Below are positions 1 through 43,996 of a DNA stretch of 43,996 nt, one piece after another. Under the pieces are notes generated by a model. The model made no database searches. It saw nothing but the letters and a program-made list of their open reading frames with translations, and was not told the DNA's origin. This DNA comes from Acetatifactor sp. (GTDB lineage: Bacteria > Bacillota > Clostridia > Lachnospirales > Lachnospiraceae): NCBI GenBank assembly GCA_018385425.1, contig JAHBAA010000047.1, positions 1 to 43,996 on the forward strand, given 5' to 3'. Every line of letters begins with the position of its first letter. Positions within the stretch are counted from its first letter, which is position 1. The translations under genes were made by a program, and so were the position numbers.

Positions 1-1
1 T

Positions 2-109
2 GTCATTCCCAATCCCAGGGGCGGCACAGTGATGCTGGGGGTGGCGGGAATCCTGCACTGTCTGATTTTCGGGAGAAAACTGAAGCAATATCCGTATCGG
101 GACGAGTGA
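2..109 (+). CDS. 3' end of a truncated CDS (hydrophobic C-terminus ...GGTVMLGVAGILHCLIFGRKLKQYPYRDE*)
   Basis: Open frame from the window edge to TGA at 107-109, followed by a strong terminator at 142-173. Confidence 0.5.
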   Translation, partial: VIPNPRGGTVMLGVAGILHCLIFGRKLKQYPYRDE

Positions 110-141
110 TCCTGCGATCGGATGAGATGTCAAGGAAAAGC

Positions 142-173
142 AAAGGGCTTCCATTGTGGCGGAAGCCCTTTTT
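142..173 (+). terminator. Rho-independent terminator
   Basis: AAAGGGCTTCC (142-152) pairs with GGAAGCCCTTT (161-171), with a T-rich 3' tail. Confidence 0.85.
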
Positions 174-209
174 GTTTGTCCTTTTGTGGGCGGTTCCTGC
201 CGCTGCCAC

Positions 210-238
210 TTGAAAAAAGTGAGCGGAATTGGTATACT
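210..238 (+). promoter_or_regulatory. Sigma-A-like promoter for the AAA+/HD/alarmone synthetase genes
   Basis: TTGAAA - 17 nt - TATACT, upstream of the ATG at 297. Confidence 0.6.
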
Positions 239-296
239 TATGAGTATCTATGTGGTGAAGACAGTCAGCGATATTGGATGAAAGCGGAGGATACCC

Positions 297-2522
297 ATGA
301 GCTATAGTTTGGATGATTTTTTCAATGGTCTGGGAAGTGTTGGCAAGCCCAATTATTCACTGGAGCAGATCGAGGCAGCTAAGAAGAGACAGAAAAAGAA
401 GGGGGGCTCCTTCCTGGAGAATCTGGAGGCTGTGGCGTCTGAAAAAGAGGATGTCGGGAGAAATCCGGCGGAAAAGAAGACTGTGGGGAAGGAGAAGCCT
501 GCAGCAAAAGGAAAGACTTCCGGGCCGGAAACGGCCGGTACTGTATTGTCCGGTATGGAGCAGGATCTGCAGAGAATGCAGGGGGCACTTGATCGGGCGA
601 GGGCAGCCCAGGAGGCGGTGAGCCGCGCATCCACCAGAACGACGGAGGATGTGGCTGCCAGCATCCGGGAGCTGAATGAAAGCATTGCGAGAGATTTCGG
701 CACACTTCCCTCAGGGGATATGACGACGACATCTGCACCGAAGGCCGCTGAGGCACCCGACAAGGAGACTGTGCTGGAGCATTTCCGGGGACTGAATGTT
801 TCTCTGCAGGAGAAGGTATTCGGGCAGGATGATTTCCTGAAGAAGCTGGTGATCGCCTTTAAGCGCCCCTTTGTGTCCGAGAGGGATCACAACGATGCCA
901 TGAACAGCATCTATCTTACCGGTCCTGCCTGCTGTGGGAAGCACTATGCTCTGTCCGTTCTGACGAAAGAGCTTCACAGCCGCGGGATCATCGGCAGTGA
1001 GGAGATCTATTCGATGGATCTGTCGCTGTATCCGGGCGCTGCCGAGGAGAAGATATTCCTGCAGGATCTGTACGCTGCACTGCAGAGCAAGGCTGCAGTG
1101 ATCTTATTTGAAAATCTGGAGAACTGCCACATCTCTCTGCTCGGCAGACTCAGTGATCTGGTGGCCACCGGAGAGTGTAAGCTGTCCGAGCGCTATGTGA
1201 TGCAGAACGGTCAGCTGATCAATGTGGCAAATGCCTTTGCCGGCAATACCATCGGTTCCTTTGAGGCCAAGGGAAAATATCTGGTATTCTTAAGCTCCAA
1301 GCCGGTGGACAAGCTGGCTGCAGTGATGGGAGCACCCTTTGTCAATGCCCTGGGCGATATCTGCGTGGCGGAGAAGCTTTCGGAGGAAGCAATCAGAAAA
1401 ATCGTGTCAGAGGAAGAAAAGAAGCTGACCTTGAAGTGCAGGAAGCAGCTCTCCTACGAGGTGACCCTGGAGGAAAGCTTCCGAGAGTATCTGCTGGGCC
1501 AGACCTCCAGAGGCCGGGGACTTCGCGGGGTGCTGGACAGCTATCTGGATACGGTGAAGGCGCTGACCGAGCTTCGTCTGGAGAGGGACGATCTGTCTAC
1601 CAATGTCTTGACAGTGAAGTGTGTGGAAGGGGCTCCGGTGATCGTGGCCGGAGAGGAAGAAATCTCTATGCTTTCCCTGCTGCCTTCCGGCTACAACGGG
1701 GAACTGGATGCTGTGAAGGCGGAGATGGATTCCATCGTCGGTCTGAAAGAAGTAAAGGAATATATCTACAGTCTGGAGGAGTACTTCGGCGTTCAGAAGC
1801 GCAGACGGGAGGCCGGACTGAAGGCGGGAGAGGTCAACAAGCATATGATCTTTACCGGCAATCCCGGAACCGGAAAGACAACCATCGCCCGTATCGTCAG
1901 CAAATACTTAAAGGCTATCGGCGTGCTTTCCGGCGGTCAGCTGGTGGAGGTCTCCAGAGCGGATCTGGTAGGCCGATACGTTGGACATACAGCGCCCCTG
2001 GTCAATCAGGTGATCAAGTCCGCCATCGGCGGCGTTCTCTTTATCGATGAGGCCTACAGCCTGCACAGAGGCAGGGAGGACAGCTTCGGTCTGGAAGCCA
2101 TCGATACACTGGTAAAGGGAATCGAGGACAATCGCGATGACTTGATCGTCATTCTGGCGGGATATTCCAATGAGATGGAGGAGTTTTTGCAGTCCAACTC
2201 CGGACTGAAGAGCCGTTTTCCCAATATCATCGACTTCCCGGATTATACCGGCGAGGAACTTTTGGCGATTGCCAGGCTGACGGCAAAGGGCAAGGGCTAT
2301 CAGATCGATGAGGCAGCGGAGGCAAAGCTTCTGGCATATTTTGATTTTGTACAGGCTACCCGCGCCAAGGATGCGGGCAACGGACGTCTGGTCCGCAACA
2401 AAGTGGAGGAGGCGATCTTGAATCAGTCCAGAAGACTGGTGGCTGAGCCGGACGCAGATCTCTCCCTGCTGTTGGAGATGGATTTTGAACTGGAAGAGTT
2501 CGGAGAGAGGATGGACGGATGA
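297..2522 (+). CDS. Double AAA+ protein: degenerate ClpB-like AAA domain plus CbbX/SpoVK-like AAA domain
   Basis: C-terminal AAA has intact GNPGTGKT (1857-1880) and VLFIDEAYSL. N-terminal AAA has GPACCGKH (921-944) and ILFENLE in place of Walker A/B consensus. Confidence 0.85.
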   Translation: MSYSLDDFFNGLGSVGKPNYSLEQIEAAKKRQKKKGGSFLENLEAVASEKEDVGRNPAEKKTVGKEKPAAKGKTSGPETAGTVLSGMEQDLQRMQGALDRARAAQEAVSRASTRTTEDVAASIRELNESIARDFGTLPSGDMTTTSAPKAAEAPDKETVLEHFRGLNVSLQEKVFGQDDFLKKLVIAFKRPFVSERDHNDAMNSIYLTGPACCGKHYALSVLTKELHSRGIIGSEEIYSMDLSLYPGAAEEKIFLQDLYAALQSKAAVILFENLENCHISLLGRLSDLVATGECKLSERYVMQNGQLINVANAFAGNTIGSFEAKGKYLVFLSSKPVDKLAAVMGAPFVNALGDICVAEKLSEEAIRKIVSEEEKKLTLKCRKQLSYEVTLEESFREYLLGQTSRGRGLRGVLDSYLDTVKALTELRLERDDLSTNVLTVKCVEGAPVIVAGEEEISMLSLLPSGYNGELDAVKAEMDSIVGLKEVKEYIYSLEEYFGVQKRRREAGLKAGEVNKHMIFTGNPGTGKTTIARIVSKYLKAIGVLSGGQLVEVSRADLVGRYVGHTAPLVNQVIKSAIGGVLFIDEAYSLHRGREDSFGLEAIDTLVKGIEDNRDDLIVILAGYSNEMEEFLQSNSGLKSRFPNIIDFPDYTGEELLAIARLTAKGKGYQIDEAAEAKLLAYFDFVQATRAKDAGNGRLVRNKVEEAILNQSRRLVAEPDADLSLLLEMDFELEEFGERMDG

Positions 2523-3007
2523 GGCTTCAGATCAAAAATCGCAGATCCAGACTTTCTTCTAAAGAGCAGAGCGAATTTTCCGGTCTTCTGGGAGGATGGG
2601 CGGACTCTCCCAAAATTGTGGAGATGAAGAAATTTATCCAGCATGGAAGTGTGGATACTTATGCGCACTGCAAAAAGGTGGCGGAGACCAGTTTTTGGCT
2701 GAGCCGAAGACTCCATATGAAGGTGGATGAGAAAAGCTTGGTTCGGGGAGCTCTGCTGCATGATTTCTATCTGTATGACTGGCATGACGGGAAACCGGAG
2801 AGAAAAAGACATGGCTTTACACACCCGTTGGTTGCTCTGGCCAATGCAGACAGAGAGTTTTCACTGAATGATATCGAGAGGAATATTATCGGCAGTCACA
2901 TGTGGCCGCTGACGCTGCGGCGTGTGCCGCGCTGTAAGGAAGCGGTACTGGTATGCCTGGCGGATAAACAGTGCAGTCTGATCGAGACACTGTTCTGCCG
3001 CAGATGA
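2519..3007 (+). CDS. Small HD-domain phosphohydrolase-like protein
   Basis: HD-type pattern (YAHCKKVAE...LLHDFYLYDWH...); ATGA overlap with the upstream AAA+ gene. Confidence 0.75.
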   Translation: MRLQIKNRRSRLSSKEQSEFSGLLGGWADSPKIVEMKKFIQHGSVDTYAHCKKVAETSFWLSRRLHMKVDEKSLVRGALLHDFYLYDWHDGKPERKRHGFTHPLVALANADREFSLNDIERNIIGSHMWPLTLRRVPRCKEAVLVCLADKQCSLIETLFCRR

Positions 3008-3026
3008 GCCGATAGGGTGCAATACT

Positions 3027-3713
3027 ATGGAGAAAAGAGAACTTTGGATACAGGAAAATGTCAAGGATGAGAAGGTTCGGCAGATGATCTACAAGCTGGA
3101 TGACTGCAGGGAACTGATGGCCTATTACAGCTGTGCGATCATGGAGATCGAGACCAAATTCAAGGTGCTGAACACCCAGTTTGCCATCAGGAAATCCTAC
3201 AATCCCATTGAGACCATCAAGACCCGTTTGAAATCCATGGAAAGTATCGTGGGAAAGCTGCAGCGCAAGCATCTGCCGATGGATGCAGCAACCATCGAGC
3301 GGGAGTTAAACGATATCGCTGGAGTGAGAGTCATCTGTCCGTTTATCTCAGATATTTATATGCTGGCGGATTGTCTGCTGGAGCAGGACGATATCACCTT
3401 TATCCAGAGAAAGGATTATATCAAACACCCGAAGGAGAATGGCTACAGAAGCCTGCACCTGATCGTGGAGATCCCCATTTTCCTGCAGGGGGAGAAGCGG
3501 CCCATGAAGGTGGAGATCCAGTTCCGCACCATCGCAATGGATTTCTGGGCGAGCTTGGAGCACAGGCTGCGCTATAAGAAGGAGCTGGACAGTGAGGTGG
3601 CTTCCCGGATCTCTGCAGAGCTGACGGACTGTGCAGAGAACAGTGCTGCATTGGATCTTCGCATGGAGCAGGTCAAGGATGCCATAGAGGGGGAAAAAGC
3701 ACTGCCCAGGTAA
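3027..3713 (+). CDS. Small alarmone (p)ppGpp synthetase, RelA/SpoT-domain (YjbM/YwaC-like)
   Basis: Motifs IAGVRVICPF, KENGYRSLHLIVEIP, VEIQFRTIAMDFWASLEHRLRYK typical of RelA/SpoT synthetase domains; no HD or TGS domain. Confidence 0.88.
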   Translation: MEKRELWIQENVKDEKVRQMIYKLDDCRELMAYYSCAIMEIETKFKVLNTQFAIRKSYNPIETIKTRLKSMESIVGKLQRKHLPMDAATIERELNDIAGVRVICPFISDIYMLADCLLEQDDITFIQRKDYIKHPKENGYRSLHLIVEIPIFLQGEKRPMKVEIQFRTIAMDFWASLEHRLRYKKELDSEVASRISAELTDCAENSAALDLRMEQVKDAIEGEKALPR

Positions 3714-3758
3714 AGAAGGGAAAACAGCCATGCGGCTGAAAGAAAGGAGAAGCAAAAG

Positions 3759-5042
3759 ATGCAGAACATAGAGTTGATCCGTTCTTCTCTGCTGGCAGGA
3801 GAACTGGATGAAAGACTTCGGGAAGTCTATGTAGACGAAGCAAGGATCGATTACAACAGGGAGAGACTGTTGGGCGCTCTGGACAGATTTCGGGAGCTGT
3901 TTCCCGGGGAAGAGCAGGTGGAGCTGTACAGCGCCCCGGGACGAAGCGAGGTGTGCGGCAATCATACCGATCATCAGAACGGGTGTGTGCTGGCAACCTC
4001 CATCAATTTGGATGCGGTGGCAGTGGTGACGAAAGCAGAGGACGGAATCATTCGGCTCATCTCCGGAGATTTCCCCCTGGAGACCATAGACACAGCCGAT
4101 CTGATGAAACAGGAGGGCGAGCAAGGTACCACTGCAGCTCTGATCAGGGGCGTGGCAGCAGGTCTTACGCAAAGGGGCTATGCGGTCGGTGGTTTTCACG
4201 CTTATGTGACCAGCGATGTGCTGATGGGAGCCGGAATGTCCTCCTCCGCGGCCTTTGAGAGTCTGGTGGGAACCATCCTCTCCGGACTGTACAATGAAGG
4301 CAGGGTTCCTTCCGTAGAGATCGCTCAGATCGGTCAGTATGCGGAGAACGTCTATTTTGGGAAGCCCTGCGGTCTGATGGATCAGATGGCCTGCAGCGTG
4401 GGCGGAATGGTGTTTATCGACTTTGCGGATAAGGCCCATCCGACAGTGCACCCTGTGGCAAGCGATTTTGAGAGTGCCGGGATCAGCCTGTGCATCGTGG
4501 ACACCAAGGGGTCTCACGCGGACCTGACGCCGGATTATGCGGCGGTTCCGGAGGAGATGAACCGGATCGCTGCCGCCTGCGGCAGGGAGCACCTGAGGGA
4601 GGTGCCGGAGGCGGAATTCTATGAGAAGCTTCCCACACTCTGGCAGGAGACTTCCGGCAGATGTGTGCTGCGCGCCATTCACTTCTTTGAGGAGCAGAGG
4701 CGAGTGGCAGCTGCGGTGGAGGCACTTGGGCAGAACGATTATGAAGGATTTCTCAGGGTGATCCGGGCCAGCGGCAATTCTTCCGCGAAGTTTCTGCAGA
4801 ATATCTACAGCCCCAAGGATATTGCAGCACAAAATGTTTCGGTGGCACTGGCTGTCAGCGAGAGCATCCTGAGAGACAGGGGGGTATGCCGTGTGCACGG
4901 CGGCGGATTTGCCGGCACCATCCAGGCATTTGTGAAAAACGAGGCGGTGGCTGAGTACAAGGACAGGATGGAGAAGATTTTCGGCGCAGACAGCTGCCAT
5001 GTCTTGAAGGTACGTCCCCTGGGCGGTATCCGGATGCTGTAG
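3759..5042 (+). CDS. galK: Galactokinase-like GHMP kinase
   Basis: PGRSEVCGNHTDHQNG, LMGAGMSSSAAFE and VHGGGFAGTIQAF match galactokinase/GHMP motifs 1-3. No other gal gene is nearby. Confidence 0.75.
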   Translation: MQNIELIRSSLLAGELDERLREVYVDEARIDYNRERLLGALDRFRELFPGEEQVELYSAPGRSEVCGNHTDHQNGCVLATSINLDAVAVVTKAEDGIIRLISGDFPLETIDTADLMKQEGEQGTTAALIRGVAAGLTQRGYAVGGFHAYVTSDVLMGAGMSSSAAFESLVGTILSGLYNEGRVPSVEIAQIGQYAENVYFGKPCGLMDQMACSVGGMVFIDFADKAHPTVHPVASDFESAGISLCIVDTKGSHADLTPDYAAVPEEMNRIAAACGREHLREVPEAEFYEKLPTLWQETSGRCVLRAIHFFEEQRRVAAAVEALGQNDYEGFLRVIRASGNSSAKFLQNIYSPKDIAAQNVSVALAVSESILRDRGVCRVHGGGFAGTIQAFVKNEAVAEYKDRMEKIFGADSCHVLKVRPLGGIRML

Positions 5043-5106
5043 TTTCGGTGATGGACCGAGCGAGAAAAAGAACAGAGACGAAGAAAAGGGAAAGGTAGAT
5101 AAAACG

Positions 5107-5391
5107 ATGGCAGAGAAGGGTTCCTTTGTGGCAGTGGTAGACGGAAAGGAGATAACATTCGAGGTTCTGGCTACTTTTGACAATGATGAGACGCACAAAA
5201 GCTATATCATCTATACAGATAATTCTACGGATGAGGACGGCAATGTGAATGTGTTCGCTTCTGCCTATGAGAAGGGCACAGAGAATGTGAGCTTACAGGA
5301 CATCGAGACGGAAAGTGAATGGAAGGATGTTGAGGCAGTGCTTGCCAATATCCAGGAACAGCTGGATCAGTACGCCGAGGAAAAAAAGTAA
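5107..5391 (+). CDS. DUF1292 family protein
   Basis: 94-aa acidic protein with the FEVLATFDNDETHKSYIIYTDN pattern of DUF1292. Confidence 0.75.
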   Translation: MAEKGSFVAVVDGKEITFEVLATFDNDETHKSYIIYTDNSTDEDGNVNVFASAYEKGTENVSLQDIETESEWKDVEAVLANIQEQLDQYAEEKK

Positions 5392-5633
5392 GCTCTTTTA
5401 CGGATTAAACTGTCAGTTGATAGACATTTTCAGTTGATGGATGGTATAGTATCAATACTGAGATGCGAGTTCTCCCCACAATCAAAAGAATCAGGGTGCG
5501 CAAGTAGAAAATTTTGGCCACTTTTTGTGTAATTTGCCGAAAAATGTCTTTTCTTTTGTTTGTTCTGGGAATTGGTACTCAGTTGTGGTAGAATAGCAAT
5601 GATAAAGAACAATTAATAAGGAGGGTTTTCATT

Positions 5634-6050
5634 ATGAATATGGCAGCAAAAATCGCAGCAGAGTATTTGCAGGGAGCAGGAGTGAAGATCGACCAGTTCG
5701 GCGATGACATGGAAGTGATTCAGGCCAGATATTCTGCAGACAACGTAGACCGCGTTGAGGTTAGATTGTTCTTTGACGAGGACAATCGCAGTGTGGCAGT
5801 AAGATCCTTCAATATTTGTAAAGTTGCTGAATCTAAGAAGCCTGCAATTTACGAGACTTGTTCCAAGCTGAACGACAAGTTCCGTTGGGTGAAGTTTTAC
5901 GTTGATGAGGACGACAACACTGTTACGGCAGCTATGGATGCTATCATTCAGCTGGATTCCTGCGGTGAGGAGAGCAAGGAGCTGATCCTTCGTACCGTTG
6001 GAATCGTTGACGACGCATACCCTGAATTGATGAAGGCCTTGTGGGCTTAA
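5634..6050 (+). CDS. YbjN-domain (type III secretion chaperone-fold) protein
   Basis: 138-aa protein resembling YbjN-type proteins, 10 nt upstream of the fusion protease gene; SD aaggagg upstream. Confidence 0.55.
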   Translation: MNMAAKIAAEYLQGAGVKIDQFGDDMEVIQARYSADNVDRVEVRLFFDEDNRSVAVRSFNICKVAESKKPAIYETCSKLNDKFRWVKFYVDEDDNTVTAAMDAIIQLDSCGEESKELILRTVGIVDDAYPELMKALWA

Positions 6051-6060
6051 GGAGACGAAA

Positions 6061-9000
6061 ATGCAGGACGAGATTCTTCAAATCGTAAAGAAATTTGCTG
6101 ATGAGAAGGCCGATGGAAAGCAGGTGACAGTGTATCACCTGCTTTCTGGGTATATTAAGCTTCTCACCATGAACACAAATGCACTGAACGTGATGTTCAG
6201 CGAGAACTCCTCCATGGACAAGGTGAAGGAGATGTATAACACCCTGGAGAGCGAGAACATCGATATCCAGCTGATGCGGCAGGCCTTCCCGCTGATTCTG
6301 GTGTATTCCGGAGATGATGCGGAAAAGAATGTCTGTGTGGGGGATACCATCAAGTCCTATGGAGAGAATTCCAATTCCGTAGAGATCTTCAAGGAGATCA
6401 TGAAGCTGAAGCTTCCCGAACTGGAACTGGTCAAGAAAGGCCGTACACTCAACGACACTCTGACCTATGTGGAGCAGAGATCCGAGGAGAGAGCAGCCAA
6501 GGAGAAGGAAGCCAAGGAGGCAAAGAAGGCTGCTGCTGCCAAGGCTGCGGAGGAGGGAGAACAGACCGGGGAACCTCAAACCGAACAGAAGGAGAAGGAG
6601 AATTCCACACCTGAGGCTCCGCAGGAGGACACCGTCAATCGGGAGCAACAGGAGAAAATGGAGGGGCGAAAGGCATTCCAGGATATCATTATGTCCTCCA
6701 AAAAGCTGTACTCCAATCTTCTCAGCAGAGTAAAGGGACAGGATGAGGCGATCCGCACCTTCGTAGAAGGGTATTTCCAGTCAGAGGTATTCCGTGCCAA
6801 GGAACAGCAGAAAAAACCCAGCGCAGTGTTCCTGTTTGCGGGACCGCCCGGAGTGGGTAAGACGTATCTGGCAGAGACAGCCGCCGAATTTCTGGGGCTT
6901 CCTTTTGCCAGATTTGATATGAGTGAATACTGTGACTATAATTCCAACGGTATGTTTGCCGGAGATGAGAAGAAGTACACCGGTGCAAAGCCCGGTGCAG
7001 TTACTTCCTTTGTGGCCGAGCATCCCAGAAGTGTGATCCTCTTCGATGAGATCGAGAAGGCACATGTGAACATTATCTTCCTGTTCCTTCAGATCCTGGA
7101 CGGAGGAATTCTGACGGACAACTATACGACGAAGCAGGTTTCCTTCAAGGATACGATTCTGCTGTTTACCACCAATGTAGGTCGTTCTCTGTATGAGAAG
7201 AAGAATGAGATGAACCTTTCCACTCTGCCCAAATCCGTGGTGCTGGATGCCATCAAGAAGGAAAAGAATGAGAGAGGCGATCTGGCTTTCCCCAGCGCCA
7301 TCTGTTCCAGATTCGCTTCGGGAAATGTGGTAATGTTCAATCACCTGGAGACCTATCATCTGGTGGATATCGTGCAGGAGAGATTCGAGGCCACCGGAAA
7401 GATGGCAAAGGAGATGTACAGCTACAATCTGATGATCGACCCCAGACTTTCCACCATGTTTCTGTTCAATCAGGGCAGCAATCTGGATGCCAGAACCGCT
7501 TCCAGCCAGAGCTCCATCATGATCAAGAATGAACTCTATGAGTTTGCCAGACATGTGGACAAGCCGCAGGAGGTATTTGAGACCGTAGACAGCTTTACCT
7601 TCACCGTGGATATTCCCAAGGAGAAGTGCGAGGTGAGAGATCTGTTCATTAACTCAGAACAGATGGAGGTGCTTTGCTTCGCGGATGCAGGGGAATTCCC
7701 GGTGGCTGAGACGGAAAAATATAAGCTGGATTATGTGCAGGATATTGAGACGGCCAAGGCACGTCTGCAGAAGAAGGAATATTCCTTCGTCCTGACAGAT
7801 CTGATGTATGGCGGTGTAGAAGTAGATCAGAATCTCTTGAGTCTGGATGACTACGGCACACAGGGTATCGCATTCTTCAAGTGGATCCGGGATTGTTTCC
7901 CCTCTATCCCTGTATACATACTGGAACAGAAGGCTATCAGCATGGAGGACAAGGCAACCTTCCTGCAGCGCGGTGCAAGAGGCTTTGTGGCGGCAGAGGA
8001 CAAGCGCACACTGGAGCGGGAACTGGATCGTCTGGCCGACATTGTCTATCTGCAGCACAGAGCGGACGAGCTCTCCAACCGTCATAAGATCCTGTCCTAC
8101 AACACCATGCAGTATGTTTCTGAGGACAAGAAGAGAGCGTTCATCAAATTCTATGATTTTAAGATCAAGAAGGCCGTGACTGCGGATGCACAGGATGTGA
8201 TGATGGCTGAAAACCAACGGCCTACAGAGAGATTCTCGGATGTGTTCGGCGCTGAAAATGCAAAAGAGGAGCTGAGATACTTCGTGGACTATATGAGATC
8301 TCCCAAGAAGTATATCATTGACGGTGTGCGCCAGCCCAAGGGAATCCTGCTCTATGGACCTCCCGGAACCGGTAAGACCATGTTGGCCAAGGCAATGGCC
8401 GGTGAGTCCAATGCTTCCTTCTTCCCTGTGACAGCCACAGGATTTATGGATAAGTATGTGGGCGAAAGCGAGAGAAAGATCCGCGACCTGTTCGCAATGG
8501 CAAAGAACTATGCCCCTGCCATCATCTTCATCGATGAGATCGATGCCATCGGCAAGGAACGTACCGGAAGCAGCAGCACTGCCCATACCGAGTCTATGCT
8601 CAATGCCCTGCTGACCGAGATGGACGGCTTCGAGGTGGACACAAAGAGACCGGTATTCGTGCTGGCAGCTACCAACTTTGATCTGGACGGCACGACCTCC
8701 GGCAAGCAGTCTGCCATTGATCCTGCGCTTCTTCGACGGTTTGACAACCGCATCTATGTGGATCTGCCCAACGAGGAAGAGAGAAAAGCTTATCTGCAAA
8801 ACCGTCTGGAGAAGTATAAGATCACGACAGTCAAGGAAGGCACCATCGACAATATTGCGAAGCGTACCACCGGAGAGAGTCTGGCGATCCTGCAGAATGT
8901 GTTTGAACTGGCAGTGAGAAATGCCAGAAAGAAGGGTGCGTCTGTGACGGATGAAGACCTGCTCAACGCGCTGGAGGAGTATATGTACGGCGAGAAACAC

Positions 9001-9561
9001 GAGTGGGACGAGTCCTACTATAAGGAGGTATCCATCCACGAATCCGGACATGCCCTGGTTCACTGGCTGGCAGGAAAGGAACCCTCCTTCGTCACCATCG
9101 TATCCAGAGGCAACTTCGGCGGCTATATGATGCCTGAGAACGGAGAGAAAACGCCCAACAGGACCAAGGAGGACATGATCTGGCACATTCGTACCTGTCT
9201 GGCCGGAAGAGCCGCAGAGTTGGTGTTCTACGGGGAGAAGAAGGGAATCAACACCGGTGTATCCTCCGACCTGAAAAATGCTACCTCCACTGCGCTTCAT
9301 ATGCTGAACACTTACGGCATGGGTGACAGCTCTATGCTGGCAATGGATCCCAGTCTGATGCAGTCCAGCCCGGAGAGAAGTACGAAGCTTCTGGAGGAGG
9401 CGGATGCGATCCTGAAGAGGGAGCTTCCGATCACCATGAAACTCATCGAAGAGCACAGAGATCTGATCGAGGAACTTTCCGGACGGCTGATGAAGAAGAA
9501 TCAGTTGGTTCGCGAGGAGATTCTGGAGGTCTTTGAGGGGAAAACTCCCAAAGCAGAATAG
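6061..9561 (+). CDS. Fusion protein: N-terminal region, ClpA/B-type AAA+, receiver-like domain, FtsH-type AAA+, M41 zinc metalloprotease
   Basis: AAA1 GPPGVGKT (6841-6864) and VILFDEIEKAH. Receiver-like VLTDLM near 7800. AAA2 GPPGTGKT (8356-8379) and IIFIDEIDAIG. HESGH zinc site (9037-9051) and SSDLKNAT (Asp codon 9268-9270). Confidence 0.92.
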   Translation: MQDEILQIVKKFADEKADGKQVTVYHLLSGYIKLLTMNTNALNVMFSENSSMDKVKEMYNTLESENIDIQLMRQAFPLILVYSGDDAEKNVCVGDTIKSYGENSNSVEIFKEIMKLKLPELELVKKGRTLNDTLTYVEQRSEERAAKEKEAKEAKKAAAAKAAEEGEQTGEPQTEQKEKENSTPEAPQEDTVNREQQEKMEGRKAFQDIIMSSKKLYSNLLSRVKGQDEAIRTFVEGYFQSEVFRAKEQQKKPSAVFLFAGPPGVGKTYLAETAAEFLGLPFARFDMSEYCDYNSNGMFAGDEKKYTGAKPGAVTSFVAEHPRSVILFDEIEKAHVNIIFLFLQILDGGILTDNYTTKQVSFKDTILLFTTNVGRSLYEKKNEMNLSTLPKSVVLDAIKKEKNERGDLAFPSAICSRFASGNVVMFNHLETYHLVDIVQERFEATGKMAKEMYSYNLMIDPRLSTMFLFNQGSNLDARTASSQSSIMIKNELYEFARHVDKPQEVFETVDSFTFTVDIPKEKCEVRDLFINSEQMEVLCFADAGEFPVAETEKYKLDYVQDIETAKARLQKKEYSFVLTDLMYGGVEVDQNLLSLDDYGTQGIAFFKWIRDCFPSIPVYILEQKAISMEDKATFLQRGARGFVAAEDKRTLERELDRLADIVYLQHRADELSNRHKILSYNTMQYVSEDKKRAFIKFYDFKIKKAVTADAQDVMMAENQRPTERFSDVFGAENAKEELRYFVDYMRSPKKYIIDGVRQPKGILLYGPPGTGKTMLAKAMAGESNASFFPVTATGFMDKYVGESERKIRDLFAMAKNYAPAIIFIDEIDAIGKERTGSSSTAHTESMLNALLTEMDGFEVDTKRPVFVLAATNFDLDGTTSGKQSAIDPALLRRFDNRIYVDLPNEEERKAYLQNRLEKYKITTVKEGTIDNIAKRTTGESLAILQNVFELAVRNARKKGASVTDEDLLNALEEYMYGEKHEWDESYYKEVSIHESGHALVHWLAGKEPSFVTIVSRGNFGGYMMPENGEKTPNRTKEDMIWHIRTCLAGRAAELVFYGEKKGINTGVSSDLKNATSTALHMLNTYGMGDSSMLAMDPSLMQSSPERSTKLLEEADAILKRELPITMKLIEEHRDLIEELSGRLMKKNQLVREEILEVFEGKTPKAE

Positions 9562-9583
9562 TGTTTTGAAAACAGAATCAGGC

Positions 9584-9619
9584 GGGACTCGGTATCCGTG
9601 ATGATGCCGGGTCCCTTTT
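9584..9619 (+). terminator. Rho-independent terminator after the fusion protease
   Basis: GGGACTCGG (9584-9592) pairs with CCGGGTCCC (9607-9615), followed by TTTT. Confidence 0.7.
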
Positions 9620-9679
9620 GCCGCAGCGGTGCCGCAGAGGAAAACAGTCATTTTTTTCTGACGGGCGGCGACTTCCTTC

Positions 9680-9708
9680 TTGAGAAGGACTCTGATATGA
9701 GGTATAGT
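9680..9708 (+). promoter_or_regulatory. Sigma-A-like promoter for dtd
   Basis: TTGAGA - 17 nt - TATAGT. Confidence 0.6.
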
Positions 9709-9732
9709 ATAGGGGGAGAAGGAGGCTGCAAC

Positions 9733-10179
9733 ATGAAATTCGTGATTCAGAGAGTGACAAGAGCGAGCGTGACAGTGGACGGTTCGGTGATCGGGCAGAT
9801 CGGAAAGGGGTTTCTGGTGCTGATCGGCGTTGCGGATGGGGATACGACCCAAGATGCCGACAAGATGATCAAGAAGCTGCTGAACCTCCGTATTTTTGAG
9901 GACAGTGAGGGAAAGACCAATCTGTCTCTGACGGATGTGGGAGGAAGTCTTTTGCTGGTGAGCCAGTTTACGCTTTATGCGGACTGCCGCAAGGGAAACC
10001 GTCCTTCCTTCGTAAAGGCCGGAAAACCGGATTTTGCAAATGAAATGTATGAGTATATCATCGCACAGTGCCGGGCGGCAGGTTTTGAAGTGCAGACCGG
10101 AAGCTTTGGTGCAGATATGAAGGTGGAGCTGTTGAACGACGGCCCGTTTACCATTGTGTTGGACAGCGGAGAATTGTAG
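9733..10179 (+). CDS. dtd: D-aminoacyl-tRNA deacylase
   Basis: [17 protein letters not shown]...[20 protein letters not shown]...[11 protein letters not shown]. The true start is the internal ATG at 9733 in the longer supplied ORF. Confidence 0.95.
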
Positions 10180-10300
10180 GAGAACAGGTCTGCCCCATGG
10201 GACAGGATGCCTCTGAGAAAAAACGGCGCAGTATTTATCCTGCAGGAAGGTCACGGTGGGCTGGTTTACGGAAGGTATCTGTGGAATCGGAGGATTGGTT

Positions 10301-10651
10301 ATGGAGAAGCGATTAAAGAATTATCTGAAACAGATGGAAGAGATGCGGATCGAAGGGATGAGTCCGGAAGAACGTCGGATCCGGGCACAAGCACTTCTGA
10401 TCCAGATCGGTTTTTTTCAGCATGAGAGGCTGATCCATCTGATTGTGACAGTGACCTTTGCGGTGCTGACGATGCTGGCTGTGATGCTCAGTTTTGAACT
10501 GGAGACCGTGGCGGGTTTTTTGCTGCCGATTACGTTCCTGATCCTGTTGATTCCCTATATCAGACATTATTACATATTGGAGAATGGGGTGCAGAGACTG
10601 TACAGCTTCTATGATCGGTTGATCGGCAGGGAACAGGAAGTGTCCGGCTGA
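10301..10651 (+). CDS. Small membrane protein of unknown function
   Basis: Two hydrophobic segments (LIHLIVTVTFAVLTMLAVML, VAGFLLPITFLILLIPYI). ATG at 10301 preferred over 10256. Confidence 0.55.
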   Translation: MEKRLKNYLKQMEEMRIEGMSPEERRIRAQALLIQIGFFQHERLIHLIVTVTFAVLTMLAVMLSFELETVAGFLLPITFLILLIPYIRHYYILENGVQRLYSFYDRLIGREQEVSG

Positions 10652-10678
10652 CCCCAGGCTGCTCACGGTTTGTCTTTA

Positions 10679-10714
10679 GGTGAAGTGCAATTCTTGCTGC
10701 TTCACCTATTTTTT
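10679..10714 (+). terminator. Rho-independent terminator
   Basis: GGTGAAG (10679-10685) pairs with CTTCACC (10700-10706), then TATTTTTT. Confidence 0.8.
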
Positions 10715-10850
10715 GTTGTAATACGCTATGGAAGAACAAAAAAGGACATCCTTCCTACAATTTAGTACATTTATTCCTTCAGACACAAAGCATAAAATGG
10801 GTAGGAAAGTATGGAGAATGGCCTGCACCCGGCAGGCAGATGGAGAAACT

Positions 10851-12620
10851 ATGGAACAGAAGAGAAGTAAAATCGGATGGCTGTGGGAGAATATGAAGGG
10901 GTACCGGGCGATGTATATCATCGGTATCATGGGAACCATTGTGTACAATGCTCTGCAGCTGACTGTCCCTTTCGTCACATCGATCATCGTGGATACCTTC
11001 CTCACCGGCAAAGATGCCGTGACCAATCTGGAGACGAGGAGAGACTACTTATTTCAGTTGATCGCGGCGATGGTTCTGCTGACCTTCCTGCGGACGGCCA
11101 TCGTGTATATCGTATGTATGGATGTGGAGGTCGTATCCCAGAAGGTTCTGTATCGGATCAGAACGTTTCTGTTCAACAAGATCGAGACACAGGATATGAA
11201 TTTCTACAGTACGTATCGTACCGGTGATCTGATGACCCGTGTGACCGGAGACCTGGATGCCGTGAGACATATGATCGCCTGGGTGCTTCGTACCATCATC
11301 GAGTCCCTGGCACTGTTCGGTGCAACGGCGGCTTACTTCATTTATATGGACTGGGCGTTGGCACTGTGCATGCTGGCCATCGCACCCTTTATCTTCCTGA
11401 TCATCATTCTGTTCAAGAATAAGGTTGCCCCCAGACACAAGGAATTGCGTGAGAAGCTGGCCCAGATGAATACTGCCGCCCAGGAGAATATTTCCGGAAA
11501 CAGGGTGGTAAAGGCATTCGCAAGAGAAGATTACGAGATAGAGAAGTTCAACGAGTATAACACGGATTACTCAAAGACGAATAAGAAGACGGCAATGACC
11601 TGGCTGACGTATTACCCCTACGTAGAAACTTTTGCCAATCTGATGCCGGTAGTTCTGTTGGCTGTGGGCGGTATGTTCATTATTAACGGCCGCATCACCA
11701 TGGGTGAATATGTGGCGTTCTCCGGACTGATCTGGGCATTGCAGAACCCGATGCGTTCCATGGGCAATATCATGAACGAGTTTCAGCGTTTCTCTGCCGC
11801 AGCGGACAAGGTCATGGAGATCTACTATTCCGAGCCGAAGATCGTGGACGAGCCGGATGCGGTGGATATGCCGGAGCGCTTTGCAGGCAAGATCGAGTTT
11901 AAGAACGTCAGCTTTCAATATGAGGATGGAAAGCTTCCCGTATTGCACGATATCTCTTTTGTGGCGAATCCCGGTGAGACTGTGGCGATCATGGGTGAGA
12001 CCGGGTGCGGAAAGACTTCTCTGATCCAGCTGATCCCCAGATTCTATGAGCCCACCGGTGGTGAGGTGCTGGTGGATGATGTGAATGTGCACAAGATGAA
12101 GCTGCGCCAGCTGCGCAAGAATATCGGTCTGGCAACCCAGGATGTGCTGCTGTACTCTGATACCATCGACGGCAATATCGCATACGGTGACAGCCATATC
12201 AAGCCGGAGGAGGTAGTGAAATTTGCCAGATACTCCGCAGCTTCCGACTTTATTGCGAAGATGCCGGAGGGATATGATACCATCGTGGGAGAACGGGGCG
12301 TGGGACTTTCCGGCGGACAGAAGCAGCGAATCTCCCTGGCCAGAGCCCTGGCGGTCCGTCCCGCCATACTGATTCTGGATGACACGACCTCCGCAGTGGA
12401 TATGGAGACGGAGAAGCAGATCCAGCACAGTCTGAAGGAACTGGATTTCCCTTGTACGAAGATCATTATTGCCCAGAGAATTTCCACCACAAAGTCTGCG
12501 GACAAGATCCTGGTGATCCGGGACGGCCGTATCGCGGAGTCGGGAACCCATGAGGAACTGGTGGCGAAGAAAGGCTACTACTACAGTCTGGTTGCATTGC
12601 AGACAGGAGAGGAGGCATAA
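10851..12620 (+). CDS. ABC exporter half-transporter (TMD-NBD), degenerate-site subunit
   Basis: [28 protein letters not shown] (Asp at the catalytic Glu position), IIIAQRIST (Gln in the switch position). ATG at 10851 preferred. Confidence 0.92.
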   Translation: MEQKRSKIGWLWENMKGYRAMYIIGIMGTIVYNALQLTVPFVTSIIVDTFLTGKDAVTNLETRRDYLFQLIAAMVLLTFLRTAIVYIVCMDVEVVSQKVLYRIRTFLFNKIETQDMNFYSTYRTGDLMTRVTGDLDAVRHMIAWVLRTIIESLALFGATAAYFIYMDWALALCMLAIAPFIFLIIILFKNKVAPRHKELREKLAQMNTAAQENISGNRVVKAFAREDYEIEKFNEYNTDYSKTNKKTAMTWLTYYPYVETFANLMPVVLLAVGGMFIINGRITMGEYVAFSGLIWALQNPMRSMGNIMNEFQRFSAAADKVMEIYYSEPKIVDEPDAVDMPERFAGKIEFKNVSFQYEDGKLPVLHDISFVANPGETVAIMGETGCGKTSLIQLIPRFYEPTGGEVLVDDVNVHKMKLRQLRKNIGLATQDVLLYSDTIDGNIAYGDSHIKPEEVVKFARYSAASDFIAKMPEGYDTIVGERGVGLSGGQKQRISLARALAVRPAILILDDTTSAVDMETEKQIQHSLKELDFPCTKIIIAQRISTTKSADKILVIRDGRIAESGTHEELVAKKGYYYSLVALQTGEEA

Positions 12621-12623
12621 GAG

Positions 12624-14405
12624 ATGGCACGCAGAAATACATACAGAGAAGACGAAGTGCTGGAAACTCCCTTTGACTACCACCACCTGCTTCGGGCTTC
12701 CGTCTATATCAAAAAATATGTAAAGTGGATGGTGATTGCTTTTACCATGAGCGCCGTAGGCGGCATCATGGGGCTGTTCACCCCTATGTTTTCCAGAAAA
12801 GCACTGGATGAGGCTATACCGAATAAGGACACACACATGCTGTTTTTGCTGGTGGCATTGCTCATCGGAACATATGTGGTGGGCGTTGTGTTCACCACCA
12901 TCCGCTCCAGAATCATGGTGGATGTGAGCCAGAACATCATTTTTGATATCCGCAAGGATATCTTCGATCATCTGCAGAAGCTCCCCTTCCAGTACTATGA
13001 TGACAGACCCCACGGCAAGATCCTGATCCGTGTGGTAAACTATGTGAACTCTGTGTCGGATATGCTTTCCAACGGGCTGATCAATGTGGTGCTGGAGATC
13101 ATCAACCTGATCTTTATCGTCATCTTCATGTTTCTGGTGGACGTAAAGCTTTCCTTGGTAGTTATGGCCGGTGTGCCGATCCTGGGCGTATTTATGATGT
13201 ACATCAAAAAACGCCAGAGAAGGGCATGGCAGATGGTTTCCAACAAAAACTCCAACTTGAACGCATACCTGCAGGAGAATATTGTTGGAGCCAAGATCAC
13301 CCAGATCTTTGCGAGAGAAGAGGAAAATCTGGAGACCTTCTGTGAACTGTCCGACAGATGCCGCGGTGCCTGGATGAAGGCGGTAAAGTACAGCAATCTG
13401 GTATGGCCCGGAATCGATGATATCTCCGTGTGCGTGAGAGCAGCCATTTTCATCTTCGGACTGGTGATCTTCGGTGCGGGAAACACAAGCCTTGGTACCA
13501 TTGTGGCGATTTCTTCCTACGCCTCCAGATTCTGGCAGCCTATTATGAACCTTGGTAATATCTTTAACAATTTCATCAATAATATTGCTTATCTGGAGAG
13601 AATCTTTGAGACACTGGATGAGCCGGTGGTGGTATGTGATGCACCGGACGCAGTGGAGATGAAACCGATCAAGGGTCAGGTTACCTTTGATCATGTTACC
13701 TTCGGCTACGAGGCAGATAAGACAGTGCTTCGCGATCTTTCCTTCACGGTGGAGCCGGGAGAGAGTGTGGCTTTGGTAGGTCCTACCGGAGCCGGCAAGA
13801 GTACCATCGTCAATCTGATCTCCAGATTCTACAATGTGAACTCCGGAAGAGTGCTGATCGACGGACAGGATATCTCCAAGGTGACACTGCATTCTCTGAG
13901 ATCCCAGATGGGAATCATGCTTCAGGACAGCTTCATTTTCTCGGGAACGATCGAGGACAATATTCGCTACGGCAAGCTGGATGCCACTCTGGATGAGATC
14001 GTCCGAGCCGGCAAGACTGTCTGCGCAGATGAGTTTATCAGACGGTTCCCCGACGGCTATCAGACAGAGGTGAAGGAGAGAGGCTCCCTTCTCTCCCAGG
14101 GACAAAAGCAGCTGATCTCCTTTGCGAGAACACTGCTTTCCGATCCGGCGATCATGGTGCTGGATGAGGCCACCTCCAGTATTGATGTGCAGACAGAGAA
14201 AGCACTGCAGCAGGGTCTGAATGCAATGCTGCAGGGAAGGACTTCCTTTATTATTGCCCACAGACTTTCCACGATCAAAAACTGCGATAAGATCATGTAT
14301 ATCGATGAAGGAGGTATCCTGGAGTGCGGAACCCATGAGGAACTGTTGGCCAGGAAGGGTTATTACTACAAACTGTATACAGCGCAGATGGAAGACATTG
14401 CGTAA
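12624..14405 (+). CDS. ABC exporter half-transporter (TMD-NBD), canonical subunit
   Basis: GPTGAGKST, LSQGQKQLISFART, IMVLDEATSSID, IIAHRLST; immediately downstream of the partner gene. Confidence 0.92.
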   Translation: MARRNTYREDEVLETPFDYHHLLRASVYIKKYVKWMVIAFTMSAVGGIMGLFTPMFSRKALDEAIPNKDTHMLFLLVALLIGTYVVGVVFTTIRSRIMVDVSQNIIFDIRKDIFDHLQKLPFQYYDDRPHGKILIRVVNYVNSVSDMLSNGLINVVLEIINLIFIVIFMFLVDVKLSLVVMAGVPILGVFMMYIKKRQRRAWQMVSNKNSNLNAYLQENIVGAKITQIFAREEENLETFCELSDRCRGAWMKAVKYSNLVWPGIDDISVCVRAAIFIFGLVIFGAGNTSLGTIVAISSYASRFWQPIMNLGNIFNNFINNIAYLERIFETLDEPVVVCDAPDAVEMKPIKGQVTFDHVTFGYEADKTVLRDLSFTVEPGESVALVGPTGAGKSTIVNLISRFYNVNSGRVLIDGQDISKVTLHSLRSQMGIMLQDSFIFSGTIEDNIRYGKLDATLDEIVRAGKTVCADEFIRRFPDGYQTEVKERGSLLSQGQKQLISFARTLLSDPAIMVLDEATSSIDVQTEKALQQGLNAMLQGRTSFIIAHRLSTIKNCDKIMYIDEGGILECGTHEELLARKGYYYKLYTAQMEDIA

Positions 14406-14411
14406 AGGCGG

Positions 14412-14444
14412 AACCGGCGGGAAACGAACCCGTCGGTTTTTTTT
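14412..14444 (+). terminator. Rho-independent terminator
   Basis: AACCGGCGGG (14412-14421) pairs with CCCGTCGGTT (14429-14438), followed by a T tract. Confidence 0.9.
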
Positions 14445-14501
14445 GTCGAAATTTCACGCGATGATTCTCCTTGCTGGCAGCGGAAAACAGGCTGCAATCT
14501 G

Positions 14502-14530
14502 TTGTGTTTTGCCTGTTGTATTGTTATAAT
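14502..14530 (+). promoter_or_regulatory. Sigma-A-like promoter for the hybrid kinase gene
   Basis: TTGTGT - 17 nt - TATAAT. Confidence 0.6.
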
Positions 14531-14656
14531 GATAACAGGGGACGCGGAAGCACAAAGTGCGGAGCGATCCGAAAGTATCAAGCGTCTTGAGCAGTCTTGT
14601 TTTCGAAAGTATAGAAGCCGGGCATCAAGGCGAATGCATAAGAGGAGGGTTCGGCG

Positions 14657-16273
14657 ATGAAGAAGGAAGGATTGTTCCGTATTGGGTCCAAGACCATACG
14701 GGCCGGACAGTACACTGCAATCTGTTCCCTGGCGCTGAATGCGCTCAGCAACACCTATCTGCACATTGCCAGCGTCGACTATCTGACCGGAGAATGTATT
14801 CTGGTACAGGATACGGAAGGCTTTGTGAGCCAGATGGATCGGGTATACGACTGGATGGAGCTAAGGAGCGCAATGCTTGGACTGATCGAGGATGAGGATC
14901 TGGAGAAGTTTAAGACCTGCACCACGCTGGGGTATTTTCGCAGAGTGGCCGAACAGGGAATGGAGAGTGATTCCTTTACCTATCGTCGAAAGACAGAGGA
15001 CCACAATGCATACATGCAGACCATGATCGTACCGGCCAGACAGAAGAAATTGGAGAATTGTGTATTTTTATACGCAAAAAATCTGGATGAAGCCACCCGG
15101 GCGGAAGAATTGCACAAGGAACAGCTCTGGACCATGATGCGTCAGGCCCAGACGGAAGAGAATAGAAAAGAGGAATATCTGAAATACTTCTCTCAGGGAC
15201 TGAAGGTTCCGGTGGATGCCGTCATCGGCATGTGTGGCCTCGCAAAGGAAGCGCTGGAGGCAGGTGACACGGAGAAGGCAGCAAAGTTTCTGAGAATTGC
15301 AGCCGGAACCGGAAAATGTGCCAGGATGATGCTGGGGGACATCGTACAGTTGAGTATTCGACAGGAACAGCGTTTTTCCACGCAGAAAAACCGTTTCTCT
15401 CTGAGGAGCCTTTTGGAAGGCTATCGGGTCTTCTATGAGAAGATCCGTATGTGGGATCAGGAGGTCCAATTTCACATGGAGATAGACGACAGGCTCTGTG
15501 AGGAATATTTCGGAGATGACGGCAGATTGATTCAAATGCTGAATGAACTGTTGTCCAATGCCTATCAATATAGTCGAAGCGGCGGGGAGGTAATGCTCAA
15601 CGTGTCCCTGGCGGAGCATACGGAGGAGAAGGATTTCATTGAGTTTGTGGTAAGCGACAACGGCATTGGAATCAGCGAGGAGTTTGCCCCTTATCTGTTT
15701 GACTTCTTTTCCGTGGGGAAACATAGAGAATTCGGCGCCAGACCCGGTACCGGTATGGGCTTATCCGTGGTGAAGATGGCGGTGGAAGCACTGGAGGGAA
15801 CCATCCAGGTGGAGAGCAAGGAGGATCTGGGCAGCAAGTTTCGAATAGTGGTGCCGTTGTATCGTGCGGATCTCAGACGCAGACAGGGTATCGTTCCCGG
15901 GAAGGTGATGGTGGTGGACGATAATGAACTGAACCGCAATATCGTGGTGGAGATGCTTCGGATGGACGGTCGGGAAGCGGATGCCTTCGAGGACGGATGC
16001 TATGCACTGGAGGCCTTTGAAAAAAGCGCCCCCGGAACCTATGGGATCGTGCTGACGGATCTGATGATGCCTCAGATGGACGGTTATACACTGGCAGAAC
16101 GGATTCGGGCTTCAGCCCATCCGGACGGGAAAACGGTGCGCGTGATCGGGCTGAGCGCCTGCTTGGACAAGGAGCGATATCAAGGGACGAAGGCCTTCAA
16201 CGGTTATCTGCTGAAGCCCTTCCGCATTGAGGAATTTTTGGAACTGTGCGAAGCACCGGGCGGCACAGAATAA
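14657..16273 (+). CDS. Hybrid sensor histidine kinase-like protein with C-terminal receiver domain (phospho-acceptor His apparently absent)
   Basis: HisKA-like segment YFSQGLKVPVDAVIGM; HATPase LNELLSNAYQYS, DNGIGI, GTGMGLSV; receiver MVVDDNELNR...IVLTDLMMPQMDG...LLKPF. Confidence 0.88.
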   Translation: MKKEGLFRIGSKTIRAGQYTAICSLALNALSNTYLHIASVDYLTGECILVQDTEGFVSQMDRVYDWMELRSAMLGLIEDEDLEKFKTCTTLGYFRRVAEQGMESDSFTYRRKTEDHNAYMQTMIVPARQKKLENCVFLYAKNLDEATRAEELHKEQLWTMMRQAQTEENRKEEYLKYFSQGLKVPVDAVIGMCGLAKEALEAGDTEKAAKFLRIAAGTGKCARMMLGDIVQLSIRQEQRFSTQKNRFSLRSLLEGYRVFYEKIRMWDQEVQFHMEIDDRLCEEYFGDDGRLIQMLNELLSNAYQYSRSGGEVMLNVSLAEHTEEKDFIEFVVSDNGIGISEEFAPYLFDFFSVGKHREFGARPGTGMGLSVVKMAVEALEGTIQVESKEDLGSKFRIVVPLYRADLRRRQGIVPGKVMVVDDNELNRNIVVEMLRMDGREADAFEDGCYALEAFEKSAPGTYGIVLTDLMMPQMDGYTLAERIRASAHPDGKTVRVIGLSACLDKERYQGTKAFNGYLLKPFRIEEFLELCEAPGGTE

Positions 16274-16284
16274 TCAATCGGTCA

Positions 16285-16311
16285 GAAACTTTTTTCAAAA
16301 TAAGTCGTCTA
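16285..16311 (+). promoter_or_regulatory. Candidate ECF-type promoter (possible autoregulation)
   Basis: GAAAC (16285-16289) - 16 nt - CGTCTA (16306-16311), directly upstream of the sigma factor gene. Confidence 0.6.
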
Positions 16312-16343
16312 TAGGATTAGACGTATTCAAAGGAGGTTAACTC

Positions 16344-16904
16344 ATGCAGGATACGGCGATTATTGATCTGTATTTTGCGCGAAACGAGCAGGCTATCGCT
16401 GAGACACAGGCCGCTTACGGCAGCTATTGCCGCAGCATTGCCTGGAATGTTCTGCATGACAGTGAGGATGCAGATGAGTGTGTGAATGATACCTGGCTTC
16501 GCGCATGGAATTCCATACCGCCCACCAGGCCGGCCAGGCTGTCTGTCTATCTGGGGACGATCACCAGAAATCTTTCCCTGGACAGGTGGAAGAGCAAGCG
16601 TACAGCCAGACGCGGCAATGGTGAAATGACGGTCGTTTTGGATGAGATCGCAGAGGTGGTGCCGGATACAAGCAGTGTAGAGGATGCAGTGGAGACGGCA
16701 CGTCTGGAAGAACTGATCAATCGGTTTCTGCACGATCTGCCGGAGAAGGATTGCAGTGTATTCCTGAGACGATACTGGTACATGGAAGAATATGGAGACA
16801 TCGCCAAGCGCTATCACATGAATTTGAACACAGTGAAGAGCAGTATTCACAGGACAAGAGGGAAACTCAGAGATTTTTTGGAAAAAGAGGGAGTGACCAT
16901 ATGA
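16344..16904 (+). CDS. RNA polymerase sigma factor, sigma-70/ECF-like
   Basis: Sigma2 (DSEDADECVNDTWLRAWNSIPP) and sigma4 (LPEKDCSVFLRRYWYMEEYGDIAKRYHMNLNTVKSSIHRTRGKLR) patterns; strong SD. Confidence 0.9.
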   Translation: MQDTAIIDLYFARNEQAIAETQAAYGSYCRSIAWNVLHDSEDADECVNDTWLRAWNSIPPTRPARLSVYLGTITRNLSLDRWKSKRTARRGNGEMTVVLDEIAEVVPDTSSVEDAVETARLEELINRFLHDLPEKDCSVFLRRYWYMEEYGDIAKRYHMNLNTVKSSIHRTRGKLRDFLEKEGVTI

Positions 16905-17734
16905 GTGACAAATCATTTGACAGACAGGATCAGGCGTTTCGGCTGATGGAAGCTCTGTCCGGTGTGGACGAGGAATTGCTGAGCAGGTCCGAGAGACAGC
17001 CGTCTGCAAAGAAGAAGATCGTGCAGTTTATGGGAAGATACGGCGCTCTTTGTGCTGCATGCCTTATGTGCGCGGTGCTGGGAAGTGTCTATCTGTTGAA
17101 CGGAGGATCGCAGTCAAAGGACTCTGCTGCGAATGAAGCAGCACCTGTAAAGCTTACCGCAGATACGAGATACGGAATCGCAATGGAGGAAGCATGCGAG
17201 GAGGAAGTAAATCTGTCGGAGGCTGATACAAATGTGCTTCTCACAGATGCAGGGAAAGCGGTAAACTGGAAGATCCCGGCGGAATCCGTGCGTACTGTCC
17301 CGGAGGCCAACGGCACAGACGCTGTAGCACAGGGGAATGATATTGAAACAGCTGAGGAGAAACTATACAGTGGGGCGGCTTTCGACGCCGAGAAACAGAT
17401 GTCGATCGCCGGGTACTCTCTTCAGACACCGGCCGGATATGCTATGAGTTCTGAGGAGGCAGCATTGCAGGAGGACGGAACCGGTGTATATACCTGGTAC
17501 AAGGAGGGAGTTCCCTGCTACGTGAGAGTCATGCTCCTTGACGACGCAGCCATCGACCGGCTGTGTGAGAACGGTGAGATTCTCGTTCTGGACGAAGAGG
17601 GGCAGTGGCTGACGAAGCTTCCGGCAGCAGACGAAACTGGTCTGAGGCAGTTTGCCTTGTCTGTAGGAAACGGAATCGTGACAGAGTATTACGGGTACCT
17701 GACTGTAGAAGAGATCCGTCAGCTTTTTGAGTAA
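16901..17734 (+). CDS. Putative anti-sigma factor / single-pass membrane protein
   Basis: ATGA overlap with the sigma gene; one TM segment (YGALCAACLMCAVLGSVYLL) and an extracytoplasmic domain. ATG at 16901 replaces the longer supplied ORF. Confidence 0.65.
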   Translation: MSDKSFDRQDQAFRLMEALSGVDEELLSRSERQPSAKKKIVQFMGRYGALCAACLMCAVLGSVYLLNGGSQSKDSAANEAAPVKLTADTRYGIAMEEACEEEVNLSEADTNVLLTDAGKAVNWKIPAESVRTVPEANGTDAVAQGNDIETAEEKLYSGAAFDAEKQMSIAGYSLQTPAGYAMSSEEAALQEDGTGVYTWYKEGVPCYVRVMLLDDAAIDRLCENGEILVLDEEGQWLTKLPAADETGLRQFALSVGNGIVTEYYGYLTVEEIRQLFE

Positions 17735-17750
17735 GGTTTTCAAAGAACTG

Positions 17751-17779
17751 TTGCGAGAAGAATGGGTTTTGTGTACAAT
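17751..17779 (+). promoter_or_regulatory. Sigma-A-like promoter for the NSS transporter
   Basis: TTGCGA - 17 nt - TACAAT. Confidence 0.55.
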
Positions 17780-17780
17780 A

Positions 17781-17821
17781 GGGCATGTGCGCTTTTCTAT
17801 AGGCGCAGATGTCCTGTTTTT
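17781..17821 (+). terminator. Terminator-like hairpin between the anti-sigma gene and the NSS transporter
   Basis: GGGCAT-g-TGCGC pairs with GCGCA-g-ATGTCC, followed by TGTTTTT. Confidence 0.6.
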
Positions 17822-17840
17822 ATGAAATGGAGTATATGAT

Positions 17841-19208
17841 ATGAAAAGAGAACGCTTCGGAAGCCGATTGGGCTTTATTTTGTTGAGCGCCGGCTGTGCC
17901 ATTGGAATCGGTAATGTGTGGAAATTTCCCTATATGGTGGGACAGAACGGGGGCTGTATCTTTGTCCTGATCTATCTGTTCTTTCTGGCAGTTATCGGGG
18001 TTCCTGCGCTGACGGTGGAATTTTCCATAGGACGGGCAGCCCAGAAAAGTCCGGTCAGATTGTATCAGCAGCTGACACCGGAAAAGAGAGTCTGGACGAT
18101 CCATGGGTATCTGGCCATGGCGGGCAACTATATTCTGATGATGTTCTATACCTGTGTCACCGGTTGGATGCTGCAGTATTTTCTGAAGATGGCGACCGGG
18201 GAGTTTGAAGGTGCTGATGTGAAGGGAGTGTCAGCTATTTTTGCCGGAATGTTGGACAAACCGCTGCCAATGATCGCCTTTACGTTTTTTGTTATTGTTC
18301 TCTGCTTTGCCATCAATTCGGTAGGCGTGCAGAAGGGGTTGGAGCGTGTCACAAAATATATGATGCTGGCACTTTTGGCCATCATGGCTGTTCTGGCGGT
18401 GAACAGTATCTTTTTGGAGGGCGGCGGAGAGGGCCTGCGGTTTTACCTGGTGCCCAACGTGGATAAAATGATGGAGGTTGGGATCGGCAAGGTGATCGTA
18501 TCTGCGATGACTCAGGCCTTCTTTACCCTGAGTATCGGCATGGGCTCCATGGCGATCTTTGGCAGCTATCTGGACAAGGAACGGAGCCTGATGGGCGAGG
18601 CTGTAAATGTGGCTGTCCTGGATACCGCGGTTGCGTTCGTTTCGGGACTGATCATGTTCCCGGCCTGTATGGCATTTGGCGTGGACGTCAATGCGGGACC
18701 TCCTCTGATTTTCGAGACGCTGCCCAATATTTTTATTCACTTGCCGTTAGGTCGTGTGTGGGGGAGTCTGTTTTTTGTATTTTTGAGCTTTGCGGCACTT
18801 TCTACCGTGTTGGCGGTATTTGAGAATATTATTTCCTGTACTATAGATGTGACCGGCTGGAGCCGAAAGAAGACCTGTATCGTCAACGGTGCAGCCATGA
18901 TGATGCTGGTGCTCCCTTGTATCCTGGGCTTTAATGTCTGGTCCGGTTTTCATCCTCTGGGCGGTGACAGTAATGTGCTGGATCTGGAGGATTTCATCGT
19001 CAGCAATGTGCTGTTGCCCGGAGGCAGCCTGATCTACGTGCTCTATGCCACTACCCGGTACGGATGGGGGTGGAAAAGCTTTGAGACCGAGGCCAATGCA
19101 GGCAAGGGATGGAAGGTGAAAAAGTGGATGCGTCCCTACTTCACCTATGTCCTGCCTGTGATGATTCTGATATTGTTCTTGTATTCTCTGGTGCAGGTAT
19201 TTCGGTAA
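17841..19208 (+). CDS. Neurotransmitter:sodium symporter (NSS) family transporter
   Basis: N-terminal GFILLSAGCAIGIGNVWKFPYMVGQNGG hallmark; about 12 hydrophobic segments. Confidence 0.93.
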   Translation: MKRERFGSRLGFILLSAGCAIGIGNVWKFPYMVGQNGGCIFVLIYLFFLAVIGVPALTVEFSIGRAAQKSPVRLYQQLTPEKRVWTIHGYLAMAGNYILMMFYTCVTGWMLQYFLKMATGEFEGADVKGVSAIFAGMLDKPLPMIAFTFFVIVLCFAINSVGVQKGLERVTKYMMLALLAIMAVLAVNSIFLEGGGEGLRFYLVPNVDKMMEVGIGKVIVSAMTQAFFTLSIGMGSMAIFGSYLDKERSLMGEAVNVAVLDTAVAFVSGLIMFPACMAFGVDVNAGPPLIFETLPNIFIHLPLGRVWGSLFFVFLSFAALSTVLAVFENIISCTIDVTGWSRKKTCIVNGAAMMMLVLPCILGFNVWSGFHPLGGDSNVLDLEDFIVSNVLLPGGSLIYVLYATTRYGWGWKSFETEANAGKGWKVKKWMRPYFTYVLPVMILILFLYSLVQVFR

Positions 19209-19220
19209 GAGAGGTGTGAG

Positions 19221-19406
19221 ATGCTTGGAGAAGGAATGGATGGAGCTCTTTTGCTTGTCTTAATCATTTGGCTGCTTCTCAGCATTCCCGCATGGAAGCG
19301 GATGAATCGCGGGGGCTGGGATCGGGAGAGCTGGTTTATGAATTTCTATGGCGGACTGTCCATCGGACTGCTGGTGGCAGGGGTCTTTCGGTTGTTTTTG
19401 ATTTAA
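19221..19406 (+). CDS. Small membrane protein downstream of the NSS transporter
   Basis: 61 aa with two hydrophobic stretches, SD-like GAGGTGTGAG, 12 nt after the transporter stop. Confidence 0.5.
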   Translation: MLGEGMDGALLLVLIIWLLLSIPAWKRMNRGGWDRESWFMNFYGGLSIGLLVAGVFRLFLI

Positions 19407-19437
19407 CCCTTTCAAGCGGAACGTGGCTCCTTGTTAC

Positions 19438-20133
19438 TTAGCTTCGCTCATTTTCCCGCATCCGATACCCAATCCCGATCTCCGTAAAGATATATTGGGG
19501 ATTGGCGGGATTTTGTTCCAGTTTTCTGCGGATATTGGCCATATTTACCCGAAGGATCTGGTTGTTGGTGTCCATGTAGGGGCCCCAGATGGATTTGATC
19601 AGGTGAGAATAGGTCAGTACCTTGCCGGAATTCTCTGCCAGAAGGGTCAGCAGCTGATATTCGATCTGGGTCAGATGAACTTCCTGCCCTGCCAGAGTGA
19701 CAAGGCGTTTGTCGAAGTCTACTTCCAGCTCCAATGCTTTGTATTTGCTGTCCTGTACGGAGAGGTGTCTGCGGCGCAGGGAGGTCCGAATGCGGGCCAT
19801 CAGCTCCGCCGGTCCGAAGGGCTTCGTCAGATAGTCGTCAGCGCCCAGGTCCAGCGCCTCCACCTTGTCCTGCTCCTTGGAGCGGGCGGAGATGACGATA
19901 ATGGGCAGACTGCTCCAGCTACGAATGGAGGAGATCACCTCTAACCCATCCATGTCCGGCAGACCCAGATCCAACAGGAGAATGTCCGGGCAGAGTGAAG
20001 CGCACAGACTTAGGCCCTCCGCGGCGGTAATGGCACTGGTTACCCGGTAGCCGTTGCTGCTTAAGGCCGTGGTGATATAAGAGCAGATCGAGCGGTCGTC
20101 TTCAATTAAGAGTACATTGATCTTGTTTTGCAT
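19438..20133 (-). CDS. OmpR/PhoB-family response regulator, KdpE-like
   Basis: VLLIEDDRSICSYI...DILLLDLGLPDMDG...LTKPFGPAELMARIR and winged-helix C-terminus. Start set at the ATG at 20133 (MQNKINVLLIEDD), inside the longer ORF. Confidence 0.9.
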   Translation of the reverse strand: MQNKINVLLIEDDRSICSYITTALSSNGYRVTSAITAAEGLSLCASLCPDILLLDLGLPDMDGLEVISSIRSWSSLPIIVISARSKEQDKVEALDLGADDYLTKPFGPAELMARIRTSLRRRHLSVQDSKYKALELEVDFDKRLVTLAGQEVHLTQIEYQLLTLLAENSGKVLTYSHLIKSIWGPYMDTNNQILRVNMANIRRKLEQNPANPQYIFTEIGIGYRMRENERS

Positions 20134-20959
20134 AGTGTTCCTTATTCTTGGGAAGGGTAAAGGTGAAGACTGCCCCGTGATCATGGTTGCCTCCGGTGAT
20201 GGTGCCGTGGTGGGCGGTGATGATCGTCTTGCAGATCGCCAGGCCGATTCCCATTCCTTTATATATATCGGAAGAGATCTGATCTCCTGCACCGTCAAAT
20301 AGGTGGTTTAGCTTGTCTGCAGGGATTCCCTTTCCGTAATCCTTTACTGTAAAAATCACTTTGTCATTTTCGTGAGAGACCGTCAGGTCGATGGGTTCTG
20401 TGCTGTCGGAATGGTAATATGCGTTTTCACACAGATTGATCAGAACCTGTTCGATGAGGATGGCATCCATGGGAATCATGAGAAATTCCTCCGGAATAGA
20501 CACATTGATCTGACTGTCGGGATGTCTGCTTCCAAATTTTTGAACACTCTCGGCCACTACCTCTTCCAACGACTCCTCAGTGGTGACGATATCCATATCC
20601 TGATTGCGGATATGGGTGATCGTCAGGAGATTTTCCACCATATGCAGCAGCCAGTTGGAATCCTCATAAATATTTCGCACCAGTTCATCCTTTTCGTCGG
20701 AGGGGAGATAATCGGTGTTCTCCAGATAGGCCAGACTGTTGCCGATGATGCCGGTGAGCGGAGTGCGCAGATCGTGCGAGATTGCCCGCAGCAGGTTGGC
20801 GCGAAGCCGTTCCTGCTCTGCCTCTGCCAGCTTTTTCTCATCTGCGGCAAGCTGCATGGCCTGTCCCCGGATCCTTTTGGCCTGGAGCCTTAACAGGATG
20901 ATAGAGGTAAGTGCCCAGATGAGCACTATGGAGATAATAATAATCTGAGCTTGCTTCAT
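20102..20959 (-). CDS. Short sensor histidine kinase, KdpD C-terminal-like
   Basis: RAISHDLRTPLTGIIGNS, NLCENAYYHS, DYGKGIP, GMGIGLAICKTI; one N-terminal TM. Overlaps the regulator by 32 nt. Confidence 0.9.
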   Translation of the reverse strand: MKQAQIIIISIVLIWALTSIILLRLQAKRIRGQAMQLAADEKKLAEAEQERLRANLLRAISHDLRTPLTGIIGNSLAYLENTDYLPSDEKDELVRNIYEDSNWLLHMVENLLTITHIRNQDMDIVTTEESLEEVVAESVQKFGSRHPDSQINVSIPEEFLMIPMDAILIEQVLINLCENAYYHSDSTEPIDLTVSHENDKVIFTVKDYGKGIPADKLNHLFDGAGDQISSDIYKGMGIGLAICKTIITAHHGTITGGNHDHGAVFTFTLPKNKEHYAKQDQCTLN

Positions 20960-20974
20960 GCAGGACCCCCGGTA

Positions 20975-21865
20975 CTATCTGTGCCAACGCCCGGAAGCAC
21001 CACAGGGGAGAACCAGCCCGGATGCTGTGACGGGGAGTCCGATCTCATCCGACTCCACCTGACCGCCGAAGCGCTTCACGACAGCAGTGTTCATCATGTA
21101 GGAGAGGACTGCAGGCTGCAGCCCCGTGGTATAGGAATTGATCAGGAAAAACAGCGGTTCCTCGGAAAGGATCTGTGTGGTCAGTTCCACGAAGGGCCAG
21201 ATACTTTCTTCTATTTTCCAGATCTCACCCTTGGGACCTCTTCCGTAGGAAGGAGGGTCCATGATAATGCCGTCATATTTGTTGCCCCGGCGAATTTCCC
21301 GTTCAACGAATTTTACGCAGTCATCCACCAGCCAGCGGATGGGGGCATCGCCAAGCCCGGAGCTTGCCGCATTCTCCTTTGCCCAGGTCACCATACCCTT
21401 GGAAGCATCCACATGAGTGACAGAGGCACCAGCGGCAGCAGCGGCCAGGGTGGCACCGCCGGTATAGGCAAAGAGGTTCAATACCTTTACGGGACGGCCT
21501 GCATTCCTGATAAGCTGAGAGAACCAGTCCCAGTTGACAGCCTGCTCGGGGAAAAGTCCGGTGTGTTTGAAGCTGAAGGGCTTTAAGTGGAAGGTGAGTG
21601 CCTTCTGACTGCCGGCGGTCATGCCGAGCAGAGGATAGTGAATGGTCCATTCGTTCGGAAGGTTGAAAAACTCCCATTCACCGCCGCCCTTTGTGCTGCG
21701 GTGATAGTGACCGTTCTTCGCTTTCCAGCCCGATGCTTCATGAGGGGTATTCCAGATGACCTGAGGGTCGGGACGGACCAGAATATAATCACCCCAACGC
21801 TCCAGCTTTTCGCCGTTTGAGGTATCCAGTACTTCGTAATCTTTCCAATGATCAGCAATCCACAT
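20975..21865 (-). CDS. Class I SAM-dependent methyltransferase, RlmI-like
   Basis: VLNLFAYTGGATLAAAAAGASVTHVDASKGMVTWAKENA and YDGIIMDPPSYGRG motifs. Confidence 0.85.
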   Translation of the reverse strand: MWIADHWKDYEVLDTSNGEKLERWGDYILVRPDPQVIWNTPHEASGWKAKNGHYHRSTKGGGEWEFFNLPNEWTIHYPLLGMTAGSQKALTFHLKPFSFKHTGLFPEQAVNWDWFSQLIRNAGRPVKVLNLFAYTGGATLAAAAAGASVTHVDASKGMVTWAKENAASSGLGDAPIRWLVDDCVKFVEREIRRGNKYDGIIMDPPSYGRGPKGEIWKIEESIWPFVELTTQILSEEPLFFLINSYTTGLQPAVLSYMMNTAVVKRFGGQVESDEIGLPVTASGLVLPCGASGRWHR

Positions 21866-22038
21866 CTTGAGTATCCTTTTCTTCTATATATAATAGTGTT
21901 CCCTATGATTATACAGAATTTTTTCAAAGCTGTAAATAATGGAGGCGAAATGCAGCCGTATTTTGGTCGCGTATTTGAAAAAATGCGGATTGTACTGAAA
22001 AAAAAACAATATTATGCACAAATATTGAAAATAAAATG

Positions 22039-22066
22039 TTGCAATTCGCTGAAATTCATGTATAAT
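22039..22066 (+). promoter_or_regulatory. Sigma-A-like promoter for the S10 operon
   Basis: TTGCAA - 16 nt - TATAAT, about 265 nt upstream of rpsJ. Confidence 0.7.
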
Positions 22067-22072
22067 GATACT

Positions 22073-22330
22073 TGCTGTGGCATGATAGCTGTGAAGCGTG
22101 AGGTTGCCGGCAGTCAGAAATGGCAGTCGGGTTTTCCGTGGAGCGAATGTCAAGTTAGGAAACTGACGACAAGTCACTGTACCAATCAATAAGTCTGCCT
22201 CGGGCAGAAACGACGTGTGGGATCCGGAGAACCGGAAGTTGCGTAAGGGTTTAGGACACACACGGGAGAGTGTACAGTCACCGCTTGTCGTACTTAGTCC
22301 CAAAAGTGCGAAAAGGAGGCGACTTTTTTT
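22073..22330 (+). promoter_or_regulatory. Long structured 5' leader of the S10 operon
   Basis: Hairpins TCTGCC-TCG-GGCAGA (22194-22208) and TCCGG-AGAA-CCGGA (22223-22236). The SD sits in a hairpin loop at 22302-22327. Confidence 0.6.
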
Positions 22331-22648
22331 ATGGCAAGTCAAGTAATGAGAATTACACTGAAGGCTTATGAGCATCAGCTTGTAGATGCAGCTGCTAAGA
22401 AGATCATTGATACTGCAAAGAAGAACGGATCAGAGGTGAGCGGACCTGTGCCCCTTCCTACCAAGAAGGAAGTAGTAACCATCCTGAGAGCGGTTCACAA
22501 GTACAAGGACTCCAGAGAGCAGTTCGAGCAGAGAACTCACAAGAGACTGATCGACATCATTGCACCTACATCCGGTACCGTAGCAGCGCTGCAGAAGCTG
22601 GAGATGCCCGCAGGTGTATATATCAACATCAAGATGAGAACCAAATAA
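22331..22648 (+). CDS. rpsJ: 30S ribosomal protein S10
   Basis: [14 protein letters not shown]...[36 protein letters not shown]. Confidence 0.97.
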
Positions 22649-22809
22649 GGTTCCCAAGTGTCAGGTTTCAACAGAAACAAATCAAATAAAAACCTCTACT
22701 AGACGTAAGAACACACTTCGGTCCGGAGTCGAAGAAAAGGTTATGACGCAACAATAACCCTGTGGTCCGCTATGTAGAAGCCAACAAGGCAAAAAGAGAG
22801 GAGAAAGAA

Positions 22810-23493
22810 ATGAAGAAAGCTATTTTGGCAACAAAAGTCGGAATGACTCAAATCTTCAACGCAGACGGCGTTCTGGTTCCCGTAACTGTTCTTCAGGCCG
22901 GTCCCTGTGTAGTAACTCAGGTTAAGACTGTTGAGAACGACGGCTACAGCGCTGTTCAGGTCGGCTTCGTCGACAAGAAAGAGAGAATCGTTAATAAGGA
23001 TGCTGCAGGCAAGAAGAGCATCGTCAACAGACACGGTGCTACACAGGCTGAGGCAGGCCACTTCAAGAAGGCAGGCGTAAGCGCTAAGAGATATGTGAGA
23101 GAGTTCAAGTTTGAGAACGCTTCCGAGTATGCACTCGGTGCTGAGATCAAGGCTGACATCTTCGCAGAGGGTGACAAGATCGATGCTTCCGCAATCAGCA
23201 AAGGTAAGGGCTTCCAGGGCGCTATCAAGAGACTTGGTCAGCACAGAGGACCCATGAAGCACGGTTCCAAGTTCCATCGTCATCAGGGTTCCAACGGTGC
23301 ATGTTCCTCCCCCAGCCGTGTATTTAAGGGCAAGGGAATGCCCGGTCACATGGGCTGCGTAAAGGTTACTGTTCAGAATCTCGAGGTAGTAAGAGTGGAT
23401 GCTGAGAAGAACCTGATTCTTGTTAAGGGCGCAGTACCCGGACCTAAGAAGGCATTGGTAACCATCAAAGAGACCACTAAGGTCGAGGCATAG
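22810..23493 (+). CDS. rplC: 50S ribosomal protein L3
   Basis: [16 protein letters not shown]...[26 protein letters not shown]; start at internal ATG 22810. Confidence 0.97.
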
Positions 23494-23519
23494 TTTGAGG
23501 CGAAAGGAGGACCAATCAG

Positions 23520-24140
23520 ATGGCAAACGTATCTGTATATAATATGGAAGGCAAGGAAGTTGGTACAATCGAGCTGAACGATGCTGTATTCGGTGTAACC
23601 GTAAATGAGCACCTGGTTCACATGGCAGTTGTACAGCAGCTTGCGAACAATCGTCAGGGAACTCAGAAGGCAAAGACCCGTTCTGAGGTATCCGGCGGCG
23701 GAAGAAAGCCTTGGAGACAGAAGGGAACCGGTCATGCAAGACAGGGTTCAACCAGATCTCCTCAGTGGGTAGGCGGCGGAGTTGTATTCGCACCCGTTCC
23801 CAGAGATTATTCCTTCAAGCTCAACAAGAAGGAGAAGAGAGCAGCACTGAAGTCTGCACTGACCAGCAAGGTTCAGGGCGGCAAGCTGATCGTCCTTGAC
23901 GAGTTGAAGTTTGACGAGATCAAGACCAAGAATTTTACGAACGTAATGAGCAACCTCAAGGTTGAGAAGGGCCTTGTAGTGATCGCTGAGAATGATGCAA
24001 ATGTTGTTCTTTCCGCTAGAAACGTAGCAACAATTGACACCACTCTGGTAAACACCATCAACGTATATGACGTGATGAAGGCTAAGGTAGTTGTCCTGAC
24101 CAAGGATGCTGTGAAGAAGATCGAGGAGGTGTACGCGTAA
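23520..24140 (+). CDS. rplD: 50S ribosomal protein L4
   Basis: Matches L4 ([25 protein letters not shown]); gene order. Confidence 0.97.
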
Positions 24141-24439
24141 TGGCTGACATTAAATACTATGACGTAATCCTCAAACCGGTTGTAACCGAGAAGAGTATGG
24201 CTGGTATGGCTGAGAAGAAATATACATTTCTGGTTCATACCGAAGCAAACAAGTCTCAGATCAAAGAGGCTGTTGAGAAGATGTTCGAGGGCGTTAAGGT
24301 TGCCAAGGTTAACACCGTTAACATGGACGGCAAGAACAAGAGACGCGGAATGGTAGTCGGCAAGACTGCCAAGACCAAGAAGGCAATTGTTACCTTGACC
24401 GCTGACAGCAAGGATATCGAGATCTTTGCAGGTCTGTAA
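24140..24439 (+). CDS. rplW: 50S ribosomal protein L23
   Basis: [14 protein letters not shown]...[22 protein letters not shown]; gene order. Confidence 0.97.
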
Positions 24440-24508
24440 TCGATAGACCTAGTAGGTATGCGGTGAAATCGATCACCGCGCAAAATGACAAGATAAGGAG
24501 ATAAGAAA

Positions 24509-25351
24509 ATGGGTATCAAGACATATAATCCCTATACACCCTCCAGAAGAAATATGACCGGTTCTGATTTCGCAGAAATCACCAAGAAGACTCCTGAGAA
24601 GAGCCTTTGCACCTCTCTCAAGAAGAATGCCGGCCGTAACAATCAGGGTAAAATCACTGTAAGACATCAGGGCGGCGGCTCCAGAAGAAAGTACAGAGTC
24701 ATCGACTTCAAGAGATTCAAGGACGGCGTTCCCGCAACTGTAATCGGTATCGAGTACGATCCCAACAGAACCGCTAACATCGCTTTGATCTGCTATGCAG
24801 ACGGCGAGAAGGCATACATCATCGCTCCCCAGGGACTGACTGATGGCATGAAGGTTATGAACGGACCCGAAGCAGAAGTAAGAGTCGGCAACTGCCTGCC
24901 TCTCTCCGAGATTCCCGTAGGTACTCAGGTACACAACATTGAGCTTTATCCTGGTAAGGGCGGACAGCTGGTTCGTTCCGCAGGTAACAGCGCACAGCTC
25001 ATGGCTAAGGAAGGAAAGTACGCTACACTTCGTCTTCCCTCCGGCGAGATGAGAATGGTTCCCCTTGTATGCCGCGCAACAGTCGGTATCGTAGGTAACG
25101 TTGATCACAACCTTGTCAATATCGGTAAGGCAGGACGTAAGCGTCACATGGGCATCCGTCCCACTGTCCGCGGTTCTGTTATGAACCCTAACGACCATCC
25201 TCACGGTGGTGGTGAAGGTAAGACCGGTATCGGACGTCCCGGTCCTTCAACTCCTTGGGGCAAGCCTGCACTGGGACTGAAGACCCGTAAGTCCAAGAAG
25301 GCTTCCAACAAGCTGATTGTAAGAAGACGCAACGGTAAGGCAATCAAATAA
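24509..25351 (+). CDS. rplB: 50S ribosomal protein L2
   Basis: [17 protein letters not shown]...[37 protein letters not shown]. Confidence 0.98.
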
Positions 25352-25367
25352 TTGAGGAGGAAAGACA

Positions 25368-25649
25368 ATGGCTAGATCACTTAAAAAAGGACCTTTCGCA
25401 GACGCAAGCCTGTTAAAGAAAGTAGATGCTTTGAATGCTTCAGGACAGAAGCAGGTTGTTAAGACCTGGTCCCGTCGTTCTACAATTTTCCCTTCTTTTG
25501 TGGGACACACAATTGCAGTTCATGATGGCAGAAAGCACATTCCCGTATATGTAACCGAGGACATGGTTGGACACAAGCTCGGCGAGTTCGTGGCAACCAG
25601 AACTTACAGAGGACACGGCAAGGACGAGAAGAAGTCCAAAGTAAGATAA
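25368..25649 (+). CDS. rpsS: 30S ribosomal protein S19
   Basis: [12 protein letters not shown]...[41 protein letters not shown]. Confidence 0.98.
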
Positions 25650-25670
25650 GTTTGAAAGGAGGACATATCT

Positions 25671-26060
25671 ATGGCTAAAGGACATAGATCCCAAATAAAG
25701 AGAGAAAGAAACGCCCAGAAAGATACCAGACCTTCAGCAAAGTTATCTTATGCAAGAGTTTCTGTTCAGAAGGCATGTTTCGTATTAGATGCTATCAGAG
25801 GCAAGGATGTTCAGACTGCACTTGGTATTCTGGAGTACAATCCCAGATACGCTTCCGGCCTTATCAAGAAGCTGCTTGAGTCAGCGATTGCAAACGCAGA
25901 GAACAATAACGATATGAGCAAGGAGAACCTGTACGTGGCAGAGTGCTACGCAGATCAGGGACCTATCATGAAGCGTGTTCAGCCCAGAGCACAGGGCAGA
26001 GCTTACCGCATCGAGAAGAGAATGAGCCATATCACTATCGTTCTTGACGAGAAGAAGTAG
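25671..26060 (+). CDS. rplV: 50S ribosomal protein L22
   Basis: L22 signature (RVQPRAQGRAYRIEKRMSHITIVLDEK); gene order. Confidence 0.97.
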   Translation: MAKGHRSQIKRERNAQKDTRPSAKLSYARVSVQKACFVLDAIRGKDVQTALGILEYNPRYASGLIKKLLESAIANAENNNDMSKENLYVAECYADQGPIMKRVQPRAQGRAYRIEKRMSHITIVLDEKK

Positions 26061-26090
26061 TCGAGAAGATTATCAGGAAGGAGCAAACAA

Positions 26091-26762
26091 ATGGGACAGA
26101 AAGTTAATCCTCACGGCCTTAGAGTCGGAGTTATTAAAGATTGGGATTCCAAGTGGTACGCTGAAGGTGAGTTCGCTGACAACCTTGTTGAGGACTACCA
26201 GATCAGAAAGTATCTGAAGAAGAAGTTATACAGCGCAGGTGTTTCCAAGATCGAGATCGAGAGAGCATCTGACAGAGTAAGAGTTATCATCCACACTGCT
26301 AAGCCCGGTGTGATCATCGGTAAGGGCGGTGCTGAGATCGAGGTTACCAAGAAGGAACTTTCCAAGCTGACCGGCAAGGAGAAGATCCTGGTTGACATCA
26401 AAGAGATCAAGAGACCCGATAAGGACGCACAGCTTGTTGCAGAGAACATCGCACAGCAGCTGGAGAACCGTGTATCCTACAGACGTGCAGTGAAGTCCTG
26501 TATGGGCAGAGTTATGAAGGCCGGTGCTCTTGGTATCAAGGCTGCATGCGCAGGTCGTCTGGGCGGTGCAGATATTGCTCGTTCTGAGTTCTACAGCGAG
26601 GGAACCATTCCTCTTCAGACTCTGAGAGCAGACATTGACTACGGCTTTGCAGAGGCAGACACAACCTACGGTAAGGTTGGCGTAAAGGTCTGGATCTACA
26701 AGGGCGAAGTTCTTCCCGCAAAGGGAAACAAAGGAAATAAGTTGGAAGGGAGCGATAAATAA
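26091..26762 (+). CDS. rpsC: 30S ribosomal protein S3
   Basis: [24 protein letters not shown]...KH-like GKGGAEIE. Confidence 0.98.
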
Positions 26763-26764
26763 TC

Positions 26765-27193
26765 ATGTTAATGCCGAAGAGAGTAAAACGTCGTAAACAG
26801 TTCCGTGGCACTATGACCGGTAAGGCAATGAGAGGAAATACTCTTGCTTACGGTGAATTTGGTTTGGTCGCAACCGAGCCTTGCTGGATTAAGTCCAATC
26901 AGATCGAGGCTGCACGTATTGCACTTACCCGTTACACAAAGCGTACCGGTCAGGTTTGGATCAAGATTTTCCCCGATAAGCCCGTAACCGCTAAGCCCGC
27001 TGAAACTCGTATGGGTTCCGGTAAGGGTACCCTGGAGTACTGGGTAGCAGTTGTTAAGCCCGGACGTGTTATGTTTGAGATTGCCGGTGTTCCTGAAGAC
27101 CAGGCAAGAGAAGCAATGCGTCTTGCAATGCATAAGCTTCCCTGCAAGTGTAAGATCGTTTCTAAGGCAGATTTGGAAGGCGGTGTAGAATAA
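26765..27193 (+). CDS. rplP: 50S ribosomal protein L16
   Basis: [15 protein letters not shown]...[24 protein letters not shown]. Confidence 0.98.
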
Positions 27194-27396
27194 TGAAAGC
27201 TAATAAATTTGTAGAAGAACTGAAGAACAAGTCCGTTGAGGAGTTGAATAATGAGCTTGTTGCTGCAAAGAAAGAACTTTTCAATTTGAGATTCCAGAAC
27301 GCAACCAATCAGCTGGACAATACTGCAAGAATCCGTGAGGTCAGAAAGAATATCGCACGTATTCAGACAGTGATCACAGAGAAGTCCAGAGCATAG
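27193..27396 (+). CDS. rpmC: 50S ribosomal protein L29
   Basis: [27 protein letters not shown]...; gene order. Confidence 0.96.
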
Positions 27397-27433
27397 AAAC
27401 GCATCGTTTTGAGCGTTAGAAAGGAGCAAGAAC

Positions 27434-27688
27434 GTGGAAAGAAATTTGAGAAAAGTGCGTACCGGTAAGGTTACCAGTAATAAGATGGACAAGACAATTG
27501 TTGTAGCAATCGAAGAGCATGTTAAGCATCCCCTTTACAACAAGGTCGTAAAGAGAACTTACACACTGAAGGCTCATGATGAGAACAACGAGTGTAACGT
27601 TGGCGATACCGTTAGGGTTATGGAGACAAGACCTCTGTCCAAGGACAAGAGATGGAGACTTGTTGAGATCGTAGAGAGAGTGAAGTAA
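27434..27688 (+). CDS. rpsQ: 30S ribosomal protein S17 (GTG start)
   Basis: [32 protein letters not shown]...; GTG at 27434 after aaggagc. Confidence 0.96.
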
Positions 27689-27720
27689 TTTGGCCGTAGG
27701 TGCGGCAAAGGAGGAAAATC

Positions 27721-28089
27721 ATGGTTCAGCAGGAAACAAGACTGAAGGTTGCTGATAACACCGGCGCAAAAGAATTACTTTGCATCCGTGTTATGGGCGG
27801 CTCTACAAGAAGATATGCACAGATTGGCGATGTGATTGTTGCTTCCGTTAAAGATGCAACACCCGGCGGAGTTGTAAAGAAGGGTGATGTTGTTAAGGCA
27901 GTTGTGGTTCGTTCTGTAAAGGGCGCTCGCCGCAAGGATGGTTCTTACATTAAGTTCGATGAGAACGCAGCAGTTATCATCAAGGATGACAAGACACCCA
28001 GAGGAACCCGTATTTTTGGGCCGGTAGCAAGAGAGCTTCGTGAAAAGCAGTTCATGAAGATCGTATCTCTGGCTCCCGAAGTATTATAA
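27721..28089 (+). CDS. rplN: 50S ribosomal protein L14
   Basis: [28 protein letters not shown]; internal ATG 27721 after ggagg. Confidence 0.98.
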
Positions 28090-28100
28090 GGAGGTGTCGT

Positions 28101-28412
28101 ATGGCTACATTAAAGATTAAGAAGGGCGATACCGTTAAGGTGATCGCTGGCAAGGATGCCAATACTGAAGGTAAGGTTATTTCCGTTGATGCTAAGAACG
28201 GCAAGGTTATCGTTGAGGGAGTAAACATGATCACAAAGCATGCAAAGCCCTCTCAGGCAAACCCCAACGGAGGCATTATTCAGAGAGAAGCTCCTATTGA
28301 TATTTCCAATGTTATGCTTGTCTTCAAGGGCAAGGCTACCAGAGTTGGCTTCAAGATGGACGGAGATAAGAAGGTTCGTTTTGCGAAGGCAACCGGTGAA
28401 GTGATTGACTGA
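28101..28412 (+). CDS. rplX: 50S ribosomal protein L24
   Basis: [24 protein letters not shown] motif; gene order. Confidence 0.97.
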
Positions 28413-28435
28413 TCAATAGGAAGGAGGAACAAAAA

Positions 28436-28975
28436 TTGGCTAGATTAAAGGATTTTTACTACGACGAAATCGTAGCAGCAATGATTAGCAAATTTGGTTA
28501 CAAGAATATTATGGAAGTTCCTAAGCTCGACAAGATCGTAGTAAACATGGGTGTTGGCGAAGCAAAGGATAACGCTAAGGTTCTTGAGAACGCTGTAGCT
28601 GATATGGAAGCAATCACCGGTCAGAAGGCTGTTCTTACCAAAGCAAAGGGTTCCGTAGCAAACTTCAAGATCCGTGAAGGTATGGCTATCGGATGCAAGA
28701 CCACTCTTCGTGGTGATAAGATGTATGAGTTCCTTGATCGTCTTGTGAACCTGGCATTGCCTCGTGTACGTGACTTCAGAGGTGTTAACCCCGATGCATT
28801 TGATGGCAGAGGTAACTATGCACTTGGTATCAAAGAGCAGTTCATCTTCCCTGAGATCGAGTATGACAAGATCGACAAGACCAGAGGTATGGACATCATC
28901 TTTGTAACAACTGCTAAGACTGACGAAGAAGCACGCGAGCTGTTGAGACTGTTCGGCATGCCTTTCGCAAAATAA
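28436..28975 (+). CDS. rplE: 50S ribosomal protein L5 (TTG start)
   Basis: [14 protein letters not shown]...[18 protein letters not shown] at 28436 after aggagg. Confidence 0.97.
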
Positions 28976-28993
28976 TAAGGAGGAAAAAATCTC

Positions 28994-29179
28994 ATGGCTA
29001 AGACATCAATGAAGATTAAACAGCAGCGCAAGCCTAAGTTCTCTACTCAGGCATACACCCGTTGCAAGATTTGCGGTCGTCCCCACGCTTACTTGAGAAA
29101 GTATGGCATTTGCAGAGTTTGCTTCCGCGAATTGGCATACAAGGGAGAAATTCCCGGCGTAAAGAAGGCAAGTTGGTAA
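28994..29179 (+). CDS. rpsZ: 30S ribosomal protein S14, zinc-binding type Z
   Basis: [38 protein letters not shown]; two CxxC pairs. Confidence 0.97.
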
Positions 29180-29195
29180 GAAGGAGGAAGAAACA

Positions 29196-29597
29196 ATGAC
29201 AATGAGCGATCCTATTGCAGATATGCTTACAAGAATTCGTAATGCAAATACTGCTAAGCACGATACAGTTGATGTACCCGCTTCCAAGATGAAGTTGGCT
29301 ATTGCACAGATTCTTCTGGATGAGGGATTTATCAGCAAATATGACGTAATCGAAGATGGTAACTTCAAGACCATCCACATTACCTTGAAGTACGGCGCAG
29401 ACAAGAACGAGAAGATCATCTCCGGTATCAAGAGAATCTCCAAGCCCGGTCTTCGCGCATATGTTGGCAAGGATGAGCTGCCCAGAGTACTCGGCGGCTT
29501 AGGTATTGCAATTCTTTCCACCAACCAGGGTGTGATCACCGACAAGAAGGCTCGTGAGCTTCAGGTAGGCGGAGAGGTACTTGCATTTGTGTGGTAA
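29196..29597 (+). CDS. rpsH: 30S ribosomal protein S8
   Basis: [15 protein letters not shown]...[33 protein letters not shown]. Confidence 0.98.
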
Positions 29598-29600
29598 GCA

Positions 29601-29711
29601 ATAAAATCAAGCACGAGCGAAGCGAAGTATTTGATTTTATGCGACAGACATCGAGAAAACAAAGAGCTGCATTGGCAGCGACAGATGCGAAGCATCCGGT
29701 TTTCGAGATGG
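29601..29711 (+). ncRNA. Candidate structured RNA element in the rpsH-rplF spacer
   Basis: Perfect 10-bp stem 29601-29610/29631-29640. A three-way-junction-like fold follows at 29649-29710 enclosing hairpins 29666-29679 and 29684-29696. Confidence 0.55.
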
Positions 29712-29768
29712 ATTTGATATAACCTTTTTTGGTAACTATTGATTTTTCACAATATAGGAGGTACGGGC

Positions 29769-30311
29769 ATGTCACGTATAGGTAGAATGCCAATCGCAAT
29801 TCCTGCAGGCGTAACTGTAGAGGTTGCAGAAAATAACAAAGTGACCGTTAAAGGTCCCAAGGGTACTCTTGTAAGAGTATTACCCGCTGAGATGGAGATT
29901 AAGGTTGAGGGCGCTGCGGTTGTTGTCAGCAGACCCAACGACTTGAAGAAGATGAAGTCTCTTCACGGTCTGACCAGAACATTGATCAACAATATGGTGA
30001 TCGGTGTTACTGCCGGTTATGAGAAGAAGCTGGAAGTAAACGGTGTCGGTTACAGAGCTTCCAAGAGCGGCAAGAAGCTGACTTTGAACCTTGGTTATTC
30101 CCATCCCGTTGAGATGGAGGATCCTGAAGGCATCGAGGCTGTTGTTGAGGGACAGAACATCATCATCGTTAAGGGTATCGACAAAGAGAAGGTTGGCCAG
30201 TTTGCGGCTGAGATCAGAGACAAGAGAAGACCTGAGCCTTACAAGGGTAAGGGTATCAAGTATGCTGATGAGACGATCAGACGTAAAGTCGGCAAGACCG
30301 GTAAGAAATAA
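29769..30311 (+). CDS. rplF: 50S ribosomal protein L6
   Basis: [15 protein letters not shown]...; internal ATG 29769 after taggaggt. Confidence 0.98.
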
Positions 30312-30331
30312 TAGATAAGGAGAGTCAGAAG

Positions 30332-30700
30332 ATGGTTAGTAAGGAATCAAGAAAAGAAATTCGTGTTAAAAAGCACATGAGAATTCGTAACCGCTTCAGT
30401 GGCACTGCACAGAGACCTCGTCTTGCAGTTTACAGAAGCAATAATCATATGTATGCTCAAATTATCGACGATACTGTTGGGAATACATTAGTATCCGCTT
30501 CCACCCTTGAGGCTGCTGTGAAGTCCGAGATCGAGAAGACCAATAACGTTGATGCTGCAGCATACCTTGGAACTGTCATTGCAAAGCGTGCAATCGAGAA
30601 GGGCATCACCGAAGTTGTATTTGACAGAGGCGGCTTTATCTATCAGGGTAAGATCGCAGCATTGGCTGAGGCAGCAAGAGAAGCTGGCCTGGAATTCTAG
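30332..30700 (+). CDS. rplR: 50S ribosomal protein L18
   Basis: RPRLAVYRSNNHMYAQIIDD...VVFDRGGFIYQGKIAALAEAAREAGLEF. Confidence 0.98.
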   Translation: MVSKESRKEIRVKKHMRIRNRFSGTAQRPRLAVYRSNNHMYAQIIDDTVGNTLVSASTLEAAVKSEIEKTNNVDAAAYLGTVIAKRAIEKGITEVVFDRGGFIYQGKIAALAEAAREAGLEF

Positions 30701-30720
30701 GAAAGGAAGAGGAATACACC

Positions 30721-31230
30721 ATGAAACACACAATCATAGATGCAAGCCAGCTGGAGTTGACTGACAAGGTCGTTACTCTTAAGCGTGTAACAAAGACTGT
30801 AAAGGGTGGTCGTACCATGCGTTTCACAGCTCTCGTAGTTGTTGGCGACGGTGCAGGTCATGTTGGCGCAGGTCTTGGAAAGGCTGTTGAAATCCCTGAG
30901 GCTATCCGTAAGGGTAAGGAAGATGCAATGAAGCACATCGTTTCCGTTGCATTGGATGAGAACAATTCTATTACACATGATTTCATCGGTAAGTACGGTT
31001 CTGCAAACGTATTACTTAAGAAGGCTCCCGAAGGTACCGGTATCATCGCCGGTGGTCCTGCTCGTATCGTTTGTGAACTTGCCGGTATCAAGAACATTCG
31101 TACCAAGTCTTTGGGTTCCAACAACAAGCAGAATGTTGTCCTTGCAACGATCACTGCATTGAGCCAGCTGAAGAGCCCTGAGCAGGTTGCAAAGAGCCGC
31201 GGCAAGTCTGTTGAAGAAGTGTTGGCATAA
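30721..31230 (+). CDS. rpsE: 30S ribosomal protein S5
   Basis: KGGRTMRFTALVVVGDGAGHVGAGLGKA...GTGIIAGGPARIVCELAGI. Confidence 0.98.
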   Translation: MKHTIIDASQLELTDKVVTLKRVTKTVKGGRTMRFTALVVVGDGAGHVGAGLGKAVEIPEAIRKGKEDAMKHIVSVALDENNSITHDFIGKYGSANVLLKKAPEGTGIIAGGPARIVCELAGIKNIRTKSLGSNNKQNVVLATITALSQLKSPEQVAKSRGKSVEEVLA

Positions 31231-31248
31231 GCAGGAAGGAGTAAGGCA

Positions 31249-31434
31249 ATGGCAGATAAGAAGTTAAAGATCACTTTGGTAAAGTCCACAATCGGGGCTG
31301 TACCTAAGAACAAGGCAATCGTTGAATCTATGGGACTTCGTAAGATCGGTAGTTCTGTTGTACTTCCTGATAATGATGCAACAAAGGGACAGATTCGTCT
31401 GGTTAGCCACTTATTGAAAGTAGAAGAAGTATAA
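31249..31434 (+). CDS. rpmD: 50S ribosomal protein L30
   Basis: LKITLVKSTIGAVPKNKAIVESMGLRKIGSSVVLPDN. Confidence 0.97.
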   Translation: MADKKLKITLVKSTIGAVPKNKAIVESMGLRKIGSSVVLPDNDATKGQIRLVSHLLKVEEV

Positions 31435-31452
31435 TAGAAGGAGGTGTTTGAA

Positions 31453-31893
31453 ATGGAATTATCCAATTTAAGACCCGCAGAAGGTTCCAAGCACAGCGAT
31501 AATTTTAGAAGAGGCCGCGGACATGGTTCAGGAAACGGCAAGACTGCAGGTAAAGGACACAAGGGACAGAAGGCTCGTTCCGGAGCACCCAGACCCGGTT
31601 TCGAAGGCGGACAGATGCCCCTGTACAGACGTCTCCCTAAGAGAGGCTTTACCAACAGAAATACAAAGGTAATCGTAGCAATCAATTTGAGCGCTCTGGA
31701 GCGTTTTGAAGACGGTGCTACTGTAGATGTAGAAGCATTGATGGCAGCTGGTATTGTGAAGAACCCCAGAGATGGTGTGAAGATACTCGGAAACGGAGAA
31801 CTTACCAAGAAACTCAATGTTAAGGTAGATGCATTCAGCGCATCTGCAAAGGAAAAGATTGAGGCACTTGGTGGAACAGCAGAGGTGATCTAA
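31453..31893 (+). CDS. rplO: 50S ribosomal protein L15
   Basis: [42 protein letters not shown]; start at 31453. Confidence 0.98.
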
Positions 31894-33212
31894 TGCTAAA
31901 AACACTGAGAGACGCTTTCAAGATTAAAGCACTCAGACAAAAGATTTTATTTACCTTCGCCATGTTAGTTGTGGTCCGCATAGGATCACAGCTGCCTGTG
32001 CCGGGTATTAACGGTGATTTCTTCCAGAGTTGGTTCAAATCAACTACGGATGGTGCGTTTAATTTCTTCGATGCCATCACAGGAGGTTCTTTCCTGAATA
32101 TGTCCATCCTGGCATTGAACATTACGCCCTATATTACATCATCCATCATTATGCAGCTGCTCACCATTGCAATTCCCAAGCTTGAGGATATGCAGCGTGA
32201 GGGAGAAGACGGCAGAAAGAAGATTGCATCCATCACAAGATATGTGACGATTATTCTTGCTTTGATTCAGTCGACCGCTTTGGCAATCAGTTTTGGCAGA
32301 AGCGGATATCTGACAGAGTACAACGCTTTGAATGTGATCTGTTCCATCACCACTCTGACTGCCGGAAGTGCATTTCTGATGTGGATCGGTGAGAGAATCA
32401 CCGAGAATGGTATCGGAAACGGTATCTCGATCGTGCTTGTAATTAATATCATCTCCAGGATGCCTGAGGATCTGGCAACCCTGTTCAAACGCTTTGTGTT
32501 TAACGAGACTGTTCCCTTCGGAACAGCTGCTTTGAGCGCATGCATCATTATCGCAGTGATCATCGCAATGGTGGTTCTGGTAATTTTGCTGAATGACGGC
32601 GTGAGAAAGATTCCCGTACAGTATGCAAATAAAGTACAGGGAAGAAAAATGGTTGGCGGTCACACCTCAAGTCTTCCTCTGAGAATTAATACGGCAGGAG
32701 TTATGCCTGTGATTTTTGCTTCCTCTTTGCTGCAGTTCCCGATTATTATCTCCAGTTTTGTGGGATATGAGGGCGGCGGTGTATGGGGCGAAATCTTAAA
32801 GTACATGAACTCCAATAACTGGTGCGTCATCGCACAGATCAAGTACTCTATCGGAATGCTGGTATATATTGCACTGATTATCTTCTTTGCATATTTCTAT
32901 ACCTCCATTACCTTTAATCCTTTGATGATTGCCGACAATATGAAGAAGCAGGGTGGCTTCATCCCCGGTATCAGACCCGGTAAGGCTACCAGCGATTACC
33001 TGAATAATCTGTTGGACAGAATCGTTTTCATCGGAGCTATCGGCCTCACGATCGTAGCAATTCTTCCTTATGTATTCAGCGGACTCTTCCAGGCAAGCAT
33101 TTCCTTCGGCGGAACAAGCCTTATCATTATCGTAAGTGTCGTACTTGAGACAATGAAGCAGGTGGAATCCCAGATGGTAGTGCGCAACTACAAGGGATTT
33201 TTGGAGAAGTAA
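31893..33212 (+). CDS. secY: Preprotein translocase subunit SecY
   Basis: KILFTFAMLVVVRIGSQLPVPGIN...multi-TM...KKQGGFIPGIRPGKATSDYLN. Confidence 0.98.
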   Translation: MLKTLRDAFKIKALRQKILFTFAMLVVVRIGSQLPVPGINGDFFQSWFKSTTDGAFNFFDAITGGSFLNMSILALNITPYITSSIIMQLLTIAIPKLEDMQREGEDGRKKIASITRYVTIILALIQSTALAISFGRSGYLTEYNALNVICSITTLTAGSAFLMWIGERITENGIGNGISIVLVINIISRMPEDLATLFKRFVFNETVPFGTAALSACIIIAVIIAMVVLVILLNDGVRKIPVQYANKVQGRKMVGGHTSSLPLRINTAGVMPVIFASSLLQFPIIISSFVGYEGGGVWGEILKYMNSNNWCVIAQIKYSIGMLVYIALIIFFAYFYTSITFNPLMIADNMKKQGGFIPGIRPGKATSDYLNNLLDRIVFIGAIGLTIVAILPYVFSGLFQASISFGGTSLIIIVSVVLETMKQVESQMVVRNYKGFLEK

Positions 33213-33229
33213 TTCTTTTTCAACAAAAA

Positions 33230-33261
33230 ATGAATCGCACAGGGAAACCTGTGCGATTTTC
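33230..33261 (+). terminator. Terminator-like hairpin after secY
   Basis: AATCGCACAGG-GAAA-CCTGTGCGATT, perfect 11-bp stem with GAAA tetraloop and a short T run. Confidence 0.65.
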
Positions 33262-33263
33262 AG

Positions 33264-33292
33264 TTGCAAAATCTGCCATAAATGTTTACAAT
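33264..33292 (+). promoter_or_regulatory. Sigma-A-like promoter for adk
   Basis: TTGCAA - 17 nt - TACAAT. Confidence 0.65.
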
Positions 33293-33347
33293 ATAAGTAC
33301 TGTGAACAGATAGAGATAAGCCCTAATGGGCGGAATGGAGTGAAAGA

Positions 33348-33989
33348 ATGAAGATTATTATGTTGGGTGCTCCCGGTGCGGGCAAAGGAACACAGGCGAA
33401 GATGATTGCAGAGAAGTATCAGGTACCTCATGTATCCACAGGTGACATTTTCCGTGCAAACATCAAGAACGGTACAGAGCTTGGCATGGAAGCAAAAAAG
33501 TACATGGATCAGGGACTTCTGGTTCCCGATGAGCTGACGGTTAAGATCCTTCTGGACAGAGTTGCACAGCCTGATTGTGCGAACGGTTATGTATTGGATG
33601 GATTCCCCAGAACCATTCCCCAGGCCGAAGTGCTGGATGAGGCTCTGACCAAGCTGGGTGAGAAGATCGACTACGCCATCAATGTTGACGTTCCCGACGA
33701 GAACATCGTCAGAAGAATGTCCGGCAGACGCGCTTGCCTGAAGTGCGGTGCTACGTATCATATCGAGCACATTCCTCCCAAGACAGAGGGTATCTGCGAT
33801 ACATGCGGCAGTGAGCTTGTACTTCGTGAGGATGACAAGCCTGAGACAGTTTTGAATCGTCTGAAGGTTTATCATGATCAGACACAGCCTTTGATTGATT
33901 TCTACACTGCCAAGGGAGTGCTTCAGTCCGTGGACGGTACTGTGGATATGAAGGACGTATTCGCAGCGATCACCGGTATTCTCGGTTAA
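33348..33989 (+). CDS. adk: Adenylate kinase (zinc-type lid)
   Basis: MKIIMLGAPGAGKGTQAKMIA...CLKCGATYH...CDTCGSELVLREDD. Confidence 0.98.
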   Translation: MKIIMLGAPGAGKGTQAKMIAEKYQVPHVSTGDIFRANIKNGTELGMEAKKYMDQGLLVPDELTVKILLDRVAQPDCANGYVLDGFPRTIPQAEVLDEALTKLGEKIDYAINVDVPDENIVRRMSGRRACLKCGATYHIEHIPPKTEGICDTCGSELVLREDDKPETVLNRLKVYHDQTQPLIDFYTAKGVLQSVDGTVDMKDVFAAITGILG

Positions 33990-34030
33990 GCTTTTCATTA
34001 CAGCAGAGATGTTGGTAGGTAGGTTTTATC

Positions 34031-34783
34031 ATGATTATTATTAAGAATCAACAGCAAATCGAATTGATCAGGGAGTCCTGCAGGAGACTTGCAGTCGTTC
34101 ATCAGGAGTTGGAGCAATTTATCAAGCCCGGTATTTCCACAAAGGAGATTGATATCAAGGGAGATCAGCTGATCCGAAAGATGGGGGGTATTCCGAACTT
34201 CCTTCATTATAACGGATATCCCGCAAGCATCTGTGTCTCCGTGAATGACGAGGTTGTGCATGGTATCCCCGATAAGCATCATATTCTTCAAGAGGGCGAC
34301 ATAGTCAGCCTGGATGCAGGTATGATTTATAAGGGCTATCACTCCGATGCAGCAAGAACCCATGGAGTGGGTCAGATCAGCGAGGAGGCGAGGAAGCTGA
34401 TCGAAGTGACAAAGGAAAGTTTTTTTGCCGGTATGAAAGCAGCAGTTGCAGGCAATCATCTGTATGATATTTCCAATGCGATCGCCAACTATATTAAGCC
34501 CTACGGATACGGTATTGTCAGAGATCTGGTCGGTCATGGAGTGGGTACCAAGCTTCACGAGGATCCTCAGATCCCCAATTTCGCCCAGATCAAGCGCGGC
34601 CCCAGACTTCGCCCGGGAATGACGCTGGCAGTAGAACCCATGGTCAATATGGGACGGGCGGATGTTGTGTGGCTGGACGATGACTGGACAGTTGTGACAG
34701 AGGACGGTTCTTTATCGGCACATTATGAAAATACGATACTGATCACCGAGGATGGTGAACCCGAGATTTTGACCTTATATTGA
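34031..34783 (+). CDS. map: Methionine aminopeptidase, type I
   Basis: HGIPDKHHILQEGDIVSLDAG...GHGVGTKLHEDPQIPN...GMTLAVEPM. Confidence 0.97.
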   Translation: MIIIKNQQQIELIRESCRRLAVVHQELEQFIKPGISTKEIDIKGDQLIRKMGGIPNFLHYNGYPASICVSVNDEVVHGIPDKHHILQEGDIVSLDAGMIYKGYHSDAARTHGVGQISEEARKLIEVTKESFFAGMKAAVAGNHLYDISNAIANYIKPYGYGIVRDLVGHGVGTKLHEDPQIPNFAQIKRGPRLRPGMTLAVEPMVNMGRADVVWLDDDWTVVTEDGSLSAHYENTILITEDGEPEILTLY

Positions 34784-34797
34784 TGGGAGGGAAAAGC

Positions 34798-35064
34798 GTG
34801 GTAGGACAGTATGTGATTTCCAAAGCCGGACACGATAAAGGAACGATCTACCTGATCGTGGCTGAGGAAGGGGATAGAGTCTTTCTGGCAGACGGCAGAT
34901 CCAAGACCGTTTCCGCTCCCAAGAAAAAGAGCAGAAAGCATCTGCAGCCCATCAGTACCTTTGCAGAACCGGAGATCCTTCGGAAGCTACAGGAGGGGAT
35001 AACTCTTTATCCGGAAGAGATCAGAAGAGCCATCAGACAAATTGCGGATGACGAAACCGTATAA
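34798..35064 (+). CDS. KOW-domain RNA-binding-like protein
   Basis: VGQYVISKAGHDKGTIYLIVAEEGDRVFLADGR. GTG at 34798 with SD gggaggg is preferred over the ATG at 34780. Confidence 0.8.
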   Translation: MVGQYVISKAGHDKGTIYLIVAEEGDRVFLADGRSKTVSAPKKKSRKHLQPISTFAEPEILRKLQEGITLYPEEIRRAIRQIADDETV

Positions 35065-35100
35065 TCAAACTATAAATCAAGGAATCATTGGAGGAAATGT

Positions 35101-35319
35101 ATGTCAAAGAGTGATGTAATTGAAATCGAAGGAACTGTTGTTGAGAAACTTCCCAATACGATGTTTCGCGTTGAGCTGGAGAACGGACACAGAGTGCTGG
35201 CCCATGTAAGCGGAAAGCTTCGCCAGAATCTGATTCGTATTCTTCCCGGTGACAAGGTGACAATGGAGCTGTCTCCCTATGATTTGAGCAAGGGACGCAT
35301 TATCTGGAGAGACAAGTAA
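35101..35319 (+). CDS. infA: Translation initiation factor IF-1
   Basis: [61 protein letters not shown]. Confidence 0.98.
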
Positions 35320-35361
35320 GTAATCGCCGACGGATGACAATATATTTGCAGGAAGAAACGG

Positions 35362-35402
35362 GGAATGTTCTGCTCTTTTCAGGCCAAAAGAGCGGCATTC
35401 CT
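35362..35402 (+). terminator. Terminator-like hairpin after infA
   Basis: GGAATG..GCTCTTTT / AAAAGAGC..CATTCC stem with T-rich tail. Confidence 0.65.
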
Positions 35403-35453
35403 CTTGCTTTGTGAAAAAAACGAAAAAAAGATGAAAAACAGCGAAGAAAAAAC

Positions 35454-35482
35454 TTGCAATTTACTTTTGCATATGTTACGAT
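35454..35482 (+). promoter_or_regulatory. Sigma-A-like promoter for rpmJ / alpha operon
   Basis: TTGCAA - 17 nt - TACGAT. Confidence 0.6.
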
Positions 35483-35515
35483 GTATAACGGTCTTTTTTG
35501 AAAGGAGGGTTTAAC

Positions 35516-35629
35516 ATGAAGGTTAGATCATCAGTAAAACCGATTTGCGAAAAGTGCAAAATCATCAAGAGAAAAGGACGCATCAGAGTAATCTGCGAGA
35601 ATCCTAAGCACAAGCAGAGACAGGGATAA
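35516..35629 (+). CDS. rpmJ: 50S ribosomal protein L36 (below the ORF-track length cutoff)
   Basis: Translates as [37 protein letters not shown], with SD aaggagg. Confidence 0.97.
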
Positions 35630-35702
35630 TCACCGCTTGTTTTTGCCCGGTGGGCGAAGATAAGTCAAGTGAGTTCTTGTCTGAAGATTATGTGCGGCTG
35701 AG

Positions 35703-35724
35703 TTGATGCAGAGGCATCAATTTT
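35703..35724 (+). terminator. Terminator-like hairpin in the rpmJ-rpsM spacer (possible attenuator)
   Basis: TTGATGC-AGAG-GCATCAA followed by TTTT. Confidence 0.45.
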
Positions 35725-35920
35725 CATAATACTTAGGATAGAGCTTACAGGAGATTACTTCTTGATACCGCTTCGAAAAGGATGTGGACAGATCGGATGC
35801 AAGTCCGGTTGGGTGAGAACCCCAATCAATTAGTAACTTTTAATGCGTGCAAATTCACAGACCAAACGCACGCAACGTGCAAAACGCATAAGCGAAGCAC
35901 AGAAAATGGAGGAAATGTAA

Positions 35921-36292
35921 ATGGCTCGTATCGCAGGTGTAGATTTACCTAGAGAGAAACGAATTGAGATCGGTTTGACCTATGTTTATGGAATCGGCAG
36001 ACCTACCGCTGACAAGATCTTGGCTGAAGCAGGTGTAGATCCCGATACCAGAGTGAGAAACATTACCGACGATGAGGTAAAGAAGATTACCGAAGCAATT
36101 GAAAAGCTTGGAGTGATGGTTGAGGGTGACCTTAGACGTGAGGTTGCACTGAACATCAAGAGACTTCAGGAGATCGGCTGCTATCGTGGTATCCGTCATC
36201 GTAAGGGTCTGCCCGTTCGTGGACAGAACACCAAGAACAATGCTAGAACTCGTAAGGGTCCTAAGCGTACCGTTGCAAACAAGAAGAAATAA
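35921..36292 (+). CDS. rpsM: 30S ribosomal protein S13
   Basis: [26 protein letters not shown]...[31 protein letters not shown]. Confidence 0.98.
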
Positions 36293-36374
36293 GGCTGACG
36301 AAGATCGATTCGGCTTGTTGTTTTGCACAGCGGCGTAACTGTAGACAATGATTAGAAAGTAGGTTAGTTTAAAA

Positions 36375-36770
36375 ATGGCTAAACAGGTTGCAAAGAAAGT
36401 AACAAAGAAGCGCGTTAAGAAAAACGTTGAACGCGGACAGGCACATATCCAGTCTTCCTTTAACAATACGATCGTTACATTGACAGACAGTCAGGGTAAC
36501 GCTCTCAGCTGGGCAAGTGCAGGTGGTCTGGGATTTAGAGGTTCAAGGAAATCTACTCCATATGCTGCACAGATGGCAGCAGAGACAGCTACAAAGGCTG
36601 CTTTGGTACATGGACTGAAATCCGTTGACGTATTTGTAAAGGGTCCTGGTTCAGGACGTGAGGCTGCAATCAGAGCACTCTCTGCATGCGGTCTTGATGT
36701 AATCAGTATCTGTGATGTAACACCGGTTCCTCACAACGGATGCCGTCCTCCCAAGAGACGTCGCGTTTAA
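36375..36770 (+). CDS. rpsK: 30S ribosomal protein S11
   Basis: [44 protein letters not shown]. Confidence 0.98.
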
Positions 36771-36862
36771 TCACAATACCTCATTCAGGTAATGAAACCA
36801 ATCATGTTGGAAGAAGGTGCTCGCGAGGGCACTGTAAACATCTATATTAAAGGAGAAAAGAA

Positions 36863-37456
36863 ATGGCAGTAAATCGCGTACCCGTATTGAAGAGATGTCG
36901 TTCCCTTGGCCTTGAGCCCGCATATCTGGGTTATGACAAGAAGTCTAAGAGACAGAATGCAAGAGCAGGAAAGAAAGTAAGTGAATATGGACTTCAGCTT
37001 CGTGAGAAGCAGAAGGCTAAGTTCATCTACGGCGTTCTGGAGAAGCCTTTCAGAAACTACTACGAGAAGGCTGATAGAATGAAGGGCATGACCGGTGAGA
37101 ACCTGATGGTTATGCTGGAGTCCAGACTGGACAGCGTTGTATTCAGAATGGGATTTGCAAGAACAAGAAGAGAGGCCAGACAGATCGTTGACCACAAGCA
37201 CGTTCTTGTAAACGGAAAGGTAATCAATATTCCTTCTTATCTGATCAAGGCCGGTGATGTGATCGAGATCAAGGAGAAGGCAAAGAGCATGCAGAGATAC
37301 AAGGATATCGCTGAGGTAACCGGCGGCAGACTTGTTCCTGAATGGATGGATGTTGACACCGAGAACTTTAAGGGAACCATTAAGCATCTTCCTACCAGAG
37401 AGATGATCGATGTTCCTGTCGACGAGATGCTTATTGTCGAGTTGTACTCTAAGTAA
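36863..37456 (+). CDS. rpsD: 30S ribosomal protein S4
   Basis: MLESRLDSVVFRMGFARTRREARQIVDHKHVLVNGKVINIPSYLI. Confidence 0.98.
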   Translation: MAVNRVPVLKRCRSLGLEPAYLGYDKKSKRQNARAGKKVSEYGLQLREKQKAKFIYGVLEKPFRNYYEKADRMKGMTGENLMVMLESRLDSVVFRMGFARTRREARQIVDHKHVLVNGKVINIPSYLIKAGDVIEIKEKAKSMQRYKDIAEVTGGRLVPEWMDVDTENFKGTIKHLPTREMIDVPVDEMLIVELYSK

Positions 37457-37559
37457 GCCCTGCTTGCCTCTGAGGTCATTAGTTTGTTGCTTCTGCAGCA
37501 GATTTTTGGCTTCGGAGTGCTTGTGTCTATAAACAAAATTCAAAAGGAGGGTATTCGCA

Positions 37560-38516
37560 GTGTTTGATTTTGAGAGACCTAATATTGAGGTTGTTGAGAT
37601 TTCAGAAGACAAGAAGTACGGCAAGTTCGTCGTTGAGCCTTTGGAAAGAGGTTACGGTATCACTCTTGGCAACTCTTTGAGAAGAATCATGCTTTCTTCC
37701 CTTCCCGGCGCAGCTGTTAGCCAGATCAAGATCGACGGCGTTCAGCATGAGTTCAGCTCCATCCCCGGGGTGAAGGAGGATGTTACCGAGATCATTATGA
37801 ATATCAAGAGTCTTGCGATCAGAAACAACAGCGAGACCAAGGAAGTGAAGACTGCATACATTGAGTTCAATGGAGAAGGTACTGTATATGCTTCCGATAT
37901 TCAGGCTGACCAGGATATCGAGATCTTGAATCCCGACCTTGTGATCGCTCATCTGAGCGGTAAGGATACCAAGTTCTATATGGAACTGACCATCACTGAG
38001 GGACGCGGATATGTAAGTGCTGACAAGAATAAGCACGAGGATCTTCCCATCGGCGTCATCGCTATCGATTCTATCTACACTCCCGTTGAGCGAGTGAATA
38101 TGACTGTACAGAATACACGTGTTGGCCAGGTTACCGACTACGATAAGCTGACCATGGATGTATATACCAACAGTTCTTTGGCTCCCGACGAGGCTGTAAG
38201 CCTTGCTGCAAAGGTACTGAGCGAACATTTGAGCCTCTTCATTGACCTTTCCGAGAATGCTAGGACCGCAGAGGTTATGGTTGAGAAGGAGGACGATGAG
38301 AAGGAGAAGGTTCTCGAGATGAGCATCGATGAGCTGGAGCTTTCCGTTCGTTCTTACAACTGTCTGAAGAGAGCAGGTATCAATACTGTAGAAGAATTGT
38401 GCAATAAGACATCTGAGGATATGATGAAGGTTCGTAATCTGGGACGTAAGTCTCTGGAAGAGGTTCTTGCGAAACTGAAAGAACTGGGCCTTCAGCTGAG
38501 CCCCAGCGAGGATTAA
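37560..38516 (+). CDS. rpoA: RNA polymerase subunit alpha
   Basis: [59 protein letters not shown]; alpha-CTD present. Confidence 0.98.
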
Positions 38517-38650
38517 TTGTAGGATACCCGTGATCGGTAAAACCAAAGAGTTCGGTTGCGGTTTATCTCTAGTGGCTGTGAACGCATTCGGTGTATAAGT
38601 CCAAAGCGCATTGCCGGATGTACCATGAAAAGAGAAAGGAATATAAAAAA

Positions 38651-39208
38651 ATGGCAAAGTACAGAAAACTCGGAAGAACTTCTTCCCAGAGAAAAGCATT
38701 ACTCAGAAACCAGGTTACAGCTCTTTTGACCTACGGTAAGATCGTTACCACCGAGGCTAAGGCTAAGGAAGTAAGAAAGATCGCAGAGGGACTGATCGCT
38801 CTGGCTGTTAAGGAAAAGGATAACTTCGAGATGGTTACCGTTTCCGCAAAGGTTCCTGTGAAGGACGCTAACGGCAAGCGTGTGAAGGAAGTTGTAGACG
38901 GTAAGAAGGTTACAAAGTTTGAGACTGTTGAGAAGGAGATCAAGAAGGATCTTGCTACCCGTTCTCATGCACGTCGTCAGATGCTGAAGGTTCTCAATCC
39001 TGTAACCACTTCCCTGGTAAAGGATAAGGACGGCAACAATGTTACTTCCAACAAGAAGAAGGACAAGAAGGAAGTTGATTTGGTAGCAAAGCTGTTCGAT
39101 GAGTACGGCACCAAGTACGCAGATCGCAAGGGTGGTTATACCAGAATCATCAAGATCGGTCAGCGTAAGGGTGATGCTGCTATGGAAGTAGTACTTGAGT
39201 TGGTTTAA
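38651..39208 (+). CDS. rplQ: 50S ribosomal protein L17 with internal insertions
   Basis: MAKYRKLGRTSSQRKALLRNQVTALL...SHARRQMLKVL...KGGYTRIIKIGQRKGDAAMEVVLELV; start at 38651. Confidence 0.96.
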   Translation: MAKYRKLGRTSSQRKALLRNQVTALLTYGKIVTTEAKAKEVRKIAEGLIALAVKEKDNFEMVTVSAKVPVKDANGKRVKEVVDGKKVTKFETVEKEIKKDLATRSHARRQMLKVLNPVTTSLVKDKDGNNVTSNKKKDKKEVDLVAKLFDEYGTKYADRKGGYTRIIKIGQRKGDAAMEVVLELV

Positions 39209-39234
39209 TCTGACTGAACAATGAATGAAATAAG

Positions 39235-39264
39235 GAACCGGCATCATAGGGTGCCGGTTCTTTT
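39235..39264 (+). terminator. Rho-independent terminator after rplQ
   Basis: GAACCGGCA (39235-39243) pairs with TGCCGGTTC (39252-39260), then TTTT. Confidence 0.88.
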
Positions 39265-39289
39265 GCGTGGCAGTGCATTAACGTCCTGC

Positions 39290-39318
39290 TTGCAAAAAGA
39301 TACCGGTTTGGATATAAT
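39290..39318 (+). promoter_or_regulatory. Sigma-A-like promoter for the ecfAAT-truA unit
   Basis: TTGCAA - 17 nt - TATAAT. Confidence 0.7.
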
Positions 39319-39363
39319 AGAGGATAGTATTTTTTTTGAGCATACGGCCGGAGGGTGAGAAAG

Positions 39364-40242
39364 ATGGAGATTATCCGAGCAAAGGATGTCACATATGAAT
39401 ATAGTAAGCGCGACGAAGAGGGCAATGAGATCGGTGTCAACACTGCGGTGAATCAGGTAAGTCTGGAGGTCAGACAGGGTGATTTCATTGCGATTCTTGG
39501 ACATAATGGTTCCGGAAAATCCACACTGGCAAAGCATATCAATGCCATCCTGACACCCACGGAGGGTACGGTTGTTGTAGATGGGATGGATACGAGGGAT
39601 GAAGAGAAGGTCTGGCAGATCAGACAGACTGCAGGCATGGTCTTCCAGAATCCGGACAACCAGATCATCGGTCAGATCGTAGAGGAGGACGTTGGTTTCG
39701 GCCCGGAGAACATGGGGGTCCCGACCAAGGAGATCTGGGAGAGAGTGGAGGAGAGTCTGAAGGCTGTGGGAATGTATGGGTACAGACTGCATTCTCCCAA
39801 TAAGCTTTCCGGAGGACAGAAGCAGCGCGTCTCCATTGCAGGAGTGCTGGCGATGCATCCCAAGTGTATTATCTTAGATGAACCCACTGCAATGCTGGAT
39901 CCCAACGGCAGAAAGGAAGTTATCCGGGCGGCCAGAGCGCTGAACGATGTAGAGGGCATTACGATCATTTTGATCACTCACTATATGGAGGAGATCATTC
40001 ACGCAGACCGCGTATTTGTCATGGATCAGGGGAAAATTGCCATGCAGGGTACCCCGAAGGAGGTATTCTCCAGAGTGGAAGAGCTTCAGCGGTTGAGGCT
40101 TGATGTGCCGCAGGTGACTTTGGTTGCGTATGAACTGCAGAAGAGGGGAATCCCTCTCCCGGATGGCATTTTGACGGTGGATGAACTTGCCGAGGCACTT
40201 GCTGCTGTCAGAGCGAAGAATTTAGAATCAGGAAAGGTATGA
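39364..40242 (+). CDS. ecfA1: Energy-coupling factor transporter ATPase 1
   Basis: [42 protein letters not shown]; followed by ecfA2 and ecfT. Confidence 0.93.
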
Positions 40243-40248
40243 GGAACG

Positions 40249-41124
40249 ATGCCTATTACATTGGAGCATGTCAGCTTAATCTATGACCAGGATACGCCGC
40301 ACAGTATCACCGCTTTGGATGATGTCAGTCTGGAGATACCCGACGGACAGTTTATCGGAATTATCGGACATACCGGTTCCGGCAAGTCTACACTGGTACA
40401 ACACCTGAACGGTCTGATCAAATGTACTTCCGGTACGATCTGCTTTAACGGTCAAAATGTGGATGAGAAGGGTTTTGACAAAAAAATGCTGCGCAGCAAG
40501 GTGGGACTGGTCTTTCAGTACCCCGAGCATCAGCTGTTTGAGATCGATGTTTTTTCCGACGTGTGTTTCGGTCCTAAGAATCTGGGACTGCCCCAGGAGG
40601 AGATCGAAGCCCGGGCAAAAGAAGCACTTCAGAGTGTGGGCCTTTCCGAGGAGTTCTATAAGCAGTCTCCCTTTGAACTCTCCGGAGGACAGAAGAGGAG
40701 AGTTGCGATCGCCGGTGTGCTTGCCATGAAACCCCAGATCTTGATTCTGGACGAGCCCACTGCCGGATTGGATCCACAGGGAAGAACGGAGATACTGGAG
40801 CTGATCAAGGAGATGCAGATAAAAACCGGTATGACGATACTGCTTGTGTCCCACAGCATGGATGATGTGGCGGAGTATGTGGACAGGATCATCGTGATGA
40901 ATCACGGAAAAGTCATGTTTGATGATGCGCCGAAGGCCGTCTTTCAGCATCACGAGGAATTGGAACAGATCGGTCTGTCCGCTCCCCAGGTAACTTATAT
41001 TTGCCATCGGTTGAAGGAGCAGGGTTTGGATGTGGATACCGACGTCACCACTCTTTCCGAGGCGGTTGACAGCATCTATCATGCATTGCAGCCGGGGACA
41101 CCCCGGGCAGAAAATGGCCTGTAA
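40249..41124 (+). CDS. ecfA2: Energy-coupling factor transporter ATPase 2
   Basis: GHTGSGKST, LSGGQKRRVAIAGVLAMKPQILILDEPTAGLDP; gene order. Confidence 0.93.
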   Translation: MPITLEHVSLIYDQDTPHSITALDDVSLEIPDGQFIGIIGHTGSGKSTLVQHLNGLIKCTSGTICFNGQNVDEKGFDKKMLRSKVGLVFQYPEHQLFEIDVFSDVCFGPKNLGLPQEEIEARAKEALQSVGLSEEFYKQSPFELSGGQKRRVAIAGVLAMKPQILILDEPTAGLDPQGRTEILELIKEMQIKTGMTILLVSHSMDDVAEYVDRIIVMNHGKVMFDDAPKAVFQHHEELEQIGLSAPQVTYICHRLKEQGLDVDTDVTTLSEAVDSIYHALQPGTPRAENGL

Positions 41125-41145
41125 GCAAAGGGCAGAGGAGTAGTT

Positions 41146-41961
41146 ATGCTGAGAGACATTACTTTAGGACAATATTATCAGACAGATTCGGTGATACACA
41201 GACTGGATCCCAGAGTGAAGCTATCGGGTACCATACTGTTTATCCTTTCGCTTTTTTTCTTCAAAAACTATATCGGTTACCTGGTGGCCGCTGCCTTTTT
41301 GGCGCTTGTCATAAAACTGTCCCACGTTCCCTTCAAATTTATGATCAAGGGCATGAAGGCGATCGTTTTTCTGCTGGCGATCACCGTCTGCTTTAATCTG
41401 TTTCTGACACCCGGTGAGACGCTTGTGGCATTGGGGAAGCTCACCATCACAAAGGAGGGCTTGTCTGCGGCAATTACCATGGCGGTGAGATTATCTATGC
41501 TGATCATCGGCTCCTCCATTATGACGCTGACTACCACACCGAATCATCTGACCGACGGTATGGAGAAGGGACTTCGCCCGCTGAAGAAGCTGCATGTTCC
41601 GGTCCATGAGATCGCTATGATGATGTCCATAGCACTGCGTTTCATTCCCATTCTCATGGAGGAGACAGACAAGATCATGAAGGCACAGATGGCAAGAGGA
41701 GCGGATTTTGAGAGCGGAAGCCTGATTCGCAGAGCCAAGGCGATGGTGCCCCTGCTTGTGCCGTTGTTTATTTCCGCCTTCCGCCGTGCCAATGATCTGG
41801 CTATGGCGATGGAGGCCAGATGTTATCGGGGCGGAGAAGGAAGAACCAAGATGAAGCCGCTCGTCTACGGGAAGCGGGATCATCTTGCCTATCTGTCTTT
41901 GCTGGTTTATATGATCGTTTCCATCTGTTTGGGCAGACTGAGTGTGCCCGGTATATTCTAA
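41146..41961 (+). CDS. ecfT: Energy-coupling factor transporter transmembrane protein EcfT
   Basis: RLDPRVKLSGTILFILSLFF and the coupling-helix-like ARGADFESGSLIRRAKAMVPLLVPL. Confidence 0.93.
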   Translation: MLRDITLGQYYQTDSVIHRLDPRVKLSGTILFILSLFFFKNYIGYLVAAAFLALVIKLSHVPFKFMIKGMKAIVFLLAITVCFNLFLTPGETLVALGKLTITKEGLSAAITMAVRLSMLIIGSSIMTLTTTPNHLTDGMEKGLRPLKKLHVPVHEIAMMMSIALRFIPILMEETDKIMKAQMARGADFESGSLIRRAKAMVPLLVPLFISAFRRANDLAMAMEARCYRGGEGRTKMKPLVYGKRDHLAYLSLLVYMIVSICLGRLSVPGIF

Positions 41962-41994
41962 TCTTTGTCTGCGGACAGAGAGGAAGGCTCAGAT

Positions 41995-42753
41995 ATGGGT
42001 AAGAAAAGAGTACGTCTGACGGTTGCCTACGACGGAACCAATTACCACGGCTGGCAGCTGCAGAAAAACGGAGTTTCCATAGAGTCGGTTTTGAACGAGG
42101 CGTTGAGCAGCCTGTTTCGGGAGGAAATCAAGGTGATCGGCGCCAGTCGCACCGACTCCGGTGTTCATGCTCTTGGAAATATCGCAGTGTTTGATACGGT
42201 TAGCCCTATGCCGGCAGAGAAGGTGTCTTATGCACTGAATCAGAGATTGCCGGAGGATATCCGCATTCAGAAGTCCGAGGAAGTGGCAGAGGATTGGCAC
42301 CCCAGGCGTTGTGTGAGTCGAAAGACCTACGAATATCGCATTTACCGCGGAGAGTTCCCCATGCCGGTGAAAAGGCTGTACGCCTACTTTACCTACAATC
42401 CTCTGGATGTGGAGAAGATGCGGCTTGCCGCAGAGTATCTGGTGGGAGAACATGATTTCAGGAGCTTTTGCCAGACGGGTGCAGTGGTGGAGTCGACTGT
42501 TCGAACCATCTACAGTATCGAGGTGGAAGAACAGGGGACAGACATTGTGATCCGGGTCGTAGGAGGAGGCTTCCTCTACAATATGGTTCGGATCATCGCC
42601 GGTACCCTGATGGAGGTAGGCAGAGGAAGATATGAGCCGGAGCATGTGAAGGAGATCCTGAACGCATGCGACCGATCCACCGCCGGACCCACGGCACCTG
42701 CCAACGGACTGACGCTGGTTGGCTATGAGTTTCCCGAGGAGACTTCTCCATAG
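41995..42753 (+). CDS. truA: tRNA pseudouridine(38-40) synthase TruA
   Basis: VRLTVAYDGTNYHGWQLQKNG, GASRTDSGVHALGNIAVFD, GGGFLYNMVRIIAGTLMEVGRG; start at 41995. Confidence 0.96.
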   Translation: MGKKRVRLTVAYDGTNYHGWQLQKNGVSIESVLNEALSSLFREEIKVIGASRTDSGVHALGNIAVFDTVSPMPAEKVSYALNQRLPEDIRIQKSEEVAEDWHPRRCVSRKTYEYRIYRGEFPMPVKRLYAYFTYNPLDVEKMRLAAEYLVGEHDFRSFCQTGAVVESTVRTIYSIEVEEQGTDIVIRVVGGGFLYNMVRIIAGTLMEVGRGRYEPEHVKEILNACDRSTAGPTAPANGLTLVGYEFPEETSP

Positions 42754-42795
42754 AAGAAACAGACGAAAACAAACAAGAAATAACGGAAAAACATC

Positions 42796-42824
42796 TTGAC
42801 AGGCATTGAAAGTTATTATATAAT
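42796..42824 (+). promoter_or_regulatory. Consensus sigma-A promoter for rplM-rpsI
   Basis: TTGACA - 17 nt - TATAAT, exact match to both consensus hexamers. Confidence 0.88.
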
Positions 42825-42830
42825 TTATGA

Positions 42831-43010
42831 CTGTGTGACGATGTTTCTATGCGCTTTGACCAAAGCCCCGGTCAGGTGCATGCAGATAGAAAACATTTCG
42901 TTCTGCGGAGGTCTCATTCACAGCCCGGACATCTGTGGATCTGATCAGAGACAGAACAGCAAATCCGAAGCTGCTGAAACTGGTTCGGTACTTACTTTAT
43001 TTTGAGTTGA
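42831..43010 (+). ncRNA. Structured rplM leader, candidate L13-leader-type autoregulatory RNA
   Basis: Extended hairpin 42841-42896 and nested helices GTTCT/AGAAC, GTCTC/GAGAC, CACAG/CTGTG at 42900-42957, upstream of rplM. Confidence 0.6.
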
Positions 43011-43026
43011 ATACGGAGGGAATATC

Positions 43027-43455
43027 ATGAAAACATTTATGGCTAGCCCTGCTACCATTGATAGAAAATGGTATGTAGTAGACGCTACTGGCATGACACT
43101 TGGTCGCCTTGCTTCTGAGGTTGCTAAGGTTTTGAGAGGCAAGAACAAGCCTATCTTCACACCTCACATCGATACCGGCGACTATGTAATCGTTATCAAT
43201 GCTGAGAAGATCGCTGTAACCGGCAAGAAGCTGGATCAGAAGGTTTACCATCATCATTCCGACTATGTTGGAGGTATGAAGGAGACCACTCTCAGAGAGA
43301 AGCTTGCCAAGAAGCCTGAAGAAGTGATCGAAGGCGCTGTAAAGGGCATGCTTCCCAAGGGACCTTTAGGAAGACAGATGTACACTAAGCTTTTCGTTTA
43401 CGCAGGACCTGAGCACAAGCATGCTGCACAGAAGCCTGAAGTACTGACATTCTAA
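43027..43455 (+). CDS. rplM: 50S ribosomal protein L13
   Basis: [50 protein letters not shown]. Confidence 0.98.
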
Positions 43456-43476
43456 AGGATTGGAGGAGAATAAATC

Positions 43477-43872
43477 ATGGCTAAGACTGAAAAATACTAC
43501 GGTACAGGCAGAAGAAAGAAATCTATCGCTAGAGTATATCTCGTACCCGGCAACGGAAATGTAATTATCAACAAGAGAAGCATGGATGAGTACTTCGGAC
43601 TTGAGACTCTGAAGGTTATCGTTCGTCAGCCCCTTGTTCTGACTGATAATGCTGACAAGTATGACGTGCTTGTTAACGTACATGGCGGCGGTTACACCGG
43701 CCAGGCTGGTGCAATCAGACACGGTATCTCCAGAGCACTGCTTCAGGTAGATGCTGACTACAGACCCACTTTGAAGGCTGCCGGTTTCCTGACCAGAGAT
43801 CCTCGTATGAAGGAGAGAAAGAAGTACGGCTTGAAGGCTGCAAGACGTGCACCTCAGTTCTCAAAGAGATAA
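43477..43872 (+). CDS. rpsI: 30S ribosomal protein S9
   Basis: [34 protein letters not shown]...[27 protein letters not shown]. Confidence 0.98.
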
Positions 43873-43996
43873 TATGTGCTATATGCACTTATGCGAAGAA
43901 TCCCGTATTTATTGGGTTTCAAGACTTGCTGAGATGTGCTGTGATGTGTTGAGATTTGTTCAACAATACACACACAATACACACATAATCAACAAA

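Follow-up and report, generated by a model that had tools for sequence, protein, structure and literature searches.

CbbX, SpoVK and EccA form one clade of classical AAA+ proteins that act as dedicated-client chaperones (PMC10659427). Members of this clade show no peptidase association, differ in their N-terminal domains, through which substrates may be recruited, and share three markers, namely a GY signature, a conserved Asn four residues ahead of the first arginine finger, and a second arginine finger (PMC10659427). Another described system of relevance is Pex1/6, in which ATPase and pore-loop residues are missing from the D1 ring and the D2 ring does the work (PMC4490564). Here we analysed a gene in a 43,996-nucleotide stretch of DNA from the gut bacterium Acetatifactor sp. 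(hereafter the window). Its product joins a CbbX-type motor to a catalytically dead domain related to the D2 of Clp proteins, an architecture of which we found no description in the freely accessible literature searched.

The gene lies at 297..2522 on the forward strand of the window, starts with ATG downstream of a GGAGG-like site, and encodes 741 residues. According to ORF and domain analysis, these comprise an N-terminal mini-domain, a tether with a coil, the dead Clp D2-like AAA+ domain and the CbbX-type AAA+ domain. Since a terminator-like hairpin with a T run (142..171, forward strand; consensus scan only), at the end of the preceding unit, and a sigma-70-like promoter with an extended -10 element (TTGAAA-17-TATACT, 210..238, forward strand; consensus match only) precede the gene, it probably starts a separate transcription unit. 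Downstream, in the arrangement at 2519-3713, the ATG of an HD-domain gene at 2519 overlaps the stop codon by 4 bp and a RelA/SpoT-domain gene comes next. This arrangement is not kept in relatives, and we rejected the two genes as conserved partners. Close to the N terminus, residues 18-52 (348..452, forward strand) form a conserved two-helix element with the family consensus NYTxEEIxxAxKRxKKxGGTLxENL. The element has no match in Pfam, and it is possible that it is a recruiting or autoinhibitory part. A long helix is predicted at residues 86-134 (552..698, forward strand) within a poorly conserved tether, and the inter-domain arrangement in the full-length monomer prediction is uncertain (pTM 0.45).

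Profile and structure matches as well as Pfam place a CbbX/SpoVK-type AAA+ domain with AAA_lid_6 at residues 470-741 (1704..2519, forward strand). Pfam AAA and AAA_lid_6 both match this C-terminal half (PF17866, AAA_lid_6, 46.4 bits against a cut-off of 24.3), profile comparison with a solved CbbX gave 255 bits, and the best Foldseek matches are CbbX, with solved CbbX 41-44% identical to the motor in structural alignment. Its Walker A GNPGTGKT (residues 521-528, 1857..1880) and Walker B FIDEAY (residues 582-587, 2040..2057), both on the forward strand, are intact. As for the clade markers, the GY signature in the sensor-1 region (G622-Y623) is invariant in 38 sequences, and the sensor-2/second arginine finger is present as GNGRxVRN with R697 and R700 invariant. 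Asn634 is also invariant and is followed by Lys638 at +4 and by an invariant Arg640 at +6, so the verdict on the spacing depends on the finger residue chosen. The NCBIfam cut-offs were not reached for SpoVK (309 versus 423 bits), EccA (240 versus 467) or CbbX (234 versus 459). Judged by the sequence of its motor, the protein may best be filed as a member of the SpoVK/CbbX/EccA clade, with which it shares the GY and second-finger markers of the C-terminal AAA+ domain and a layout in which the conserved motor is preceded by an N-terminal domain of variable type. The CbbX half is ~80% identical throughout the window's Lachnospiraceae branch, with pairwise dN/dS of 0.01-0.06. The same genome also encodes a tandem CbbX protein of 940 residues (L078:4921-7743) whose CbbX-type motors are 45-46% identical to that of the window protein. 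Unlike the latter, it has no dead Clp domain, and its neighbours are radical-SAM-like (CxxCxxC-type motif, GGEPM) and coiled-coil-rich proteins encoded with it on one strand (L078:270-7743, contig C127).

The N-terminal half has no strong Pfam match, and Pfam AAA_2 misses the domain within it. Profile comparison nevertheless aligned this half with the D2 region of ClpC/ClpB (E 2e-10), and the AlphaFold model of the domain (pLDDT 91) had NBD2 of ClpA, ClpB and ClpC as its best Foldseek matches, with TM up to 0.74. Together with the alignment, these data define a catalytically dead Clp/Hsp100 D2-like AAA+ domain at approximately residues 155-446 (759..1634, forward strand). Its Walker A is the degenerate GPACCGKH (residues 209-216, 921..944, forward strand), in which Thr/Ser is replaced by His216, and its Walker B is ILFENLE (residues 269-275, 1101..1121, forward strand), in which the catalytic Glu is replaced by Asn273 and the Asp by Glu272. 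All four motifs, degenerate and intact, read in the ORF translation exactly as in an earlier sequence-only reading of this DNA. That reading had also held that the surrounding sequence keeps a ClpB-like layout, which applies to the Hsp100 D2 fold but not to its working parts, since in an alignment with Clp proteins the window protein lacks the substrate pore loop (GYVG region) and has a replacement at the arginine finger. In addition, alignment and predicted secondary structure give a stretch from the sensor-1 strand to the finger of ~17 residues in the window protein versus ~46 in ClpC; the ClpP-docking loop therefore appears to be missing too. The domain thus shares with the D2 of ClpA, ClpB and ClpC the fold and the sequence in which its elements follow each other, down to the C-terminal small domain, whereas it differs from them in the loss of the Walker A Thr (in its branch), the catalytic Glu, the pore loop, the arginine finger and, apparently, the ClpP loop.

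To place these substitutions in the family, we compared 60 distinct homologous dead domains from Clostridia, some near-identical relatives among them. One genome scan had supplied 38 loci, nearly all from Lachnospiraceae, and profile searches of Clostridia added more, including some from other families; a phylum-wide sample of 300 genomes contained no further member. The domain precedes a single CbbX domain in the window's type (form I), whereas other Clostridia have the same dead domain ahead of 2-4 CbbX domains. Form II combines an N-terminal FLFPEyQI...GFI element with 2-4 CbbX domains, and form III is minimal, with three CbbX domains of which the third is degenerate; the longest family members have 1204-1501 residues and 4-5 AAA+ modules. 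In one form-III copy (L133:7062-10631, genome G685), an in-frame stop cuts the dead domain off from the CbbX part; G685 also has an uninterrupted form-II copy (L126). The Walker-B catalytic Glu was found in 0/60 dead domains, the Clp pore loop GYVG in 0/60, and the Clp arginine finger likewise in 0/60. Within the Lachnospiraceae branch with a single CbbX domain, H216 is invariant as the last residue of a Walker A that closes with G[KR]H, and Walker B is mostly FEN, with H or R for N in a few. Among single-CbbX members, about 40% have Arg for the Lys, and the catalytic position holds N, H, R or G and never E. A few distant members retain GKT or GRT in Walker A. We also considered a His216-Glu272 pair in place of the Mg site and did not adopt it, as the two positions vary independently outside the Lachnospiraceae branch. 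Pairwise dN/dS of the dead domain is ~0.02-0.08 when close relatives are paired; in the two pairs that set the window against its nearest relatives, for which dS is high, it is 0.15-0.17.

These patterns indicate that the inactivation is ancient and maintained under purifying selection. Non-canonical Walker motifs would look no different, in the window alone, if a once functional ClpB-like domain were decaying in this strain. However, the same loss occurs in every homologue and dN/dS is low, and we rejected strain-specific decay as having practically no chance of being correct. The check that the sequence-only reading had proposed, on conservation of its H and EN substitutions, thus bore the reading out, with H216 invariant in the window's branch and the catalytic Glu gone throughout. 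Homologues with canonical Walker motifs, named beforehand as counter-evidence, were looked for among the 60 Clostridia domains and not found. Its central claim, that one protein joins a Clp-like AAA+ domain devoid of catalysis to a CbbX/SpoVK-type domain that is apparently active, therefore holds as a conserved feature under purifying selection.

Because the P-loop glycines and the Lys/Arg are largely retained, the dead domain may still bind nucleotide. We accordingly considered that the domain might sense a nucleotide or another ligand through GxxxTG[KR]H without hydrolysis, or hydrolyse in a non-canonical way. The invariance of H216 in the branch fits such a role, as does the binding of nucleotide by the D1 of Pex6, which has a reduced Walker A (PMC4490564). 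Against it stand the absence of both the catalytic Glu and the arginine finger from 60/60 domains, the frequent Lys-to-Arg change, and form III, in which even the P-loop is broken (e.g. GTFKK). We regard this role as unlikely.

The sequence-only reading had further suggested a possible kinship with the ClpB-like domain of a fusion protease encoded downstream. This 1166-residue protein (window 6061-9561), with a YbjN-like gene (5634-6050) directly upstream, consists of a ClpB-like D2 AAA+ domain, a middle region, an FtsH-type AAA+ domain and an M41 peptidase. Its ClpB-like domain is canonical (GPPGVGKT, FDEIEKAH), and in a 43-row tree all dead domains fell on one side of a 100/100 branch with the fusion domain on the Clp side, although its exact place is unsure given the long branches. 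The two domains are thus not sisters, a result that refutes the claim of relationship and leaves the rest of the reading untouched. Relatives of the fusion were present in 2/60 related genomes (L082, L083), neither of which carries the window gene, and the fusion was absent from 6 other genomes with the window gene or a tandem cousin. A partnership between the two proteins, 3.5 kb apart, might be suspected from their shared contig and strand and from the Hsp100 D2-like domain in each. Yet they co-occur in none of 61 genomes except the window's own, their domains are separated by the 100/100 split, and the genes in between are unrelated, which makes such a partnership very improbable. As far as these data go, the two genes appear to be neighbours by chance.

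The window gene is patchily distributed, being present in 7/250 Lachnospiraceae genomes sampled at about one per genus. Within the window's own genus only some species carry it, and the occurrence there of two well-separated versions suggests horizontal transfer. Gene context varies widely, with no conserved neighbour or peptidase partner among the relatives' loci. A protein with TPR/DUF4037/DUF4125 domains, encoded directly upstream in L050 and, with one more gene in between, upstream in L044, was dismissed as a specific partner, as it is found both in genomes that carry the window gene and in genomes that do not. Ten rows, which make up one side of a branch supported at 85/89, form a clade in which the gene is located inside the gap-pgk cluster, downstream of gap and, contig permitting, upstream of pgk; the 14 other genomes checked also have gap close to pgk, but without this gene. 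This placement looks like a single insertion followed by vertical inheritance. It could also be read as a sign that the protein specifically activates one enzyme of central carbon metabolism, e.g. GAPDH or phosphoglycerate kinase, given that the linkage is real in this clade and that CbbX works on a carbon enzyme. Nevertheless, neighbours are unrelated in the window and in most other clades, in L044 a terminator-like hairpin lies between gap and the gene, the gene is rare while gap and pgk are near-universal, and one vertically inherited insertion explains the clade pattern. We therefore consider a GAPDH or phosphoglycerate kinase activase quite unlikely.

In contrast to the variable context of form I, all 9 of the form-II loci (9/9; L075:799-5550 and L123-L130) are followed by the same two membrane-protein genes, forming a three-gene operon. 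The partners are a small multi-TM protein of ~155 residues and a TM protein of ~230 residues whose highly conserved domain (VWDYAAEDGDYVQV...GGGGITYAV) presumably lies outside the cytoplasm; neither family has a Pfam model above cut-off. All 9 form-II genomes gave strong matches to the partners, as against 0/19 others (28 tested), and three weak matches elsewhere (E 0.002-0.008) were disregarded. As the query alignments were built from those 9 genomes, what is informative is that the 19 others lack the partners. In two Clostridia of different families, a DUF4236-type gene lies directly upstream of the tandem machine (L127:4355-5902, L130:8396-9889); the Pfam match was tested for L127, and the L130 gene is a BLAST relative of it. 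The single-CbbX protein might accordingly be a shortened and soluble form of a machine that is otherwise coupled to the membrane, serving the same envelope process via other partners. The constant presence of the two membrane genes behind form II, and their restriction to those genomes among the 28, would favour this view. On the other hand, neither partner is encoded in any of the 12 single-CbbX Lachnospiraceae genomes tested, and the N-terminal element is not the same in the two branches, so that we hold it to be improbable.

The reading that we prefer, and consider somewhat better than even, is a two-tier AAA+ remodelling chaperone in which the CbbX ring would be the sole motor and the dead Clp ring a non-hydrolysing collar, most likely serving one dedicated client. 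The domain make-up, the family-wide loss of active-site and pore-loop residues, the purifying selection, the intact CbbX motifs and the variable context are observed, and from these we infer ring assembly, client pulling, gating and the dedicated client. The C-terminal CbbX-type domains would form the only ATP-hydrolysing ring and pull a client polypeptide through their conserved pore. The Clp D2-derived collar would hold the oligomer, recruit or orient the client, and probably gate the motor, with the N-terminal helical element on its flexible tether the likeliest recruiting or autoinhibitory part. By clade precedent, in which CbbX acts on Rubisco, SpoVK on MurG and EccA on ESX substrates, one dedicated client would most likely be activated or repaired rather than fed to a protease. 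As for the known clients of the clade, the Rubisco large subunit was found in 0/12 carrier genomes, leaving a role as Rubisco activase unsupported, and WXG100 was above cut-off in only 1/12 carriers (G174) and absent from the window's genome, leaving an EccA-like role in type VII secretion equally unsupported.

The likeness of such a protein to Pex1/Pex6 is one of working principle only, a non-ATPase upper ring over an active ring, with the rings of the window protein inferred. In contrast to Pex1/Pex6, its dead ring would be of Clp origin and not classical AAA, it is expected to be a homo-oligomer, and it is bacterial, with no peroxisome. More tentatively, and at rather long odds, the whole set may be an undescribed Clostridial superfamily that combines a permanently dead, pore-loop-less Clp D2 domain with 1-4 CbbX domains per chain. 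Its longest members may build a ring from few unequal modules, one branch may be connected to a complex of two membrane proteins that includes an extracytoplasmic domain, as a new type of sensor- or envelope-coupled chaperone, and the window protein would be the stand-alone cytosolic version.

Taken together, the window protein represents a branch, undescribed in the literature searched, within a known group of chaperones that repair enzymes. Known members of the clade are dedicated-client chaperones whose variable N-terminal domains are thought to recruit clients, and the text of PMC10659427 names TPR, beta-helix, beta-prism and SF1 helicase domains in that position, with the dead Clp D2 domain absent there. 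In the window protein, this position is taken by a AAA+ domain that derives from another AAA+ lineage, that of Clp, and that has been disabled and kept dead under strong selection. The family also draws attention to a membrane operon of three genes in Clostridia that lacks annotation, and it offers a simple bacterial system in which to ask what inactive AAA+ tiers do, a question left open for Pex1/6 (PMC4490564).
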